Translations under genes and position numbers: made by a program | DNA from: Saccharicrinis sp. | GTDB taxonomy: Bacteria > Bacteroidota > Bacteroidia > Bacteroidales > Marinilabiliaceae | Direction of reading: 5' to 3' | Length of the DNA stretch: 64,000 nucleotides | Assembly: GCA_024635555.1 (NCBI GenBank) | Contig: JAGXIO010000017.1 | Coordinates: 29,797 to 93,796 of the forward strand | Notes under the pieces: generated by a model | The model's database searches: none | Told to the model about the DNA's origin: nothing | Seen by the model: the letters and a program-made list of their open reading frames with translations, nothing else | Shown here: positions 1-64,000 of the stretch, piece after piece | How the letters are laid out: each line of letters opens with the position of its first letter | How positions within the stretch are numbered: the first letter of the stretch is position 1

Positions 1-2
1 CA

Positions 3-851
3 CGCGAAAGCAAGTTCGCCAAGCAATTGTTGTTTGCTGTTCAGCATACAGGTAAAAAAGTATTCCCCGATTACAATACCGCGTGGCATTTTGACGATAA
101 GGTAGCGCAAAAATATTTGTTAGAAGGTATTGATGCGCCATTGGCTCCCGCTTACGCTTTTTATACTGAAAAAGAAGCGCTGGAGTGGGCGGCTATCACC
201 GCTTATCCCAAAGTGTTTAAACTGCGCAATGGTGCCGGATCGGATAATGTTAAGCTGGTGAAGTCTTTTGATGGAGCCAAAAAATTGATACAAAAATCTT
301 TTGGTAAGGGTTTTAAACAATATGATGCTTGGGGAAATCTCAAAGAGCGGATTAGGTTATTTAAGGCTGGCAAAACCACTTTCTTCGATGTTACCAAAGG
401 AATTGCGCGTATATTTTACACAACACAATATGCTCGGGTAACGGGTAAGGAGATGGGCTATGTTTATTTTCAGGAGTTTATACCTCAAAACGATTCCGAT
501 ATCAGGGTTTGCGTTGTGGGTGACAAAGCCTTTGCCATAAAACGTATGGTACGCGAAAATGACTTTAGAGCTTCCGGCAGCGGCACCATTCTTTACGACA
601 AAAAATATTTCGACGACGATACCATTAAAACGGCTTTTGATATTTCGGAAAAATTAAAGGATCAGTGCATGGCTTACGATTTTGTTTATTTAAACGGCAA
701 GCCTTTGATAGTTGAAATAAGCTATGGTTTTGCCAAGGAAGGATACGACGATTGTGTGGGATATTGGGACAAAGATATGACTTGGCATCCCGGAAAGTTT
801 AATCCCTACGGATGGATGGTGGAAGATATTCTCAGGAACGGGTCTGTATAA
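3..851 (+). CDS. ATP-grasp (RimK-like) ligase, 5' end outside window
   Basis: The reading frame is open to the left edge (upstream codons read ..RESKFAKQ), so the TTG start in the ORF track at 27 is probably internal and the gene is cut by the window. The visible 274 residues look like an ATP-grasp fold: a glycine-rich nucleotide loop (FKLRNGAGSDNV, about residues 64-75), a central EFIPQNDSDIRV segment (150-161) and a late metal-binding stretch (GKPLIVEISYG, 224-234). Such enzymes couple ATP hydrolysis to amide or ester formation between a carboxylate and a nucleophile. The substrate cannot be told. It lies about 130 bp before a glycosyltransferase, so a role in modifying a surface polymer is plausible but inferred from context only. 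Confidence 0.75.
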   Translation, partial: RESKFAKQLLFAVQHTGKKVFPDYNTAWHFDDKVAQKYLLEGIDAPLAPAYAFYTEKEALEWAAITAYPKVFKLRNGAGSDNVKLVKSFDGAKKLIQKSFGKGFKQYDAWGNLKERIRLFKAGKTTFFDVTKGIARIFYTTQYARVTGKEMGYVYFQEFIPQNDSDIRVCVVGDKAFAIKRMVRENDFRASGSGTILYDKKYFDDDTIKTAFDISEKLKDQCMAYDFVYLNGKPLIVEISYGFAKEGYDDCVGYWDKDMTWHPGKFNPYGWMVEDILRNGSV

Positions 852-981
852 AAGTGCTGTAAATCAGACCCGTTCCTTAGCGCTATAAATACTTTTAGCT
901 TTCAGCACCAAAACCACAAACAATTCCATTCCTTAACATCAAAACCACGATTACCCCGCTCCCGAGTTAAATAAAAATTTA

Positions 982-2079
982 ATGACAATAGAAAATAAGA
1001 AAATAAAAATATGTTTGGTGATACATTCACTTCAGGCTGGTGGCATGGAGCGGGTTATGTCGGAGTTGGCATCCTATTTTGCAAATAAAGCTAACACAGA
1101 AACACACCTGATACTTTACGGTTTAAACAGGGAGATATTTTATAAAATACCCGACAATGTTATCGTGCACAAGCCAAAGTTTAAGTTTGATAACAAAAAG
1201 CGATGGGTATCTACTCTAAAAACCATTTTATATCTACGTAAAACTATAGCGTGTATTCACCCAAAATCGGTACTTAGTTTTGGCGAACATTGGAATAATC
1301 TTGTTTTACTTTCCATGGTAGGTTTAAAACATTCCGTTTATGTATCCGATAGAAGTCAACCCGACAAGAGCTTGGGTAAAATACAGGATTATCTGCGTAA
1401 AAAGCTTTATCCAAAGGCCAAAGGCATTATAGCCCAGACTCAAAAAGCAAAAGAAATTTTTCAAAAGAGTGTTAAACATCCCAATATTGCTGTTATAGGT
1501 AATCCAATAAGGGAGGTTGGTCAGATTGAACCCAAACCACAAAAGGAAAAAATAGTACTGATGGTTGGTCGGCTTATCCAAAGTAAAAACCAGGATAAGC
1601 TGATTGAGATTTTTGCTAGGGTAAATGCTCCCGATTGGAAGTTGATGTTAGTGGGCTACGATCATTTAAAACAAAAAAATATGGACAGGCTAAAGACGCT
1701 GGCCAAGGATTTAAAAGTCGGCGATAGGGTTGTTTTTACCGGAAAGCAGGATAATGTAGAGAAATTGTATGGGCAAAGCTCCATCTTCGCATTTACCTCA
1801 AGTTCAGAAGGCTTTCCCAATGTCATTGGCGAGGCCATGTCGGCTGGGCTTCCGGTGGTGGCTTTCGACTGTGTAGCAGGGCCTTCAGATATGATTAGCG
1901 ATGGCCAAAACGGATTTCTTATCCCTCTTTTCGATTCTGACGAATTTGAGATTAAGCTTTCCCTATTGATGAAAGATCATGCCCTTCGTGAAAAAATGGG
2001 AGCCAATGCCCTCCAAAGTATTCAGCGATTTTCTAAGGAAAAAATATGTGAAGAGTTTTATCAATTTATCACAAAATAA
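982..2079 (+). CDS. GT4-family glycosyltransferase
   Basis: At 365 aa this is the usual length for a GT-B retaining glycosyltransferase. The N-terminal Rossmann half starts with ICLVIHSLQAGGMERV, the standard GGxE acceptor-side loop. The C-terminal GT1-type half begins at VLMVGRLIQSKNQD and contains SSEGFPNVIGEAMSAGLPVV, which carries the E-x7-E-like donor-sugar motif, followed by a GPSDMI segment seen in GalNAc/GlcNAc-type GT4 enzymes. It most likely transfers one sugar from a nucleotide donor to the growing lipid-linked oligosaccharide on the cytoplasmic face. Donor and acceptor are not deducible. The next gene, a sugar epimerase, is on the same strand 125 bp downstream. Confidence 0.88.
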   Translation: MTIENKKIKICLVIHSLQAGGMERVMSELASYFANKANTETHLILYGLNREIFYKIPDNVIVHKPKFKFDNKKRWVSTLKTILYLRKTIACIHPKSVLSFGEHWNNLVLLSMVGLKHSVYVSDRSQPDKSLGKIQDYLRKKLYPKAKGIIAQTQKAKEIFQKSVKHPNIAVIGNPIREVGQIEPKPQKEKIVLMVGRLIQSKNQDKLIEIFARVNAPDWKLMLVGYDHLKQKNMDRLKTLAKDLKVGDRVVFTGKQDNVEKLYGQSSIFAFTSSSEGFPNVIGEAMSAGLPVVAFDCVAGPSDMISDGQNGFLIPLFDSDEFEIKLSLLMKDHALREKMGANALQSIQRFSKEKICEEFYQFITK

Positions 2080-2204
2080 TCATGTCAGTAAGCTATCAGC
2101 CTAACAATCTAACAACCTTCCCGTCAGAAAATAAATTTCAGGCGACGGGATGTCACTTCGTTCCAATTAATCTATAATCTCATAGTCTCAAAATCTTAAA
2201 AAAA

Positions 2205-3098
2205 ATGAAAATACTCATCATAGGCTCAAAAGGATTTATAGGCCAAAATTTGGTTCGTTACTTCCAGAAAAAAAATTACAAAGTTTTTAAAGCGGATGTG
2301 GTAGTAGATTATACCGATACCGATCGTTATTTTTTAATTGATGCCTCCAACTCCGATTACAATACGGTTTTTCATTACGAAAAATACGATTTGTGCATCA
2401 ATTGCTCGGGAGCGGCCAGTGTGCCCGATTCTTTGAAGAATCCGATGAGAGATTACTATTTGAATACCGTAAACGTATTTAAAATACTCACAGCCATTAA
2501 CCAGTTTCAACCCGAATGCAAATTTATAAACATGGGTAGTGCCGCTGTTTATGGCAATCCGCTGACCTTGCCGGTACTTGAAAGTGCAGAGCGAAACCCT
2601 CTTTCTCCTTATGGATTTCATAAGTTGCAGGCCGAGCAAATATGTGACGAGTTTTACAAGTTTTTTAAACTAAAAACCTGCTCATTACGTATTTTTTCGG
2701 TGTATGGTAACGGACTGCAAAAACAATTGTTTTGGGATCTGAATCAAAAAGCGTTGTCAGGTACACCGATAGAATTATTTGGAACAGGTGACGAGTCAAG
2801 AGACTTTATTCATGTGTACGACTTGGCCAGAGCCATTGAATTGGTTGCGCTTAACTCGGAGTTTAAAGCGGATGTTATTAATATTGGCAATGGGCAGGAA
2901 GTAAAAATTAAAGAGGTGGTAGCCGATTTTTTTGCTTTATTTAAAGATGAAGTAGTATATACTTTCTCTGGCACTACCCGGAAAGGCGACCCTTTAAACT
3001 GGAAGGCCGATATTAATAAACTAAAATCGTTTGGTTATGCGCCCACAGTTGATATGAAAGAGGGCTTGAGGCAATATTATGAATGGTTGCAGGAATAA
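2205..3098 (+). CDS. NAD-dependent sugar-nucleotide epimerase/dehydratase
   Basis: This is an extended short-chain dehydrogenase of 297 aa. The NAD-binding GxxGxxG sits at residues 7-13 (GSKGFIG). The catalytic Ser is near 112 (MGSAAVYG) and the Tyr/Lys pair is Y136/K140 (SPYGFHK). The C-terminal half carries the usual RDFIHVYDLA substrate-domain motif. The family interconverts or dehydrates nucleotide sugars, for example a 4-epimerase or 4-reductase. The exact product is unknown. Placed between two glycosyltransferases, it probably supplies a donor for this polysaccharide. A nested palindromic repeat follows immediately after the stop. Confidence 0.88.
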   Translation: MKILIIGSKGFIGQNLVRYFQKKNYKVFKADVVVDYTDTDRYFLIDASNSDYNTVFHYEKYDLCINCSGAASVPDSLKNPMRDYYLNTVNVFKILTAINQFQPECKFINMGSAAVYGNPLTLPVLESAERNPLSPYGFHKLQAEQICDEFYKFFKLKTCSLRIFSVYGNGLQKQLFWDLNQKALSGTPIELFGTGDESRDFIHVYDLARAIELVALNSEFKADVINIGNGQEVKIKEVVADFFALFKDEVVYTFSGTTRKGDPLNWKADINKLKSFGYAPTVDMKEGLRQYYEWLQE

Positions 3099-3103
3099 TC
3101 ACA

Positions 3104-3243
3104 TTGCCGTTGGCTTTAGCCAACGGAAAAAAGACTTTACTTTTGGCTTTAGCCACATTTAGTCTATTTGGTTTAAAATAAAAAATGTGGCTAAAGCCAG
3201 TAGCTGCTGCACATTCATAACCGTTGGTTAAAACCAACGGCAA
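3104..3243. repeat. Nested inverted-repeat element (intergenic)
   Basis: The outer arms TTGCCGTTGGCTTTAGCCAACGG (3104-3126) and CCGTTGGTTAAAACCAACGGCAA (3221-3243) are each locally palindromic and are inverse copies with two mismatches. Inside them, TGGCTTTAGCCACATTT (3144-3160) pairs perfectly with 3183-3199. The whole could form a branched cruciform or act as a BIME-like element. The minus-strand ORF at 3013-3243 is only a reading of this repeat. Confidence 0.85.
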
Positions 3244-3312
3244 TAGGGGTTAAAACAAACCTATATTTCAAACAAGATGAACTTTTACATTTTTTTAATC
3301 ACTTTTTAAACA

Positions 3313-4461
3313 ATGATACCCTTAGATAAAAAAAGACTCAAAATTGGACTTCTGTTCAATTTTCAATCCGTATGGATGGGTGGAATAACCTACATACTTA
3401 ATCTTATAAAAACATTTAATTATTTAGATGATGAGGAAAAACCTGAAATTATTCTTTATTACAGTTCTGCTTTAAAAAAGTACATTTCTGATATTGATTA
3501 TCCGCATATAACATTTTCGGAATATCCTGCGCATCCGGTGGCCTTAGGTTATATCATGTCGTGGTTAAATCGGAAGAACTTATTTATCGATGATTTAATA
3601 GTACAAGATAGTTTGGATGCTATTTATCCAGTTAGAGATTGTCCGGTAAAATCCAAAACGAATGCCAAAGTTATCGCGTGGTATGCCGATCTTCAACATA
3701 AAGTATATCCGGAGTTTTTTACTCGCTCAACACTTTTGCATCGTACACTAAGGCTCAATCTAATGCTGCGAAATGCCACCAACATGGTGGTGTCGAGCCA
3801 GGCTGTGAGAGACGATTTCGACCGTTTTTTCAAGATTCGGAAGAAACTTAGGTTTCATATTTTTCATTTTGTGTCGATAAATGAAGATTTTGAGCAAGCC
3901 AATATTAAAGAATTAAGGCATACGTATAATTTACCCGAGAAATACTTTATGGTATCCAACCAATTTCATAAACATAAAAACCATAAGGTAATATTATTGG
4001 CTCTGGTAAAATTAAAAGAGAAAGGAATTTACAAGCACATAGCCTTCACGGGTAGATTTCCATCTGCCGCGGACTCACCTTATCTAGCTGAACTTCATCA
4101 AATTATTAACGACAATAACCTGCACAATCAAATCAGTATGTTGGGTATTATTCCGCGTAATGATCAGATGCAATTGATGAATTATTGCCAAGCTGTTTTA
4201 CAACCCAGTCTTTTTGAGGGATGGAGTACGGTTATAGAGGATGCTAAATCCCTGCAAGTACCGGTGATGGCCAGTAACTTAAAAGTGAATGTGGAGCAAT
4301 TACAAGATAAAGGCGAATATTTTGAGCCAGATGATTACAAAACCTTGGCTACTATGCTGGCCAACTTTCCCGATAGAAATAGAGCGAAGTCTATCTATAT
4401 GCCGCATGAGCATAGGGTGAAAAGCGCAGCCAAGGAATTATTGAGCATTTTTAGCAGATGA
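3313..4461 (+). CDS. GT4-like glycosyltransferase
   Basis: This 382-aa GT-B type protein has an N-terminal domain starting LKIGLLFNFQSVWMGGITYI, with the GG acceptor loop. The C-terminal domain has FMVSNQFHKHKNHKVI (about residue 216) and a late QPSLFEGWSTVIEDAKSLQVPV motif typical of GT1/GT4 donor binding. It probably extends the lipid-linked repeat unit. The family resemblance is weaker than for the first glycosyltransferase. It stands apart from its neighbours, with about 215 bp upstream and 270 bp downstream, both containing palindromic DNA, so it may have its own transcription start. Substrates are unknown. Confidence 0.85.
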   Translation: MIPLDKKRLKIGLLFNFQSVWMGGITYILNLIKTFNYLDDEEKPEIILYYSSALKKYISDIDYPHITFSEYPAHPVALGYIMSWLNRKNLFIDDLIVQDSLDAIYPVRDCPVKSKTNAKVIAWYADLQHKVYPEFFTRSTLLHRTLRLNLMLRNATNMVVSSQAVRDDFDRFFKIRKKLRFHIFHFVSINEDFEQANIKELRHTYNLPEKYFMVSNQFHKHKNHKVILLALVKLKEKGIYKHIAFTGRFPSAADSPYLAELHQIINDNNLHNQISMLGIIPRNDQMQLMNYCQAVLQPSLFEGWSTVIEDAKSLQVPVMASNLKVNVEQLQDKGEYFEPDDYKTLATMLANFPDRNRAKSIYMPHEHRVKSAAKELLSIFSR

Positions 4462-4610
4462 GTACAGTACGCAATCCTACTTGAATAAAGTGATATTTTA
4501 GAGGTTCTATTATTTCTATTCATCAGTGAAAATAAATACACCTCCCTAACTTCAATCTACTAACCAACCTTTTAAGGTAGAGTAATTTTGGGAAAATACG
4601 CATAACTAGC

Positions 4611-4648
4611 CCCGGGATTCCTGCCCTCCGTCAGGCGGGTATCCCGGG
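4611..4648. repeat. GC-rich palindrome (CCCGGGAT..ATCCCGGG)
   Basis: The arms CCCGGGATTCCTGCC (4611-4625) and GGCGGGTATCCCGGG (4634-4648) pair with few mismatches around an 8-nt loop. It resembles the palindromes at 31514 and 48325 (consensus near GATnCCTGCC..GGCnGG.AT), so it looks like one copy of a dispersed family. The rest of the 271-bp gap holds no gene that I can support. Confidence 0.75.
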
Positions 4649-4733
4649 AAACTTTACAGCATGTATATCGGGCTTTAGCCCAAATTAATGTGCAAAATCC
4701 TATCTGCCGCTAAAAAATCTAAACTCAAACCAT

Positions 4734-5864
4734 TTGAAAAAAATCACCATCATAAATCAGGATTCGGGCTATTTAATGATCGACATCGCCAATGATTATA
4801 TCCGTAAGGGATATGATACTACTTTAATTGCAGGGAGGATTGTGCAAAGAGATATTCCTTTAAATAAGGATGTACACGTAAAAAAAATCGTGCAGTACAA
4901 CCGATCCTCAAACTTCAAACGATTAATAACCTGGTTTGTCGCTACTATTCAAATATGGACGATAGTATTTTTTAAATCTCGCAAATCACATTTACTCATT
5001 GTCAGCAATCCTCCTCTTGCGCCGCTTTTGCCTTTATTATTGCCCAACAAGTATTCGTTGTTGATCTTCGATTTGTTTCCCGACGCACTGTCCGAATATG
5101 GTTTTGTCAAGGATAAATCGACTATTATAAAATTATGGGGGCGAGCCAACAAAAAGGTGTATGCTGGGGCAAATAAAAATTATACCTTGACCAAAGGTAT
5201 GCGCAAAGCTATGGGTAATTATACTTCAACAGAAAAAATAGACATCGTACCCTTATGGACTAATAATTCATTTTTGAAACCGATGTCAAAAGATAACAAC
5301 TCCTTTATTAAGGAACATGGTTTGGAGGGTAAGTTTGTGGTGCTTTATTCGGGTAATTTTGGTTATGCACATCAGGTTGATTTGATTATTGACCTAGCAG
5401 CTAAAATATACGACCCAAACATTGTGTTTGTTTTGGTGGGTGGAGGACATACCGAAGCAAAACTGAAAAGTAGAATTGATAAAGAAGGTATTTGCAATTG
5501 CCTGATACTTCCATGGCAAACCGTGGACATGCTACCTTACTCCCTCTCGTCGGCCGATTTGTCGATAGTGAGTTTGAGCGAAAATGCCACGAACCTGGCC
5601 ATTCCCAGTAAAGTATTTAATTATATGTCGGTTGGGTCGCCCATATTAGGAATCACGGGTGCCGGTTCCGACTTGGAAAGTTTGATATTGGATTATGAAT
5701 TAGGCAAATCATTTACTGCCGGTCAATCAGATCAAATCGTAAATTTCATAAAAGAACTGGCGGGTAATAGTGCCCTCTCTGATTTTTATAGTGCCAATTC
5801 TCTTAAAGCCACAAATAAGCACACCTCTAAAAATGTTGAACTCATAACACAATTCGATGTATAA
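4734..5864 (+). CDS. GT4-family glycosyltransferase (WbuB-like)
   Basis: This 376-aa protein starts at TTG (MKKITIINQDSGYLMIDIANDYI); no ATG gives a comparable N-terminus. The N-terminal half has a hydrophobic patch (TWFVATIQIWTIVFF) and LLIVSNPPLAPLLPL, both typical of membrane-associated WbuB/WcaI-type enzymes. The C-terminal half has VVLYSGNFGYAHQVDLI and the donor region IPSKVFNYMSVGSPILG. Such enzymes often transfer a second sugar after the initiating phosphosugar transferase. This fits the next gene, a PglC-like initiator that overlaps it by 8 bp and suggests translational coupling. Confidence 0.88.
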   Translation: MKKITIINQDSGYLMIDIANDYIRKGYDTTLIAGRIVQRDIPLNKDVHVKKIVQYNRSSNFKRLITWFVATIQIWTIVFFKSRKSHLLIVSNPPLAPLLPLLLPNKYSLLIFDLFPDALSEYGFVKDKSTIIKLWGRANKKVYAGANKNYTLTKGMRKAMGNYTSTEKIDIVPLWTNNSFLKPMSKDNNSFIKEHGLEGKFVVLYSGNFGYAHQVDLIIDLAAKIYDPNIVFVLVGGGHTEAKLKSRIDKEGICNCLILPWQTVDMLPYSLSSADLSIVSLSENATNLAIPSKVFNYMSVGSPILGITGAGSDLESLILDYELGKSFTAGQSDQIVNFIKELAGNSALSDFYSANSLKATNKHTSKNVELITQFDV

Positions 5865-6447
5865 AAAATTCTTTAAACAGGTCATAGATTTTTTCCTGGC
5901 TTTAATTGCTGCAATCCTTTTAATGCCGATCTTTATAGTTGTTTTCATCGCCATAAAACTCGAATCAAAGGGTCCAGCCGTCTTTCACCAAGCACGTTTG
6001 GGTAAAAACGGAAAGATATTTACCGTGTTAAAATTTCGTTCTATGGTGGCCGATCAGAGCCAAATAAAGAAAAGCACTACGGTTTACGAAAACGATCCCA
6101 GAATAACCCGGATAGGTGCTTTTATTCGAAAAACCAGTATTGACGAATTGCCACAGGTGTTTAATATTATAAAGGGCGAGATGAGTTTTATAGGGCCACG
6201 TCCGCCGGTGCCTCATTTTCCGAAAAAATATGACCAGTACAACGATTTTGAAAAACAACGATTTGATGTGAAGCCAGGAATCAGTGGTCTGGCACAAATC
6301 CGCTGCCGCGAAATTCACGATTGGAATATCAACATTCCCATCGACGTGGAATATGTAAACAACTATTCTTTCGTCTATGATGTTAAATTGTTTTTAGCCT
6401 CTTTTATGACTTTTTTTAAACACGATAATATTTATACAAAAGGGTGA
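5857..6447 (+). CDS. PglC-like initiating phosphosugar transferase
   Basis: At 196 aa this is the size of the minimal monotopic phosphoglycosyl transferase (PglC/WcaJ C-terminal domain), without the extra transmembrane region of WcaJ. An N-terminal re-entrant hydrophobic helix (FFLALIAAILLMPIFIVVFIAI) is followed by SKGPAVFHQARLGKNG, then LKFRSMV, DELPQVFNIIKGEMSFIGPRP and a late PGISGLAQIR, all family hallmarks. It would move a sugar-1-phosphate from UDP-sugar to undecaprenyl phosphate and start repeat-unit synthesis. With PglD-, PglE- and PglF-like genes in the same locus, diacetylbacillosamine is a reasonable substrate, though that is inference. Confidence 0.93.
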   Translation: MYKKFFKQVIDFFLALIAAILLMPIFIVVFIAIKLESKGPAVFHQARLGKNGKIFTVLKFRSMVADQSQIKKSTTVYENDPRITRIGAFIRKTSIDELPQVFNIIKGEMSFIGPRPPVPHFPKKYDQYNDFEKQRFDVKPGISGLAQIRCREIHDWNINIPIDVEYVNNYSFVYDVKLFLASFMTFFKHDNIYTKG

Positions 6448-6571
6448 AACGGTATTCAGTGAACAGTTGGAGTGAAACGACATCCAGTCACCTTAATTTC
6501 ATTTATTCTTTGACGGGAAAGCAGTAATCAGTTAACAATATAATTAGTGGGCATTTAAGCATTCCAATAAT

Positions 6572-6624
6572 CATCACATCATCACATCATCACATCACCA
6601 CATTAGCACATCATCACATCACCT
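6572..6624. repeat. 8-bp tandem repeat TCATCACA, about 6.6 copies
   Basis: Four perfect TCATCACA units, one TCACCACA, one TTAGCACA and a partial TCACC follow without gaps in the 255-bp space before the WbqC gene. The repeat is followed by an AACTC/AAAC-rich degenerate stretch (6640-6700). No spacers like those of a CRISPR are present. Confidence 0.9.
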
Positions 6625-6703
6625 GAAATTTAATTAGACGGGAACTCAAAACTCGGAACTCTAAACTTTTAACCCTAAACTCTGAACCCAAAACACTAAA
6701 AGC

Positions 6704-7399
6704 ATGAACAAAACTATCGCCATACATCAACCCAATTATTTGCCATGGCTGGGTTATTTTTATAAAATTTCTCAATCCGATGTCTTTGTATTTCTTGACG
6801 ATGTGCAGTTTTCGAACCAAGGGATGCACAATTACACCTATCTAAAAACGTCCAACGGTCCTTATCGCCTAAAATATCCGGTCAATCAAAAATTTGGTGA
6901 CGATATAAAGCAGGTATCATCAAAAGATGAAATCAATTGGAAGAAAAAGCATCTGGATACCATTGCCTCAAATTATAAAAAAGCGCCACATTTTGAAGAA
7001 GTGTTTGAGGATTACAAGCATATTTTAAATCAGGAATACCAAGATATTGTAGATCTTAACACTGCTTTTATCCTTTTTTATGCCAATAAAATGGGCATCA
7101 ACACACAGTTCGTGCGTTCTTCCGAGCTAAATATAGAATCGAACCGTACCGAAAAAATTATAGATATTTGTAAAGCCTTGGGCGGGAACGTATATTACTC
7201 CGGAACTGGCGCTAAAGCCTACCAAACAAATGAGGAATATGATTCACAGGGAATCGAGCTTCGGTATTCAGTTTTTAAACCAGTGGAATATCCCCAACTG
7301 TGGAACGAGTTTCAATCAAATGTTTCGGCATTAGACTATTTTATGAACTGCGGATACGATTTTAGTAGGATACTAAAAGAACAAAAAAACGGTGTATAA
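6704..7399 (+). CDS. WbqC-like family protein
   Basis: This 231-aa protein opens with IAIHQPNYLPWLGYFYKI and continues SDVFVFLDDVQFS and NYTYLKT, the diagnostic N-terminus of the WbqC family (the HQPxYLPW motif). Members occur in O-antigen and other polysaccharide clusters, but their reaction is not firmly known; they are often suggested to act with aminosugar or aminoacyl modification. The stop codon overlaps the ATG of the DegT-like gene by one base (TAATG), so the two are almost certainly co-translated. Their products may act on the same substrate. Confidence 0.9.
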   Translation: MNKTIAIHQPNYLPWLGYFYKISQSDVFVFLDDVQFSNQGMHNYTYLKTSNGPYRLKYPVNQKFGDDIKQVSSKDEINWKKKHLDTIASNYKKAPHFEEVFEDYKHILNQEYQDIVDLNTAFILFYANKMGINTQFVRSSELNIESNRTEKIIDICKALGGNVYYSGTGAKAYQTNEEYDSQGIELRYSVFKPVEYPQLWNEFQSNVSALDYFMNCGYDFSRILKEQKNGV

Positions 7400-8373
7400 T
7401 GGAAATTGGTAGCTTTATCGGCCTCGATTTGGAAGGCACCCAAGAATATTACAATAACGAACTGGACATGGCGCGGTTAAATTCTGCTCGATCAGGTATT
7501 TACCATGCCTGTGGGCTTTACGGATGTCATACGGTTTATATCCCGTTTTATTTATGTCCGAGCGTAAATAAGTATTTGACCGATCACGGGATAAAGACCA
7601 TCAAATATCATATCAATTCGTATTTTGAACCAATAGGGGTTAAGCAGGAGCCGAATAGCGCCTTTGTTATAGTAAATTATTTTGGTATACTAAGCCACCG
7701 TAAGATGCAGGAAATGGCTATGCGGTTCCGAAATGTTATCGTAGATAATTCGGCTGCCTTTTACGCAAGCCCTATAGATGCATGTTATAACGTATATTCT
7801 CCCCGTAAATTTTTTGGTGTGCCCGATGGGTGCTATGTTATTGGAAATTATGCATCAAAGGGCATCAAGCAATATGATCAGGATCGTTCGGCCGGAACAT
7901 CGTCTTTTTTGTTTGCTACCATCGAACAGGGAACCAACCTTACCTACAACGAGCGGATGAAAAACGAGGAACGTATTGATAAATCTGGCTCACTACGCAT
8001 GTCGGAACTGACACGTTGCCTGCTCAAAAATATCAATTACCCAAGGATTAGAGCCAAAAGAATAGAGAACTTTAATTATGCCCACTTGATGTTTAATAAA
8101 ATAAATAAATGCGATCCGTTCCATTCGTTCGATAGCACTTGTGTTCCCATGGTGTATCCCTTGGTTATTGAAAATGAAGAGCTGGACAAAAAACTCAGAG
8201 AAAAAAAAGTGTATGTGGGCCGCCTATGGACAAGCGTTACGCAGGAGGTAGAATCAAATTCGTTTGAAGGTCGCATGTCGAAATTTATGGTGCCCCTACC
8301 CATCGATCAACGATATGGACGTACCGAAATTACCCAAATGCGCAATTACGTGAGCGATATATTAAGCGAATAA
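7399..8373 (+). CDS. DegT/DnrJ-like PLP-dependent enzyme, divergent
   Basis: This 324-aa protein is shorter than typical DegT aminotransferases (about 370 aa). The visible cofactor features are LNSARSGIYHA near residue 28 (the phosphate-binding loop position), IVDNSAAFY (PLP-contacting Asp at about 116) and YSPRKFFGVPDG with the candidate Schiff-base Lys137. This RKFFGVPDG form differs from the HK/NK of classical sugar aminotransferases and marks a distinct subgroup. It is coupled by a one-base overlap to WbqC. It could transaminate a keto-sugar or a non-sugar substrate. Function beyond a PLP enzyme is uncertain. Confidence 0.7.
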   Translation: MEIGSFIGLDLEGTQEYYNNELDMARLNSARSGIYHACGLYGCHTVYIPFYLCPSVNKYLTDHGIKTIKYHINSYFEPIGVKQEPNSAFVIVNYFGILSHRKMQEMAMRFRNVIVDNSAAFYASPIDACYNVYSPRKFFGVPDGCYVIGNYASKGIKQYDQDRSAGTSSFLFATIEQGTNLTYNERMKNEERIDKSGSLRMSELTRCLLKNINYPRIRAKRIENFNYAHLMFNKINKCDPFHSFDSTCVPMVYPLVIENEELDKKLREKKVYVGRLWTSVTQEVESNSFEGRMSKFMVPLPIDQRYGRTEITQMRNYVSDILSE

Positions 8374-8487
8374 ATTGCGTAATTATTTGAATAAAAAAGA
8401 AAATAAAAGATGAGTCTATTTGGCTAATGCCTATGGCAGGAGTATTTTTACTCATCATAAAAATGCTTGAAAATAAATGAAGGCAGA

Positions 8488-9627
8488 ATGTCTATAAAAG
8501 GTACAAGATTAAATAAGGAGTTGGTTGTAAAGGATAAATTAAACATTCGTATTCATCCAATTGGGAGTATCGATGCGCAGGAATGGGATCAGTTTTTAAA
8601 CAGCACATCTGAATCTACTTTTTTTTGTACCACCGATTGGTGGAATACTTTTGAGGATGCATATATTCTGCAAATACGTGATAATAATGGAAAGCTTGTG
8701 GGAGGGGTGCCTTTTCGTACCCTAAAGGTTTTACCAATTATAGGAAAATATTTTAGGTTTTCGTGGTTAGATTCATCCGTACTCGTCTCTGATGGGCTTA
8801 ATCAAGAGGATCATCTAAACATTAAAAAAATATCCTTTGAATACCTGGTAAAGCATCTCGAAAAGACTGGTGTGATAGTCATGACCATATCGTCCAAATC
8901 ACATTCCCTCGATGAAAACCTTTTCCAGGTCTTATTCAAATCATCAGAAAAGTGTGCCACCCTTATTGTAGATTTGAGTAAAGAGGAGGAAGATATTTTA
9001 AAGTCTTTCGAGAAGAGAAAAAAAAACTCCATCCGTAAAGCCAAAAAAATGGGTGTTGTAATTAATATATTGGAAGGGGAATCCGGCCTCCCGCTTATAC
9101 CTGATTATTGTTTGTTGCAAAACAAAATGTTCGAGTACAAGAGTAATTCGTATTCGGATATATATGCCAAGTCGGCGCAGCATATAAAATCCATATTGTT
9201 GTCGAAGCAAAAAACATTTATTGCGATGGCCTATTATCAGGGGCAACCTGTTGTAGGCAATATCATGGTGTCGCACAAAAAAGCGATTTATGCCTATTTA
9301 GGAGCCTCGGATAATATGCTGAATAGGGCTACAAATGCGTCTACCTTGCTCGAACTCGAATCCATGATGTATGTAAAGCGTAAAGGTTATGATAGCTATG
9401 ATTTAGGCGGCATACCTGCCCAAGTTCCGGATAGTACAGATAGCCTGTACGGGATTTATTTATATAAAAAAGGTTTTGGTGGAGCTCACTTTGTTTTTGA
9501 TTGTGCAACCTATATGCTCCGCAAAAGTAGATATCGCTTTATTTGGAGGCTCCGTAAACTCGATACCAACCCCGTGATGCGTAAAATATATAAATTACTA
9601 AAAAAATTTCAAGAGAAAAACAAGTAA
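8488..9627 (+). CDS. FemAB-like GNAT acyl/aminoacyltransferase, copy 1
   Basis: The ORF track starts at a TTG (8467). I prefer the in-frame ATG at 8488 (MSIKGTRLN), giving 379 aa. The protein has the double-GNAT FemAB/acetyltransf_6 layout. In the first half, FFCTTDWWNTFEDAYIL and VPFRTLKVLP lead to KRKKNSIRKAKKMGV. In the second half, FIAMAYYQGQPVVGNIMV is followed by AYLGASDN and DLGGIPAQVPDSTDSLYGIYLYKKGFGG, the usual FemAB C-terminal signature. These enzymes acylate amino groups on sugars or peptides using aminoacyl-tRNA or other activated acyl donors. A close paralogue follows after 14 bp. Confidence 0.85.
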   Translation: MSIKGTRLNKELVVKDKLNIRIHPIGSIDAQEWDQFLNSTSESTFFCTTDWWNTFEDAYILQIRDNNGKLVGGVPFRTLKVLPIIGKYFRFSWLDSSVLVSDGLNQEDHLNIKKISFEYLVKHLEKTGVIVMTISSKSHSLDENLFQVLFKSSEKCATLIVDLSKEEEDILKSFEKRKKNSIRKAKKMGVVINILEGESGLPLIPDYCLLQNKMFEYKSNSYSDIYAKSAQHIKSILLSKQKTFIAMAYYQGQPVVGNIMVSHKKAIYAYLGASDNMLNRATNASTLLELESMMYVKRKGYDSYDLGGIPAQVPDSTDSLYGIYLYKKGFGGAHFVFDCATYMLRKSRYRFIWRLRKLDTNPVMRKIYKLLKKFQEKNK

Positions 9628-9641
9628 TAATTTTTTTAAAA

Positions 9642-10733
9642 ATGAGCAACGATTTAAGTATCAATATAAGCCACATCAATAAGCTCGACGAAAACGAGTG
9701 GAATGATTTCCTTTTCAAATCATCAGATTCTACTTTCTTCTGCACCACAGGTTGGTGGAAGACTTATCAGGATGTGTACATATTACAAATCAGAAATGAG
9801 CAGCAGCAGCTTATGGCCGGCGTTCCTTTCCGTATTTTATCGGTGTTACCACTTTTAAAAAGATTTTTTAAAAGTGCATGGCTAGATTCCTCTGTCGTGG
9901 TGAGTGATGAGTATGATGAGAAGGTCAGGTATCACCTTAAAAAGGCCGCATTCGATTATTTGTTGGCCTACCTGAAAAAAAGGAGTGTGATAAACATGAC
10001 TATTTCTCCCAAGACCAGATCGCACGACGGTGAGCTGTTTAAAGAGATATTCGGGAATGTCGACAAATGTGCCACCTTTGTGGTCGATCTTAGTCTCGAT
10101 GAGCAAGCTATTTTTAAATCTTTTTCAAAGGGAAGAAAAAGCGCCATAAAAAAGGCACAAAAAATGGGTGTTGAAGTTAAAATATTGGAGGGGGCATCGG
10201 GTTTTTCTCTTCTTTCCGACTATTGTTATCTGGAAAATAAGCTTTTTGATAACAAGCAGAATTCATATTCTAATATCTACTTTAAATCGGAAGCTTATCT
10301 AAAAAAGTTGTTGTCCTCGGGTAATACCTATGTTGCGATGGCGTATTATGAAGATAAACCGGTGGCGGGAAGTATCATCGTAGCCCATTATAAGAGCTTG
10401 TATTACTATTTGGGCGCTTCTGATATTGAGCTTAATAGACTAACAAATGGAGCCTCATTGTTGAAGTATGAGAGCATATTGTATGGAAAGAAAAAAGGAT
10501 GTCAAGAATTTGATTTAGGTGGCATTCCATTTGTGGAACTTGATGCCTCGGATAGCCTATACGGCGTATATAAGTTTAAAAAAGATTTTGGGGGTGAGCG
10601 ACAAGAGTTCGACTGTAATAATTACACAATTCACCCTCGGCGTTATAAGCTCATTTGGAGATTAAGAAAGTTCGAATCGAATCCTTTAGCTCAAAAAGTG
10701 TATAGATTGTTAACTGGGGGTAAAGTTATTTAA
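9642..10733 (+). CDS. FemAB-like GNAT acyl/aminoacyltransferase, copy 2
   Basis: This 363-aa protein is a paralogue of its upstream neighbour, with colinear shared motifs: FFCTTGWWKTYQDVYIL, GVPFRILSVLP, KKAQKMGVEVKILEG, YYYLGASDIELNRLTN and DLGGIPFVELDASDSLYG. Roughly half of the residues look identical by eye. The pair therefore comes from a tandem duplication that has had time to diverge. Two such enzymes could modify two positions or use two acyl donors. The next genes (PIG-L deacetylase, ACP, KASIII, SDR) could supply a free amine and an acyl group. Confidence 0.85.
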   Translation: MSNDLSINISHINKLDENEWNDFLFKSSDSTFFCTTGWWKTYQDVYILQIRNEQQQLMAGVPFRILSVLPLLKRFFKSAWLDSSVVVSDEYDEKVRYHLKKAAFDYLLAYLKKRSVINMTISPKTRSHDGELFKEIFGNVDKCATFVVDLSLDEQAIFKSFSKGRKSAIKKAQKMGVEVKILEGASGFSLLSDYCYLENKLFDNKQNSYSNIYFKSEAYLKKLLSSGNTYVAMAYYEDKPVAGSIIVAHYKSLYYYLGASDIELNRLTNGASLLKYESILYGKKKGCQEFDLGGIPFVELDASDSLYGVYKFKKDFGGERQEFDCNNYTIHPRRYKLIWRLRKFESNPLAQKVYRLLTGGKVI

Positions 10734-10799
10734 CCAGCAACAAACTATTAAGAATTTGAATTGGCCTCGGTCATGATTATTAAATAAATAAAATTTTCC

Positions 10800-11471
10800 A
10801 TGAAAAAAAATATATTAATATTAGCCCCTCATCCCGATGATGAAGTACTTGGCTGCGGAGGTATAATCCGTAAAAAATCAGAAAAGGGGCATCAGGTTTA
10901 TGTGCTGGTAGCCACGCGTGGATCGGCAAAGCGATACAGCGAAGAGCGCGTGGCCAATGTACGGAAGGAGGCTTTACTGGCTCATGCCATATTGGGAGTT
11001 ACCGAAACATTGTTTCTGGATTTTCCCGCGCCGGATTTGGATCAGGTGTCAAAGGCTGATATGTCGGGTGAAATTGCTCAAGTGTTAAAGAAATTTGAGA
11101 TAGAAGAGTTGTTTTTGCCACACCGTGGCGATATACACCATGATCATCAAGCTATTTTTAATGCCGGACTGGTTGCTGCACGTCCTGTGCATGGCAATAC
11201 CGTTAAAAGCATTTATGCCTACGAAACGCTATCCGAAACAGAATGGGCCGCACCGTTTGCCTCTGATGCTTTTATTCCCAATTATTTTGTGGATATTTCC
11301 GATAATTTTGCATCAAAGCTGGATGCCATGGTGCAGTTTAAAAGTCAAGTCAGGGAGTTTCCCAATTCGCGCTCTCTGCAAGCAATTGAAGCTTTGGCTA
11401 AGTATAGAGGTTGCACCGTTGGCGTTGACCGTGCCGAAGCATTTATGGTTATTCGTGTAATAGAAGATTGA
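10800..11471 (+). CDS. PIG-L family N-deacetylase
   Basis: This is a 223-aa LmbE/PIG-L protein. The signature zinc motif AxPHPDDE is at residues 9-15 (APHPDDEVLGCGG), with D13 the predicted general base. The second metal site is in PHRGDIHHDHQ (about 109-119). The family removes acetyl groups from GlcNAc-type sugars or conjugates to give free amines. It sits between two N-acyltransferases and an ACP/KASIII pair, which suggests that an acetamido group is removed so that another acyl group can be installed; this is inference. No signal peptide is seen, so it should act in the cytoplasm. Confidence 0.9.
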   Translation: MKKNILILAPHPDDEVLGCGGIIRKKSEKGHQVYVLVATRGSAKRYSEERVANVRKEALLAHAILGVTETLFLDFPAPDLDQVSKADMSGEIAQVLKKFEIEELFLPHRGDIHHDHQAIFNAGLVAARPVHGNTVKSIYAYETLSETEWAAPFASDAFIPNYFVDISDNFASKLDAMVQFKSQVREFPNSRSLQAIEALAKYRGCTVGVDRAEAFMVIRVIED

Positions 11472-11600
11472 GTTGGTGTAAAAAATAAAATTACAAACAA
11501 ATATTTAACCGATTGCAATACGAAAAACATTATATTCGGTATTAGAAGTCTCATTTAAAACGACTCAATAATTCAGTTATTAATCTAAAAACTTACTACC

Positions 11601-11825
11601 ATGAAAGATAAATTTATTACAGCTCTGGCCGAGGCGCTCGAAATGGAAGACAATGAAATTAAAATGGAAGATACCTTTAGAGATTACGATACCTACGACT
11701 CACTCTCGGAGCTCTCTATTTTAGCCATGCTTGATTCTGATTTTGGTATCGAACTCGAAATGAACGAATATAATACGTATTTAACCGTGGGAGATTTGTA
11801 CAAGCGTGTTTCTTCCAGTAAATAA
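11601..11825 (+). CDS. Acyl carrier protein (dedicated)
   Basis: This 74-aa acidic helical protein has the phosphopantetheine site at Ser34 in YDSLSELSILAMLD. It lacks the DSLDxVEL form of housekeeping AcpP, so it is probably a pathway-specific carrier. It lies 9 bp upstream of a KASIII gene and should be co-transcribed with it. It would hold acyl intermediates made by the KASIII and the nearby SDR. No phosphopantetheinyl transferase, malonyl transferase or acyl-ACP ligase is present in the window, so loading must rely on enzymes encoded elsewhere. Confidence 0.88.
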   Translation: MKDKFITALAEALEMEDNEIKMEDTFRDYDTYDSLSELSILAMLDSDFGIELEMNEYNTYLTVGDLYKRVSSSK

Positions 11826-11834
11826 CCTATAAAC

Positions 11835-12893
11835 ATGGCACTCTTTTCTTTTAACAATATAGGTATTTCCGGAATGTCCGGTGCTGTACCTAAAAATGTA
11901 ATCAACAACTACGAATACGACGTGTTTTTTCCTAAGGAAGAAATAAAAGAAGTGGTGGATAAAATAGGGGTGAAGGAACGGCGGTTTGCAGATGAAAATA
12001 CTTGCGCCTCCGATTTGTGCTACGCCGCTGCTGAAGACCTCCTTAATGGGATGAATGTAAACCGCGACGAAATTGATCTCTTAATTTTTATCTCCCAAAC
12101 TCCTGATTACCGGATGCCAGCCACTTCCATTCTATTGCAAAATAGGTTGGGATTGTCCAGGTCGGCCATTGCCTTTGATATTAGCTTGGGTTGTTCTGCC
12201 TTTTTGTATGGCCTATCCGTAGCTTATTCGATGATTGCTTCCGGAGCAGTTAAAAAAGCCCTTATACTGGATGGCGAAACTAGGTCGAAAGTATATTCGC
12301 AAAAGGATCGTAAAACGGCCTTCTTGTTCGGCGATGCTGGTATAGCTGCGTTGATAGAAAAAAATGATAAGTTTGGCACCAGCTGGTTCTCGTTGAACTC
12401 CGATGGAGAACGTGAAGACCTGATAAAAATACCCGCTGGTGGATATCGAAACATGTCAAGTGCAGAAACGCTAAAAGAAAAGGTGGTGGATGAGTATGGT
12501 AACATGCGATCCGACGAGCATGGATATATGAATGGAGCTGATGTGTTTAACTTTGTTTTGCGTGAAATACCCAAGGATTTTAAACGTTTGGTGGAATATG
12601 CCGGTGTGGATACCTCTACTGTAGATTATTTTGTGTTTCATCAGGCCAATCAATACATCAACGGACTGGTTGCTAAAAAATTAAAGTTAGCAGATGAAAA
12701 AATTCCATCAACGGTTCATAAGTATGGAAATACTTCATCTGTATCTATTCCTCTAACTATTGTGTCGGAATTAAAAGATAAACTCAATAAGCATTCTCGC
12801 CTATTGCTTTGCGGCTTCGGCGTAGGCCTGTCTTGGGGAACTGCCATTATTGATGTGGACAACTGTTACGTAGGAAACGTGGTGGAAGTATAG
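11835..12893 (+). CDS. 3-oxoacyl-ACP synthase III (FabH-like)
   Basis: This 352-aa thiolase-fold condensing enzyme has a complete KASIII triad: Cys120 (SLGCSAFLYG), His269 (FVFHQAN) and Asn299 (KYGNTSS). Family members extend a short acyl-CoA starter with malonyl-ACP or, in secondary pathways, transfer an acyl group. Housekeeping FabH enzymes are somewhat shorter, about 320 aa. The extra residues fall mainly around 205-232 (NMSSAETLKEKVVDEYGNMR). The adjacent ACP and the SDR at 13314 indicate a small dedicated acyl-synthesis set in the polysaccharide locus rather than bulk fatty-acid synthesis. Confidence 0.9.
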   Translation: MALFSFNNIGISGMSGAVPKNVINNYEYDVFFPKEEIKEVVDKIGVKERRFADENTCASDLCYAAAEDLLNGMNVNRDEIDLLIFISQTPDYRMPATSILLQNRLGLSRSAIAFDISLGCSAFLYGLSVAYSMIASGAVKKALILDGETRSKVYSQKDRKTAFLFGDAGIAALIEKNDKFGTSWFSLNSDGEREDLIKIPAGGYRNMSSAETLKEKVVDEYGNMRSDEHGYMNGADVFNFVLREIPKDFKRLVEYAGVDTSTVDYFVFHQANQYINGLVAKKLKLADEKIPSTVHKYGNTSSVSIPLTIVSELKDKLNKHSRLLLCGFGVGLSWGTAIIDVDNCYVGNVVEV

Positions 12894-13313
12894 TGGCTGA
12901 TGGCTGGTAGCTGATGGCTGATGGCTAATGGCCGATAGCTGATGGCCGGTAGCTGATAGCTTATGGCATTTAGCCAATGGCTGCTCGAGATAAACCAACA
13001 AACCAATGCTTGTGATAGACATGCTGTAAATCAAGCCCCAACGGGGCGCAGTCTAATAACCTAGGGTAAGCGCAGCGCAGCCCTAGGTATTTAACGCAAT
13101 GTAAATCGGCACAAGCATAAAGTTGTTATTTGCACACCCTTGTTTTGTGCCGCAAATGCATGATGTTGTTTAGTGGATATTTCGTTACAAATTCCGCAGT
13201 ATTGTGGGACCGGTTCTCAGGGTAAGGGAATAAAACTAATTGTGTAAGCATTTTTAATTCTTCGTACTCTTATACTAATCTGGCTTGCCAAAATCAATAT
13301 CTAATCCATCAAT
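12894..13313. other. Non-coding gap with degenerate tandem repeats and palindromes
   Basis: This 419-bp gap has no gene. Bases 12894-12985 are made of degenerate GCTGATGGC / GGTAGCTGATG units. GCCCCaacGGGGC (13035-13047) and CCTAGGG..CCCTAGG (13060-13066/13081-13087) are small palindromes of the kind scattered through this window. A promoter for the following SDR gene may lie in the remaining 200 bp, but no clear TAnnTTTG box is close to the start. Confidence 0.7.
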
Positions 13314-14081
13314 ATGAATAAAACACCTTTTACCCTGCACAACAAGGTAATTGTAATTACTGGTGCCTCTTCGGGTATCGGTAGGCAATGTGCCATTACA
13401 TGCAGCCAGATGGGAGCTGCTGTTGCGTTGCTTGGTAGGGATGCCGATCGCTTAAACGACACCTTGCAGGCAATGGAAAATATATCTAAGCATAAAACGT
13501 TTCCATTTGATTTATGCGATTTTGAGCAAGCAGCGGCAAGCATTAAGGATATCAGTACCCAATTTGGTCAAATAAGCGGCCTAATAAATTGTGCCGGAAT
13601 ATCTACAACCCTACCCATAAATGCCGTATCTACGGATAAAATGGAAACGTTTTTCAGAACCAATGTATTGGGATCGTTAAACTTAACTAAGCTGGTGGTT
13701 AGTGCATCAAACTTCTCGAAGCAAGGAGGTAGTGTTATTTTTATTAGTTCGGTGATGGGTGTGGTGGGGGCCAAAGGGAAAACCTTGTACTCCATGACAA
13801 AAGGAGCCTTGGTTTCAGCTGCCAAGTCATTGGCGGTTGAATTAGCACCCAGAAGTATTAGAGTAAATTCGGTTGCACCTGGCGTGGTACAAACCCCCAT
13901 GTCGCAATCGGCCATTTATTCCAGAAATCAAGAAGCCCTCGATTACGTAACAAACCAGCATCCCTTGGGGCTCGGCTTACCCGAAGATGTGGCCAACGCC
14001 TGCGTATTCCTGTTAAGTGATGCTTCGCGCTGGATCACCGGTACCAATTTAGTGGTAGATGGAGGCTACCTGGCCAAATAG
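13314..14081 (+). CDS. SDR-family oxidoreductase (FabG-like)
   Basis: This classical short-chain dehydrogenase has 255 aa. The cofactor loop TGASSGIG is at 16-23, NCAG at 92-95, the catalytic Ser at 145/146 and YSMTK gives Tyr159/Lys163. The C-terminus ends DASRWITGTNLVVDGGYL, the canonical FabG-type tail. It would reduce a keto group with NAD(P)H. Next to ACP and KASIII the simplest substrate is a 3-oxoacyl-ACP, giving a 3-hydroxyacyl group; a keto-sugar is the alternative. It is 420 bp from KASIII and may be a separate transcription unit. Confidence 0.88.
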   Translation: MNKTPFTLHNKVIVITGASSGIGRQCAITCSQMGAAVALLGRDADRLNDTLQAMENISKHKTFPFDLCDFEQAAASIKDISTQFGQISGLINCAGISTTLPINAVSTDKMETFFRTNVLGSLNLTKLVVSASNFSKQGGSVIFISSVMGVVGAKGKTLYSMTKGALVSAAKSLAVELAPRSIRVNSVAPGVVQTPMSQSAIYSRNQEALDYVTNQHPLGLGLPEDVANACVFLLSDASRWITGTNLVVDGGYLAK

Positions 14082-14223
14082 CGTGATGAAAACAAAACAA
14101 TTCTCTTTTAAAATGTGGATATTTTCCGTCTTAACCTTAAAGAGGACTTTTGCTCTCTCCAATTTCGGTAACACTATTTTTATTAGATTATCACTTAATC
14201 AATTTTACTAAGCTGTAAAACAA

Positions 14224-14245
14224 AGCCCCTTTAGGGGTTTGGGGT
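14224..14245. repeat. CCCCTTTAGGGG-type short palindrome
   Basis: AGCCCCTTTAGGGGTTTGGGGT lies in the 279-bp gap before the PglD-like gene. A related copy (CCCCTTTAGGGGATTGAGGGG) occurs at 56899-56921, so this belongs to a dispersed family. The remainder of the gap shows no gene. Confidence 0.65.
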
Positions 14246-14361
14246 AATCATGAAAGAGTATTAAAAAAACTGGGAGTTTTCTTAGATGTCCTATTTAAGA
14301 AAAAGTTAGAAATGCTAAATTCAACTTCTGCAATCAAAATACAAAAAACCATTCATTTTTT

Positions 14362-15015
14362 ATGACAGACCTTATTATTATCGGTGCTGGTGGACATGCA
14401 GCCGAAATAAACGACTATATATGTTTTGCACAGCTAGAATCCGATGTGCAGCAAATTCAAATCAAAGGATTTATAGACGATAACCCAAATAGCTATCAAG
14501 CCTATCAATTCTCAGCCCCGTATCTGGGAACTATAAAAGATCATGTTATATCCAAAAATGCATCTTATTTGATGGCCATTGCGAACCTCAATTATAGAAG
14601 ACCTATTATAGAACGTTTTGTGGAGAATGGTGCAACTTTCATTTCTTTCGTTCATAAAACAGCCTACATATCTCCCTCGGCCGTTATAGGTAATGGTTCC
14701 ATAATTGGCCCTAATGTAAATATTGGCCCTAATGTAAAAATAGGAGAGTTTAATTTAATCAATTCCCGATGCAGCTTAGGGCACGATACACAAATGGGCA
14801 ACTATAATTTCATTAGTCCCAATGTTTGTTTCTCAGGTTTTACAGCTATTGGGCACGAAAATTTATTCGGAATAAATAGTGTTACCATACCCCATATTTC
14901 CGTAGGCCATAACAATAAAATTGCCGCAGGTATGGTACTCGACCAAAATGTTAAAGATGATGAGGTGGTGTTTTATCGCTTCAAAGAAAAAATAATAGCA
15001 GTTCCAAAAAAATAA
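14362..15015 (+). CDS. PglD/NeuD-like sugar N- or O-acetyltransferase
   Basis: This 217-aa protein has an N-terminal small Rossmann-like sugar-binding domain (LIIIGAGGHAAEI, 4-16) and a left-handed beta helix of hexapeptide repeats from about 105 to 200 (AVIGNGSIIGPNVNIGPNVKIG). The proposed catalytic His of PglD corresponds to His141 in CSLGHDTQMG. It lies 7 bp before a DegT aminotransferase, the same gene pairing as pglD-pglE. It would acetylate the 4-amino group of UDP-2-acetamido-4-amino-trideoxyglucose to give UDP-diacetylbacillosamine. Other acyl acceptors cannot be excluded. Confidence 0.85.
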   Translation: MTDLIIIGAGGHAAEINDYICFAQLESDVQQIQIKGFIDDNPNSYQAYQFSAPYLGTIKDHVISKNASYLMAIANLNYRRPIIERFVENGATFISFVHKTAYISPSAVIGNGSIIGPNVNIGPNVKIGEFNLINSRCSLGHDTQMGNYNFISPNVCFSGFTAIGHENLFGINSVTIPHISVGHNNKIAAGMVLDQNVKDDEVVFYRFKEKIIAVPKK

Positions 15016-15022
15016 AAATAAG

Positions 15023-16162
15023 ATGAGCCAAACCGAACGAGTTTATTTATCAAGTCCCCATATGTCGGGGCACGAGCAAAAATATATACAACAAGCTTTT
15101 GAGCAAAACTGGATTGCTCCACTGGGACCCAATGTAAATGCCTTTGAAGATACCCTGGCTAATTATTGTGGTGTAAAACATGCCGCAGTGCTTAGTTCGG
15201 GCACTGCAGCACTTCATTTAGCACTTATTATGTTGGACGTAAAGGCGGGTGATGAGGTGCTGGTGTCAACTTTTACTTTTTCTGCTACGGTAAATCCAAT
15301 TGTTTATCAAAGTGCCAAACCCGTGTTTATTGATAGTGAACCGGATACCTGGAACATGGATCCTCAGCTACTAGAGCAGGCACTCAAGGAACGGGTCGCA
15401 AATAATACCTTACAAAAAGTAAAAGCTATTGTTGTGGTTCATCTTTACGGGATGCCCGCCAAAATGGATCAGATTATGGAGGTAGCCAATCGGTACGGGG
15501 TGCCGGTAATTGAAGATGCCGCCGAAGCGCTAGGGAGTAAATACAAAGGTAAACCCTTAGGCTCCTTTGGTAAATTGTCCATACTTTCATTTAACGGTAA
15601 TAAAATAATTACCACTTCGGGCGGTGGTGCCTTGCTGTGTAACGAGGAAGAGTATGCCATTAAAGCCCGTTTTTTGGCTACACAAGCCCGCGACCAGGCC
15701 CCGCATTATCAGCATAGCCAAATTGGTTACAACTATCGGATGAGTAATGTGCTTGCCGGAATTGGCAGAGGACAGATGGAAGTGATAGATAAAAGAGTGG
15801 AAAAGAGAATAGAGAATTATAATTTTTATAAATCTAGTTTTAAAAGTATCGAAGCAATACAATTTCCTGATCTCCCGGGAACCGATTATTTCTCAAACCG
15901 TTGGCTAACAACCTTCCTAATAGATAAGGATAAAACAGAAGTTACCTATTCTCAGATTCAAGAAGCACTTGAAAAGTACAATATCGAATCGCGTCCTTTG
16001 TGGAAACCCATGCATTTACAACCCATTTTTAATATTTATGAGGCATACATGAATGGAACTTCCGAAAATCTTTTTGCCTCTGGTATCTGCATACCCAGCG
16101 GATCCAACCTTGCCGATGCGCAACGCACGCAAGTGGTGGAAGTAATAAGGCAATGCTTTTAA
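15023..16162 (+). CDS. DegT/DnrJ sugar aminotransferase (PglE-like)
   Basis: This full-length 379-aa DegT family enzyme has LSSGTAALHLAL at 57-68 binding the PLP phosphate, VIEDAAEALGS with Asp165 and SFNGNKIITTSGGG with Lys194 forming the internal aldimine. The NGNKIITTSGGGAL version is typical of PglE-type and related 4-aminotransferases. It would convert the 4-keto sugar made by the PglF-like dehydratase (26582) to the 4-amino sugar, using glutamate. It is tightly coupled to the PglD-like gene (7-bp gap). Confidence 0.9.
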   Translation: MSQTERVYLSSPHMSGHEQKYIQQAFEQNWIAPLGPNVNAFEDTLANYCGVKHAAVLSSGTAALHLALIMLDVKAGDEVLVSTFTFSATVNPIVYQSAKPVFIDSEPDTWNMDPQLLEQALKERVANNTLQKVKAIVVVHLYGMPAKMDQIMEVANRYGVPVIEDAAEALGSKYKGKPLGSFGKLSILSFNGNKIITTSGGGALLCNEEEYAIKARFLATQARDQAPHYQHSQIGYNYRMSNVLAGIGRGQMEVIDKRVEKRIENYNFYKSSFKSIEAIQFPDLPGTDYFSNRWLTTFLIDKDKTEVTYSQIQEALEKYNIESRPLWKPMHLQPIFNIYEAYMNGTSENLFASGICIPSGSNLADAQRTQVVEVIRQCF

Positions 16163-16206
16163 AAATAGGATTATTTTAATATTTTTGGTGTCATAATTAC
16201 AGCAGG

Positions 16207-17223
16207 ATGAATAAAACGAAACTCATAAAAAAAACGGGGATACATAAACTATTCAAACCATTTTATGGAGGTATTGGTCATGCTATCATGTTTCATAGGG
16301 TTTATAACGACAATAAAAAGTTAATTACCGGTGGGCTACAAGTTACTAGCGATTATATGGAACAGGTAATCACTTATTATAAAAATAATGACATTGACAT
16401 TGTTTCGTTGGATGAGTTTTATAAAAGGATAACAAGTAAGGAGAAATCGAAACGATTTGTAACTTTTACTTTTGATGATGGATATTTGGATAACCTGACC
16501 CATGCACTGCCCGTATTTGAAAAATACGATGCGCCCTTTTCGGTTTTTGTTTGCACCGGATATATCGATAAAACAGCGTTTCTATGGTGGTATCTCCTCG
16601 AAGAAATCATGTTTAAACAGAATTGCCTTAAGTTTTGTTATAACAATCAAGAATATATTTTTAAAACTGAAACGGAGGAAGAAAAAAGAGTTGCTTTTGG
16701 AAAGATTAAAACTTTAATTTTGGAGTGTACCAATGTATCTGATTATAATGCACTGATGCAGCTTATTTTAAAGGGTTCTGATGTGAGACCCTTTGAGCTG
16801 AACGATAAATTGATATTAACTTTAGAACAAACAAAAAAATTAAGTGAGCATCCCTTAGTTACCTTGGGTGCACATACACTCAATCATATGGCATTAAGTG
16901 CAATGAGTACAGAAGATGTATATACAGAAATTCAGGGATCAATAGCGCGGTTAAAAGAGATAATAGGTAAAAATATTGAATACTTTGCATATCCCTATGG
17001 TACCACTGTGGAAGCGGGTGAGCGAGAATTTGAAATAGCAGGTAAATGTAATCTAAAAATGGCGTTCACAACGCAACGCAAGAATATCTCGCGTAAGCAG
17101 TCGAAAAATATTTTTTCTATACCCCGGGTTGGGATTAATCCCAGAATGGAAGTAGATCATATCGATTTGTATATGAGTGGATTTAGCGTATTTAAAGATA
17201 GTTTGGGCAACTTGTCTTTCTAA
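16207..17223 (+). CDS. Polysaccharide deacetylase family (NodB/CE4) protein
   Basis: This 338-aa protein has the NodB homology motifs in order: FTFDDGYLDN (first Asp pair about 90-91), LGAHTLNHMALS (metal His pair, HTxxH) and FAYPYGT (motif 3). CE4 enzymes remove N- or O-acetyl groups from sugar polymers. No signal peptide or TM segment is evident, so it may act on a cytoplasmic precursor, as in some capsule loci. The N-terminal 80 residues (MFHRVYNDNK..) resemble the extended amino terminus of CE4 proteins found in exopolysaccharide clusters. It follows PglE by 44 bp. Confidence 0.88.
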   Translation: MNKTKLIKKTGIHKLFKPFYGGIGHAIMFHRVYNDNKKLITGGLQVTSDYMEQVITYYKNNDIDIVSLDEFYKRITSKEKSKRFVTFTFDDGYLDNLTHALPVFEKYDAPFSVFVCTGYIDKTAFLWWYLLEEIMFKQNCLKFCYNNQEYIFKTETEEEKRVAFGKIKTLILECTNVSDYNALMQLILKGSDVRPFELNDKLILTLEQTKKLSEHPLVTLGAHTLNHMALSAMSTEDVYTEIQGSIARLKEIIGKNIEYFAYPYGTTVEAGEREFEIAGKCNLKMAFTTQRKNISRKQSKNIFSIPRVGINPRMEVDHIDLYMSGFSVFKDSLGNLSF

Positions 17224-17247
17224 CTTTGAAGTAAAAAAACGTAAAAC

Positions 17248-17820
17248 ATGAAAACACCACAAGAGTATATTTTGATGCTATTTAATGCCATACGTTGCAT
17301 TCCGCATTTAATTCTTTTTGTTCTTCATAAAAACAAACCGATTATAAAGGCTGATATGGCAAGGAGTTTGGAAAATATGGGACTAAATTTTAATGTGTAC
17401 TTTGGTTTGTTATATCTACTTTCGTTTTGCAGAGAGTTCAGGAATTTATTTTATTATAGAACACGACCCTACTCCTTTTTCCTCAATTATATTTGTCGTT
17501 CCGAATCCACCTTGTTTATTCAAACAAAAACGATTGGTGGAGGACTTAAAATAATACACGGTTTTGCAACGGCCATCGGTGCCGTATCAATAGGTGAAAA
17601 TTGCACTGTATATCAACAGGTTACCATTGGTGGTACCGATGATGGAGCTCCTACCATAGGCGATAATGTGCAAATTTTTGCCGGAGCAGTTGTGTTCGGG
17701 AAAATTACCATAGGAAATAATGTAACCATTGGTGCCAATGCAACAGTTTTCACCAACGTGCCGGATAATTCGAGTGTGCTACCGGGCACTTCAAAAATTT
17801 TTCAATGGAATAAGCCTTAA
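17248..17820 (+). CDS. Serine-acetyltransferase-like hexapeptide transferase
   Basis: This 190-aa CysE/WcaB-type protein has an N-terminal helical half followed by a left-handed beta helix (IHGFATAIGAVSIGENCTVYQQVTIGG) with the catalytic-position His in KIIHGFA. In capsule loci such short CysE-like enzymes acetylate sugars rather than serine, so O-acetylation of a repeat-unit sugar is the most likely role. It follows the CE4 gene by 24 bp. Its stop codon directly abuts the ATG of the MBOAT gene (TAAATG), implying a single operon. Confidence 0.83.
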   Translation: MKTPQEYILMLFNAIRCIPHLILFVLHKNKPIIKADMARSLENMGLNFNVYFGLLYLLSFCREFRNLFYYRTRPYSFFLNYICRSESTLFIQTKTIGGGLKIIHGFATAIGAVSIGENCTVYQQVTIGGTDDGAPTIGDNVQIFAGAVVFGKITIGNNVTIGANATVFTNVPDNSSVLPGTSKIFQWNKP

Positions 17821-19272
17821 ATGTTATTTAACTCTCTCGATTTTGCGATTTTTCTGCCGGTCGTATTCGTCTTATACTGGTTCGTATTTAACCGAAATTT
17901 GAAACTACAAAATTTATTAATTGTAGCCGCAAGTTATGTTTTTTACGGTTGGTGGGATTATCGGTTCTTATCATTGATTTTTCTGAGTACCATGGTTGAT
18001 TTTTTGGTGGGAAGTAGATTAGCAGGAGAAGAGGAAGATAGAAATCGTAAGGTGTTGCTGTGGATTAGCATTGTTTTTAATCTCGGATTTCTCGGATTTT
18101 TCAAATATTATAATTTCTTTCTGGATAACTTCATCTCCGCTTTTAGTCTTTTGGGTGGAACGTTTACAGCAGGTTCGTTAAAAATTATACTTCCCGTGGG
18201 TATCAGTTTTTATACATTTCAAACAATGAGTTACACCATTGATGTGTACCAAAAGAAACTGAAACCAACTAAGGATTTTATTGCTTTTTCGGCTTTTGTT
18301 AGCTTTTTCCCTCAACTGGTAGCTGGACCTATCGAAAGGGCTTCCAATTTACTCCCTCAGTTTTATTCTAAACGAAACTTCGAATACAGTAAAGCTGCGG
18401 ATGGTATGCGACAAATACTTTGGGGTTTATTCAAAAAGGTGGTTATTGCAGATAACTGCGCCGAATTTGCCAATCAAATTTTCAATAACTCTGCACAGAT
18501 GAATGGAAGTGCCCTGATGTTAGGTGCTTTGTTTTTCACCTTTCAAATTTATGGCGATTTTTCGGGTTACTCCGATATTGCTATCGGTACATCGCGCTTA
18601 TTTGGTTTCGATTTAATGCGAAACTTTGCATACCCCTATTTCTCGCGAGATATAGCCGAATTTTGGCGCCGATGGCATATTTCGCTCTCAACATGGTTTC
18701 GCGATTATTTGTACATCCCTTTGGGTGGTAGCCGCGGGGGTACATGGATGAAAGTTAGAAACATCTTTATTATTTTTGTGGTAAGCGGATTTTGGCATGG
18801 TGCAAATTGGACTTTCGTAATATGGGGTCTTCTAAATGCTATTTATTTTCTACCCTTGCTACTTACTCAAAATAACAGGAATAATTTAGGCGTAGTTGCA
18901 CAGGATAGACGTTTACCATCGCTCAAGGATTTTTTTGCCATACTCACTACTTTTTTACTTACCGTTTTTGCATGGGTTTTTTTTAGAGCTCAAAGTGTAA
19001 CGCACGCTTTAGATTATTTAGGTGGAATTTTTTCAAAGACTTTATTCCAGATGCCTAACTTTTTTAATTTGCATGGGGCTTTATTAACCATTGTACTCAC
19101 TATATTAGCTGTAATGGTGGAGTGGGTAGCGCGTCGTGAGCAATTTGCTCTAGGTGGTATAGGTCAAATAAATAACAGGTGGCTGCGTTGGACGATATAT
19201 GGTCTGGTTATTTTTGTAATTGGTGTTTACATGAGAACAGAAGAAAGCCCTTTTATTTATTTTCAGTTTTAG
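17821..19272 (+). CDS. MBOAT family O-acyltransferase (AlgI-like)
   Basis: This 483-aa multi-pass membrane protein shows the AlgI/DltB pattern: many hydrophobic helices, FFPQLVAGPIERA, FWRRWHISLSTWFRDYLYIPLGGSR and FVVSGFWHGANWTFVIWG with the conserved His of MBOAT enzymes. It would pass an acetyl or other acyl group across the inner membrane to a periplasmic partner that modifies the polymer. The following gene encodes an SGNH-like membrane-anchored protein, the usual partner (AlgJ/AlgX type). Whether the donor is acetyl-CoA or one of the ACP-bound acyl groups of this locus is unknown. Confidence 0.93.
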   Translation: MLFNSLDFAIFLPVVFVLYWFVFNRNLKLQNLLIVAASYVFYGWWDYRFLSLIFLSTMVDFLVGSRLAGEEEDRNRKVLLWISIVFNLGFLGFFKYYNFFLDNFISAFSLLGGTFTAGSLKIILPVGISFYTFQTMSYTIDVYQKKLKPTKDFIAFSAFVSFFPQLVAGPIERASNLLPQFYSKRNFEYSKAADGMRQILWGLFKKVVIADNCAEFANQIFNNSAQMNGSALMLGALFFTFQIYGDFSGYSDIAIGTSRLFGFDLMRNFAYPYFSRDIAEFWRRWHISLSTWFRDYLYIPLGGSRGGTWMKVRNIFIIFVVSGFWHGANWTFVIWGLLNAIYFLPLLLTQNNRNNLGVVAQDRRLPSLKDFFAILTTFLLTVFAWVFFRAQSVTHALDYLGGIFSKTLFQMPNFFNLHGALLTIVLTILAVMVEWVARREQFALGGIGQINNRWLRWTIYGLVIFVIGVYMRTEESPFIYFQF

Positions 19273-19287
19273 TAAATTATTCACAAT

Positions 19288-19410
19288 ACATGAAACGAGC
19301 CCCCGAAGGGTCGGGGCAGGCTATGAGAGTTGCTTCTCACAAAACCTGTCCCGCCTTAGCGGGAGGGGAATGATTGTAATGGCGAGTTCCCCGTCTGCGC
19401 CGGGCAGGCA
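19288..19410. repeat. Dispersed repeat, copy A (ATGAAACGAGC..GGCAGGCTATGAGAGT)
   Basis: The stretch contains ATGAAACGAGC, GGGCAGGCTATGAGAGT, TCTCACA, GGGGAATGA and TGGCGAGT in order. The reverse complement of 41345-41445 contains the same blocks in the same order. The two are therefore inverted copies of one repeat family with indels between blocks. It separates the MBOAT and SGNH genes and produces a spurious upstream extension of the SGNH reading frame. Confidence 0.8.
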
Positions 19411-19438
19411 TATGGCAAATGAAATTAATTATAAGCAT

Positions 19439-20368
19439 ATGAAACGTTTTTGTTTTACGCTGTTGGCTTTTCTTCCTTTTGTAGTTTTATTATATGCAGC
19501 ATTATTGTATGTAATGGGCTCATTTATTCCGCCCGCTGCAACACCCAATATTTTAAATAGTTCTATTGTAGGACAAACTGAACTTCGTTTAAAAGAGGTG
19601 AAACATTTTGGTACAGTAGATATACTTTTTTTGGGCTCATCACATGCTTATCGTGGGTTTGACACACGGATATTTGAAAAAGCAGGGTTTCGATGCTTCA
19701 ACTTAGGAACAAGTGCGCAAACACCATTGGAAACAAAAATTTTATTGCGTCGTTATCTGGACCGACTAAATCCAAAATTAATTGTTTATGATGTTTTCCC
19801 CACTACATTTTCAATAGATGGAGTAGAGTCTTTTGTAGATATTTTGGCCAACGATTCGGTTGATTTTGCCACCTTTGAAAAGTTTATTGTAATGCATAAC
19901 GTAAAGCTTTATAATACTTTCTTTTATCAAATCTTATCAGATCCACTGCATAAAAGACTCGAATTAGATCAACCAAAGCATATCGATGATGATACTTACA
20001 TCAACGGAGGTTATGTGGAGAAAGAAATATCGTATTTTAAATATATTAACCACCCCAAACAAGAATGGAAGTTTAACATCGAGCAATATAAAAACTTTGA
20101 AGAAACATTGGAGTTAATAAAAAAAAGAAATATTGAGGTAGTATTGGTATTTGCTCCTATTACTTCTTCGTTATATCATTCATATACAAATAACAAGTTG
20201 TTCAATGATAAAATGGATGCTTATGGCGAATACTATAATTTTAATGAGATGTTAACGTTGAATGATTCATTGCACTTTTTGGATGAGCATCACCTGAATC
20301 AATACGGTGTGCAACTATTCGATGAAAAATTGATAGAACTTTTAATAACAAAGGGCCAAATCCCTTAA
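19439..20368 (+). CDS. SGNH-like anchored partner of MBOAT acyltransferase
   Basis: The ORF track begins at 19370, but the first 23 residues are encoded by a dispersed repeat. The ATG at 19439 gives a clean signal anchor (MKRFCFTLLAFLPFVVLLYAALLYV), so I use it (309 aa). SGNH-type blocks are visible: ILFLGSSHAYRGFD (block I Ser) and LDEHHLNQYGVQLF (block V Asp/His). This is the layout of AlgJ/AlgX-like and related acetyl transfer proteins. It would receive acyl groups from MBOAT and esterify the exported polysaccharide. Overall similarity to named families is low. Confidence 0.72.
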   Translation: MKRFCFTLLAFLPFVVLLYAALLYVMGSFIPPAATPNILNSSIVGQTELRLKEVKHFGTVDILFLGSSHAYRGFDTRIFEKAGFRCFNLGTSAQTPLETKILLRRYLDRLNPKLIVYDVFPTTFSIDGVESFVDILANDSVDFATFEKFIVMHNVKLYNTFFYQILSDPLHKRLELDQPKHIDDDTYINGGYVEKEISYFKYINHPKQEWKFNIEQYKNFEETLELIKKRNIEVVLVFAPITSSLYHSYTNNKLFNDKMDAYGEYYNFNEMLTLNDSLHFLDEHHLNQYGVQLFDEKLIELLITKGQIP

Positions 20369-20406
20369 ATAAAGACCTTATGGTATTTTATTTTTATTTG
20401 TCAACG

Positions 20407-20435
20407 GATTTGATTAAATTGGGTTAATCTTTTTT
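20407..20435 (+). terminator. Weak hairpin terminator after the MBOAT/SGNH genes
   Basis: GATTAA (20412-20417) pairs with TTAATC (20424-20429) around a GGG-containing loop and is followed by six T residues. The stem is short and AT-rich, so termination efficiency is uncertain. Confidence 0.45.
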
Positions 20436-20542
20436 ATTTTATCAAATTTAATTTACCCTAAATTTATAGGCATATATCGTTTTAGTAATGCATATATTTA
20501 TCACAGAGTAAATTAATACTAAACCCATCAATGTAATTGAAT

Positions 20543-21805
20543 ATGAAAAAATTTGCTCTTTTCTTGTTGCTCCTTCCGATTTATCATGTTACTCCTGCGC
20601 AGATTGTGGCAGATCATAACGTAGTGGATATGTACGATAAAATACCCCAACAATGGGTGGATGAAGTAAAAAAAATGTGGGTAAGTGTGGCAGGAAAGTC
20701 ACATGCAGAAGCATATATTACCGGAGCCGACATGCTCGATGACAATGACCCTACCAAACCGTCTTCAAAAAAATATGAAGGTGAACCGGAACCTTATACG
20801 GATCAACATTTAAGGATAAGTACAGCAATCCGGGGTACACAAAATTCCCCTACTGCATGGGAATACCAAAACGAGCAACAACATTGGTACACTAACCCAG
20901 AAGCTCGTGAGCGCATTAAGGCATATCTTCAGTATTGTCATGATATTGGTCCCAAATTAAGTGCTACTATGTACGGTTGGTCATACGATGCCCAATTTGA
21001 AAATGAGCCTTCGGGTGAATATGACCCTGCTTATCATGTCCGTTGGGCCGGAAGGACTACTGATGGGCCAGATGGTAGCCGCATTTGGGGCTTGGATGAT
21101 CAAGATAAAGCGATAACTGGAAATAGCGTTAGTATGAATACTTATATCGAGACCGTTAATGAGTACAATCAATATTGCAAAGATAACGACATAGCCACAA
21201 AGGTAATATTTACTACCGGGTCGGTCGATAATGGTGATCAAGGATGGGCTAAGGGTGAACGAGGCTATCAGCAATTCTTAAAATGGCAGTATATACGGGA
21301 TTACGTGAAAAATTCTGGAGGTGGTTACTTGATAGATTATGCGGACATACTATGCTACAATGATGCCGGACAATTTGAAACGACAAGCTGGATAGATAAT
21401 AATCAAACTGAGCAGACCTACGGCTTAATACACCCTGATAATCTGGAGGGTGGTTATACGAGTCACATTGGCTATAACGGAGCCGAACGTGTGGCCAAAG
21501 CGATGTGGTGGTTACTCGCCCGCATGGCCGGTTGGGATGGTAAACCGATTTCAACTTCCGTACTTCAGGATGATAAAACAGATACTATTCAGGTGATAGA
21601 AAGAGATGGGCTCGTGGAGATAAAATCAGAAGAAGATATCACGGGGAAGGTGGTTAGTTTAATTAGCGTAAACGGGCAAACAGTGCAAAAAAAAATGATA
21701 GAAGGTAATACTTGCCAAATCAATATGGATAGTCTTCCCAGCGGAATGTATCTGCTTGTAATTGCCTTGGACAATCCTTTTAGTAAAAAAATTATTAAGC
21801 ATTAA
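20543..21805 (+). CDS. Secreted SGNH-like protein with T9SS-type C-terminal tail
   Basis: I use the ATG at 20543 (MKKFALFLLLLPIYHVTPAQ, a signal peptide) rather than the TTG in the ORF track; the product is 420 aa. The body has KMWVSVAGKSHAEAY near the N-terminus and YTSHIGYNGAERVAKAMWWLLARMAGW near residue 340, placed like the first and last blocks of SGNH esterases. The last 80 residues form a beta-rich domain ending SLPSGMYLLVIALDNPFSKKIIKH, a type A T9SS sorting-domain pattern. I therefore infer an outer-surface or secreted protein acting on glycans. Enzymatic activity is not established. Confidence 0.6.
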   Translation: MKKFALFLLLLPIYHVTPAQIVADHNVVDMYDKIPQQWVDEVKKMWVSVAGKSHAEAYITGADMLDDNDPTKPSSKKYEGEPEPYTDQHLRISTAIRGTQNSPTAWEYQNEQQHWYTNPEARERIKAYLQYCHDIGPKLSATMYGWSYDAQFENEPSGEYDPAYHVRWAGRTTDGPDGSRIWGLDDQDKAITGNSVSMNTYIETVNEYNQYCKDNDIATKVIFTTGSVDNGDQGWAKGERGYQQFLKWQYIRDYVKNSGGGYLIDYADILCYNDAGQFETTSWIDNNQTEQTYGLIHPDNLEGGYTSHIGYNGAERVAKAMWWLLARMAGWDGKPISTSVLQDDKTDTIQVIERDGLVEIKSEEDITGKVVSLISVNGQTVQKKMIEGNTCQINMDSLPSGMYLLVIALDNPFSKKIIKH

Positions 21806-21830
21806 TCGTATAAACTTCACAATGTATTAC

Positions 21831-21864
21831 AACAAAAAAGCCGGGTGAACCCGGCTTTTTTGTT
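21831..21864. terminator. Bidirectional intrinsic terminator
   Basis: A perfect 16-bp stem AACAAAAAAGCCGGGT / ACCCGGCTTTTTTGTT with a GA centre separates two convergent genes. The U-run is present for both directions. Confidence 0.92.
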
Positions 21865-21876
21865 GTTGTGCGAATG

Positions 21877-22770
21877 CTACTGAAGTGCTTCACCTGTTAA
21901 TTTAGTTTTTGTACCGTTGTTTTCCACCACATCAATAATCCTGTTGGCAAACAATCGCGAAACTTTTTTCGAAAAATCACCACCGGGATGAGAGTTATAG
22001 GGTGTTAGTGCGTAATCATCCTTAAAATAGAGGCCACCTTCAGTTTGTAAAGCGTACAAATCCCAAAGGTAAATATTGTCGCCTTCTTCGTTCCATTCAT
22101 TTATTACCCAATTATAAAAGGTCTTGGCTCTTTTTGCCTCCTCGTCGGGTAAATAATATTGCACCTGCACTGCACCCGTAAATAAGATAAATTTAGTATT
22201 AGGGAATTCGTGCATCTTCTTTTTTAAGGCTTTATACTGGAGCTTATAGTTGGCCATTGTTTTCACATCCGAATTAATATCGGCAGAATCCTGGTCGGGC
22301 TGAATATTGCTGGAGGGGTAGCAATGCTTAAAAATAATTACCTGATAATCTTTTGTAAGCATTTCCAGCGTAGGTTCTTCTAGGTATGGCTCCCCTCCTG
22401 CATTCTTTACCCAAATGTTATAATAGTCGTAGGGATAATTGTTCCATCCGTAAGGCGATATTTTTGGAAAGGCCATTTCGGTGATTCGGTAATCTGTCTG
22501 GTTTTCCAAGTTATGTGCTTCAATATAAGCGGGTACACGTGGACTTTTAGTCATCATTTCTGCAAGACGATCACTAATTCGGTTAACTACTTTGATAAGG
22601 AAAGTGCGTTTGGTGCCGTTCCAAATGGCACTGCCTGTGCTGTGATGTAAAAATGCAATATTCATGTCGGAGCTTGTTTTTGTTGTTGGAGTAGCTTCTT
22701 TTGAATTGTTGCACGAATTGAGGATAACGAAGAATGCGCCTAAAACAAAATAAATTAATTTGATTTTCAT
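21877..22770 (-). CDS. SGNH-like lipoprotein
   Basis: This 297-aa protein has an SPII signal (MKIKLIYFVLGAFFVILNSC, lipid Cys20). After a short linker comes MNIAFLHHSTGSAIWNG, resembling a GDSL-like block I with Ser in a HHSTG context. Later segments VIIFKHCYPSSN and KFILFTGAVQVQ look like other core strands, and YALTPYNSHPGGDFSKKVS (about 263-281) may supply the terminal His. It is convergent with the other SGNH-like gene and shares its terminator. A periplasmic or surface esterase for polysaccharide acyl groups would fit, but this is inferred. Confidence 0.55.
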   Translation of the reverse strand: MKIKLIYFVLGAFFVILNSCNNSKEATPTTKTSSDMNIAFLHHSTGSAIWNGTKRTFLIKVVNRISDRLAEMMTKSPRVPAYIEAHNLENQTDYRITEMAFPKISPYGWNNYPYDYYNIWVKNAGGEPYLEEPTLEMLTKDYQVIIFKHCYPSSNIQPDQDSADINSDVKTMANYKLQYKALKKKMHEFPNTKFILFTGAVQVQYYLPDEEAKRAKTFYNWVINEWNEEGDNIYLWDLYALQTEGGLYFKDDYALTPYNSHPGGDFSKKVSRLFANRIIDVVENNGTKTKLTGEALQ

Positions 22771-22856
22771 AAAAATGCAATTTTAAAATGAACATTGACT
22801 GATTTTCTATTGGCAAGCGGATGCATTAATATACTACCTTGTTACCAGTTGAAAAA

Positions 22857-22864
22857 CAAATTTA
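22857..22864 (-). promoter_or_regulatory. TAAATTTG -7 box upstream of SGNH lipoprotein
   Basis: On the minus strand TAAATTTG matches the Bacteroidota TAnnTTTG element about 87 bp upstream of the lipoprotein start. A matching -33 element is not obvious. Confidence 0.5.
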
Positions 22865-22930
22865 CACCATTATTGTTTATTGCGCTTGGTTTTGCGAGTT
22901 TTAATAGAAACAAACCAAAGATACTTTAAA

Positions 22931-22962
22931 ACAAAAAAAACCGGAAACAAGTATGTTCCCGG
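22931..22962 (-). terminator. Intrinsic terminator of the beta-helix gene
   Basis: Reading the minus strand, CCGGGAAC pairs with GTTTCCGG (one mismatch) and is followed by a run of eight T. It lies 32 bp past the stop of the beta-helix gene. Confidence 0.75.
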
Positions 22963-22994
22963 CTCTATATTTACTTTTTAAACAAAAGTTTAAA

Positions 22995-25013
22995 CTATTG
23001 CTTTGTAACCGTTGTGCTAATTATATCTACGCCATTATCTAAGTTTATTTTGTAATTGCCTCTTAGCAGTGGAGCTAGGTTTAATACCATTTTGTTGAGG
23101 TTTGGTTTTGCCGAAAAATAATCTGTCAACATGGTTTGCCCCACTTCGTCTGTAACGGTCACTGTAATATTGGCCACCTTCGAACAGGTGAATTGAATGG
23201 CAAACAGCCCAATAGTAGGGTTGGGGAAGCTTTTAACTATTTTATAAGTGACATTCACATCATCGGGTAGCTTGGTAACTGTACACGATGTGTTTGAGTT
23301 GCCATTGCTTAAGCGAATCGTATATACACCCGCAGCTAGGCCACTTAAATCAACCTCAACCTGATTGTTTTGTCCAATACTGGCCTCATCACTTGGCTGA
23401 ATAAACTGGTTGCCCGTATCGTCGGTTGCTGTAATGCTAACGGTGCCTGCTTGTGGTGAGTAATAAGTTACCGATACAATATCCGCCGTTTTATTGGGGG
23501 TGTAGTCTGTTATTTCTATAGGTTTATAGTCGTTGGGCACATATTCAAAAGCTCCAAGGTCTGGGGCAGCACCTAGATATGTATTGGCGTCAATGCCTGC
23601 AGCTCTTAATTCACTTGCAATTACTGTTTCTAAATCAAGTCCGGCATCGATTAAATCACTGCCTGCAACAAGTTTCATAAAATTAACATCAGGCAGCGAA
23701 CCATCGGGTTTACGGGGAGATTTCAGTTCTTGGACATTTAAACTAATAAAATCATCGTCTGTAACCGTGTAGGTTTCGTTTATTCTAAACCAAGGCAAAC
23801 TACCAACTTCTTCTGCTGGTGCAAATCTAAAAGTGTTATTATATGTTTCGTAAAATTCACCTACTGATAGAATATAGGGATAACCAGCCGCTGTGATCTC
23901 TACGGGTTTATAAGCTATATTATTATAATATTTAGGAGGGGTTATGCCATTATAAGCATCATTTATAGATATTGATATACTTATGCCGTTGTTATAAAGC
24001 GAATTGTTATACACCCTAGATTCATTAGGATAATACGGGGCATAAGCTAAATCATATAAACCAAGACCTAAATTACCAGCTGCAATACAATTCTTAAGTA
24101 CCCGTCTTACTCCAGTAACATTAGGGCCTACATGAGTATTCCCAATCGCGTCTTGTGTAGCACCGATACCTCTATTAGCTCCATACTTAAAACCATTACC
24201 ATCAAGAGCACCGGCGAAACCTTGATTAAATGCCCAGCAGTTATCAAATATCAAACGTCCTGGCCCCGATATATCAAAACCATCATCGCCATTACCCCAA
24301 GCACGGCAACCATAAAAATAAAGGTAAGTACCGCTTTCAGCATCCATCTTACACCCATCAGAACCATTACCTGGTACAGAACTTACTAAATCTACACAAT
24401 CATATATGTCACAATTAATAAACCGAGTTGTATCAGTAGGTATTTCAGGATATTCAGGATGCCCTGCAACACCCCAATAAGTCATACCTCTACCCCCAAC
24501 ATCGTGTATAGTCATATTCTCAAAAATCATGTTATGAGTAATACCGTTACCAATACCACAAGCAAGTTCTTGCGAAGTTGGCTGTATAACATTACGTACA
24601 GTAAGACCTTTGAGGTGATACCAGCCAACACGAGTAATATCTAATGCACTATTAAAGCGATTTCCCGTCATATCCACTTGTGAGCAATCAAGGATAGGAA
24701 CTTCGCCAGGATAGTTGAAAAATTTAATAGGAGCTTCTCTAGTGCCTGTATTGCCATATCCTAATTCAGGGTCAACTATTACTATGGCATTACCAAATGC
24801 ATGTTCCTGTGGATACCAAACGCCCCCCCTAAAATAAACCGTTTCGCCCGCTTGTGCCGTAGAAAAGGCTTTTTGCCATGTTCCCCATGGTCTGTCGTAT
24901 GTGCCAGGGCCGGAATCGTTCCCATCTACTGCCACATAATAATCGCCCCCTATGTCCTGTGCCGTAATAAGTAAGGGCACGAACATCAATAAAGTTAATA
25001 GTAACTTCTTCAT
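22995..25013 (-). CDS. Secreted right-handed beta-helix protein with T9SS tail
   Basis: This 672-aa protein has a signal peptide MKKLLLTLLMFVPLLITAQ. Residues about 25-60 (YYVAVDGNDSGPGTYDRPWGTWQKAF..) are the standard opening of DUF1565/pectate-lyase-like parallel beta helices. Many Asn/Gly-rich coils follow to about residue 490 (NCDIYDCVD, GNGDDGFDISG, NNSLYNNGISISI). The C-terminus has a small beta-sandwich and a final FPNPTIGLFAIQF..LLRGNYKINLDNG domain, a type A sorting signal for T9SS. It likely binds or cleaves a polysaccharide at the surface. Its position in the polysaccharide locus suggests action on the product, but no catalytic residues were identified. Confidence 0.85.
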   Translation of the reverse strand: MKKLLLTLLMFVPLLITAQDIGGDYYVAVDGNDSGPGTYDRPWGTWQKAFSTAQAGETVYFRGGVWYPQEHAFGNAIVIVDPELGYGNTGTREAPIKFFNYPGEVPILDCSQVDMTGNRFNSALDITRVGWYHLKGLTVRNVIQPTSQELACGIGNGITHNMIFENMTIHDVGGRGMTYWGVAGHPEYPEIPTDTTRFINCDIYDCVDLVSSVPGNGSDGCKMDAESGTYLYFYGCRAWGNGDDGFDISGPGRLIFDNCWAFNQGFAGALDGNGFKYGANRGIGATQDAIGNTHVGPNVTGVRRVLKNCIAAGNLGLGLYDLAYAPYYPNESRVYNNSLYNNGISISISINDAYNGITPPKYYNNIAYKPVEITAAGYPYILSVGEFYETYNNTFRFAPAEEVGSLPWFRINETYTVTDDDFISLNVQELKSPRKPDGSLPDVNFMKLVAGSDLIDAGLDLETVIASELRAAGIDANTYLGAAPDLGAFEYVPNDYKPIEITDYTPNKTADIVSVTYYSPQAGTVSITATDDTGNQFIQPSDEASIGQNNQVEVDLSGLAAGVYTIRLSNGNSNTSCTVTKLPDDVNVTYKIVKSFPNPTIGLFAIQFTCSKVANITVTVTDEVGQTMLTDYFSAKPNLNKMVLNLAPLLRGNYKINLDNGVDIISTTVTKQ

Positions 25014-25445
25014 TTGTGTTGTGTTTTTGTGTTGTGTTTATATAGTGTTGAATTTGTGTTGCAAGCTTAAGTATTGTTATAACTCGAATAACTATTTAAT
25101 GTTTTTTGTAATTAAAATTCTTTATTTATTTTGCTTCTCCAAACAATTGTCAAATTTACGAGTTTTATTCAAAAAAGGTTTCAAACATCTTACTTATCAT
25201 GTATTTTTAACTATTCGTCAATAATGTTTTATGTACTTTCAACAATTTGTCTTCATTGTTGTTGTTTTTACGTTAGAGATTCTTAAATCACACTTATTGC
25301 GAAACTTTAGCTATGGACAGGCAACGTATAGTTTTTATTGTAACTGAATCTCATCAATTAAATAGATTGTTCTGTCAATAAAAAGCAAGAGTTAATAGAT
25401 AGATTCATTAAATTGTATGAAAACTAATTAATAAACCATTGTATC
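25014..25445. other. 431-bp divergent intergenic region
   Basis: This gap separates the minus-strand beta-helix gene from a plus-strand lipoprotein. Next to the beta-helix start is a GTGTTGTGTT-rich stretch (25017-25065). A minus-strand TAAATTTG box lies at 25151-25158, which would give a 5' leader of about 130 nt. No coding sequence could be supported; the ORF at 24952-25224 runs mostly through AT-rich non-coding DNA. Confidence 0.6.
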
Positions 25446-26267
25446 ATGAAGAAATTGTTAACATTATTAATAGCCGTTAGCGTACTAGGCTTGGTTTCGT
25501 GCGAAAAAAACTCCGGTCCTTCGGAAGTTCCTGGTAATATACCCGGATTCGGAAACAATACCGACGTGAAACCTGAAATAAAAGAGAATTTTGTTTATCC
25601 GGAAGATATTACATTAGAAGGTGTAATTACCGGTGCCTCAAATGAAACAACCACTGCAAGCAATTTAAAATCTGCCAATTCAGGCAATTGGGAATATGGG
25701 AGCGGAGGGGATGTGAAGCTTAAACTTACTCTAAAAAATAATTCCAACACGCCCCGAACCATCTTTTTACCTAAAGGACTTATTTGGGAATCTACTCAAA
25801 ATGGGTATCAGCATGGTTTGCAACTTCAAACGGTTTGGATTAGTTTAGCAGGTAAACAATCTAAAGAAGTTATTATTGATTTGTATTGTGCAAATTTCAA
25901 TTTGTTGCCATATCCTGGGCATGACGTTGTTTACCATATTTTGGGTGTAACAACTTCTAAAATTATTTGGAGATTTTTGGATATGATTGGCTGGAAGATG
26001 ATAAATTTTGAAATGATTGCAGCAAATCAGTCAAATCCCGGCAATCAACTTAAATCTTCGGAAGGGCCAACGTTTGATGTGATTTCGGCAAGGTTGCAAT
26101 CGATGTTGCATAAGCTTACGGATAATGGAGCGGAGTTCACGGATGAAGATATTGCATTTATCAAAAGTATTCCAGATGTGGAACATGAAACTGCACGAAA
26201 ATATCTAGACAAAGATGTTACTTATCCATTATATTTGGAAGAATATAGTGAAATGGTTAAAAAATAA
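25446..26267 (+). CDS. Hypothetical lipoprotein
   Basis: This 273-aa protein has an SPII signal (MKKLLTLLIAVSVLGLVSC, Cys19) followed by a Pro/Gly/Asn-rich linker. The middle (NWEYGSGGDVKLKLTLKNNSNTPRTIFLPKGLIWES) is beta-rich and resembles an immunoglobulin-like or carbohydrate-surface module. The last third is helical and acidic (DEDIAFIKSIPDVEHETARKYLDK). I do not recognise a family. It is a monocistronic gene with its own terminator, between the beta-helix and the PglF-like gene. It probably sits in the outer membrane. Confidence 0.7.
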   Translation: MKKLLTLLIAVSVLGLVSCEKNSGPSEVPGNIPGFGNNTDVKPEIKENFVYPEDITLEGVITGASNETTTASNLKSANSGNWEYGSGGDVKLKLTLKNNSNTPRTIFLPKGLIWESTQNGYQHGLQLQTVWISLAGKQSKEVIIDLYCANFNLLPYPGHDVVYHILGVTTSKIIWRFLDMIGWKMINFEMIAANQSNPGNQLKSSEGPTFDVISARLQSMLHKLTDNGAEFTDEDIAFIKSIPDVEHETARKYLDKDVTYPLYLEEYSEMVKK

Positions 26268-26372
26268 ATGTAATGATCTGTAAAAGATTAGCAAGCAGTA
26301 TTAGCTGTTTATTAATTTCGGAATTAAGTTTATTTAAAACTCAAGCAGTTAGAATATAAACTATTAAATAAG

Positions 26373-26406
26373 AATGGGTAAATCTGGTTTAGATTTACCC
26401 ATTTTT
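26373..26406 (+). terminator. Intrinsic terminator
   Basis: A perfect 13-bp stem AATGGGTAAATCT / AGATTTACCCATT with a 5-nt loop is followed by T-rich DNA, 105 bp after the lipoprotein stop. Confidence 0.85.
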
Positions 26407-26499
26407 GTAATCGCAATTTTGTAGCTTTTAAATTACAAGTTTAAAACGTTCATCATATTTTGGTGTATTTTAAATCAAATTTGTGGGTATTTACTTGCA

Positions 26500-26507
26500 T
26501 AAATTTG
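26500..26507 (+). promoter_or_regulatory. TAAATTTG -7 box of the PglF-like gene
   Basis: TAAATTTG matches TAnnTTTG 75 bp before the start codon, after the upstream terminator. A TTTG at 26480-26483 lies 16 bp upstream, slightly closer than the usual spacing. It suggests that the PglF-like gene and the following ACP form their own unit. Confidence 0.55.
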
Positions 26508-26581
26508 TAATTTGATGATTATTTGTGCAGTCTGGACACCAAACCTAGAAAGATAAGTCGTATAAACTTACATACATAACA

Positions 26582-28483
26582 ATGAAAAGTATTCTATTAA
26601 ATATTTTTAATGGTCGTGTTGTTTCCCCTTGGTGGATTCTGCTGATTGATCTGGGTATTTCGGCAAATGCCTTTGTCCTCGCCTTTATTCTTAGGTTAAA
26701 CGTTCAATTAACGGCATATTCGGTTTCCGATATGTTGATTGGGGGTACGTATGTGTTGACGGTTTATTTGGTATCCTTTCTTTTGTTTGGTTCTTACCGT
26801 GGAGTTATCAGGCATAGCAATTATAACGAGCTAAAGCTTTTGGCTGTAGCATGTTTCAGTGCTTTTGTTTTTCTAATATTATCCAGTTCGGTTTTTGAGT
26901 GGCTCCAATATGGCTGGTTTATAGTGCCTCGTTTGGTATTGATATTTCATTTTTTGATGACCATAGTACTCAGCTTTACGTTTAGGATTTTAGTGAAAGA
27001 AACCTATAGTTCATTAACTAAAAAGAATACCTCCACTAATGTGTTTATTTATGGAGCCGGGGATATGGGGCAAATTACGCTTGAAGCTATCCGTAGCGAT
27101 AAAGCCAATCAGTATAATGTAGTTGGAATAATAGATGATAACGCGAACATGAAAAACGTTGTGCTACATTCTGTTCCGGTTTTTAGTTGGGAGAAAGCAC
27201 TGAGGGTTGGTGAGGCTAAACAGATAGAGGTGGTTATTCTGGCCATTAACCGTATTACAGTTAAACGTAAACACGATATTACAAATGCCTGTTTGGATAA
27301 GGGATGGAAATTAAAGGTAATGCCCTCGGTGGGCAATTGGGTAAATGGTATTTCCAACCAAAATCAGATTAGGGATATACGCATTGAAGATATACTGGGA
27401 CGCGAAGAGATTAGGCTGAATCAACTGCAGATAATGGATGGTTTGGATGGAAAAGTGATAGCGGTTACTGGAGCTGCCGGTTCCATTGGTTCCGAAATAG
27501 TGCGACAGCTGTTACGCTTTTCGGTTAGAAAAATTGTAATGGTGGACATGGCCGAGTCGGCGTTGTACGATTTACAACAAGAGTTGTTGTTGAGTCATAC
27601 GGATGCACCGTTTAATGTTGTTTTGGCTGATATTACCAATGCGCATCGCATGCAGGAGGTTTTTGATTTATATCGTCCTCAGATAGTTTTTAATGCAGCA
27701 GCCTATAAACATGTACCCTTATTAGAGGAATTTCCTTACGAAGCTATCCGCGTAAATATTGGTGGGGTGAAGGTGTTGGCCGATTTGGCTATTAAGTATC
27801 AAGTGGAGAAATTTGTAATGGTTTCTACGGATAAAGCGGTCAATCCAACCAATGTGATGGGTGCTTCTAAGCGCATATGCGAAATATATATTCAGGCTTT
27901 GTCACAATTAAAAGATGTGAAAACTGAGTTTGTGACCACCCGTTTTGGTAATGTGTTGGGTTCAAATGGTTCGGTGGTACCTTTGTTTAAAAGGCAAATA
28001 GAACGGGGTGGGCCTATAACTGTAACGCACAAAGATATTACCCGATATTTTATGACCATTCCCGAAGCGTGTCAATTGGTTCTTGAAGCCGGCTTTATGG
28101 GACGTGGTGGTGAGATATTTGTATTCGACATGGGTGAACCGGTTAAAATTGTTGATCTGGCCAAGGAGATGGTTCGCCTCTCTGGGTTAAAACTAGGTGA
28201 GGATATTGATATTACCTACACTGGACTACGACCCGGAGAGAAATTATACGAAGAACTGCTGGCGTCTAAGGAAAGTACAATGCCTACACATCATGAGAAA
28301 ATTATGATTGCCAAAGTACGGCAATATGAATATGTCATTATCAAAGAGCGTATTAAAGAGCTGTTACTTGCGCTTAAAATGGAAAATAATGAGCACCTCG
28401 TGTCCCGAATGAAAGAGTTGGTACCTGAATATAAATCGCAAAACAGTCAGTATAGTGAGTTGGATAAACAGATGATACAATAG
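26582..28483 (+). CDS. PglF/WbpM-like membrane UDP-GlcNAc 4,6-dehydratase
   Basis: This 633-aa protein has about four transmembrane helices in the first 130 residues, then a regulatory Rossmann domain (VFIYGAGDMGQITLEAI) and a catalytic extended SDR domain (VIAVTGAAGSIGSEIVRQLL, about 291-310). The catalytic region is STDKAVNPTNVMGASKR: the usual Tyr is replaced by Met, as in the configuration-retaining PglF/WbpM dehydratases. The product would be UDP-2-acetamido-2,6-dideoxy-4-keto-glucose, the substrate of the PglE-like aminotransferase 10 kb upstream. It starts its own transcription unit with an ACP gene downstream. Confidence 0.93.
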   Translation: MKSILLNIFNGRVVSPWWILLIDLGISANAFVLAFILRLNVQLTAYSVSDMLIGGTYVLTVYLVSFLLFGSYRGVIRHSNYNELKLLAVACFSAFVFLILSSSVFEWLQYGWFIVPRLVLIFHFLMTIVLSFTFRILVKETYSSLTKKNTSTNVFIYGAGDMGQITLEAIRSDKANQYNVVGIIDDNANMKNVVLHSVPVFSWEKALRVGEAKQIEVVILAINRITVKRKHDITNACLDKGWKLKVMPSVGNWVNGISNQNQIRDIRIEDILGREEIRLNQLQIMDGLDGKVIAVTGAAGSIGSEIVRQLLRFSVRKIVMVDMAESALYDLQQELLLSHTDAPFNVVLADITNAHRMQEVFDLYRPQIVFNAAAYKHVPLLEEFPYEAIRVNIGGVKVLADLAIKYQVEKFVMVSTDKAVNPTNVMGASKRICEIYIQALSQLKDVKTEFVTTRFGNVLGSNGSVVPLFKRQIERGGPITVTHKDITRYFMTIPEACQLVLEAGFMGRGGEIFVFDMGEPVKIVDLAKEMVRLSGLKLGEDIDITYTGLRPGEKLYEELLASKESTMPTHHEKIMIAKVRQYEYVIIKERIKELLLALKMENNEHLVSRMKELVPEYKSQNSQYSELDKQMIQ

Positions 28484-28525
28484 TATTTGCCGTTTTTTAT
28501 AGCTACTATTTTAACTTTCCGTTAG

Positions 28526-28567
28526 ACAATTTGTTTTTTTAATTGGAGGTAACAAATTGTTTTTAAT
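28526..28567 (+). terminator. AT-rich hairpin between PglF-like gene and ACP
   Basis: ACAATTTGTT (28526-28535) pairs with AACAAATTGT (28551-28560) and is followed by TTTT. It may attenuate readthrough from the dehydratase gene into the ACP gene. Confidence 0.5.
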
Positions 28568-28608
28568 TCCGTATCAAGGAAACTAACTAATTGATTAAAC
28601 TTTTTATT

Positions 28609-28857
28609 ATGAGGGAAGATATACGAAAATTTATTGCGGAAACTTCATTTACTAACTTATCCGACATTAAGGATGAAACCTTAATATTCGATGAGGGCAT
28701 TTTTGATTCAATGGGACTATTGGGACTAATTAACTTCTTGGAAAGCGAATTCAATGTTGTAACAGAAGATACCGAATTACAAGAAGAAAACTTTGGGAGC
28801 GTTAAACGAATTGCCGCTTTTGTTCAGAAAAAAATAGGTGTAGTTGTTGCTGACTAA
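28609..28857 (+). CDS. Second acyl carrier protein
   Basis: Starting at the ATG 28609 instead of the TTG of the ORF track gives 82 aa (MREDIRKFIAET..). The phosphopantetheine Ser34 is in GIFDSMGLLGLINFLE. The IFDSMG context is typical of carrier proteins working with AMP-ligases or amino-acid activation rather than fatty-acid synthesis. It is unlike the first ACP (YDSLSEL), so the two probably serve different steps. It is separated by a hairpin from the dehydratase gene and followed by a terminator. No ligase or transferase partner is adjacent. Confidence 0.85.
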   Translation: MREDIRKFIAETSFTNLSDIKDETLIFDEGIFDSMGLLGLINFLESEFNVVTEDTELQEENFGSVKRIAAFVQKKIGVVVAD

Positions 28858-28940
28858 ACGACTTTTTACACTACCAATGGAATGTGAGGTGTTTTGCTTT
28901 CCACCACACGCGTAACTAAGAATTGTAACTTTTAAAGAAG

Positions 28941-28979
28941 AACGTCAAGACAATTCATTACATGTCCTGACGTTTTTTG
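28941..28979 (+). terminator. Intrinsic terminator closing the polysaccharide locus
   Basis: AACGTCAAGACA pairs with TGTCCTGACGTT (one A/C mismatch) across a 10-nt loop and is followed by TTTT. It lies about 85 bp after the second ACP gene. Confidence 0.85.
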
Positions 28980-29195
28980 TATTATCTACTCCTGACGTGT
29001 TTGTTTCATTTCATGAATGTATCGTTATTTGTGATGGTCACATTTATAAATATCAAAGTGCACGCCTATGCATTTTGAGCACAACTGTCTGTTTTTTCCA
29101 CCTTTTAATTTGAACCGAACGGTTAAAAACCTTTAAATACAATTGTTTATGCAATTTATTTAAAATCAACAGCAAAAAAAAACCGAAATAAAAAC

Positions 29196-29203
29196 TACCT
29201 TTG
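29196..29203 (+). promoter_or_regulatory. TACCTTTG -7 box of typA
   Basis: TACCTTTG fits TAnnTTTG 23 bp upstream of the typA start, giving a very short leader. The rest of the 368-bp gap (28858-29225) holds the terminator above and AT-rich DNA with no gene. Confidence 0.7.
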
Positions 29204-29225
29204 CACCCTCATTTTTTATTAATAT

Positions 29226-31022
29226 ATGTACGACATAAGGAATATCGCAATTATTGCGCACGTTGACCACGGCAAGACTACCCTGGTGGATAAAATGTTA
29301 CTAGCAGGTAAATTGTTCAAGGATCACCAGGAGGTCAAGGAACTTTTTATGGACAATAACGATCTGGAGCGGGAAAGAGGGATTACTATTCTTTCGAAAA
29401 ACGTTTCGGTAATGTACAAAGGCACGAAAATAAACATTATTGATACCCCAGGTCACTCGGACTTTGGTGGAGAAGTAGAACGTGTTTTAAATATGGCCGA
29501 TGGGGTTTTGCTTTTGGTAGATGCCTTTGAAGGTCCTATGCCACAGACTCGTTTTGTGTTGCAAAAGGCACTTAGACTAGGGTTAAAGCCCATTGTTGTT
29601 ATTAATAAGGTGGATAAAGCCAATTGCCGCCCTGAGGAAGTTCAGGAAGCAGTTTTTGACCTCATGTTTAACTTAGATGCCGATGAAGATCAGTTGAACT
29701 TTGTCACCCTTTATGGTTCGGCCAGAAACAATTGGATGAGTACCGATTGGAGAAAGCAAACCGATGATATATCGGCTGTATTTGATGCCGTTTTAGAAAA
29801 TATACCTGCTCCTAAAATCATTGAAGGTACGCCACAGATGCTTATCACTTCTTTGGATCACTCCCCATATACTGGACGAATTGCCATAGGACGTGTTCAT
29901 CGTGGCCAACTCAAGACCAATCAGCAGGTGGCGTTGATAAGTCGGGATGGCTCAATCACTAAAACTAAAATCAAAGAGATTAATATTTTTGATGGCTTGG
30001 GTCGCACCAAAGTAGACGAGGTGCAATGTGGTGAACTATGTGCCTTAATAGGCTTAGAAAAGTTTGATATTGGTGATACTATTGCGGATGTAGAAAACCC
30101 CGAAGCGCTTGATCCTATTGCTATTGATGAGCCTACCATGAGCATGTTGTTTACCATTAACAACTCCCCATTTTTTGGTCAAGACGGTAAATATGTTACC
30201 TCACGCCATATCAAAGATAGGTTGGATGCTGAGCTGGAAAAAAACCTGGCTCTTAAAATTGAAAATACCAATTCGGCAGACGCATGGAACGTTTTCGGGC
30301 GTGGCGTGCTTCACTTGGCTATTTTAATAGAAACCATGCGCCGCGAAGGCTACGAAATGCAAATAGGTCAGCCACGTGTAATTATAAAAGAGATAGCTGC
30401 CATTAAGCACGAACCTATTGAAGAACTCACCATTGACCTGCCCGACGAGTTTGCCGGAAGAGCAATTGAGATGGTAAGCCAGCGCAAAGGAGATATGTTG
30501 AGTATGGAACGTAAAGGCGAACGTGTGGTTATAGAGTTTACCATTCCATCGCGTGGAATTATTGGTTTACGTAACGCAATGCTTACTGCAACTGCCGGAG
30601 AGGCTATCATGGCGCATCGTTTTATCGAGTTTCAACCGTACAAAGGGCATATCGCCAAACGGATTAATGGTTCGCTTATTTCCATGGAAGATGGAGCAGC
30701 CATACCTTACGCATTGGATAAGTTGCAGGATAGGGGTGAATTTTTTGTGTCGCCACAGGAAAAGATTTACACAGGACAGGTAATTGGCGAAAACAACCGT
30801 GACGGTGATTTAACTGTTAACATCACAAAAACCAAAAAGCTGACCAACATGCGTACCTCAGGTACGGATGATAAAGTACGATTGGCTCCTCCCATTATTT
30901 TTTCTTTGGAGGAAGCACTGGAATATATTCAAGGTGATGAATATGTGGAGGTTACGCCAAAGTTTATTCGTATTCGCAAAATATTTCTGCAGGAGCACGA
31001 GCGCAAACGTCTTCCGAAGTAG
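29226..31022 (+). CDS. typA: Ribosome-associated GTPase TypA/BipA
   Basis: This 598-aa translational GTPase has the G1 loop in [16 protein letters not shown], the switch I region [13 protein letters not shown]3 in [12 protein letters not shown] and G4 in INKVDK. The C-terminal half includes the family-specific [21 protein letters not shown]. Length and motifs match BipA, which assists ribosome assembly and stress or low-temperature growth. It is monocistronic, with a near-consensus promoter just upstream and a strong terminator downstream. Nothing unusual was seen. Confidence 0.97.
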
Positions 31023-31054
31023 GAAGAAGAAGTTTGGAAAATTATAATATAAGG

Positions 31055-31089
31055 AACGGTTCTTTTTTTTTTAAGAGCCGTTTTTTTTA
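31055..31089 (+). terminator. typA terminator
   Basis: AACGGTTCTT (31055-31064) pairs with AAGAGCCGTT (31073-31082, one wobble), followed by seven T. Confidence 0.88.
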
Positions 31090-31108
31090 GTTATGTGGGG
31101 TTATTTTA

Positions 31109-31318
31109 TCATTTCTGTAGGTAGTCTTGGTATATATCCTCTCTCTCATCTTCCCAAAAATCTAATCCCTGGGTTTGAGCAGAAAAATCACGCACTTCAT
31201 TATCTGATTGATTCAACTCTTCAATAAAAGTTACAATAACCCTGTATTGTTTTTTCTCGCTTACTTTTTCTGTAAGCCTTATGTTTTTACCATCGTATAT
31301 TCCGTTTACAGCAAGCAT
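31109..31318 (-). CDS. Orphan AF2212/VapB-like antitoxin
   Basis: This 69-aa protein begins MLAVNGIYDGKNIRLTEKV, the characteristic N-terminal beta-strand pair of the AF2212-like/DUF104-type antitoxins, then RVIVTFIEEL and an acidic C-terminal tail (FWEDEREDIYQDYLQK) that would bind a PIN toxin. No PIN or other toxin ORF is adjacent on either side; the next minus-strand gene downstream is beyond the convergent typA. It may neutralise a toxin in trans or be a relic. A minus-strand TAACTTTG box lies 25 bp upstream. Confidence 0.7.
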   Translation of the reverse strand: MLAVNGIYDGKNIRLTEKVSEKKQYRVIVTFIEELNQSDNEVRDFSAQTQGLDFWEDEREDIYQDYLQK

Positions 31319-31342
31319 AGTTTTTGTTTTTTATATCTTTCA

Positions 31343-31350
31343 CAAAGTTA
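31343..31350 (-). promoter_or_regulatory. TAACTTTG -7 box of orphan antitoxin
   Basis: The minus-strand TAACTTTG matches TAnnTTTG and lies 25 bp before the antitoxin start codon. Confidence 0.6.
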
Positions 31351-31491
31351 GTGATTTATACTTGAAATGATTTAATGTTACTTTTTATTTCAACACTTCG
31401 TTATATTTTTGTAACTATCTGAATGTTAGAGTTTTTGCTGAGTTACGCGATTTTCGCTAACCCCTTGATAATATAGCGTTTGTAAATAAGT

Positions 31492-32787
31492 CTAGTTTCT
31501 ATTATCTAAAATCCCTGTCTGCCGACAGGCAGGTATCGGTCTATTGATTAATGCATCCGCTACCACTCTACCTGTACTGCCCTCATTGCACTCAATTAAT
31601 TGAAAAATATATGTTGGTTTAAGACCCTGTTCGGTGCGGTGCGACACATAAATAATGGCTGTATCGCTTTGCTGGGCTATTTCTTGAACCAGTTCAACCA
31701 TGAGTGCGGCACTATCATCATCGAGACCTGTTGATGGTTCGTCAAGAATTAAAAGAGGAGGGTGCTTAATCATGGCGCGTACAATGAGCACCAAGCGTTG
31801 GTTTACTTGCGACAGGTCGCTAAAACGCAGGTTCTTTTTATCATCCAAGTTAATTACTCTAAGCCAGTCCATTGCTAATTTTTTTTGTTGGTCACTGGGC
31901 TTGGAATATAGCCCCACGCTATCCATCAGCCCCGAAATAATCATTTGCAAGGCATTATGGTTACCCCGAAAGTTGTCGGTAAGGGAAGGTGTAAAATAAC
32001 CTATCTTTTCTTTTATCTGCCATACGCTTTCGCCACTCCCTTTTTTTTGTCCAAATAAATATATCTCCTGACCAAAAGCTTTGGGATTATCGCCATAAAT
32101 CATGGAGAGCAGCGTGGTTTTTCCAGAGCCATTGGGGCCTTTTAAATGCCAAAATTCACCTTTTTTTATTTGCCAGGTTATGTCCTTCACAACAATTCTG
32201 TTGTTGTAGCTCACACTCACCCCGTCCATCTCCACCAGCACGTGGGGTAAATTGTTGAAGGGTTTTAAGGGGCCGGGGATAGTAACATTTAGTGTTTGCG
32301 GCTTTTGTGCGGTATTTAGTTCGTACGCTTGCACAGAGTGCCAATGCAATGTGTCATCGGGTAGTATTTGAAGTATGTTATTAATAAAAGGCAAGATATC
32401 GGTGTGTCTTTTATATAGCTGAACAATAGGGATATGCAGCGCAACATGCTCCAGTTGTTTTTTTAATTGCTGTACCGACTCCACGTCCAAACAATCGAAG
32501 GGATTGTCTAAGACCAAAAAATCCGGTTTTTGTTGCATCAGATATTTTAACAATGCTTTGCGCTGCTCGCCACTGCTAAAGGTGCGAATACTTCTTTCGT
32601 CATCGTTCGTTAATAAAAAATTATCGTGTCGCAGTTCCTCGTCGATTAATTTTTCGAGGGTAACGGTAGAGAACAGCAATCCCTTTTTACCTTGCAAAAA
32701 AGCTATTTTTCCATCTCCCATGAGGAGTTGCTGCATCCATCTTTGCTTCATGGAAAGCCCTTTACTTTCTATTGCAAAATGTTTCAA
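31492..32787 (-). CDS. ModF-like tandem ABC ATPase
   Basis: This 431-aa protein carries two ABC modules without membrane segments, as in ModF. Module 1 (about 1-170) has no proper Walker A (QGKKGLLFS) and its Walker B is LVLDNPF with Asn instead of the catalytic Glu, but the signature TFSSGEQRKALL is good. Module 2 has an intact Walker A (GPNGSGKTT) and Walker B (LLILDEPSTGLD) but a broken signature (DLSQVNQR). Together they would form one complete and one dead ATP site. The C-terminal INRPIPACRQTGIL is encoded by a palindromic repeat and is probably not ancestral. The cellular role is unknown. Confidence 0.82.
   Translation of the reverse strand: MKHFAIESKGLSMKQRWMQQLLMGDGKIAFLQGKKGLLFSTVTLEKLIDEELRHDNFLLTNDDERSIRTFSSGEQRKALLKYLMQQKPDFLVLDNPFDCLDVESVQQLKKQLEHVALHIPIVQLYKRHTDILPFINNILQILPDDTLHWHSVQAYELNTAQKPQTLNVTIPGPLKPFNNLPHVLVEMDGVSVSYNNRIVVKDITWQIKKGEFWHLKGPNGSGKTTLLSMIYGDNPKAFGQEIYLFGQKKGSGESVWQIKEKIGYFTPSLTDNFRGNHNALQMIISGLMDSVGLYSKPSDQQKKLAMDWLRVINLDDKKNLRFSDLSQVNQRLVLIVRAMIKHPPLLILDEPSTGLDDDSAALMVELVQEIAQQSDTAIIYVSHRTEQGLKPTYIFQLIECNEGSTGRVVADALINRPIPACRQTGILDNRN
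31514..31533. repeat. Palindromic repeat in the 3' end of the ABC gene
   Basis: CCTGTCTGCCGACAGGCAGG is a near-perfect palindrome lying inside the last codons of the ModF-like gene. It resembles the palindromes at 4611 and 48325. Confidence 0.75.
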
Positions 32788-32884
32788 TCTATTTTTTTAA
32801 ATGGTTTATGTTTTGTTATAGTCGGCAATATAGGCCTATATAGTCGGCAATGTGCATTCTTTAGCCGCTTCAGTTAACTATTGA

Positions 32885-34354
32885 TTATTGTTCAAATTGT
32901 TGTTGTAAGAGGTCAATTCTCCGGGTTATATCAGTCAGGTGTTCGCCGTTATTCAATCTTTTGGCTTCATCGAGATAGAATTTTGCCGTAACAGGATTTT
33001 CTTCCAGATATAGTTCGGCAGTAAAAAGAGCTGCATAGGGTGCAAAATACCTTTGGTCGTCATCGCCCATTTTTATGGCTTCGGAATAGTGGAATATGGC
33101 TCTGGCCTTTTGGTCTATCATCTGATAACATCTTCCCAGTCGGTACTGAAGTTCGATGTTTTGTGCAGGCCCTTTTATGCTTGCTTGGTGAACAGTAAGC
33201 GTGTCAATCGCATCTTTATATTTTCCAGCATCAAATAAAATTCGGGATTGCAACAGTGTTTTGTGGAGTTTATTATCCAATGAATTCTCGTAGTTCGCCT
33301 GCTTGTCCTCCCAGGTTGGATAAGCTTTCAGCTTAGATATAATTTTTTGCTGTTGATGGTAGTTATCAGTTGCATCGGTTAAAAAATAATGCCATGATAG
33401 GTAGCGGTGCGCATCGGCAACAAACTGACCGGATGTATTTTTTTTGATATATTCTAAAAGTGTCTTTTCAGCTTTTTTGTCAAAACTGAGCACTTGGTAC
33501 TTGCCTTTTAGATAAAGCATAGGCAAAAAGGTCTGGGTGGTACTATCCGCAAACCAGGGTGTTGCCAGTGATGGTTTGCGTATTTTAAATGCGCATCGTG
33601 TTAGTGCAAACTGCGCTAAGGGAGTCAGTTGGCTAGCTTGACTGTCGAGAATTAATTTTTCTATTTCCTTATCGCTTACATCAAATTTAAGATAGCTAAA
33701 AGCGAGATGAATAATGGCATCCTGCTTATAAGCTATTTTTTTTCCGTTGGCTTCTAAGTAGGCATTCAGCGCAGCAAAACCTCTTTCGCTGTCGCCACCA
33801 TAGCCTATCCATCCAGCCCATCGGTTATAGGGCTGTGGCATATTACTCATAAGAAGGTTAAAAATTCCTGTGAGTTTTAAGTTGGAAATGAGTTTGGGAT
33901 GTTCGCTTTCGCTTTTTTGCCAATACCTGTAAGCTTTAAAAAAGGAGAGTATGGCATCCCTTTGTTTATCTGCCACATATTCCATAATGCCTTTTTGTAA
34001 GTATATCTCCGACAAAAATGCCAAAGTGCGCACTTCGCCATCGGAATATTTATTTAAGGTATCGTTAATGCTGTTAAGCTGCTCACTGTAATTGGTTGGG
34101 AAGGTGTTATTTATCATTTCGCGAAGAAACAATTGATAATGACTTAAATAAGCCTTTTCAGCAGGGCTACATTCTATGACAATGGAATCGTTGCTTGTGT
34201 TGTTGCTTGTGTTGTTGCCTATGTTGGTGCTATTTAGAACCGCATAAAAACTACGTTGGAATGCCGTATTGATATTTTGAGTCCACGTTACTTGTTGCAC
34301 AGCCAACAAAATAAATACGGCAAACACCACTCGTAAATGTAACACATAAACCAT
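32885..34354 (-). CDS. TPR-repeat protein, probably periplasmic
   Basis: This 489-aa protein has an N-terminal hydrophobic segment (LHLRVVFAVFILLAVQQVTWTQ) that reads as a signal peptide. The rest is mainly alpha-helical, with TPR-like pairs, clearest near 390-470 (IELQYRLGRCYQMIDQKARAIFHYSEAIKMG and AALFTAELYLEENPVTAKFYLDEAKRL). TPR proteins of this type usually scaffold envelope complexes. No family name can be given. It lies downstream of the zinc-ribbon/Nif3 operon on the same strand, but a terminator and its own promoter box separate them. Confidence 0.75.
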   Translation of the reverse strand: MVYVLHLRVVFAVFILLAVQQVTWTQNINTAFQRSFYAVLNSTNIGNNTSNNTSNDSIVIECSPAEKAYLSHYQLFLREMINNTFPTNYSEQLNSINDTLNKYSDGEVRTLAFLSEIYLQKGIMEYVADKQRDAILSFFKAYRYWQKSESEHPKLISNLKLTGIFNLLMSNMPQPYNRWAGWIGYGGDSERGFAALNAYLEANGKKIAYKQDAIIHLAFSYLKFDVSDKEIEKLILDSQASQLTPLAQFALTRCAFKIRKPSLATPWFADSTTQTFLPMLYLKGKYQVLSFDKKAEKTLLEYIKKNTSGQFVADAHRYLSWHYFLTDATDNYHQQQKIISKLKAYPTWEDKQANYENSLDNKLHKTLLQSRILFDAGKYKDAIDTLTVHQASIKGPAQNIELQYRLGRCYQMIDQKARAIFHYSEAIKMGDDDQRYFAPYAALFTAELYLEENPVTAKFYLDEAKRLNNGEHLTDITRRIDLLQQQFEQ

Positions 34355-34376
34355 AAAGGAGCTTATAAATATTTAG

Positions 34377-34384
34377 CAAAGATA
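34377..34384 (-). promoter_or_regulatory. TATCTTTG -7 box of TPR gene
   Basis: The minus-strand TATCTTTG matches TAnnTTTG, 23 bp before the TPR gene start and just downstream of the terminator of the preceding operon. Confidence 0.65.
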
Positions 34385-34393
34385 AATAATAAA

Positions 34394-34417
34394 AAAGGCC
34401 ACTCTTGAGTGGCCTTT
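34394..34417 (-). terminator. Terminator of the Nif3/zinc-ribbon operon
   Basis: A perfect 10-bp stem AAAGGCCACT / AGTGGCCTTT with a CTTG loop follows the zinc-ribbon gene on the minus strand, with an A/T-rich flank (TTATTATTT). Confidence 0.85.
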
Positions 34418-34438
34418 AACTATTTTTATGGGAGGTAT

Positions 34439-35203
34439 CTAACCTTCAACTTGCTCTTGGTCTATTTCGTTGTCAACTAATATTCGGCCACAGTATTCGC
34501 AAACAATTATTTTTTTACGCGATTTGATGTCCACTTGTCGCTGTGGTGGTATTTTATTAAAACATCCGCCACAAGCATCCCGTTCAACCGGAACTACGGC
34601 TAATCCGTTGTTGGCATTGGATCGGATACGTTTGAAGGCGGTTAATAAGCGATCCTCAATGGTATCCTCAATTTGTGAAATCTTTTTGATTCTTTTGTCT
34701 TCGTCGTTCTTTGTCTCGGACACAATATCATCAAGTTCTTTCTTTTTGGCAGCAAGGTCACCTTTCCTGTCACTCAACAATTGTTTCGACGATTCAATAA
34801 CACCCTGTTTAGCTCCAAGATCTGCCGTAAATTCTTTGATTCTTTTTTCGCTCAGCTCAATCTCGAGCTTCTGGAACTCAGTTTCTTTGGACAAGGAATC
34901 AAATTCGCGGTTGTTACGCACGTTGGATTGTTGTGCTTCGTATTTTTTTATCAGTAACCCTGATTCTTTGATGTCGTTCTTTTTTTCTGCAATAGAATCC
35001 GTCAGGGCTTTCACTTCATTATCGTAATTGGAAATACGGGTCTCCAGACCTTCGATCTCGTCTTCCAAATCCTGCACCTCAAGTGGTAACTCTCCTCTAA
35101 GTGTTCTGATTTTGTCAACCTCGGTTGCCACTCTTTGCAAATCGTACAATGCCTTTAGCTTCTCTTCTACCGACATTTCAGCTTTTTTACTTTTTGTTGC
35201 CAT
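34439..35203 (-). CDS. Coiled-coil C4 zinc-ribbon protein
   Basis: This 254-aa protein has a long N-terminal coiled-coil hairpin (about 20-195, heptads rich in Glu, Lys and Leu) and a C-terminal zinc ribbon with two CxxC pairs (ACGGCF and VCEYCGRI). This is the CT398/Cdsz-type architecture. Family members are proposed to bind nucleic acids or act as adaptors; the function in Bacteroidota is not settled. It starts 4 bp after the stop of the Nif3-like gene, a conserved pairing in this phylum, and is followed by a terminator. Confidence 0.9.
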   Translation of the reverse strand: MATKSKKAEMSVEEKLKALYDLQRVATEVDKIRTLRGELPLEVQDLEDEIEGLETRISNYDNEVKALTDSIAEKKNDIKESGLLIKKYEAQQSNVRNNREFDSLSKETEFQKLEIELSEKRIKEFTADLGAKQGVIESSKQLLSDRKGDLAAKKKELDDIVSETKNDEDKRIKKISQIEDTIEDRLLTAFKRIRSNANNGLAVVPVERDACGGCFNKIPPQRQVDIKSRKKIIVCEYCGRILVDNEIDQEQVEG

Positions 35204-35207
35204 TCTG

Positions 35208-36302
35208 CTACAAATATTTAATAGGATTTGTATTTACATTAGATAAACGAAGCGCAAAATTAGGTATTTTTTTTGTAAGTAACTCATAAAATACCTCTTT
35301 AGTAAACTGTTCGCTTTCAAAGTGTCCAATATCGGCAATAATAATTTCATTTTCGGCATCCGAAAACTGGTGATACTTAAAATCGCCACTGATAAAAATA
35401 TCGGCACCAATGCTTTTTGCACGGTTTAATAAAAAGCTGCCAGCCCCTCCACAAACCGCCACTTTTTTTATTGGTTTTCCTAATAAGTGGGTGTAGCGTA
35501 CTGCTCCGGCACCAAATATCTCTTTAATTCTTTTTAAAAACACAATTTCTTCCTCTTCATTTTCGAGTATGCCGTACATGCCCGAGCCTACTTGTTCGTA
35601 GGCGTTGTTCAATAGGTACACATCGTAAGCCACTTCCTCATAAGGATGCGCTAGTTTTAAGGCGGATATTACTTTTGATTTTAAATGGGCAGGAACAACA
35701 GTTTCTATTCTAATTTCTTTTTCGCTGTGGAGTTCGCCTTTTTTACCTGCAAAGGGATTGGTGCTTTCGTTGCCTCTATAAGTGCCCTGCCCCTCCAAAT
35801 TAAAACTACAACTGTCGTAATTTCCAATATGGCCTGCACCTGCCTCAAAAATTGCGGTTCGCACGCTTTCGGCTTGCGCCAGTGGCACAAAAGTAACTAT
35901 CTTAAACAGTTCGCCTTTTTTAGGTTCCAGAATTTTGCAATCGCGCAAACCAATTTTTTCGCATATTTTGCCGTTCACACCTTTCATTACGCTATCCACG
36001 TTGGTGTGCCCTGCATAGATGGCTAAATCGTTTTTTATGGCTTTAATGATGATGCGTTCGTTATAGTTATTGCCGTTAAATCGTTTTAGTCCGCCCATGG
36101 CCACCGGATGGTGCGCCAATATGAAGTTATAGCCTAATTCAATTGCTTCGTCGAGCACTTCTTCCGTTACATCAAGGGTAATCAATATGCCGGTAACCTC
36201 AGCGTTCATATCACCGATTATAAGCCCTGCATTATCGTAACTTTCTTGAAAGGAAAGCGGCGCAAAGTCTTCCAGTATTTGGGTGATGTGTTTTATTTGC
36301 AT
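35208..36302 (-). CDS. Nif3-like dinuclear metal protein (DUF34/YqfO type)
   Basis: This 364-aa protein has the DUF34 metal ligands: LAHHPVAMGG (His pair, about 65), GHTNVDS (about 98) and, at the C-terminus, IADIGHFESEQF. The longer length compared with E. coli YbgI (about 247 aa) comes from a central PII/CutA-like insert (FKIVTFVPLAQAESVRTAIFEAGAGHIG). The family is annotated as a GTP cyclohydrolase I type 2 homologue, but its real reaction remains uncertain. It is the first gene of a two-gene operon with the zinc-ribbon protein. Confidence 0.95.
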   Translation of the reverse strand: MQIKHITQILEDFAPLSFQESYDNAGLIIGDMNAEVTGILITLDVTEEVLDEAIELGYNFILAHHPVAMGGLKRFNGNNYNERIIIKAIKNDLAIYAGHTNVDSVMKGVNGKICEKIGLRDCKILEPKKGELFKIVTFVPLAQAESVRTAIFEAGAGHIGNYDSCSFNLEGQGTYRGNESTNPFAGKKGELHSEKEIRIETVVPAHLKSKVISALKLAHPYEEVAYDVYLLNNAYEQVGSGMYGILENEEEEIVFLKRIKEIFGAGAVRYTHLLGKPIKKVAVCGGAGSFLLNRAKSIGADIFISGDFKYHQFSDAENEIIIADIGHFESEQFTKEVFYELLTKKIPNFALRLSNVNTNPIKYL

Positions 36303-36429
36303 GTGGATGGATTTTGAAAGAAATATTGGAAGGTCGTTAAATGTAAAAAAATAGTAGGGGAGTACAAATATTTCTTCATTTACGGTCTATTCGAACCAAG
36401 GTTGAACCAAGTCTTGATGTTTATGATTC

Positions 36430-36735
36430 TTAAACTATTTCAATTCCAGTATTTTTTATTTCGAAAGCGAAGGGATTAGAGGAGTTGAAATCTTGTTCCT
36501 TAATAGGATGAGGTTCTATTCTTAGGTCAATGTTTCTCCGTAGCTTCATTAATAATTTTTGTGTGAAAAAAAAGTCAGGCATGTTTTGCACAATAATAGC
36601 TATGTCAATATCGCTATCCTCCCGTTCATCACCTTTAGCATGTGAACCGAATAAATATGCTTTTTTAACCCCTAAATCATTAGGAATCAGTCTTAAATAC
36701 TGTTTAACTGTTTCTATAACTGATTGATTAGCCAT
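36430..36735 (-). CDS. MNT-type minimal nucleotidyltransferase
   Basis: This 101-aa protein has the polymerase-beta-fold signature AYLFGSHAKGDEREDSDIDIAIIV: GS followed by DxD, the two metal-binding aspartates. It is the size of MNT antitoxins, which work with HEPN toxins and can AMPylate them. No HEPN gene is intact next to it; the 172 bp upstream contain only disrupted coding-like sequence. It may be a solitary remnant or act in trans. Confidence 0.85.
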   Translation of the reverse strand: MANQSVIETVKQYLRLIPNDLGVKKAYLFGSHAKGDEREDSDIDIAIIVQNMPDFFFTQKLLMKLRRNIDLRIEPHPIKEQDFNSSNPFAFEIKNTGIEIV

Positions 36736-36907
36736 TTTCTTATAGTTTTAATTCGTGCAATCCAAATGTCGGTATATTCTTTTGTACAAAGACGGTGAAA
36801 GTCCTTTTTTGAGATAGAATAACTTTTCTCATCTTAGATAATCTTTCATAAAATCAATCTCATTATCTCTATTTTTTCGGCTTGAAAATTCATAATATAT
36901 GAATTTT
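36736..36907 (-). pseudogene. Possible degraded reading frame upstream of MNT
   Basis: On the minus strand the segment reads about 20 codons (YEFSSRKNRDNEIDFMKDYL), a TGA, then about 30 more in the same frame (KKDFHRLCTKEYTDIWIARI), overlapping the MNT start. It looks like a decayed small gene, perhaps a former toxin partner, but I cannot assign it to a family. Confidence 0.3.
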
Positions 36908-37258
36908 TTATTCCGCATCCTTTTCCATATTCTCCTTCAACTCCAACAAAACACCTCTGATTTCCTGTAGTTTTTTTATCACCTCAAAATTATTGACCGT
37001 ACCTTCTTTGTTGTCTTCCAACTTTTTTTGTGCACCTTTCAATGTCATTCCCTTTTCTTTTACCAAATAAAATATCAGATGGAAGTTATCCACATCGGCT
37101 GGCGTAAACATTCGGTTTCCCTTTTTATTTTTAAAGGGTTTAATAATATCGAATTCCTTTTCCCAAAAGCGGATGAGCGATGTTTTAACATCGAACATTT
37201 TTGACACTTCGCCAATGGTAAAATACATTTTTTCTATTTTCGGTTCTTTGTAAGGCAT
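36908..37258 (-). CDS. MerR-family transcriptional regulator
   Basis: I use the ATG at 37258 (MPYKEPKIEKMYFTIGEVSKMF) rather than 37279; the product is 116 aa. Residues about 11-75 form a MerR winged helix (YFTIGEVSKMFDVKTSLIRFWEKEF..NRMFTPADVDNFHLI). The C-terminal helix LLELKENMEKD is short and lacks cysteines, so no metal sensing is suggested. This small MerR form is widespread in Bacteroidota. The neighbours are not co-directional partners and its targets are unknown. Confidence 0.88.
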   Translation of the reverse strand: MPYKEPKIEKMYFTIGEVSKMFDVKTSLIRFWEKEFDIIKPFKNKKGNRMFTPADVDNFHLIFYLVKEKGMTLKGAQKKLEDNKEGTVNNFEVIKKLQEIRGVLLELKENMEKDAE

Positions 37259-37497
37259 GTTGTTAGCGTTAAATGGCAATAAGATGTGGCTATTGCAGCC
37301 GTGTTTTATTAGTACAAGATGGCTGTTTATTAAGGTTAATTTGGTTCTGCGATATACGGATAGGGTAAAAATACTTCATTTTTGGTAAAAACCTTCAATA
37401 ATTGGTCGAAATGCAATTTTAGATGGAACAATTTGATTTGCAAAAAACTGAATAATATCATTTTGACCTTTTAGGCGGTTTGCTGCGTCCAAATCGT

Positions 37498-37505
37498 TAT
37501 TTTTG
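37498..37505 (+). promoter_or_regulatory. TATTTTTG -7 box of CapA-like gene
   Basis: TATTTTTG covers 37498-37505. It overlaps the TTG start proposed in the ORF track (37503), so translation most likely begins at ATG 37524. Confidence 0.7.
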
Positions 37506-37523
37506 TCAAAAATCGTAAAATAT

Positions 37524-38627
37524 ATGATACGCTATTTTGTTCTTGTACTTGCCTTAACGCTTGGAATGCTAAATGTGAATGCGCAAAACGACACGCTCAT
37601 TTCGTTTGTCGGCGTGGGGGATATGATGTTGGGCACCGATTTTCCTAAAGAGGAATACCTGCCCCCTAATAACAATCCCCGCCCATATATTTCCGAAGCT
37701 GTTCCTTATTTGCAACAGGCCGACGTGACCTTTGGTAATTTGGAAGGCTGTTTTTTAGATGAGGGGCCGGTTGTAAAACAATGCAAGGACACTACCAAGT
37801 GCTATGCCTTTAAAATGCCCGAGCAGTATGCCCCAATTTTTAAGGAGTCTGGCTTCGATTTTCTGAGTCTGGCCAATAACCATATCCGTGATTTTGGACA
37901 GGTGGGAACGCATACAACCCGTTATCATCTTGATAAGATGGACATGGCATGGGCCGGTTTGCTGGATAAACCCACGGATACTTTGCGTGTTAAGGGTGTA
38001 AAAGTAGGCATGGCAGCTTTCTCCCCCAATACAGGAACAGTGGACATCAATGATTTGCCCGGTGCCATTGGTATCGTCAAAAACTTAAAAAAGGACTGCG
38101 ATATTGTTATTGTTTCATTTCATGGGGGAGCGGAAGGTGACGAGCATCAGCATATAACGCGTAAACAGGAAATATTTTACGGTGAAAACAGGAGCAACGT
38201 ATATGAATTTGCTCATGCCATGATTGATGCCGGTGCAGATATTATTTTTGGACATGGTCCACATGTCACACGCGCCATGGAAGTGTATAAAAATAGGTTC
38301 ATTATTTACAGTTTGGGTAATTTTGCCACCTACTCACGTTTTAATCTGGCAGGAGCGAATGGTTTAACGCCCATCATAAAGGTATATACCAACCGTAAAG
38401 GAGAGTTTGTTAGAGGGGAGATTATTCCTTTTAAGCAGGTGAAAAACGTTGCCCTAACCTACGATCACAGTAGAGCGGTGATATATAAGATTAAGGATCT
38501 TACCAAAATTGATTTCCCGGAACTCAGTCATCGTTTAATGATTGAACCCAATGGCAAATTTGGTATGCCTTTTGAAACAAAGTTGAAACCCAAAGGGCTT
38601 GAACTCGATTTTAGCACTGTAAAGTAA
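37524..38627 (+). CDS. CapA-like metallophosphoesterase, secreted
   Basis: The ATG at 37524 gives a signal peptide (MIRYFVLVLALTLGMLNVNAQ) and 367 aa. The CapA/PgsA fold of metallophosphatases is seen in order: SFVGVGDMMLG, FGNLEGCF, SLANNHIRDFG, VSFHGGAEGDEHQ and IIFGHGPHVTRAMEVYKNRFIIYSLGNF. In Bacillus, CapA takes part in poly-gamma-glutamate export, but many Bacteroidota carry a solitary CapA-like protein. Here there is no capBC, so a general envelope phosphoesterase role is as likely. The likely promoter lies 19 bp upstream. Confidence 0.88.
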   Translation: MIRYFVLVLALTLGMLNVNAQNDTLISFVGVGDMMLGTDFPKEEYLPPNNNPRPYISEAVPYLQQADVTFGNLEGCFLDEGPVVKQCKDTTKCYAFKMPEQYAPIFKESGFDFLSLANNHIRDFGQVGTHTTRYHLDKMDMAWAGLLDKPTDTLRVKGVKVGMAAFSPNTGTVDINDLPGAIGIVKNLKKDCDIVIVSFHGGAEGDEHQHITRKQEIFYGENRSNVYEFAHAMIDAGADIIFGHGPHVTRAMEVYKNRFIIYSLGNFATYSRFNLAGANGLTPIIKVYTNRKGEFVRGEIIPFKQVKNVALTYDHSRAVIYKIKDLTKIDFPELSHRLMIEPNGKFGMPFETKLKPKGLELDFSTVK

Positions 38628-38646
38628 AGGGGCATAGTTTTTTTAC

Positions 38647-38654
38647 TATTTTTG
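38647..38654 (+). promoter_or_regulatory. TATTTTTG -7 box of deaminase gene
   Basis: TATTTTTG matches TAnnTTTG 31 bp before ATG 38685. The TTG start in the ORF track (38652) lies inside this box and is therefore unlikely. Confidence 0.7.
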
Positions 38655-38684
38655 CACTTCAATATTTTACGGATTGATTTTGGG

Positions 38685-39125
38685 ATGAATAAAAAAGACT
38701 TTTCGGCTGAAGAGAAACAGCTTCTCCTTGATAAAAGATATTTGCGAATGGCTCATGTCTGGGCCGAAAATTCCTATTGTGAGCGCCGACAGGTAGGTGC
38801 CTTGCTGGTAAAGGAAAAGATGATTATAAGTGATGGTTATAACGGAACCCCTTCGGGTTTTGAGAATAACTGCGAGGATGAAAACAAAATTACCAAACCC
38901 TATGTTTTACATGCCGAAGCCAACGCCATTACAAAGGTGGCACGCTCAAACAACAGTTCGGAGGGGGCAACACTTTACGTTACCTGTTCGCCGTGTATCG
39001 AGTGCGCCAAGTTAATCATTCAATCGGGCATCGTACGCGTGGTTTATAATCAGCTATACCGTGTAGAGGATGGTGTAAATTTATTAAAAAGAGCAAATAT
39101 TAAAACGGTTAACATCGAGATGTAA
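38685..39125 (+). CDS. dCMP-deaminase-like cytidine/deoxycytidylate deaminase
   Basis: From ATG 38685 the protein has 146 aa. The zinc site is complete: HAEANAI (His ligand and catalytic Glu) and CSPCIECAKLI (two Cys ligands). The overall form (RYLRMAHVWAENSYCERRQVGALLV, then SDGYNGTPSGFENNCED) matches ComEB/dCMP deaminases, which make dUMP for thymidylate synthesis. It lies 33 bp upstream of the S41 protease gene and may be co-transcribed with it. Confidence 0.92.
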   Translation: MNKKDFSAEEKQLLLDKRYLRMAHVWAENSYCERRQVGALLVKEKMIISDGYNGTPSGFENNCEDENKITKPYVLHAEANAITKVARSNNSSEGATLYVTCSPCIECAKLIIQSGIVRVVYNQLYRVEDGVNLLKRANIKTVNIEM

Positions 39126-39158
39126 CCCTTAGATATTTATTTTATCGAAATATAAAAA

Positions 39159-40769
39159 ATGAGTTATAATAACACAAAAAAACAAATACTTGGGCCCATC
39201 GTTTTGGCCATGGTATTGATAGCCGGAATAATTATTGGCTATGCACTATTACCAGCAAAATCGGGCTCACGCAGCCCATTGGTTATTTATCCTAAAACCA
39301 ATAAAATAGAAGCCATCCTAAACCTTATTGATGAGGAATATGTGGATACTGTGGATACGGAAAAGTTGGAAGAAGAAATTATACCGGAGCTTTTAAAGAA
39401 GTTGGATCCTCATACGGTTTACATTCCCGCCAAGGATTTGCAAAATGTTAACGAAGAGCTTTCCAGTGGATTTGGGGGCATAGGGGTGCAATTCAGTATT
39501 CAAAAAGATACTGTTATGGTTGTATCCGTTATTTCCGGGGGTCCATCAGAAAAAGTGGGCATACTTCCCGGCGATCGGATAGTTTCGGTAAACGACTCCG
39601 TAATAGCAGGCAACGATATTCAAAACTCCACCGTGCTAAGCTTGCTACGGGGCGATATGGGCACAGAGGTTACAGTGGGTATAATACGACGTGATTTAAA
39701 AGAACCACTCAAATTTGATATTACCCGTGGTAAGATTCCCATGTACAGTGTGGACGTTTCGTATATGGTTACGGATGAAATTGGTTATATTAAAATTAAC
39801 CGATTTGCCGCAAATACTTATAGCGAATTTCTAACCGGAATGGCTAAACTAAAGGCTAACGGAAGTAAGAAGGTAATTCTTGATTTCCGTGGAAATTCAG
39901 GAGGTTATCTGGAGGTGGCCATCAATCTGTGTAACGAGTTTTTGCATGACGGCGATATGATTGTTTATACCGAGGGTAAATCGACACCCCGCCAAAACGT
40001 TCATGCCAACGGGAAAGGAAGCTTTCAGGATATTGAGATAGCGGTGTTGATTGATGATTTTTCGGCTTCGGCCAGCGAAATATTTGCAGGAGCCATCCAA
40101 GATAATGACAGAGGGATGGTGGTAGGACGCAGATCTTTTGGTAAGGGATTGGTGCAAAATCAAATACCATTGGCCGACGGTTCGGCACTTCGCTTGACGA
40201 TAGCAAGATATTATACCCCATCGGGAAGAAGTATCCAAAAACCGTACGAAAATGGAAATGAGGAGTATTATATGGATATCATGTCGCGCTATGAGCATGG
40301 CGAGTTTTTTAACCAGGACAGTATTAGCGAAAACGACACCTTAAAATATACTACCAAAGAAGGACGGACAGTTTACGGTGGTGGAGGTATTATGCCCGAT
40401 TATTTTGTGCCCCGCGATACTACCGCACTAACAAATTATTATTATAAGGTAAGAGAAAATGGTTTGATATATCGCTTCGCTTTGGAGTATGCCGATGATA
40501 ACCGAGATGCTTTAGATGGTTTTAAAAAGGTAGATGAGCTAAGTGCATACCTTGGCAGACAACCGCTGTTAACGCGTTTTGTGCAGTTTGCCGACAAGGA
40601 AGGTGTTAAAATGGATAAGGAACAATTTGATGTTTCCAAAATAACCATTGGGGTGGAGCTAAAGGCATATATTGCGCGTAATGTGTTGGATAACGAAGGC
40701 TTCTTTCCTATTTTGGGCGAGATAGACGAAGTGTTAATGGAGGCGGTTACCCGTTTGTCGGATAAATAG
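39159..40769 (+). CDS. S41-family C-terminal processing peptidase
   Basis: This 536-aa protein has an N-terminal membrane anchor (VLAMVLIAGIIIGYALL). A PDZ domain follows at about 90-175 (FGGIGVQFSIQKDTVMVV..GILPGDRIVSVND). In the protease core the Ser nucleophile is in FSASASEIFAGAIQD and the Lys in RSFGKGLVQNQIPL. CtpA-type enzymes trim or degrade periplasmic proteins and can regulate peptidoglycan hydrolases. It is anchored in the inner membrane with the catalytic part in the periplasm. The family assignment is firm; the substrate is unknown. Confidence 0.95.
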   Translation: MSYNNTKKQILGPIVLAMVLIAGIIIGYALLPAKSGSRSPLVIYPKTNKIEAILNLIDEEYVDTVDTEKLEEEIIPELLKKLDPHTVYIPAKDLQNVNEELSSGFGGIGVQFSIQKDTVMVVSVISGGPSEKVGILPGDRIVSVNDSVIAGNDIQNSTVLSLLRGDMGTEVTVGIIRRDLKEPLKFDITRGKIPMYSVDVSYMVTDEIGYIKINRFAANTYSEFLTGMAKLKANGSKKVILDFRGNSGGYLEVAINLCNEFLHDGDMIVYTEGKSTPRQNVHANGKGSFQDIEIAVLIDDFSASASEIFAGAIQDNDRGMVVGRRSFGKGLVQNQIPLADGSALRLTIARYYTPSGRSIQKPYENGNEEYYMDIMSRYEHGEFFNQDSISENDTLKYTTKEGRTVYGGGGIMPDYFVPRDTTALTNYYYKVRENGLIYRFALEYADDNRDALDGFKKVDELSAYLGRQPLLTRFVQFADKEGVKMDKEQFDVSKITIGVELKAYIARNVLDNEGFFPILGEIDEVLMEAVTRLSDK

Positions 40770-40920
40770 CAATAGTACTTCGGGGGTAAGTGTTTTCAAC
40801 AATTCTACTCGTAAGCAAAAATTTAGCATATACCTTAGTTTGGCACAGTAAGTGAGTTTATGTTAATGCCCGACTCTTGGGTTGGGTTAAAGCATTATTT
40901 TTGAACAAAGAAAAAAAGTT

Positions 40921-41175
40921 ATGGGAATACTGAGAACAATATTTATTATTCTTGTTTTTTATTATCTGGTTAAGTTTTTAATGAGGATTATAGCTCCCTA
41001 CTTATTGGCCAAAGGGATGAATAAAATGAACGACCATTTAAAAAGAGAGCAGAGTTTTAAGACAGAAAAAAAACGTGAAGAGGGAAAGGTTACCATCCAA
41101 AATAACCGAGATGCCGAAAAAAAGATATCGCCTAACTTGGGCGAATATGTCGATTACGAAGAAGTGAAGGATTAA
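40921..41175 (+). CDS. DUF4834-type small membrane protein
   Basis: This 84-aa protein has one N-terminal transmembrane helix (LRTIFIILVFYYLVKFLMRIIAPYLLA), then a basic/acidic tail (KREQSFKTEKKREEGKV) and an ending GEYVDYEEVKD. It matches the pattern of the Bacteroidota DUF4834 family, whose function is unknown. It is a stand-alone gene after the S41 protease. Confidence 0.8.
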   Translation: MGILRTIFIILVFYYLVKFLMRIIAPYLLAKGMNKMNDHLKREQSFKTEKKREEGKVTIQNNRDAEKKISPNLGEYVDYEEVKD

Positions 41176-41185
41176 ATTTTAATGG

Positions 41186-41280
41186 CATCTTACTTATGCT
41201 GATAAAAAAATCAGTGATAATCAGCGTCATCAGCGTTTCATCAAGATAACAAATATAGAACACGGATAACACGGATGCAA
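41186..41280. repeat. Degenerate ATCAGCG/CACGGATA repeat block
   Basis: Bases contain ATCAGTGATAATCAGCGTCATCAGCGTTTCATC and then ACACGGATAACACGGATG, a short tandem low-complexity block of a kind found between genes. It forms the first part of a 437-bp gap before the A2M gene; no gene is seen. Confidence 0.6.
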
Positions 41281-41344
41281 AGCAACGCTGATAAAAGGGA
41301 TTTCATCTGTCTATAATTTTTTTTTTTAGTGGTCAGATAGCTTG

Positions 41345-41445
41345 CCGCGAACTTGATTCGGGAGTACTCGCCACATTAGTCATCCCCCTGTGTGAGAGGA
41401 TACTCTCATAGCCTGCCCGCTCGTTTCATGGCTATACGATTAATT
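41345..41445. repeat. Dispersed repeat, copy B (inverted relative to 19288)
   Basis: The reverse complement reads ATGAAACGAGC, GGGCAGGCTATGAGAGT, TCTCACA, GGATGA and TGGCGAGT in the same order as copy A at 19288-19410. Copy B lacks the CCCCGAAGGGTCGGGG and CCCGCCTTAGCGGG stem insertions of copy A. Confidence 0.8.
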
Positions 41446-41612
41446 TCGTAAAGGCCAATCTAATTATGATATACTGCAAATGCACTCTAATAGCATCTTG
41501 CCAATCGTTATTATCCAAAAATATTCCAACAAAAACTTACCACCTTTCAAATATCTTTTACTAATTTTCGATATTGATAAATTCGGTATTTTCTTTATTT
41601 AATTCACGCCTT

Positions 41613-44600
41613 ATGCAACCCAAAAAATTATTCAGTGTCCTCATTTTGTTTGCTTGCTTACTGTTAGCTGGATGCGGAAAAAAGAACAAAGAGGTTCAGC
41701 AGCTTTCTGAAGTTAAGTATAATCCCAAGGTGGCTGCTTTTACTTCGGGTATGGTATCTAACCAAGCCGAGGTTATGGTTCGCTTTTCGGAGATAATTGA
41801 GGAGGCCGAACCGGGTAAACCTGCCTCATCTAGCATCATGAAAATAACGCCATCGGTAAAGGGCGACTTTTATTGGCTCGATAATCAAACCCTCGCCTTT
41901 AAAGCCAGGGAAAGGATGAAGGGAGCAACCGTTTATAAGGTTCAAGTGAAGCTGGGACAGGTTTTTAAGGACAATGACGAAGATTTTGAATTTACTTTCC
42001 AAACTTTAACGCAAAACCTAAGGTTGGATTTGGGGCAGGTGTCGCCTTACAAAAATACCGAGCTTTCGGATAATCGATTGAGTGGCACACTTATTTTGGC
42101 TGATTATACCGATTTAAGTCAAGTGCATAAAGTGTTATCTGCCAACCAAAAAGGCGAAGAGCTCGAAGTGGAATGGTTGGCATCGGGCACACCCAACCAT
42201 TATCCCTTTTTGCTGCATCATATTAAGCGCGGCAATTCTTCGAGCTCCGTACAGATTAAAATAAATGGTGAGCCTATAGATGTAGATCTGCACGAAAGCG
42301 AAAAATTAAAAATTCCATCTATCAATGATTTTGAGCTTGTGGCTTGCAAAACTGTTTTTCAGCCCCGACAATCCATTGACATCTCCTTTACCGACCCGCT
42401 TAATCCATCGCAAGAAGTGGCAGGTTTGGTGGAATTGGATAATGCCACTTCGTTTACTGCGGAGATAGAAAATAATATCCTACATGTATATCCCAATAAT
42501 TCTTTGATTGGCGATGTGAGTGTAACGGTGCATCCCGGCATAGAAAATATATTGGGTACAAAAAGTAAAGAGAAAGAAACCTATCAGCTTACTTTTACAA
42601 GCAATAAACCACAGGTAGAGTTTTTGGGAAGCGGGACTATTCTTCCTGAATCATTGGGACTCACTTTGCCTTTTAAAGCGGTAAGTCTTAAAGAAGTTCA
42701 GGTTCAAGTAATAAAGATTTACGAAAATAATATTGCTTCTTTTCTGCAAGAAAACACCTTGGATGGCAATTACCAGCTAAAACGGGCTGGGCGCTTGATA
42801 CTTAAAAAAACTATTCCACTCAATACCGACAGAACCTTGGATTTGAACAAATGGAACACTTTTTCTATAGATTTGGACCGATTGGTAAAGGTGGATAGAG
42901 GTGCCATTTATAGGGTAGAGCTTCACTTTACTCGACGCAATGCCATTTATCCTTGCGCTGAGGTGGACGCAGAGGATGCAAGTGCGGATGCCATGCCCGA
43001 CCCAGATGTAATTTCGGAACGCGAGATTGCCTATTTCGATGGCCCCCAAGGTTATAGTTATTATGATGAGGATTACTATTATGATGGAAGCTGGAACGAA
43101 AGGGAAGACCCCTGCAAAAAAGCCTACTATCACGATAATCGCTTTGCCAGCCGCAACATCCTGGCCTCGAACATTGGTATCATAGCCAAAAAAGGCACCG
43201 ATAAGGAAATGCTTGTAGCTTTAACCGACCTGCGAACCACAGAGCCATTGGCTAATGTAGATGTGGAGATTTACAACTACCAAAATCAGTTAATAACTTC
43301 TGCCAAAAGCAACAAAGACGGTTTAATCCGCATGGATGTTACCAAGCAACCCTTTTTACTAATTGCCAAGTATGAGAACCAAAGAGGATATTTGCGTTTA
43401 GATGAGGGTTCTTCGCTTTCAATGAGCCGTTTTGACGTAGCCGGACAAACCATCGACAAAGGACTAAAGGGTTACATTTACGGCGAGCGTGGCGTATGGC
43501 GACCTGGTGACACCCTGTTTGTATCTTTTATTTTAGAGGATAGGGACAACACATTACCCAAAAATCATCCGGTAGTTTTTGAACTCTCCAACCCCAATGG
43601 CCAATTGGTAAGGCGTATGGCCAGCACAGATGGGGTGAACAATATGTATCTTTTTAAAGTAAATACCCGCGATGATGCGCCTACCGGTAATTGGCAAGCT
43701 CGCTTTTTAGTGGGTGGAACGGCCTTTTATAAAACGCTGAAAGTAGAAACAGTAAAGCCAAATCGCCTTAAAATAAAAATGGATTTCGGCACCAAAATGA
43801 TTTCAGTGGCTAAACCCTTTATCCAAGCCGATATGGAGGTCAAATGGCTTCACGGTGCCGTGGCGAAAAACTTAAAAACCAACGTTACCGCTACCTTAAC
43901 TTCGATGTCAACGCATTTCGAAAAATTTAGAGATTTCTCCTTTGATGACCCGAGCCGTTCTTTTACCGGAGAAGAAGTCACTTTTTTTGAGGGCAAAACA
44001 GATGCCGAAGGGATCGTTAACATTCAGGGCAATCTGGAAGTGAGCGACCAAGCTCCGGGCATGTTAAGGGCATCGTTCCGCACCCGTGTTTTTGAGGAGA
44101 GCGGCGACTTTAGTGTGGATAGGTTTTCCATTCCCTACAGTCCTTATAAATCGTACGTGGGCATCAAAACACCCGAAGGCGATAAACGTGGAATGTTGCT
44201 CACGGATAAAAACCATACGATACAAGTGGCCACGGTGGACAGCGAGGGGAATCCTAAATCAAAAAGTGGTTTAAAATATGTGATTTATAAAGTAAACTGG
44301 CGCTGGTGGTGGGAGTCAGGAGATGATAACCTGGCCCGATACATTTCGTCCTCGTCGGAGGATGTGATAGATAGAGGCACTTTAAGTACCAAGGATGGCA
44401 AGGGTAGTTTTGATTTTAAAATAGAATATCCTGCTTGGGGGCGTTACCTCATTCGTGTGTTCGATCCTATGAGTGGACACGTGAGCGGGAGTACCGTTTA
44501 TGTGGATTGGCCCGGATATTCCATGAAGCCTGCGGGTGATAACCCAGAAGCAGCATCCATGCTAACGCTATCATCAACCGAGGATAAATACAATGTCGGT

Positions 44601-47171
44601 CAAAAAGCAGAAGTCACTTTTGCATCCGCCGAAGGTGGACGTGCTTTGGTGAGTATCGAAAACGGTTCGCGGATCATCAGGGAATATTGGGTGAAAACGC
44701 AAAAAGAGTTTACGGCATTTAATTTTGAGGTGACCAAGGAAATGACACCCAACATTTATGTACATGTAACCATGTTGCAGCCCCACGCCCAAACGGCCAA
44801 TAACTTACCCATTCGCATGTATGGCATAACGCCATTAATGGTTGAGGATGCCCAAACGCACCTTAAACCAATAATCGATATGGCCGAAACATTGACGCCA
44901 GAGCAGAAGGTAAAAATAAAGGTTAGCGAACAGAATGGGGTTTCAATGACCTATACCATCGCTATGGTGGAAGATGGCCTCCTGGATTTAACCCGTTTTA
45001 AAACACCGGAGCCCTGGAATCATTTTTATGCCCGCGAGGCACTCGGCGTGCGAACCTGGGATATTTACAATCAGGTGATTGGTGCTTATGGCGGTCAAGT
45101 TGAAAGAGTTTTTAGCATAGGTGGTGATGGCGATATGATGCAAAAGCAAAATGACCCCAATGCCAACCGCTTTAAACCGGTGGTAAAGGTATTTGGCCCT
45201 TTTGAGTTAAAAAATGGAGACAGTAAAACACACGAGTTCAAGATGCCCCATTACATTGGCTCAGTGCGTACGATGGTGGTAGCACGCAACGGACGAATGT
45301 ACGGAAATGCGGAAAAAACTACCCCCGTGAAAAAACCGTTGATGGTGCTGGCCACGCTGCCCAGAGTATTAGGGCCGGGCGAAACGGTAAAGTTACCTAT
45401 CACCGTTTTTGCTATGCGCAGCGACATTAAAAAAGTAGAACTAAGTATTGAAACCAATGAATTGCTCAGCCTAAAGGAAAGCAATAAGCGTGTTTTAACA
45501 TTTGACAAGGAAGGGGATAAGGTAGTGTCCTTTACATTACAAATCCCCGAAAAATTGGGGGTGGGCAAGGTGAAGATAATGGCCAGCTCCGGCACAGAAA
45601 CGGCAGTGGACGAAATAGAAATTCAAGTTCGTAATCCCAATCCGCCCCGTGTTTCTTCCATCAGCAAGATGCTTAAAGGCAAGGAGAGCGGCAGTATTGA
45701 TTACCAACTTTTTGGCATGGAAGGTACCAACAAAGCCACCATAGAGGTATCGTCCATACCCCCGGTGGATTTTGGTAGCAGGTTAAAATACCTCTTAAGC
45801 TATCCCCACGGTTGCTTGGAACAAATAACCAGCATTGGCTTTCCACAATTATTTCTGGAAAATGTGATGGAGCTTAACGACAATACAAAAGCTACTACCG
45901 AAAAAAATATCAAAGCAGCTATTAGTAAGCTTTCCACGTATATTAATGCAGAGGGTGGATTTATTTATTGGCCGGGACATACCGAAGCCAACGATTGGGG
46001 AACATCTTATGCAGGACACTTTTTTATTGAAGCCGAGAAAAAAGGTTATAGCCTACCCATAAACTTCAAAAATAAATGGGTGAGCTATCAAAACAAGCAA
46101 GCCAATAATTGGACAGCAGCCAACAATGAAAGCTACAAGCAGTTGAACCAGGCTTATCGTTTATATACCCTTGCCTTAGCGCAGCAGCCCAACAAGAGTG
46201 CCATGAATAGGATGAGGAACATCACCTCGCTTACCTCCGTAGCACGTTGGAGGTTGGCAGCAGCTTATGCCCTTATCGGACAAAAAGAAGTTGCCGCTGA
46301 ATTGATAGAAAACCAAAGCACCGAAGTGGCAGAGCGTTTTGAGTACTACTATTACTCTTATGGGTCGGCTACGCGCGATCAGGCGATGGTTTTAGAAACA
46401 TTGGTTTTGTTAGATCGTTTGGATACTGCCGCCCTTTTGATGAAGGAAATTGCGGAACAATTGAGTTCGCAACGTTGGATGAGCACGCAAACCACCGCTT
46501 ATTCGCTTATCGCCATCAGTAAGCTGGCAGGCAACTCAACCAAATCAAAGGTTTTTTACACTTATCAGGGATCGGGCATCAGTAAAGTAAAAATATCGTC
46601 GGACAAGCCTGTGAGTCAGATTCAACTACCGGCTACTATCCCGGCAAGGGGAGAGGTGAAATTTGAGAATCATGCCGAGGGCGTTATGTTTGCACGATTG
46701 ATATTGGAGGGAACTCCTTTTATGGGCGATTCAGTGGCAGAAAGCTCCAACCTTAAGATGAGCGTAAAATATACAACCTTGTCGGGCGAGCCCATCGATG
46801 TAGGGAACTTGCCGCAGGGAACCGATTTTATGGCGATAGTAACCCTAACACATCCAGGCCAGTTGTCGGGTTACACCAACATGGCTCTTACGCAGATATT
46901 CCCCTCAGGCTGGGAAATACGAAACACCCGCATGGAAGATACGCCATCCGTTTTTGACGTCAACACCCCCGATTACCGCGACATACGTGACGACAGGGTG
47001 TATACCTATTTCGACCTTGAACGTAACCAAAGTCTTACTTTTGTGGTATTGCTCAATGCTACCTATCAAGGGCGTTACTATTTGCCGTCAGTGTCGTGTC
47101 AGGCCATGTACAACAATCAGATAGCCTCGCGTAAGTCAGGACAATGGGTGCAGGTAATGGGGCAAGAGTAA
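41613..47171 (+). CDS. Alpha-2-macroglobulin-family lipoprotein
   Basis: The ATG at 41613 gives a lipoprotein signal (MQPKKLFSVLILFACLLLAGC, Cys21) and 1852 aa, the scale of bacterial A2M (YfhM type, about 1650 aa, here longer). The mid-region has MG domains with KGYIYGERGVWRPGDTLFVS, the bait-adjacent macroglobulin signature. The thioester motif is present as HGCLEQITS near residue 1400. A Tyr/Asp/Glu-rich insert (about 450-500) contains YYDEDYYYDGSWNERED. The family traps invading proteases by a conformational change after bait cleavage. No pbpC gene, the usual partner, is adjacent. Confidence 0.95.
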   Translation: MQPKKLFSVLILFACLLLAGCGKKNKEVQQLSEVKYNPKVAAFTSGMVSNQAEVMVRFSEIIEEAEPGKPASSSIMKITPSVKGDFYWLDNQTLAFKARERMKGATVYKVQVKLGQVFKDNDEDFEFTFQTLTQNLRLDLGQVSPYKNTELSDNRLSGTLILADYTDLSQVHKVLSANQKGEELEVEWLASGTPNHYPFLLHHIKRGNSSSSVQIKINGEPIDVDLHESEKLKIPSINDFELVACKTVFQPRQSIDISFTDPLNPSQEVAGLVELDNATSFTAEIENNILHVYPNNSLIGDVSVTVHPGIENILGTKSKEKETYQLTFTSNKPQVEFLGSGTILPESLGLTLPFKAVSLKEVQVQVIKIYENNIASFLQENTLDGNYQLKRAGRLILKKTIPLNTDRTLDLNKWNTFSIDLDRLVKVDRGAIYRVELHFTRRNAIYPCAEVDAEDASADAMPDPDVISEREIAYFDGPQGYSYYDEDYYYDGSWNEREDPCKKAYYHDNRFASRNILASNIGIIAKKGTDKEMLVALTDLRTTEPLANVDVEIYNYQNQLITSAKSNKDGLIRMDVTKQPFLLIAKYENQRGYLRLDEGSSLSMSRFDVAGQTIDKGLKGYIYGERGVWRPGDTLFVSFILEDRDNTLPKNHPVVFELSNPNGQLVRRMASTDGVNNMYLFKVNTRDDAPTGNWQARFLVGGTAFYKTLKVETVKPNRLKIKMDFGTKMISVAKPFIQADMEVKWLHGAVAKNLKTNVTATLTSMSTHFEKFRDFSFDDPSRSFTGEEVTFFEGKTDAEGIVNIQGNLEVSDQAPGMLRASFRTRVFEESGDFSVDRFSIPYSPYKSYVGIKTPEGDKRGMLLTDKNHTIQVATVDSEGNPKSKSGLKYVIYKVNWRWWWESGDDNLARYISSSSEDVIDRGTLSTKDGKGSFDFKIEYPAWGRYLIRVFDPMSGHVSGSTVYVDWPGYSMKPAGDNPEAASMLTLSSTEDKYNVGQKAEVTFASAEGGRALVSIENGSRIIREYWVKTQKEFTAFNFEVTKEMTPNIYVHVTMLQPHAQTANNLPIRMYGITPLMVEDAQTHLKPIIDMAETLTPEQKVKIKVSEQNGVSMTYTIAMVEDGLLDLTRFKTPEPWNHFYAREALGVRTWDIYNQVIGAYGGQVERVFSIGGDGDMMQKQNDPNANRFKPVVKVFGPFELKNGDSKTHEFKMPHYIGSVRTMVVARNGRMYGNAEKTTPVKKPLMVLATLPRVLGPGETVKLPITVFAMRSDIKKVELSIETNELLSLKESNKRVLTFDKEGDKVVSFTLQIPEKLGVGKVKIMASSGTETAVDEIEIQVRNPNPPRVSSISKMLKGKESGSIDYQLFGMEGTNKATIEVSSIPPVDFGSRLKYLLSYPHGCLEQITSIGFPQLFLENVMELNDNTKATTEKNIKAAISKLSTYINAEGGFIYWPGHTEANDWGTSYAGHFFIEAEKKGYSLPINFKNKWVSYQNKQANNWTAANNESYKQLNQAYRLYTLALAQQPNKSAMNRMRNITSLTSVARWRLAAAYALIGQKEVAAELIENQSTEVAERFEYYYYSYGSATRDQAMVLETLVLLDRLDTAALLMKEIAEQLSSQRWMSTQTTAYSLIAISKLAGNSTKSKVFYTYQGSGISKVKISSDKPVSQIQLPATIPARGEVKFENHAEGVMFARLILEGTPFMGDSVAESSNLKMSVKYTTLSGEPIDVGNLPQGTDFMAIVTLTHPGQLSGYTNMALTQIFPSGWEIRNTRMEDTPSVFDVNTPDYRDIRDDRVYTYFDLERNQSLTFVVLLNATYQGRYYLPSVSCQAMYNNQIASRKSGQWVQVMGQE

Positions 47172-47254
47172 AGGCAATACGCTAGGTTGAAATCAAATTA
47201 ATATACTTTTACGGTACGCCGCATTTCGTTATGCCAATAAATAAATGTTAAAAC

Positions 47255-47369
47255 TTTGTTAAAAAACAAAAATTAACTTTATATTTGCGGCTGGAAAAAA
47301 GTATATCCTTTTCCCTTAAATCTAAAAAAATCCGCAAAAAAGGCCCACTACCCATGGGTCTTTTTTGCG
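47255..47369 (+). ncRNA. Candidate small RNA or leader with promoter and terminator hairpin
   Basis: A TTTG (47255-47258) and a TATATTTG box (47280-47287) precede a 14-bp stem CGCAAAAAAGGCCC / GGGTCTTTTTTGCG (47333-47346/47356-47369, one wobble) only about 45 bp away. No ORF lies between. A short transcript of about 75-80 nt starting near 47294 is predicted. The hairpin could also simply terminate the A2M gene. Confidence 0.5.
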
Positions 47370-47471
47370 TTTACCACTTTTGTAAATAGAGAAGTGAACC
47401 ATTTAAGTAGGCCGGGGTTTTATCCTCTAAACACCAATAGTTCATACAAACTTTAATGTTATTTTATTCTT

Positions 47472-48068
47472 ATGCAATCATTTTGGGACGAGCGCTATGC
47501 CTCGCAAAAATACATATATGGCGAAGAGCCAAACCCTCAGCTTAAAAGTTTTATAGACAGAAATACACCGGGCAAAATTTTATTTCCAGGTGAAGGCGAA
47601 GGGCGAAACGCTGTTTATGCAGCCTTGCAAAACTGGGATGTTGTGGCCATGGATCAAAGTAGCATGGCTAAGACCAAAGCAGAGGCTTTGGCCGCCAAAC
47701 ATGGAGTTAAGATTGATTATTCCATAGGCGATATTGTAGCCAGCGTATACCCTCCAGAAAGCTTCGAGGCCATAGCACTGGCATTTTTTCATCTGCCCCC
47801 GCAAGTACGAAATAAGGTACATACTTATTTGGCATCTTTGTTAAAGCCCGGAGGTAAATTATTTTTAGTGGGTTTTTCAAAGCAACAGATCAACTATAAT
47901 AGTGGTGGCCCTGGTAATGTGGATATGCTGTATTCAACAAACCTTTTGCTTGAGGATTTTAATGGTTTTCAGATTGTTACCAATGAGCAGTTTGTGTCGG
48001 AATTAAACGAAGGCGACGGGCATGATGGTCTGGCATCGCTAATAGTGTTTGAAGCAATAAAAAAATAG
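47472..48068 (+). CDS. Class I SAM-dependent methyltransferase
   Basis: This 198-aa protein has a Rossmann-type methyltransferase core: FWDERYASQKYIYGEEPN (TehB-like N-terminus), KILFPGEGEGRNAVYAA (SAM glycine loop, about 35-51), VVAMDQSS (acidic ribose-binding residue) and FLVGFSKQQIN. It resembles tellurite/thiopurine-type small-molecule methyltransferases. The substrate is unknown. It is monocistronic, framed by hairpins on both sides. Confidence 0.85.
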   Translation: MQSFWDERYASQKYIYGEEPNPQLKSFIDRNTPGKILFPGEGEGRNAVYAALQNWDVVAMDQSSMAKTKAEALAAKHGVKIDYSIGDIVASVYPPESFEAIALAFFHLPPQVRNKVHTYLASLLKPGGKLFLVGFSKQQINYNSGGPGNVDMLYSTNLLLEDFNGFQIVTNEQFVSELNEGDGHDGLASLIVFEAIKK

Positions 48069-48081
48069 GATTGGTATAAAC

Positions 48082-48125
48082 CTAACTTGGACAAGCCAAA
48101 AACTTTTTTGGCTTGTCCAAGTTAG
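48082..48125. terminator. Perfect 21-bp inverted repeat after methyltransferase
   Basis: CTAACTTGGACAAGCCAAAAA (48082-48102) and its exact complement (48105-48125) are separated by two bases. The central A/T runs make it a bidirectional terminator candidate, though the stem is longer than most. Confidence 0.8.
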
Positions 48126-48210
48126 TAGGCAAAATTTAAAAATACATAATTTGTAGGTTTCATTATTTTTTATTCTTCAGTATCAAAAAACAATGCATTT
48201 TAAATTTTGC

Positions 48211-48273
48211 TTTAGTACCTTATCTCTAATATTCTCCCAAAAAATGGCAGAATATTAGAGATAAGGTACTAAA
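48211..48273. repeat. Perfect 25-bp inverted repeat with 13-nt loop
   Basis: TTTAGTACCTTATCTCTAATATTCT (48211-48235) is exactly complementary to 48249-48273. It lies only 29 bp upstream of the next start codon. It lacks the G/C-rich stem and U-run of a terminator, so it may be an RNA structural element, a protein-binding palindrome or a small mobile-element relic. Confidence 0.8.
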
Positions 48274-48302
48274 TAATGGTAATTTTGACTTAAATTTTAA
48301 AA

Positions 48303-48668
48303 ATGGATGATAAAGAGATATCTGCCAGCCCGCAGGCTGGGATAAAAGAAGATAGTTGGGAAGAAATGCTTTTAAAAGTAAGCAAGAAATTTAAAGTAAT
48401 GGCCGACTTCGATTTTCTATTGTTTTTGATAGGAATACAGGAACGCGGCACGGGATATATTCAATATTCGAAGCAAGAAAAAATGGACTTAATAAACTTG
48501 GGACGCTGTGTGTTATTTCAGCGCAAAGGTTTTTATGCCACCGATGGAGTTGACGAAGAAGGATGGCCTACTTTTACCATAGTTAATGAAATACAGGATA
48601 TATCGCCCTCGGAACGCGAAGGTATTTTAAAGAAGGCCATGATAAAGTATTTTGCGGAAAAATTATAG
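48303..48668 (+). CDS. Hypothetical protein, Bacteroidota-type
   Basis: This 121-aa soluble acidic protein has no recognised domain. It has a helical N-terminal half (DSWEEMLLKVSKKFKVMADFDFLLFLIGIQE) and a mixed C-terminal half (GYIQYSKQEKMDLINLGRCVLF). Residues 8-14 (ASPQAGI) are encoded by a palindromic repeat (CCAGCCCGCAGGCTGG), so the N-terminus may have been altered by repeat insertion. It is 24 bp upstream of the first cyclophilin gene and may be co-transcribed with it. Confidence 0.65.
   Translation: MDDKEISASPQAGIKEDSWEEMLLKVSKKFKVMADFDFLLFLIGIQERGTGYIQYSKQEKMDLINLGRCVLFQRKGFYATDGVDEEGWPTFTIVNEIQDISPSEREGILKKAMIKYFAEKL
48325..48340. repeat. Palindrome inside the hypothetical gene
   Basis: CCAGCCCGCAGGCTGG (16 bp) lies within codons 8-13. 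With flanking TATCTG..GGATA it resembles the dispersed palindromes at 4611 and 31514. Confidence 0.7.
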
Positions 48669-48692
48669 GCAAAAGTAACCACAAAGGAGAAA

Positions 48693-49559
48693 ATGAAAAA
48701 TACCATTTTGTATTTATTATCAATGCTCTTTATGAGCATTATAAGTTGCTCGTCCAAGCCGAGTGAGCCCATTGTGCGTATAAAAACCACACATGGAACC
48801 CTCAAGATAAAGTTGTACAACGAAACCCCGGCACATCGCGATAACTTTTTAAAGCTGGCGAAAGAGGGGTATTTCGATGGTACCTTGTTTCATCGGGTTA
48901 TCAAAGATTTTATGATTCAGGGTGGTGACCCCAATTCTAAAGATGCGCAACCCGGAGTGTCACTGGGCGATGGGGGACCGGACTATACCTTGCCTGCCGA
49001 GTTTAATTACCCTACACTTTTCCATAAAAAAGGAGCGCTTGCCGCAGCCCGCCAAGGCGATCAGCAAAATCCCGAAAAACGTTCCTCGGGCTCGCAGTTT
49101 TATATTGTGCACGGCGAGGTGTACGACGAAGCTAAGCTCGCCAAGGAAGAAAACAAAATACGTGAAGGAAAAAGACGGGATATTTTTAACCACTTGCTTA
49201 TGCAGTACAACGATTCGTTAAATATGCTTCAGCAATTGGGCAAGGAGGATGAAATGATGGCTTTGCAGAATTTTGTAATGAGCGAGGTAATGAGAATATA
49301 CGGCGAGGAACCTGAGTTTAGTATCCCGGAAAAAATAAAGGAGGTTTATAAAACAATTGGCGGAACTCCTCATTTGGATAGATCGTACACGGTTTTTGGT
49401 GAGGTGATTGAAGATAAAACCCTGTTTGAAAAAATTGGCTCGTGGTTTGGTAAGCACTATGGCTTGGAGGTTATAGACCTAATAGCCCAGGAAAAAACCG
49501 ATGGCCGTAACCGACCGCTGAACGATGTGGTAATGGAAGTAAAAGTGGTTAAAAAATAA
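48693..49559 (+). CDS. Cyclophilin-type peptidyl-prolyl isomerase, lipoprotein
   Basis: This 288-aa protein has a signal ending MSIISCSSKPSEP, an SPII site. The cyclophilin core starts VRIKTTHGTLKIKLYNETP and keeps the active-site Arg, Phe and Gln (LFHRVIKDFMIQGGD). A helical insertion of about 80 residues (YDEAKLAKEENKIREGKR..NFVMSEVMRIYG) sits between the core and the final YTVFGEVIED strand. It would catalyse X-Pro isomerisation of periplasmic or outer-membrane proteins. It is the first of three cyclophilins in 4.1 kb. Confidence 0.93.
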   Translation: MKNTILYLLSMLFMSIISCSSKPSEPIVRIKTTHGTLKIKLYNETPAHRDNFLKLAKEGYFDGTLFHRVIKDFMIQGGDPNSKDAQPGVSLGDGGPDYTLPAEFNYPTLFHKKGALAAARQGDQQNPEKRSSGSQFYIVHGEVYDEAKLAKEENKIREGKRRDIFNHLLMQYNDSLNMLQQLGKEDEMMALQNFVMSEVMRIYGEEPEFSIPEKIKEVYKTIGGTPHLDRSYTVFGEVIEDKTLFEKIGSWFGKHYGLEVIDLIAQEKTDGRNRPLNDVVMEVKVVKK

Positions 49560-49619
49560 TATTCATCAAATTGTTGTAAGTTGTATAATATGTGTTTTTG
49601 TAAATGAAAATTTAGTTAT

Positions 49620-50468
49620 ATGACAAAAGAAACGTCAATAAAGTTATTTCAGGACCATAACGTGCGTGTTGTATGGGATAGTAATCAAGAAAAATGGCTT
49701 TTTTCTATAGTTGATATAATTGCGATTTTAACAGGCAGTGAAAGACCAAGAAAATACTGGTCGGATTTAAAGAAGAAGTTAAAGTTGGAAGGAAGTGAAG
49801 TGTCCGAAAAAATCGGACAGTTGAAAATGAAGTCTCCTGATGGTAAAATGAGAGTGACGGATGTTGCTGACACGGAGCAGTTGTTACGATTAATACAGTC
49901 CATTCCGTCGCCCAAAGTAGAGCCATTTAAATTATGGTTAGCTAAAGTAGGTTATGAACGTATTGAAGAAACTGAGGATCCTGAAATAGCTTTTGATAGG
50001 GCAATGGAAACGTACCTAAAAAAAGGATATTCTACAAATTGGATAAATCAAAGACTAAAGAGTATTGAAGTCCGTAAGGAATTAACTGATGAATGGGAAC
50101 AAAGAGGAGTTAAAAAAGGTCTGGACTATGCCATCCTAACCGACGAGATAACACAAGCTTGGGCTGGACTAACAACTAAGGAATACAAAGACTTTAAAGA
50201 TCTTAAGAAAGAAAATCTCAGAGATAATATGACCAATTTAGAGTTGGTTTTAAATATGTTGGCAGAAGCTACAACTACTGAAATTTCAAAAGAAAAGAAA
50301 CCTGAAACATTTTTGGAGAATAAGAAAATAGCAAGACAAGGAGGTACAATAGCTGGAAATACAAGGAAGGAGATTGAAGAGAAGACGGGAAAAAGCGTAC
50401 TATCACCACTTAATGCAAAAGAACTTGGAGGGAAGATCGATAATAAAAATATGGGGATAGAAGAATGA
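49620..50468 (+). CDS. BRO-N domain protein (DinD/antirepressor-like)
   Basis: This 282-aa protein has an N-terminal BRO-N domain (about 5-115): VRVVWDSNQEKWLFSIVDI, RPRKYWSDLKKKL and LLRLIQSIPSPKVEPFKLWLAKVG, the typical phage antirepressor/DinD fold. Residues 115-275 form a helical C-terminal part seen in DinD-like proteins (YLKKGYSTNWINQRLKSIEVRKEL, and a final IARQGGTIAGNTRKEIEEKTG). Such proteins are often SOS- or phage-linked DNA binders. It sits alone between two cyclophilin genes with no other phage gene, so it looks like an independent insertion. Confidence 0.88.
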   Translation: MTKETSIKLFQDHNVRVVWDSNQEKWLFSIVDIIAILTGSERPRKYWSDLKKKLKLEGSEVSEKIGQLKMKSPDGKMRVTDVADTEQLLRLIQSIPSPKVEPFKLWLAKVGYERIEETEDPEIAFDRAMETYLKKGYSTNWINQRLKSIEVRKELTDEWEQRGVKKGLDYAILTDEITQAWAGLTTKEYKDFKDLKKENLRDNMTNLELVLNMLAEATTTEISKEKKPETFLENKKIARQGGTIAGNTRKEIEEKTGKSVLSPLNAKELGGKIDNKNMGIEE

Positions 50469-50532
50469 AAAGCCAAAATATGAATTATGAATAATATTAT
50501 ATGCAGGATTAAGTCCATTTAAAATTTTGCGA

Positions 50533-51327
50533 ATGAAAAAGTTAGTTGTTTTAGCGATATTTGGTCTTTGGGTTTTAGTTGGTCATGCACAAAGTAAAAG
50601 CGTAATCATATCAACCACTTTGGGCGATATAAAAATTATGCTTTACGATGATACACCCAAGCATAGAGATGGCTTTTTAAAACTAGCTACGGAATGTCAC
50701 TACGATGGCACACTATTTTACAGGGTAGTAAAAAATTTTGTGATTCAAGGCGGATCGTCCGACTCAAAAAATGCTTCGCCAGGAAAGCATATTGGCTATG
50801 GCAGTTCAGAATTAACCATCGATTCAGAATTCCGCGAGAACAGGTTTCATAAAAAAGGTGCCATCTGCGCACCTCGACAACCCGAAGATATCAATCATTT
50901 TTTAATGTCGGACATAAGCCAGTTTTATATTGTTTTAGGCAGGATTTACACTGAATCAGAGCTGGACTTGTTGGAAAAAGCAACAAACACCCCCATCATG
51001 ATTGATCTGAAAAAGAAATTTTATCTGCCACAAAAAGCCAGGCTGGATAAACTAAAAACGGAAGATCCTCATGGCTTCAACCAATTACTGCGCGAAATAA
51101 AGGATAAAATAGCTTTTGAATATACTCTTTCGGACCGATTGGAGTTTACTCCGGAACAAAGGAAAGTTTATACAACAATAGGCGGTTTACCTGAGTTGGA
51201 TGCCGACTATACGGTATTTGGAGAGGTGGTCAGCGGCTTTAGCGTTGTGGAGAAAATTGCCGCTCTCGAAACCGACAAAAACAACCGCCCCTATACCGAT
51301 GTGAAGCTGGTGGTGAGGGTGTTGTAG
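50533..51327 (+). CDS. Cyclophilin-type peptidyl-prolyl isomerase, secreted
   Basis: The ATG at 50533 (MKKLVVLAIFGLWVLVGHAQ, a signal peptide) is preferred over TTG 50527; the product is 264 aa. The cyclophilin core is SVIISTTLGDIKIMLYDDTP with active-site residues in LFYRVVKNFVIQGGS. The middle has a helical insertion like that of the preceding cyclophilin, ending YTTIGGLPELDADYTVFGEV. The usual SGSQF element is changed to MSDISQFYIV, so activity may be reduced. It is a paralogue of its two neighbours. Confidence 0.9.
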   Translation: MKKLVVLAIFGLWVLVGHAQSKSVIISTTLGDIKIMLYDDTPKHRDGFLKLATECHYDGTLFYRVVKNFVIQGGSSDSKNASPGKHIGYGSSELTIDSEFRENRFHKKGAICAPRQPEDINHFLMSDISQFYIVLGRIYTESELDLLEKATNTPIMIDLKKKFYLPQKARLDKLKTEDPHGFNQLLREIKDKIAFEYTLSDRLEFTPEQRKVYTTIGGLPELDADYTVFGEVVSGFSVVEKIAALETDKNNRPYTDVKLVVRVL

Positions 51328-51395
51328 ATTGGATGTTTGTGCGATTTTAGATAAAATAAAATAATAAGGTTGTCTATATCATGGAAATACAATAG

Positions 51396-51472
51396 CTACT
51401 AAGGTGAAAAAAATAAAATAAGGTCTTAATAGTAATAGTGAAAACCTTATTTTTAGCAGCAAACCTTAGTAG
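51396..51472. repeat. Nested inverted repeats upstream of fused cyclophilin
   Basis: Outer arms CTACTAAGGT (51396-51405) and ACCTTAGTAG (51463-51472) enclose AAAATAAGGT (51415-51424) and ACCTTATTTT (51444-51453). The 7-mer AAGGT(C/G) and its complement recur. This 202-bp gap could fold into a compact stem, or contain operator sites for the downstream gene. Confidence 0.7.
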
Positions 51473-51529
51473 TTTTTAATAAACGAAGTTTAGTGACCTT
51501 ATTACCTTATTCGAATTAATTACATAAAC

Positions 51530-52828
51530 ATGAGCAAATTAGGAATTGTACTTTTACTAGTGGTTGCCCTAGCCGCATGTAAAACCGGGCAGCAAAAAAG
51601 CGATGGTTCAAAACAAGAGCATATCTTACCTAAGAGCTCGTATCAGCGTAATATTAAAGGCATTGTAAGTATCGAAACCCTCGATCATTATAACCGCTCT
51701 TTAAATAAAGGTTACGGCTTTTATATCTCCCCAAATCTGGTGGTTACCAATCTGGATTTAATAAAAGGCAGTTTCAAGGCCAAAGTAGCCATCATTGAGG
51801 CCGACGATTACTATGACGTAGCTGGTTATACAGCCTATAATATTGAGCAAAACTTGGTGATATTAAAAACATGGAAGAGGAATTTAAATTATCTCGATAT
51901 CGATAAAGTTGCGCAGAGCATCCCGGATTCTGTGGCAGGATTATATCGCAAACAAAAAACAATGTATGCCCCAAAGGCCGCAGTTGAAAAGCTGGAGCTG
52001 GATTCCACAGTGCAGTATCTTTTGAGTCGCTACATATTTGTCGGCTTGCCTGTTTTTAACGATTTGCATCATTTGGTTGGCATGGCGCAAACCATAGATA
52101 CCGATAGCGGCGATGTTTCGGTGCTTATCCCGGCATCGGACATTAAAGATCTCAGTCAAAATCAACTTGAGCAGCAGGCTGCAATTTACGATCTGCGCAC
52201 CAAAACCAACAAGGTGTATCCATCCTACAAAAATATTGAGGCATTCAGAATAACTACCACTATGGGCAGCATCACCATAAAACTCTACAACCAAACGCCC
52301 GTGTTTCGAGATAATTTTATAAAACTAGTGAGCGATCAGTTTTACGACAGCCTGCTGGTTCACAGAGTAATACGCAATTTTTTGATTCAAGCAGGTGCCG
52401 CCGATAGTAAATATGCGGGTAAAGATGATTTGGTAGGCTGGCAGGGCCCGGGATACGATTTAAAAACCAATATTGTTCCCGGATTATTCCATAAACGTGG
52501 TGCTGTGGCAGCCTCAAAAATGCCGGCAGAGCGTAACCCCAAAAACCGTTCCGACGGTTCGCAATTTTTTGTCGTTTCGGGAAGACCCTTCACGATAGAC
52601 GAACTGAAGGATTTGGAAAAAGAAAAAGGAATAAAATTTACTCAAGCGCAAATAAACACTTACACCACGGTTGGCGGAGCTCCACATCTTGACGACGATT
52701 ATACCGTTTTTGGCGAAGTTATCCAAGGGATGGATGTGGTTGATAAAATTGCTACCGTTAAAACTTATGGCGTGGATAGGCCAGTTGACGATATCAGGAT
52801 ACTAAAAATTGAGATCTTGAAAAAATAA
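51530..52828 (+). CDS. Trypsin-like pseudoprotease fused to cyclophilin, lipoprotein
   Basis: This 432-aa lipoprotein (MSKLGIVLLLVVALAAC, Cys17) has two parts. Residues about 43-205 follow the plan of a trypsin-like protease (GYGFYISPNLVVTNLDLI, then QNLVILK, then FVGLPVFNDLHHLVGM). The positions of the catalytic residues hold Asp76 instead of His, Asn108 instead of Asp and Val171 instead of Ser, so no peptidase activity is expected. Residues about 228-432 are a cyclophilin core with LVHRVIRNFLIQAGAAD and SDGSQFFVVSG. The protease-like part may bind substrates for the isomerase. The alignment was made by eye. Confidence 0.8.
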   Translation: MSKLGIVLLLVVALAACKTGQQKSDGSKQEHILPKSSYQRNIKGIVSIETLDHYNRSLNKGYGFYISPNLVVTNLDLIKGSFKAKVAIIEADDYYDVAGYTAYNIEQNLVILKTWKRNLNYLDIDKVAQSIPDSVAGLYRKQKTMYAPKAAVEKLELDSTVQYLLSRYIFVGLPVFNDLHHLVGMAQTIDTDSGDVSVLIPASDIKDLSQNQLEQQAAIYDLRTKTNKVYPSYKNIEAFRITTTMGSITIKLYNQTPVFRDNFIKLVSDQFYDSLLVHRVIRNFLIQAGAADSKYAGKDDLVGWQGPGYDLKTNIVPGLFHKRGAVAASKMPAERNPKNRSDGSQFFVVSGRPFTIDELKDLEKEKGIKFTQAQINTYTTVGGAPHLDDDYTVFGEVIQGMDVVDKIATVKTYGVDRPVDDIRILKIEILKK

Positions 52829-52991
52829 AATTTTAAGGTAAATGTAAAACCTGCTCTAAGAATACATTTCGCTCCATAATTCCATATTTTAGTCCAAATA
52901 AAATAAATAAGACTAAGTAAACATGCTTAAATGACGAAAAAACAGTAAAATAAGAAAAAATTCAATCAGAGTGAGATTTAAAAAATAGGGT

Positions 52992-53741
52992 TTAAAACCT
53001 TTTGTGCCGTACCACAAAACCAAAAAACTTGAGGGCAATAAAAATATGATGGTACAAGGTTGAGGCCATTCCGTAATGTTTCACCATAATACGAAAACGT
53101 TCTTTTAGTCCGGCTACAATGTTTTGCTTGGTAAATCCGCCATCTAAAAATTTTGAAAGCACCAGCTGGGTGTTGCAAATATTTTCTGCCTTTTCTATGG
53201 CTTTTAGGCACCACTCAAAATCGGCAGAAAAAGTATATGTTTCGTTGTAGTGATCCACCAGGCTCTTTTTTACAATAAAAGATTGATGACTCACCAGCAT
53301 GCCTTTTTTAAAACTGGCAGGGGTAAGTGTCTCCGGAGTTTTTAAGCGTCTGTCGCCAATTTCATTTCCGGCATCGTCTATCATCACGGTTTCGCCGTAA
53401 TAAATATCGGCATCCGGCATGCAATCTATAGCTTTTTCCAAGGTGGTGGAGTCCGCAATCTGGTCGCCCGAATTCATAAACCACAAATAATCGCCCGTAG
53501 CCAAGTCAATCCCTTTATTCATGGCATCATAAATCCCGCGGTCGGCTTCGCTTATCCATTTATCAATTACACCATCGTAACGCTTAATAATACTGAGCGT
53601 TGCGTCCGTTGAATTTCCGTCAACAATAAGATACTCGATGTTTTTATACGATTGATTGGCTATGCTTTTAATGGTGGCCTCCAATGTGGACGCTCCGTTA
53701 TACACAACGGTGATGATGGATATTTTAGGATGATTTGTCAT
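52992..53741 (-). CDS. GT2-family glycosyltransferase
   Basis: I use ATG 53741 (MTNHPKISIITVVYNGASTLEATIKSI) over 53789, which would overlap the upstream gene by 65 bp; the product is 249 aa. The GT-A core has YLIVDGNSTDATLSII, DKWISEADRGIYDAMNKGIDLATGDYLWFMNSGDQI with the DxD-like Asp residues in the usual place, and SHQSFIV. It transfers a sugar from a nucleotide donor with inversion. It overlaps the GT4 gene by 17 bp and should be co-translated with it. Confidence 0.9.
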   Translation of the reverse strand: MTNHPKISIITVVYNGASTLEATIKSIANQSYKNIEYLIVDGNSTDATLSIIKRYDGVIDKWISEADRGIYDAMNKGIDLATGDYLWFMNSGDQIADSTTLEKAIDCMPDADIYYGETVMIDDAGNEIGDRRLKTPETLTPASFKKGMLVSHQSFIVKKSLVDHYNETYTFSADFEWCLKAIEKAENICNTQLVLSKFLDGGFTKQNIVAGLKERFRIMVKHYGMASTLYHHIFIALKFFGFVVRHKRF

Positions 53742-55008
53742 TTGATTGGCTAACAAGCGAGGTGTATAAATCGGTGTATTGTTGTGCAATTAACTGGTTC
53801 GAATAATTTTCGGCAACAAACTGTTGCGCAGATGAAAGCATTTTTACGGAGTTACTCATGTATAAAATATGATAGATGCCCTGTGCCAAGTCTTCACAAT
53901 CATTTGCTGTGCTTAGATACCCGGTTTCTTTGTGCCTAATCATTTGGGGCACTCCTCCAATATTAAACGCCACCACAGGAACGCCACAGGCCAGCGACTC
54001 CATTACGGTATTGGGTAGGTTATCTTCCAATGAGGGCAATACAAAGGCATCGGCACAATTATAAAGCCGAGCAATTTGATGGGTATCGCTCAAAAATTGA
54101 ATGCTATGCCACTTGTAAGGAAGGCTGTTCAGATGCTCCTGGTTACTCTTCCCAAAAATCACCAACTCTAAATCATCTTTCAATTCAGGATGGCTTTCAT
54201 TTAAAAGTTCCAAAGCCTGTATCAGTAGCTTCATTCCTTTGCGCGGATCGTTAATATTGGCGGCGCCAAACAACAGTAGTCTTTTGTCGGTGGGCAACCC
54301 GAATGCTGTTCTGCACTCTTTTTTATCAAGTGGTTTAAAAATGTCGGTGTTGATAGGGTTTGGGATAGATGTTATCTGCTGGCCTTGCAATAATCCGCTT
54401 TTTTGCGCCAGATTGGCCATCCATTGGCTGCAACCCACGGCATGTATGCGTGCTTTGGCCCAGATATTTTTTTTCTGCTGATAAATACGTGTCGATAAAT
54501 CGTGCTTGCCAGGAAAGCGCAGCATGGGACAATGGCCGCAACCTTGTGTAAACCTGTCACAGATGCCCGCATAGTGACAGCCTCCGGTAAAAGGCCACAT
54601 GTCGTGCATAGTCCACACAATGGGTTTGTTCAACTCAAAGAGCTTTTGTAATCCACCCAGCGATAAAAAACCATGATTAATCCAATGCAGATGAATAATA
54701 TCGGCCTCCAGTACCCAGGGATGCTTGCTGATATCCACACCCACTTTGGCAGGTGAAAACTGATACCGGACCGATTTATTTTTTTCGTGGGGCAAAAAAT
54801 ACAATCGTTCTAAGGCAAACCTAAACAGGGCTTTTCGTTTTTCGGCTTTGTTATGGGCAATACATTTAATGTCCTCTGTTTCGTCCGCACTACCTTCTAC
54901 CAACATTTTAACATCGGAGCCATGCTTTTTCAGGGCATCAAACAGCCTTTTTGCAGCTATGGCAGCTCCACCGTTTTTTAAGGATTTGTTGATAATAAGG
55001 ATTTTCAT
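53725..55008 (-). CDS. GT4-family glycosyltransferase
   Basis: This 427-aa GT-B protein has the N-terminal acceptor loop in KSLKNGGAAIAAKRLFDAL. The middle contains DIIHLHWINHGFLSL and a Cys-rich GGCHYAGICDRFTQGCGHCPM segment characteristic of a Bacteroidota GT4 subgroup. The donor region is LPSLEDNLPNTVMESLACGVPVVAFNIGG. It probably starts a two-gene operon with the GT2 gene. The pair stands 24 kb from the main polysaccharide locus, so it may serve a separate glycan. Confidence 0.9.
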   Translation of the reverse strand: MKILIINKSLKNGGAAIAAKRLFDALKKHGSDVKMLVEGSADETEDIKCIAHNKAEKRKALFRFALERLYFLPHEKNKSVRYQFSPAKVGVDISKHPWVLEADIIHLHWINHGFLSLGGLQKLFELNKPIVWTMHDMWPFTGGCHYAGICDRFTQGCGHCPMLRFPGKHDLSTRIYQQKKNIWAKARIHAVGCSQWMANLAQKSGLLQGQQITSIPNPINTDIFKPLDKKECRTAFGLPTDKRLLLFGAANINDPRKGMKLLIQALELLNESHPELKDDLELVIFGKSNQEHLNSLPYKWHSIQFLSDTHQIARLYNCADAFVLPSLEDNLPNTVMESLACGVPVVAFNIGGVPQMIRHKETGYLSTANDCEDLAQGIYHILYMSNSVKMLSSAQQFVAENYSNQLIAQQYTDLYTSLVSQSNDKSS

Positions 55009-55100
55009 TTATTTTAGATAAGAGATTGATAGATAAGAGACAAAAGACAAAGAGATAAGAAAAATATACTCCATGGTTTAAGAGGTGCAGAAACTTAATT

Positions 55101-56675
55101 TTATCTTTTCGTACGTAACTTATTCTGATCTACGGTATAATGCAAGCCGCGACTCTCCTTGCGCATCATGGCCATCCGGATAACCAGGTAGCCCACATTT
55201 ATTTTGTTGCGCAATTGACATAACTCCTTAGTTACAATAGAATCGTCGAAAAGGGCTTCTGTTTCGCGATAAATCAGTTCCAATCTGTCGAGGGCTCTTT
55301 TAAGGCGAAGGTTAGAGCGAACTATGCCTACATAGTTACTCATGATTTGCTCCACCTCCTTGTTGGTTTGCGTAATAAGCACCATCTCCTCATTGTGCGT
55401 AGTACCTTCGTCGTTCCAACTGGGTATTTGTGTTTTATGCTTAATGGTATCTATCATTTGTACAGCATCCGTAGCGGCGGTATCGGCATACACAATGGCT
55501 TCTAACAGAGAGTTGCTGGCCAATCGGTTGGCACCGTGCAAGCCTGTTGAGGAACACTCACCGGCAGCATACATGTTGAGTATGGATGATCGACCTTTTA
55601 GATCGACCTTAATGCCCCCGCACAGATAATGGGCAGCAGGCACCACCGGAATCATTTCTTTGGTTATGTCTATCCCCAGCTCCATGCATTTATGGTAAAT
55701 GGTAGGAAAATGGGTTTTGGTTTCTTCGGCGTTTTTATGCGTAACATCCAAATAAACAAAATCTTCACCCCTGTTTTTCATTTCATTGTCGATGGCACGA
55801 GCCACAATATCGCGAGGAGCCAGACTTCCGCGCGGATCGTATTTCTCCATAAAAGGTTTTCCATCGGTACCTTTTAAAATAGCTCCGTAGCCCCGCATGG
55901 CCTCGGTAATCAAAAACGAAGGACGCTCTTTGGGATTAAACAACGAAGTGGGATGGAATTGTACAAACTCCATATTTTCGATAATCCCTTTGGCACGATA
56001 CACCATAGCTATGCCGTCGCCCGTGGCAATGGTGGGGTTGGTAGTGGTTTGATAAATATTGCCGATTCCCCCGGTGGCCATCATGGTAATTTTTGATAGG
56101 ATGGTATCTACCTTGCCGGTTTTTTCATTCAGCACGTACGCGCCAAAGCATTTCACATCTTTACGCCAACGGAAGGTAATCTCGCCTAAATGGTGTTGCG
56201 TAATGATATCTACAGCATAAAAATCTTCGGCAAACTCGATATTGCTATGTTGTTTGGCTTGTTCGAGCAATGCGCGCTGGATCTCCTTCCCGGTATTGTC
56301 GAGATGGTGCAGAATACGGTATTCGGAGTGCCCACCCTCTTTATGCAAATCATATTTCCCCTCTTCCGTTTTATCGAAACCTGTGCCCCACTCCACCAAC
56401 TGCCTAATCTGCTGTGGCGCATTTTCGATAACCATCTTAACCGCTGCTGGGTCCGACAATTGATCGCCTGCAATCATGGTATCCTCAATATGTTTCTTAA
56501 AATCGTCAGGCTCGTAAGTTACCGCTGCGATACCTCCTTGCGCATAGGCGGTATTGGTTTCGCCTAACTTGGTTTTGCTAATTACCAAAACCTTACCGTA
56601 GGATGCCACTTTAAGTGCAAAGCTTAACCCGGCTATTCCGGAACCTATAACCAGAAAGTCCACTTTCTTTCTCAT
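55101..56675 (-). CDS. nadB: L-aspartate oxidase
   Basis: This 524-aa flavoprotein has the FAD loop VDFLVIGSGIAGLSFALKVASYGKV at 4-28 and then KLGETNTAYAQGGIAAV. The active-site region is around VQFHPTSLF and RDIVARAIDNEM, with CSSTGLHGANRLASNSLLEAIV near 375-395. Length and motifs match NadB, which oxidises L-aspartate to iminoaspartate, the first step of de novo NAD synthesis. It is monocistronic here, not next to nadA or nadC. Confidence 0.95.
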   Translation of the reverse strand: MRKKVDFLVIGSGIAGLSFALKVASYGKVLVISKTKLGETNTAYAQGGIAAVTYEPDDFKKHIEDTMIAGDQLSDPAAVKMVIENAPQQIRQLVEWGTGFDKTEEGKYDLHKEGGHSEYRILHHLDNTGKEIQRALLEQAKQHSNIEFAEDFYAVDIITQHHLGEITFRWRKDVKCFGAYVLNEKTGKVDTILSKITMMATGGIGNIYQTTTNPTIATGDGIAMVYRAKGIIENMEFVQFHPTSLFNPKERPSFLITEAMRGYGAILKGTDGKPFMEKYDPRGSLAPRDIVARAIDNEMKNRGEDFVYLDVTHKNAEETKTHFPTIYHKCMELGIDITKEMIPVVPAAHYLCGGIKVDLKGRSSILNMYAAGECSSTGLHGANRLASNSLLEAIVYADTAATDAVQMIDTIKHKTQIPSWNDEGTTHNEEMVLITQTNKEVEQIMSNYVGIVRSNLRLKRALDRLELIYRETEALFDDSIVTKELCQLRNKINVGYLVIRMAMMRKESRGLHYTVDQNKLRTKR

Positions 56676-56720
56676 AACAAAAAATGTATTTTTGTGCGTT
56701 GTTTTAACGCTTTACAACAG

Positions 56721-56728
56721 CAAATATA
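56721..56728 (-). promoter_or_regulatory. TATATTTG -7 box of nadB
   Basis: The minus-strand TATATTTG fits TAnnTTTG 46 bp before the nadB start. Confidence 0.65.
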
Positions 56729-56780
56729 GCTATTTAGCTATTCCGATTCCGGAATAATTCGGAAAAAACGAAATTTGGAC

Positions 56781-56788
56781 TATTTTTG
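56781..56788 (+). promoter_or_regulatory. TATTTTTG -7 box toward glycyl-tRNA synthetase
   Basis: TATTTTTG fits the consensus and is divergent from the nadB box. It would give a leader of about 220 nt that contains the repeat below. Confidence 0.6.
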
Positions 56789-56849
56789 CATCCGCAAATG
56801 GTAATCGCAATTTGTTTTTTCAAGAAAACTGGGCAATTGATTATTAGCA

Positions 56850-56921
56850 ACCCTCTAACTCCCTAAAGGGAGAACCGCTACCCAGATAGTTTTGCACTTC
56901 CCCTTTAGGGGATTGAGGGGT
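56850..56921. repeat. Paired CTCCCTAAAGGGAG / TCCCCTTTAGGGGA palindromes
   Basis: CTCCCtaaaGGGAG and TCCCCtttaGGGGA are each locally palindromic and lie 30 bp apart in the glyQS leader. They are related to the element at 14224. No other gene lies in the 345-bp nadB-glyQS gap. Confidence 0.75.
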
Positions 56922-57020
56922 GTTTAGATAGTTTTTTCAATATATTAAACAACTTAGATTGAATGCCGGCTCCTTAAATGTGTACCAGCCTTTAATCTTA
57001 TCATCACTTATACAATTATT

Positions 57021-58574
57021 ATGGCTCAGGAAGATGTTTTTAAAAAATTGGTAGCCCACTGCAAAGAGTATGGCTTCGTGTTTCAAAGTAGCGAGATTTA
57101 CGATGGACTGAGCGCAGTTTACGACTATGGCCAATTGGGTGTTGAATTAAAAAACAACATTAAGAAGTATTGGTACGATTCAATGGTAAAGCTTAACGAC
57201 AACGTGGTGGGACTCGATTCTGCTATCTTTATGCACCCTACTACTTGGAAAGCTTCGGGCCATGTGGATGCCTTTAATGATCCGTTGATTGATAATAAGG
57301 ACAGTAAAAAGCGTTACCGTGCTGATGTGTTGATCGAAGATCTGATACAGAAATTCGAGGCCAAAATAGAAAAAGAGGTGGAGAAGGCTAAAAATCGCTT
57401 TGGTGAGTCCTTCGACGAGGAGCAGTTTAAAAGTACAAACCCACGTGTGCTGGCTAACCAAGAAAAGATAAGCGAGATACATACCCGTTTTGCTGCGGCC
57501 TTAAACAACAGCGACCTGGTTGATTTAAAGCAAATCATTATCGATTATGAGGTGGTTTGCCCTATTTCGGGCACCAAAAACTGGACCGATGTACGTCAGT
57601 TTAACCTGATGTTTTCTACGGAGATGGGCTCTACAGCCGAGGGTGCCAGCAAAATTTATCTACGACCAGAAACAGCACAAGGTATATTCGTTAATTTCCT
57701 GAATGTACAAAAAACAGGACGCATGAAGATCCCTTTTGGCATTGCCCAAATAGGTAAAGCATTCCGTAATGAGATTGTAGCGCGTCAATTTATTTTCCGC
57801 ATGCGCGAATTTGAGCAAATGGAACTACAATTTTTCGTTCGCCCCGGCGACGAGATGCAGTGGTTTGAGTATTGGAAGGACTTCCGCATGAAATGGCATA
57901 AATCGTTGGGAATGGGAGATGAGAACTATCGTTTTCACGACCACGATAAATTGGCTCACTATGCCAATGCAGCTACTGATATTGAGTACCGCATGCCCTT
58001 TGGTTTTAAAGAGGTGGAAGGTATACACTCGCGCACAGATTACGATCTAACGCAACATCAGGAGTATTCAGGTAAAAAAATGCAGTATTTCGATGCGGAA
58101 CTGAACAAAAACTATGTGCCTTACGTGGTGGAAACTTCCATTGGTGTGGATCGCATGTTCCTGAGCATTATGGCCGGAGCATATACCGAGGACGAAGTAG
58201 AGGACACCAAAGGAAATAAAGAAACCCGTGTGTCGTTGAAACTTCCTGCTGCTTTGGCACCTGTTAAAATGGCCGTATTACCCTTGCTAAAAAAAGCAGG
58301 TCTGCCCGAAAAAGCACGGGAGATAGTTGACACCCTAAAGTTTGATTACAACCTACAATACGACGAAAAAGATTCCATAGGTAAACGCTACCGTCGCCAG
58401 GATGCTATAGGAACACCATTCTGCATCACCGTTGACCACCAAACATTGGAAGACAACACGGTAACCATCCGCTACCGCGACACCATGGAGCAGGAACGGG
58501 TACAGATTGCTGATCTGGAAGCTATTTTAGAAGAAAAAGTAAGCATGAAGAATTTGTTTAAGATGTTGGTTTAG
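57021..58574 (+). CDS. glyQS: Glycyl-tRNA synthetase, eukaryote/archaea-like alpha2 type
   Basis: This 517-aa class IIA synthetase has motif 1 near YDYGQLGVELKNNIKKYWYDSMV, motif 2 in AFRNEIVARQFIFRMREFEQMELQFFV and motif 3 in ETSIGVDRMFLSIM. A C-terminal anticodon-binding domain follows (APVKMAVLPLLKKAGL). It is the single-chain dimeric GlyRS of Bacteroidota, not the alpha2beta2 type. It charges tRNA-Gly. The leader is about 220 nt long and contains palindromic repeats, which might affect expression. Confidence 0.96.
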   Translation: MAQEDVFKKLVAHCKEYGFVFQSSEIYDGLSAVYDYGQLGVELKNNIKKYWYDSMVKLNDNVVGLDSAIFMHPTTWKASGHVDAFNDPLIDNKDSKKRYRADVLIEDLIQKFEAKIEKEVEKAKNRFGESFDEEQFKSTNPRVLANQEKISEIHTRFAAALNNSDLVDLKQIIIDYEVVCPISGTKNWTDVRQFNLMFSTEMGSTAEGASKIYLRPETAQGIFVNFLNVQKTGRMKIPFGIAQIGKAFRNEIVARQFIFRMREFEQMELQFFVRPGDEMQWFEYWKDFRMKWHKSLGMGDENYRFHDHDKLAHYANAATDIEYRMPFGFKEVEGIHSRTDYDLTQHQEYSGKKMQYFDAELNKNYVPYVVETSIGVDRMFLSIMAGAYTEDEVEDTKGNKETRVSLKLPAALAPVKMAVLPLLKKAGLPEKAREIVDTLKFDYNLQYDEKDSIGKRYRRQDAIGTPFCITVDHQTLEDNTVTIRYRDTMEQERVQIADLEAILEEKVSMKNLFKMLV

Positions 58575-58654
58575 GATGAGTAGCGTTCTAAACGATTTGA
58601 TAATTTATTTAGGACAATATTGTTTTAGGATAAAGAATTAGCATTGAGCTTAAG

Positions 58655-58688
58655 AAAAAAAGGCAGCCCATGGGTTGCCTTTTTTTTG
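58655..58688 (+). terminator. glyQS terminator
   Basis: AAAAAAAGGCAGCCCA pairs with TGGGTTGCCTTTTTTT (one wobble), an almost perfect palindrome with a U-run, 80 bp after the synthetase stop. Confidence 0.9.
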
Positions 58689-58791
58689 GTGAAAATGGTT
58701 TGGGGAATAAGGAGGCTATAGGTGGCTAATTCAACACATCTTCAAACTAAGCCCTCAGCCATCAGGCAGGTAGAGGTAGATATTTAGGTAA

Positions 58792-59739
58792 GTGAATACA
58801 GGAGACCTGGGGCTAGCAATTAAAAAATACTTCAGTAAGGATGGTGAGCTTTTTTGCATGGTGATGGCTCAAAAAAACTATAACTCCGGAGACAACAGTT
58901 ACCAACTAAATAAATATCTTTATAACGGCAAAGAGTTGCAAGATGATGTTCTTGGAGGGGTAAGTTTGGACTGGTACGATTATGGGGCAAGATTTTATGA
59001 CCCTAGTATTGGGCGTTGGAGCGTAATAGACAATAAGGCAGAAAAATATTATGGTTCTTCTACATATACTTATGCACTTAATAATCCTATTATATTTATT
59101 GACCCTGACGGGAATGAAGTCTGGAAAGTTACGAAGGATAATAGAGACGGTACAAGAATTGTTACTGTGAATTTTGATATTAGGGTGAATAATTCAGGAG
59201 GCTTTGATTCAAAAAATGTTGCTCGATGGAGTGGTAAAATTGCTTCTCAAATTGAATCTTCTTTTAGTGGAAAAAGTGCAGATGGGAAAACTACTTATGT
59301 GGCTAAAGCAAATATGGACATAAGTGGCAAAAATAATGGGAATAACTATACTATGGATTTTGTTGAAACAGTCATTGATGGTCAAGGTAGAAAAAGTTAT
59401 GCTTGGGGCAGAATGAGTGGTGACTGGGGTGATACCAAAGACAATAATATGCAAATAAAAGGACCAGGAACTGATAATGGACTATTTGATTCTCCTTCAG
59501 ATGAAACGGTAGGAAGAACTGGAGGGCATGAAGTAGCTCACACAGGTGATTTACGTCATCCTGATGATCCAAAAAATACTTTATCAGGAACTGACGAGAA
59601 AGGTAATTTAATGTGGGGATCAGATCATCCAGATATGGCGGGAAAGGATCTTAAAGGTAATCAATTAGATTATTTCACAGAACATGTTCAAGAAGGGAAG
59701 CCTGTAACTGCGCCAAATAGAGAAAATATGGGCTTATAG
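58792..59739 (+). CDS. Severed Rhs C-terminal module with metzincin-like toxin domain
   Basis: This 315-aa fragment starts at a GTG directly after an in-frame TAA, so the long Rhs shell that normally precedes it is missing. Residues about 45-105 are the Rhs-associated core end: [44 protein letters not shown]. The downstream variable domain contains [13 protein letters not shown], which is HExxHxxxxxH with the third His at metzincin spacing (Asp instead of Gly at position 8). A later NLMWGSDHP could be the Met-turn. A zinc peptidase toxin is the best reading, but without the shell it may not be delivered. Confidence 0.75.
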
Positions 59740-59751
59740 AATTTTAATTAT

Positions 59752-60180
59752 ATGAAAAATATTTTTATTTGTCTAATTTTAGTTGTTTCCTTGAGTTGTA
59801 GGAATAAATGCAACAATCTGCATACGTCTAGTTATGACATTCAGATTGATTATTTAGGCAGTCCTTCTTCAGATCTAAGAGAGATGAAGAATGATTCTTT
59901 GTACATACTTTTTGATGGTAATTATAATGAAGATACGGTACGAATTATGATTAATAATAATTTATTTAAGGAACTGATTTTGACAACAGATGATGTTGTT
60001 GGAATTGCAGAAGTTATTAAAACCATAAAATATGAGGATGTTAAAAATGTTGGGTTAAGGATTAATAATGGAAAGTTAATATTTGTAGAGCCGGAAAATC
60101 GTCATTACAATATTAGATTAAACTATTTGGATAGTTTAGCGACAATAAAGTTTTATAGAAGATTCCCTGGATTTATGTAA
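59752..60180 (+). CDS. Lipoprotein, candidate immunity protein
   Basis: This 142-aa protein has a signal MKNIFICLILVVSLSC (Cys16) suggesting a lipoprotein. The mature part is mixed alpha/beta (YDIQIDYLGSPSSDLREMKNDSLYILFDGNYNEDTVRIMINNN) with no recognised domain. It starts 12 bp after the stop of the Rhs toxin fragment, the classical place for the cognate immunity gene. A periplasm-facing lipoprotein would fit protection against a protease acting outside the cytoplasm. Function is inferred from position only. Confidence 0.6.
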   Translation: MKNIFICLILVVSLSCRNKCNNLHTSSYDIQIDYLGSPSSDLREMKNDSLYILFDGNYNEDTVRIMINNNLFKELILTTDDVVGIAEVIKTIKYEDVKNVGLRINNGKLIFVEPENRHYNIRLNYLDSLATIKFYRRFPGFM

Positions 60181-60324
60181 TTTTTTGATCACATTAGCTT
60201 GCGCGGACTTGCAGTTAAGGGTGTTCGGAAGTAAATCTCCGGTTCGCTCGGATATGTTAATTAAGCGCTACGGCTGTTAGCGCGGTTTTTTAAACCGTGC
60301 AATAAGCAGCAAGAGCATAAAAAC

Positions 60325-60365
60325 AACAAGTGCCACATTTTAAAAAGTGTGGCACTTGTTTTATG
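60325..60365. terminator. Strong bidirectional hairpin
   Basis: AACAAGTGCCACATTT pairs with AAGTGTGGCACTTGTT (one wobble) and has T-rich flanks. The preceding stretch (60190-60300) has GCGCT..AGCGC and GCGGTTTTTTAAACCG palindromes and no gene. Confidence 0.8.
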
Positions 60366-60461
60366 TTGTAAGGGTTTAGTATCTGATTATTGCTACGCTC
60401 AACATAACCAAAATAGATTTTGCTTCTGCCTTCACTAATCGCAATAATTGTAACCCGTTAT

Positions 60462-60677
60462 CTATAACAATGCCGGTAACTTAGTTTTAGTAATAAAGGC
60501 ATCCAAAAAGGTAAATACCATCTTTTTATCTTCCGGTTTTAGCTTGTTCACTTCCTCAATACGGTTCAGCATCTCTTTGTTAATCTGCTTTTCAGAAGCC
60601 CCTACCAGGTAATCCAAAGAAACTTCAAAGGCATCCGCCATACGCTTGGCAATATCAATGGAAGGTACAGCATCACC
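60462..60677 (-). pseudogene. C-terminal remnant of an XRE-family regulator
   Basis: On the minus strand 71 codons read GDAVPSIDIAKRMADAFEVS..LDYLVGASE and a helical tail. This is the second half of a Cro/CI-type helix-turn-helix and its linker (normally preceded by about 40 residues with helices 1-3). The missing 5' half is replaced by integrase-related DNA starting with the CCCCGCTATCGCACGATTG junction. It is therefore a truncated gene. It is not in the ORF track because no start codon remains. Confidence 0.75.
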
Positions 60678-60694
60678 CCGCTATCGCACGATTG
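60676..60694. repeat. CCCCGCTATCGCACGATTG junction repeat, copy 1
   Basis: This sequence joins the XRE and integrase remnants. It recurs as CGCTGTCGCACGATTG at 62328 and 62736, and more distantly (reverse complement) at 61771 and 62901. Confidence 0.8.
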
Positions 60695-61052
60695 AAGAAA
60701 CAAAATCCAAGTATTATTAATCCTGCAGTAAACCTAATTTTAAAAGGTGTTAGACAAAAACTACCTTCTAATAATATCAACTATGCAGAACTTGAAAATA
60801 TTTACCAATCCTACCAAACCCAATGACAATAGAGACAAAAGAAACAAGGCTATTTTAGGCTTATTGGTTTATCAAGGAGTTACCACCGAAGAGCTGCACC
60901 AACTTGAACCGGAACATCTGAAACTCAAACAAGGTAAAATCCAAATCTCTGAAAACAGAAGAAGAAACAGCAGAACACTAGATTTACAACCTTGTCAGAT
61001 ACTTGAAATACATGAGTATATAGGCAAAATAAGGCCAAAAATCAACAAATAA
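60678..61052 (+). pseudogene. Frameshifted fragment of a tyrosine recombinase
   Basis: Two frames join into one integrase-like sequence. Frame A (to about 60824) reads LKKQNPSIINPAVNLILKGV then NNINYAELENIYQSYQTQ and a stop. Frame B (the ORF at 60747) continues NDNRDKRNKAILGLLVYQGVTTEELHQLEPEHLKL..RRRNSRTLDLQP. This is the core-binding linker and first part of the catalytic domain of a Bacteroidota tyrosine recombinase. The HxxR and Tyr parts are missing and a one-base shift lies near 60824. It cannot be active and marks past mobility of this cassette. Confidence 0.72.
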
Positions 61053-61146
61053 AACGCTTGCAGCAACTGATCAAAGAAGATCGGCAAAAGAAAGTTGGCA
61101 AGTAACAACATAATATAAACAAAAACCAAAACTTAATATTAATCGT

Positions 61147-61154
61147 TAACTTTG
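61147..61154 (+). promoter_or_regulatory. TAACTTTG -7 box of TA operon
   Basis: TAACTTTG fits TAnnTTTG 15 bp upstream of the antitoxin start at 61170, which would leave an extremely short leader. Start at the second ATG (61179) is possible. Confidence 0.6.
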
Positions 61155-61169
61155 TAAAGGATATAAACA

Positions 61170-61412
61170 ATGGAAGTTATGAACGCACCGGAATTAAGAA
61201 AAGACTTACATAGTCAAATAGACCACCTTGATGAAAAAACTCTGGAGGCCGTATATACAATGTTCCAGGATTATTTTGGGACCAGTAAGGATTTTACATT
61301 GAGTCAGGCACATAAAGACTTGATTGATGAAAGGTTAGACGATTATGAGAAAAATCCTCAAGATGTAATGAGTTGGGAGGAGTCGAACCGATTATTAAAG
61401 AAATATTTATGA
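61170..61412 (+). CDS. Antitoxin of ParE/RelE-type module
   Basis: This 80-aa protein has a helical N-terminus (APELRKDLHSQIDHLDEKTLEAVYTMFQDYF) and a C-terminal acidic segment (LIDERLDDYEKNPQDVMSWEESNRLLKKYL) of the type that wraps around RelE/ParE toxins. It shares an ATGA overlap with the toxin gene, so it is translated just before it. It should bind and silence the toxin and repress its own operon, as known for such pairs. It may start at 61179 (MNAPELRK). Confidence 0.82.
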   Translation: MEVMNAPELRKDLHSQIDHLDEKTLEAVYTMFQDYFGTSKDFTLSQAHKDLIDERLDDYEKNPQDVMSWEESNRLLKKYL

Positions 61413-61708
61413 GTTACCAAGTAGATTTAAAGCTTGAAGCCCATCAGGATATCTTTGAAACAATGCTTTGGTACGAAAGCAAAAGAAAAGGTTTGGGAGC
61501 TGAGTTTTATGCTGAAGTTGAAAAGGTTAAGAATGTTTTGTTGACAAATGCAGATTCTTTTGAAATCAAGTATCGAAGAAATGTTAGATGGATACAAACT
61601 GACCGCTTCCCTTATATTGTTGTTTATGTGATAAATGGAAATAACGTTGTGATTTTAGCTGTAGTAAGCACTTATAGACATCCTAAGATATGGAAAGGGA
61701 GAACATAA
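61409..61708 (+). CDS. ParE/RelE-family toxin
   Basis: From the ATG overlapping the antitoxin stop (61409) the protein has 99 aa. The ParE/RelE fold is seen as VDLKLEAHQDIFETMLWYESKRKGLG, FYAEVEKVKNVLLTNADSFEIKYRRNVRWIQTDRFPYIVVYVI and VVILAVVSTYRHP. The last two strands with RRNVR and YR are the typical C-terminal part. It would poison gyrase (ParE) or cut mRNA on the ribosome (RelE); the two cannot be told apart from sequence alone. Together with the antitoxin it is the only intact TA pair in this region. Confidence 0.88.
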   Translation: MSYQVDLKLEAHQDIFETMLWYESKRKGLGAEFYAEVEKVKNVLLTNADSFEIKYRRNVRWIQTDRFPYIVVYVINGNNVVILAVVSTYRHPKIWKGRT

Positions 61709-61770
61709 AAAAGGTAAGCCAGCCCTCCCCTCAGGGCAAAAAATACAGCCGTTTCACTTAATTTTGTAGC

Positions 61771-61830
61771 TGAACCACACGATGCAATCTCCGTTGTAAC
61801 GGAGCAGGCTGTGCGGCAGCGGGGGGGGGT
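61771..61830 (-). repeat. CCGCTGCCGCAC repeat, copy 2 (inverted)
   Basis: The reverse complement reads CCGCTGCCGCACAGCCTGCT and then GGAGATTGCATCGTGTGGTTCA. It resembles copies at 62322, 62730 and 62901. It lies between the ParE toxin and the next lipoprotein gene. Confidence 0.7.
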
Positions 61831-61903
61831 ATTTATCAACAACACCTGGTGCGGTTTTGAAATCCCAACCTCAAGTTTTGAAAAATATTTTAACGAAGTA
61901 ATC

Positions 61904-62320
61904 ATGAAATTTGTATTAGCGATCTTAATATTAGTAACTATATATAGTTGCATAAGCATTAAAAAGAGTAATGAGTTCTATTGTTTCGAATATCTTAAGA
62001 ATTACACGGTGAAGTTTTCTTCGTCCCCAGCTTGGATAGTCCATAAGGGGGTAGAGTACTCAAAAGAAGAGTTGACATCTTTAAAATCAGATTCTCCCAT
62101 TGGAATAAAATATAATATTAATACGTGTCGGGGTGAACTGCTAGATTTAGAGCTTATAGAAAAGAATGCCTTAAGCCATAAAGATGCATTAGTAGCCAGT
62201 ACAAAGCAAAAAATATTGGAAGGATTAAAGAGGAATTTTAATATAGACGTATTGCCAATAAGAGAAGGTGAAGAAGTGACATGTGATTCCAGTTTAATAG
62301 TATATATTTGGGTAAAATGA
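61904..62320 (+). CDS. Orphan lipoprotein, possible immunity relic
   Basis: From ATG 61904 the protein has 138 aa with a short SPII signal (MKFVLAILILVTIYSC, Cys16). The ORF track start at 61811 reads through the repeat upstream and is not supported. The mature part is a mixed fold (WIVHKGVEYSKEELTSLKSDSPIGIKYNINTCRGELLDLELIEK) with no known domain. It is flanked on both sides by cassette repeats, like an orphan immunity gene left from a lost Rhs or toxin cassette. The function is unknown. Confidence 0.55.
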   Translation: MKFVLAILILVTIYSCISIKKSNEFYCFEYLKNYTVKFSSSPAWIVHKGVEYSKEELTSLKSDSPIGIKYNINTCRGELLDLELIEKNALSHKDALVASTKQKILEGLKRNFNIDVLPIREGEEVTCDSSLIVYIWVK

Positions 62321-62321
62321 A

Positions 62322-62356
62322 CCCCTCGCTGTCGCACGATTGTATCGTGTGATAAA
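62322..62356 (+). repeat. CGCTGTCGCACGATTG repeat, copy 3
   Basis: CCTCGCTGTCGCACGATTGT and ATCGTGTGATAAAG follow the orphan lipoprotein gene; a hairpin AAAGCTGCATTT/AAGTGCAGCTTT lies at 62373-62401. Confidence 0.75.
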
Positions 62357-62400
62357 GAGATAAAAATAACAAAAGCTGCATTTAGAAATAAGTGCAGCTT

Positions 62401-62697
62401 TTACTTTATAAGATCGGCATTTTTAAGTAGTTCAATAATATGATCTTTGGTAATGTTTTCGAGTTGGCTTATGTCGTAAATGTATGTGAGGTAAACCTCA
62501 TTGTTTTCGGTTACAAGGTAAGTTATAACCCTTGCACCCCCAGATTTACCTTTCCCTTTAGAAGTAATGGACATCCGTATTTTATGGATTCCATGGCCTA
62601 AATGAATACCTAAATCAGGTTCTTCTTTTAGCGTTTCAACAAGCTCTTGTAATCGAGCGACCCGAGACCATGGGGAAATGGAAGAATGGTTATTCAA
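62401..62697 (-). CDS. HigB/RelE-like toxin with altered N-terminus
   Basis: This 98-aa ORF starts at TTG. The C-terminal two thirds are typical of HigB-type toxins: LQELVETLKEEPDLGIHLGHGIHKIRM, ITSKGKGKSGGARVITYLV and VYLTYIYDISQLENITKDHI. The first 18 residues (NNHSSISPWSRVAR) do not look like the expected N-terminal strand and helix, so the 5' end was probably lost when the repeat at 62730 arose. No antitoxin follows. It is likely a non-functional remnant or a shortened toxin. Confidence 0.6.
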   Translation of the reverse strand: MNNHSSISPWSRVARLQELVETLKEEPDLGIHLGHGIHKIRMSITSKGKGKSGGARVITYLVTENNEVYLTYIYDISQLENITKDHIIELLKNADLIK

Positions 62698-62729
62698 GCG
62701 GTATAGCTAGGGCTTGCTGTTTAAGTCAG

Positions 62730-62766
62730 CCCCCCGCTGTCGCACGATTGTATCGTGTGATATAAA
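62730..62766 (+). repeat. CGCTGTCGCACGATTG repeat, copy 4
   Basis: CCCCGCTGTCGCACGATTGT and ATCGTGTGATATAAAG are nearly identical to copy 3, 30 bp upstream of the HigB-like start. A hairpin (AGAAGCTGCATT/AATGTAGCTTTT) follows at 62803-62829, as in copy 3. Confidence 0.75.
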
Positions 62767-62900
62767 GAAAACTAATCTGGTATATTACTAGCATAAGACA
62801 ACAGAAGCTGCATTAAAATAATGTAGCTTTTGTTGTTTTTAGGGGAAAGCAATCCGATACAATCGCTCACTTTTTGTGTAGAATTTCCTAACTTTAGATT

Positions 62901-62960
62901 TAATAAACCAAACAATATAATCTCCTTTTTGACGCAGCAGGCTGTGCGGTAGCGGGGGTA
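62901..62960 (-). repeat. CCGCTACCGCAC repeat, copy 5 (inverted)
   Basis: The reverse complement reads CCCCCGCTACCGCACAGCCT, GCTGCGTC and GGAGATTATATTGTTTGGTT. It is closest to copy 2. Confidence 0.7.
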
Positions 62961-62983
62961 GGGCAATGTTCAGGGCTTTTGTT

Positions 62984-63377
62984 TTAAATATCATAAGGGT
63001 TCACAACAGCCAGCCCTTCAATTTTATCAAAGTCTTTTGTATTGCGGGTAATAATTGTGAGTTTGTTTACAAGGGCTGTGGCTGCGATTATTGCATCGGG
63101 AAGTTTGGTTTTGCGTTGCTTTCTTATCTCAATAGTGCTGTTTACAATATCTCCATCTAAATCAAGAACATTAGCAGCATTAATAAGTTCCTGAAATTTT
63201 AGTTCTTCATTTACGGTAATACCAGCAAAACCAAGCAGCTCAATTTTATTGATAACAGAAATATAAAACTGCCTGTCAATTAATACCATCGAGCATGGTA
63301 AGGGCTTTTTCAGGTAGTACTTCGCCAATGTATTCAATGGCAACGTTTGTATCGATTAAATATTCCTGTCTTCCCAT
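62984..63377 (-). pseudogene. VapC-type PIN toxin, single-base frameshift
   Basis: Starting at ATG 63377 (MGRQEYLIDTNVAIEYIGEV), the frame carries the first PIN Asp (IDTN) and stops at MLDGIN. The +1/-1 frame (ORF track 62984-63343) continues IDRQFYISVINKIELLGF, KLPDAIIAATALVNKL and ITRNTKDFDKIEG, the remaining PIN residues. Removing one base near 63280 (GTCAATTAATACC to GTCAATAATACC) restores a continuous 130-aa VapC RNase. In its present form it is inactive, unless the shift is a sequencing error. It overlaps the antitoxin gene by about 22 bp. Confidence 0.8.
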
Positions 63378-63574
63378 TCGTTACGCATTTGGTTGAGTTG
63401 TCCGTTTAGTTCTTGTGCACGTTCTTTACTTATAGCACCCCTAAGACTTGCAGAAAGTTTTGTTTTTTCCTTCTTGTTGTTTGTATCCAACACACGTATG
63501 ATATTGGCAAGTTCAAGGTCTTTTAAGAGCCTTAAAGCATTGTTGTTCCTAAGTTCTACAGTTACAGTTCTCAT
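63356..63574 (-). CDS. VapB-like antitoxin
   Basis: This 72-aa protein begins MRTVTVELRNNNALRLLKDLELANIIRVL, a ribbon-like beta strand and helix, followed by an acidic/amide-rich C-terminus (SKERAQELNGQLNQMRNEWEDRNI) for toxin binding. It is upstream of and overlaps the PIN gene, the classical VapBC order. Its start codon overlaps the tail of another small reading frame (63577 and above: AMLNNAKLKTLTATR then TAATGA). It is intact even though its toxin is frameshifted. Confidence 0.75.
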   Translation of the reverse strand: MRTVTVELRNNNALRLLKDLELANIIRVLDTNNKKEKTKLSASLRGAISKERAQELNGQLNQMRNEWEDRNI

Positions 63575-63611
63575 TATCTTGTCGCTGTTAAAGTTTTTAA
63601 TTTTGCATTAT

Positions 63612-63758
63612 TCAGCATTGCATCAATACTTTGGTTTTATTGAAGATTGACACTATTTGTATAGAATCGGAAAGCTCAGTTTTAAAAGACTTAAATTTAC
63701 GTGCAAGTCGCTTAGCATGCCTGTCAAAATAAGGAATGGTTTTAATCTTATAACTCAT
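63612..63758 (-). pseudogene. Truncated RelE/ParE-type toxin (48 codons)
   Basis: Minus-strand ATG 63758 reads MSYKIKTIPYFDRHAKRLARKFKSFKTELSDSI and then diverges (QIVSIFNKTKVLMQC, stop). The first 32 residues match the N-terminal strand and helices of RelE/ParE toxins (usual length about 95-100 aa). The catalytic C-terminal strands are missing, replaced by the end of another small gene. It overlaps the antitoxin gene by 11 bp, so the pair was once a normal TA operon. It is too short to appear in the ORF track. Confidence 0.7.
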
Positions 63759-63969
63759 TCAATAACTCCTTAGCATCACGAGATTTCAATTTTCCTTGTT
63801 TTACAAGGTTCATTTCTTCTACAGCTTCAGCCAGTTCAGATAAGAATAGTTTTTTATTCCTCAAACGCTCAAGTTCTTCAAGGTCTTTTTGTATCTGCTC
63901 CCAATCTTGCATGGGCAACTGCACTGCATTTTTGTGACCTCTTCCGTCTGTTATGTATTGTAAATTCAT
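63748..63969 (-). CDS. Phd/YefM-like antitoxin
   Basis: This 73-aa protein begins NLQYITDGRGHKNAVQLPMQDWEQIQKDLEELERL, a Phd-like DNA-binding N-terminus (the GxxxAVQLP.xxW pattern), and ends with a helical ELAEAVEEMNLVKQGKLKSRDAKELLNEL tail that would bind a RelE/ParE toxin. Its 3' end overlaps the start of the truncated toxin. A TATATTTG promoter box lies 21 bp upstream. It appears intact although its toxin is broken. Confidence 0.8.
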   Translation of the reverse strand: MNLQYITDGRGHKNAVQLPMQDWEQIQKDLEELERLRNKKLFLSELAEAVEEMNLVKQGKLKSRDAKELLNEL

Positions 63970-63989
63970 AACCGTTCAAATTAAAGATA

Positions 63990-63997
63990 CAAATATA
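63990..63997 (-). promoter_or_regulatory. TATATTTG -7 box of Phd-like antitoxin
   Basis: The minus-strand TATATTTG matches TAnnTTTG 21 bp before the antitoxin start, close to the right edge of the window. Confidence 0.65.
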
Positions 63998-64000
63998 CGC

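Follow-up and report, generated by a model that had tools for sequence, protein, structure and literature searches.

Two perfect palindromes in a Saccharicrinis genome belong to what is very probably an inserted mobile element with hairpin-forming ends

The stretch of DNA analysed here (64,000 nucleotides of a Saccharicrinis contig, below called the window) contains at positions 48081–48272 a unit that is almost certainly an inserted member of a mobile family. We have good confidence in the following overall explanation. A short non-autonomous element would have entered between a methyltransferase gene and a gene of the cyclophilin cluster. The ends of its family are asymmetric, conserved and hairpin-forming, and full-length relatives carry an ORF of approximately 500 amino acids, which is taken to encode the transposase. 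This enzyme probably reads the ends as folded single strands and moves copies in trans, like the IS200/IS605 transposases and the RAYTs. In the Saccharicrinis subfamily, template switching would have made each end a perfect palindrome, would keep the arms identical and could flip the spacer. The window copy parts the -33 box of the downstream gene from its -7 box, and so probably alters the expression of this gene. The odd pair of hairpins would then be only a small visible part of a mobile-element family, one that spreads within Marinilabiliaceae and reaches Pseudomonadota. The features of the locus are as follows.

47472–48068, plus strand: upstream gene for a TPMT/TehB-like methyltransferase, the left flank of the insertion; the flank is the same in the congeners G005 and G006.
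48071–48073, plus strand: former -33 box (TTG) of the downstream gene, parted from the -7 box by the insertion; the box pair is present in G005, G006, G003, G004 and G007.
48081–48272, plus strand: the whole putative non-autonomous mobile element, 192 bp (CCTAACTTGG...GGTACTAA), delimited by the empty orthologous site and by copies elsewhere; the final AA is common to the element and the empty site.
48081–48102, plus strand: family 5' end sequence (CCTAACTTGGACAAGCCAAAAA), which holds the mini-hairpin TTGG-ACAAG-CCAA; the same end stands before hundreds of small elements and, elsewhere, before the ORF.
48082–48125, no strand: hairpin 1, the 5' end plus its own inverted copy, a 21-bp perfect palindrome also present in other copies.
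48128–48141, plus strand: left arm of the middle stem (GGCAAAATTTAAAA), from the fold and covarying pairs (helix 2).
48198–48211, plus strand: right arm of the middle stem (TTTTAAATTTTGCT), from the fold and covarying pairs (helix 2).
48211–48273, no strand: hairpin 3, the 3' end preceded by its own inverted copy, a 25-bp perfect palindrome; a non-palindromic form of the same 3' end is known in relatives.
48228–48272, plus strand: family 3' end sequence (AATATTCTCCCAAAAAATGGCAGAATATTAGAGATAAGGTACTAA, start approximate); compare AATATTCTGCCAAAAAATACACGAATATTAGTGATAAGATACTAA in locus L174 and the end of the element at locus L196.
48280–48287, plus strand: -7 box TAATTTTG (Bacteroidota consensus TAnnTTTG), 7 nt past the element, read from the sequence.
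48303–48668, plus strand: downstream gene, 121 aa, no Pfam family, kept in 8 of 8 congeners searched.

The two palindromes are exactly as an earlier note on this DNA had described them. Hairpin 1 has a 21-bp stem around a 2-nt centre and hairpin 3 a 25-bp stem with a 13-nt loop, both with zero mismatches; with the loop closed further, the stem of hairpin 3 extends over 29 positions, 97% of them paired. They are the top two perfect inverted repeats by length in the window, the next being of 18 and 17 bp, and the longest arm in 40 dinucleotide-preserving shuffles of the window was 9–13 bp, as compared to 25 bp in the real sequence. Both palindromes are real and far beyond chance. The interval 48060–48310 folds with −87.6 kcal/mol versus −39.4 ± 4.4 in shuffles (z = −10.9). 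The fold includes a third stem between the palindromes, in which 48128–48141 pairs with 48198–48211 and which the earlier note had missed. Together with this middle stem, the palindromes are not independent and form one repeated unit (48081–48272). Elsewhere in the window, long perfect inverted repeats were observed at 21829–21866 (18 bp, with a T-run inside the stem) and at 3144–3199 (17 bp, loop of 22 nt).

That the window copy was inserted follows from the orthologous site, which lacks the element in two congeners, one of them the closest. In the closest congener, G005 (Saccharicrinis sp. LH_M89), the site is empty (L098: GGATTGGTAAAAAGCC directly followed by AAATAATGG); the interval reads ...AAATAGGATTGGTAAAAAGCC and then AAATAATGGTAATTTTGAC, where the window has 48081–48272 instead, and the downstream protein is 93% identical to that of the window. 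The site in G006 (L099) is also empty. Near-precise empty counterparts were found for four more copies, namely C73/G000_C46, C279/G000_C231, C110/G000_C211 and the kbl copy C22 with the paralogous C148. The two ends are unrelated to each other (CCTAACTTGG versus TTAGTACCTT, read inwards), and there are no terminal inverted repeats. Comparison of filled and empty sites revealed no clear or constant target duplication. The target looks roughly like C^(T)TAA in five sites, with ambiguous junctions at which a few bases are lost or ambiguous, and the exact termini are therefore uncertain by a few bases. At locus L112 of the window genome (G000:C97), the intergenic position that in G005 is occupied by copy C219 holds a different insertion, approximately 230 bp long and bearing an inverted repeat of its own (TTGAACCCTTTCA...TGAAAGGGTTCAA). 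Several copies (loci L041, L042, L046, L177 and L196) have a palindrome like GTTTTTTCAGGACAAGCCTGAAAAAA immediately behind the 3' end; this palindrome could be either a target favoured by the element or another repeat unit.

Both ends of the window copy are shared with a larger family. The 5' end CCYAACYTGGACAAGCCA and the 3' end AATATTCTGCCA...GATAAGGTACTAA recur with unrelated middles, with up to 152 occurrences per genome in the family; in the relatives G020 and G035, for instance, the termini are the same and the interiors different. A 22-mer pattern of the 5' end (CCTAACYTGGACARGCCAGAAC, at most 2 mismatches) was found in 18 of 71 family genomes, with a maximum of 152 in G027, and the reversed pattern used as a control gave no matches. 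The 3' motif TGCCAAAAAAYACACGAAT was located within 600 nt downstream of 16 of 26 non-redundant 5' ends; in each of two controls, upstream and on the opposite strand, the count was 0 of 26. Thus, what defines an element is its pair of ends, 5' and 3', while the middle varies. The signature of the family is CCYAACNNGG..CCNNAACCAAACARG at the 5' end and ..TACTAA at the 3' end, with the ORF of ~500 aa in full copies. A mini-hairpin (NNGG-loop-CCNN), the 5-nt loop of which ends in AG, is located 6 nt from the 5' terminus. Its stem covaries between elements (GTGG/CCAC, CCGG/CCGG, CTGG/CCAG, GCGG/CCGC, TTGG/CCAA), as computed on the first eight elements, with the TTGG/CCAA of the window read directly from the sequence. 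The family 3' end consists of a hairpin, AATATTC..GAATATT, followed by a tail of ~16 nt that ends in TACTAA.

Two other structured systems were considered for these ends. The attC sites of integrons, with the consensus RYYYAAC on the left and GTTRRRY on the right, were rejected: the left arm here agrees with RYYYAAC, but right-arm sequences such as GTTAGTA and GTTGCTG depart from GTTRRRY, and the stems have no extrahelical bases. A retron or group II intron was rejected because none of the neighbouring genes that were examined encodes a reverse transcriptase and L173, L174 and L176 gave no Rfam match. By eye, the sequence that follows the 5' end at L176 (G027:C199 edge; GTGCAAGTCCGTGAGATGG...) and runs to the contig end resembles a group II intron. 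Three IMG/VR contigs binned as viral (L229, L230, L235) carry a G+C-rich 5' end, such as CCTAACCCGGCGTAGCCGGAACCAAACAGG, with no recognisable family ORF downstream.

The full-length relatives suggest a source for the mobility. In G069, the same two ends enclose a frame of 502 codons in an element of ~1.6 kb in all, and in G319 the ORF is again located between these ends, with AATATTCTGCCAAAAAATGATAGAATATTAAATTTTAGGTACTAA after the ORF. The single contig of G450 holds three element copies, 99–99.9% identical, at three sites. The same 5' end precedes the ORF in G391, in G450 and on the Paraburkholderia plasmid pOLGA1, where the protein WP_063501089.1, 50% identical to the ORF of G069, is encoded behind CCTAAGCCGGACGAGCCGGAACCAAACAGG. 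This upstream end is the covarying 5' mini-hairpin; the 3' end was not recognised in the pOLGA1 element. Proteins of the WP_063501089.1 type are annotated as "ArsR family transcriptional regulator" or hypothetical, an annotation that rests on a C-terminal winged helix only, and searches against Pfam, NCBIfam, PHROG and PDB gave no convincing relative beyond this winged helix. There was no match to PF01797 (Y1_Tnp) in the ORFs of G069 and pOLGA1 or in three distant homologs, and no recognised catalytic domain in the ORF. The invariant residues sit in blocks (HYYFYFID, QAEY, KMYDKFxxxLRIETTxN); as a guess by eye, the predicted order of strands and helices around the first block recalls an RNase H-like core. 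Several intact copies of the ORF were found in one genome only, and the small elements have only the ends in common with the ORF elements. Homologs of the ORF were sought in phages and IMG/VR, and none were found there. We infer that the ~500-aa ORF family is probably the transposase of the superfamily, in which case the presumed transposase is currently annotated as a transcriptional regulator or hypothetical protein. The ORF was found neither in the window genome nor in G027, G020 and G035, which have the most small copies. A distant ORF subfamily (~550 aa, 26–29% identity) is present at L201, L202, L204 and L205 (G016, G122, G011, G076) and has conserved flanks of its own: ATACCGACCT(A/G)A precedes the ORF at each of the four loci, and AAAAACGTGAATTTTATTTACGTTTT follows it at three.

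The most serious alternative is that the element is a REPIN or an IS200/IS605 derivative moved by a resident Y1 (HUH) transposase, which we consider unlikely. Elements of the IS200/IS605 group have no terminal inverted repeats, have small subterminal hairpins that differ between the ends and insert without clear target duplication (PMC6006769). Their insertion point is 3' of a fixed tetra- or pentanucleotide. The window element resembles them in lacking terminal repeats and in its asymmetric hairpin ends, and Y1_Tnp genes are present in its genome; as noted above, its filled and empty sites show no clear duplication, and the target is only roughly C^(T)TAA. However, the hairpins of the element are absent within 1.5 kb of 9 of 9 Y1 loci, no Y1 gene of the window genome carries the ends, and the ORF that the ends do flank has no match to Y1_Tnp (PF01797). 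Likewise, the short palindromic, non-autonomous and intergenic REPINs and REP sequences with their RAYTs show compensatory changes and reach many copies in some genomes (PMC3116915; PMC3733652). A REPIN is nevertheless an inverted pair of one REP, whereas the left palindrome here is a 5' end and the right one an unrelated 3' end; there is no GT[AG]G foot at the hairpin corresponding to a REP, and relatives carry an ORF of their own. Neither an inverted REP pair with its foot nor a RAYT gene flanked by copies of the element was found. The family is filed under neither group because its ORF is no recognised Y1 transposase and its palindromes are mutually unrelated. At L059 (G000:C158), hairpins of almost the same sequence (AGGGCTGAAAGCC...GGCTTTCAGCCCT) stand on either side of a Y1 transposase gene and form with it a REPtron-like unit.

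A broader proposal, which we put forward tentatively and at somewhat less than even chances, is that the ends and the ~500-aa protein make up a new, phylum-crossing class of bacterial transposable element, with ends that act as folded single strands and a transposase whose fold is unrecognised and which may combine an RNase H-like nuclease with the C-terminal winged helix. Under this proposal, the short passenger elements, hundreds in number, and the subfamily with palindromic ends would all derive from this class. We are similarly doubtful that such a class has gone undescribed: no relevant paper was found on the end sequences or on a family of such description, and the family may already stand in ISfinder as unclassified. 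With its ends, ORF and empty sites, it is a defined test system for a possibly new transposition chemistry.

The window genome (Saccharicrinis-like, Bacteroidales) holds three further partial copies (C22, C226 and a fragment on C254), and additional copies are present in G005 and G006. A covariance model (R1), built from nine copies, matched 4 of 149 relatives (G000, G005, G006, G086) and gave no match in the other six congeners (G001–G004, G007, G008). Across the nine copies, 93.5% of pair cells are paired, as compared to 33–45% when the alignment is slid, and 17 of 63 base pairs show double-sided changes. Conservation without pairing in relatives, which the earlier note would have counted as a refutation, was not seen; pairing is kept through these 17 pairs. 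The kbl region (G000 C22/C148) and the mutA region (C226/C176) are each present twice in the assembly at 90–98% identity, and in each case just one of the two copies carries the element; the doubled regions are either paralogs or stem from a second strain.

Ordinary members of the family have a single 5' end, and their 3' end is an imperfect hairpin that carries a single-stranded tail. Each end of the Saccharicrinis subfamily is accompanied by an inverted copy of itself, which is placed after the 5' end and before the 3' end. The hairpin 1 spacer is 36–38 nt long in four copies and inverted in one of them (G005 C73), which scores 18 to 28 when aligned inverted and −2 to −5 when aligned directly. 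Among the non-Watson-Crick pairs, 6 of 37 are G-T, a chance proportion, and with no enrichment of G-T, selection on RNA pairing is not indicated. Template switching between inverted repeats is reported to leave homogenised arms and inverted spacers as its signatures (PMC8604942; see also PMC8794818), and hairpin 1 likewise displays both across copies, as in template-switch (quasipalindrome) mutation. This mutation is a process and not an element; here, it would act on transposon ends, and the product would then be amplified. We thus lean towards replication template switching as the origin of the palindromes, and the perfect pairing would be a mutational product that spread with the element. 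The palindromised subfamily would illustrate that errors of replication can convert the ends of a transposon into perfect hairpins, which then spread. The earlier note had explained the perfect pairing by recent origin or strong selection: the site empty in the closest and a second congener bears out a recent insertion, whereas the G-T proportion and the inverted spacer make selection on pairing unnecessary.

A structured RNA that selection on pairing maintains, either non-coding or cis-regulatory (leader, sRNA or riboregulator), would account for the very stable three-stem fold, the compensatory changes and the location of several copies upstream of gene starts in the same orientation as the gene. 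We regard it as improbable: besides the G-T proportion, close relatives have an intact downstream gene but no element at the site, the copies G005 C279 and C219 are oriented opposite to the adjacent gene and copy G006 C3 extends into the 3'-terminal part of a reading frame. Nor did any Rfam family match at the gathering score; only sub-threshold chance matches were obtained, mostly to microRNA hairpins.

A classical MITE of a DDE transposon is strongly disfavoured. The element is small, dispersed, non-coding, intergenic and inserted, and prokaryotic MITEs (RUP, NEMIS/Correia, ERIC; PMC3733652) similarly measure 70–300 bp, are non-coding with strong hairpin potential and lie beside genes. MITEs have terminal inverted repeats of 15–30 bp and arise with target duplication, whereas the ends here are unrelated and the comparison of empty and filled sites showed no clear duplication.

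Intergenic palindromes are often terminators or operators, but the reading of two independent intrinsic terminators or protein-binding palindromes, adjacent by chance, is contradicted by co-occurring copies in which both stems travel as one unit to other loci; neither was called by a terminator scan, and no T-run follows either stem, as it would follow the G+C-rich stem of an intrinsic terminator. The earlier note had likewise seen no terminator features in the second palindrome.

At this locus, the inserted element may have changed a promoter. As previously noted, 29 bp separate the end of the second palindrome from the start codon (ATG at 48303). Upstream of the 121-aa gene, G005, G006, G004 and G007 have TTG or TTTG, 19 nt and TAnTTTTG, and G003 has the same arrangement with 18 nt; no such pair was found in G001, G002 and G008. 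The pair TTG-N19-TAnnTTTG conforms to the -33/-7 promoter of Bacteroidota. In the window, the TTG (48071–48073) and TAATTTTG (48280–48287) are now separated by the element and the box pair is gone. Judged by sequence, transcription of the 121-aa gene is probably reduced or altered, and the cyclophilin gene behind it is perhaps affected too; the element explains this probable promoter disruption in the window strain. The palindromes have no particular tie to the cyclophilins, before whose cluster the earlier note had placed them. Three genes for cyclophilin-type peptidyl-prolyl isomerases are clustered at 48693–52828 of the window, the third with an extra N-terminal region, and a Bro-N domain gene (49620–50468) that looks like a separate acquisition interrupts them.
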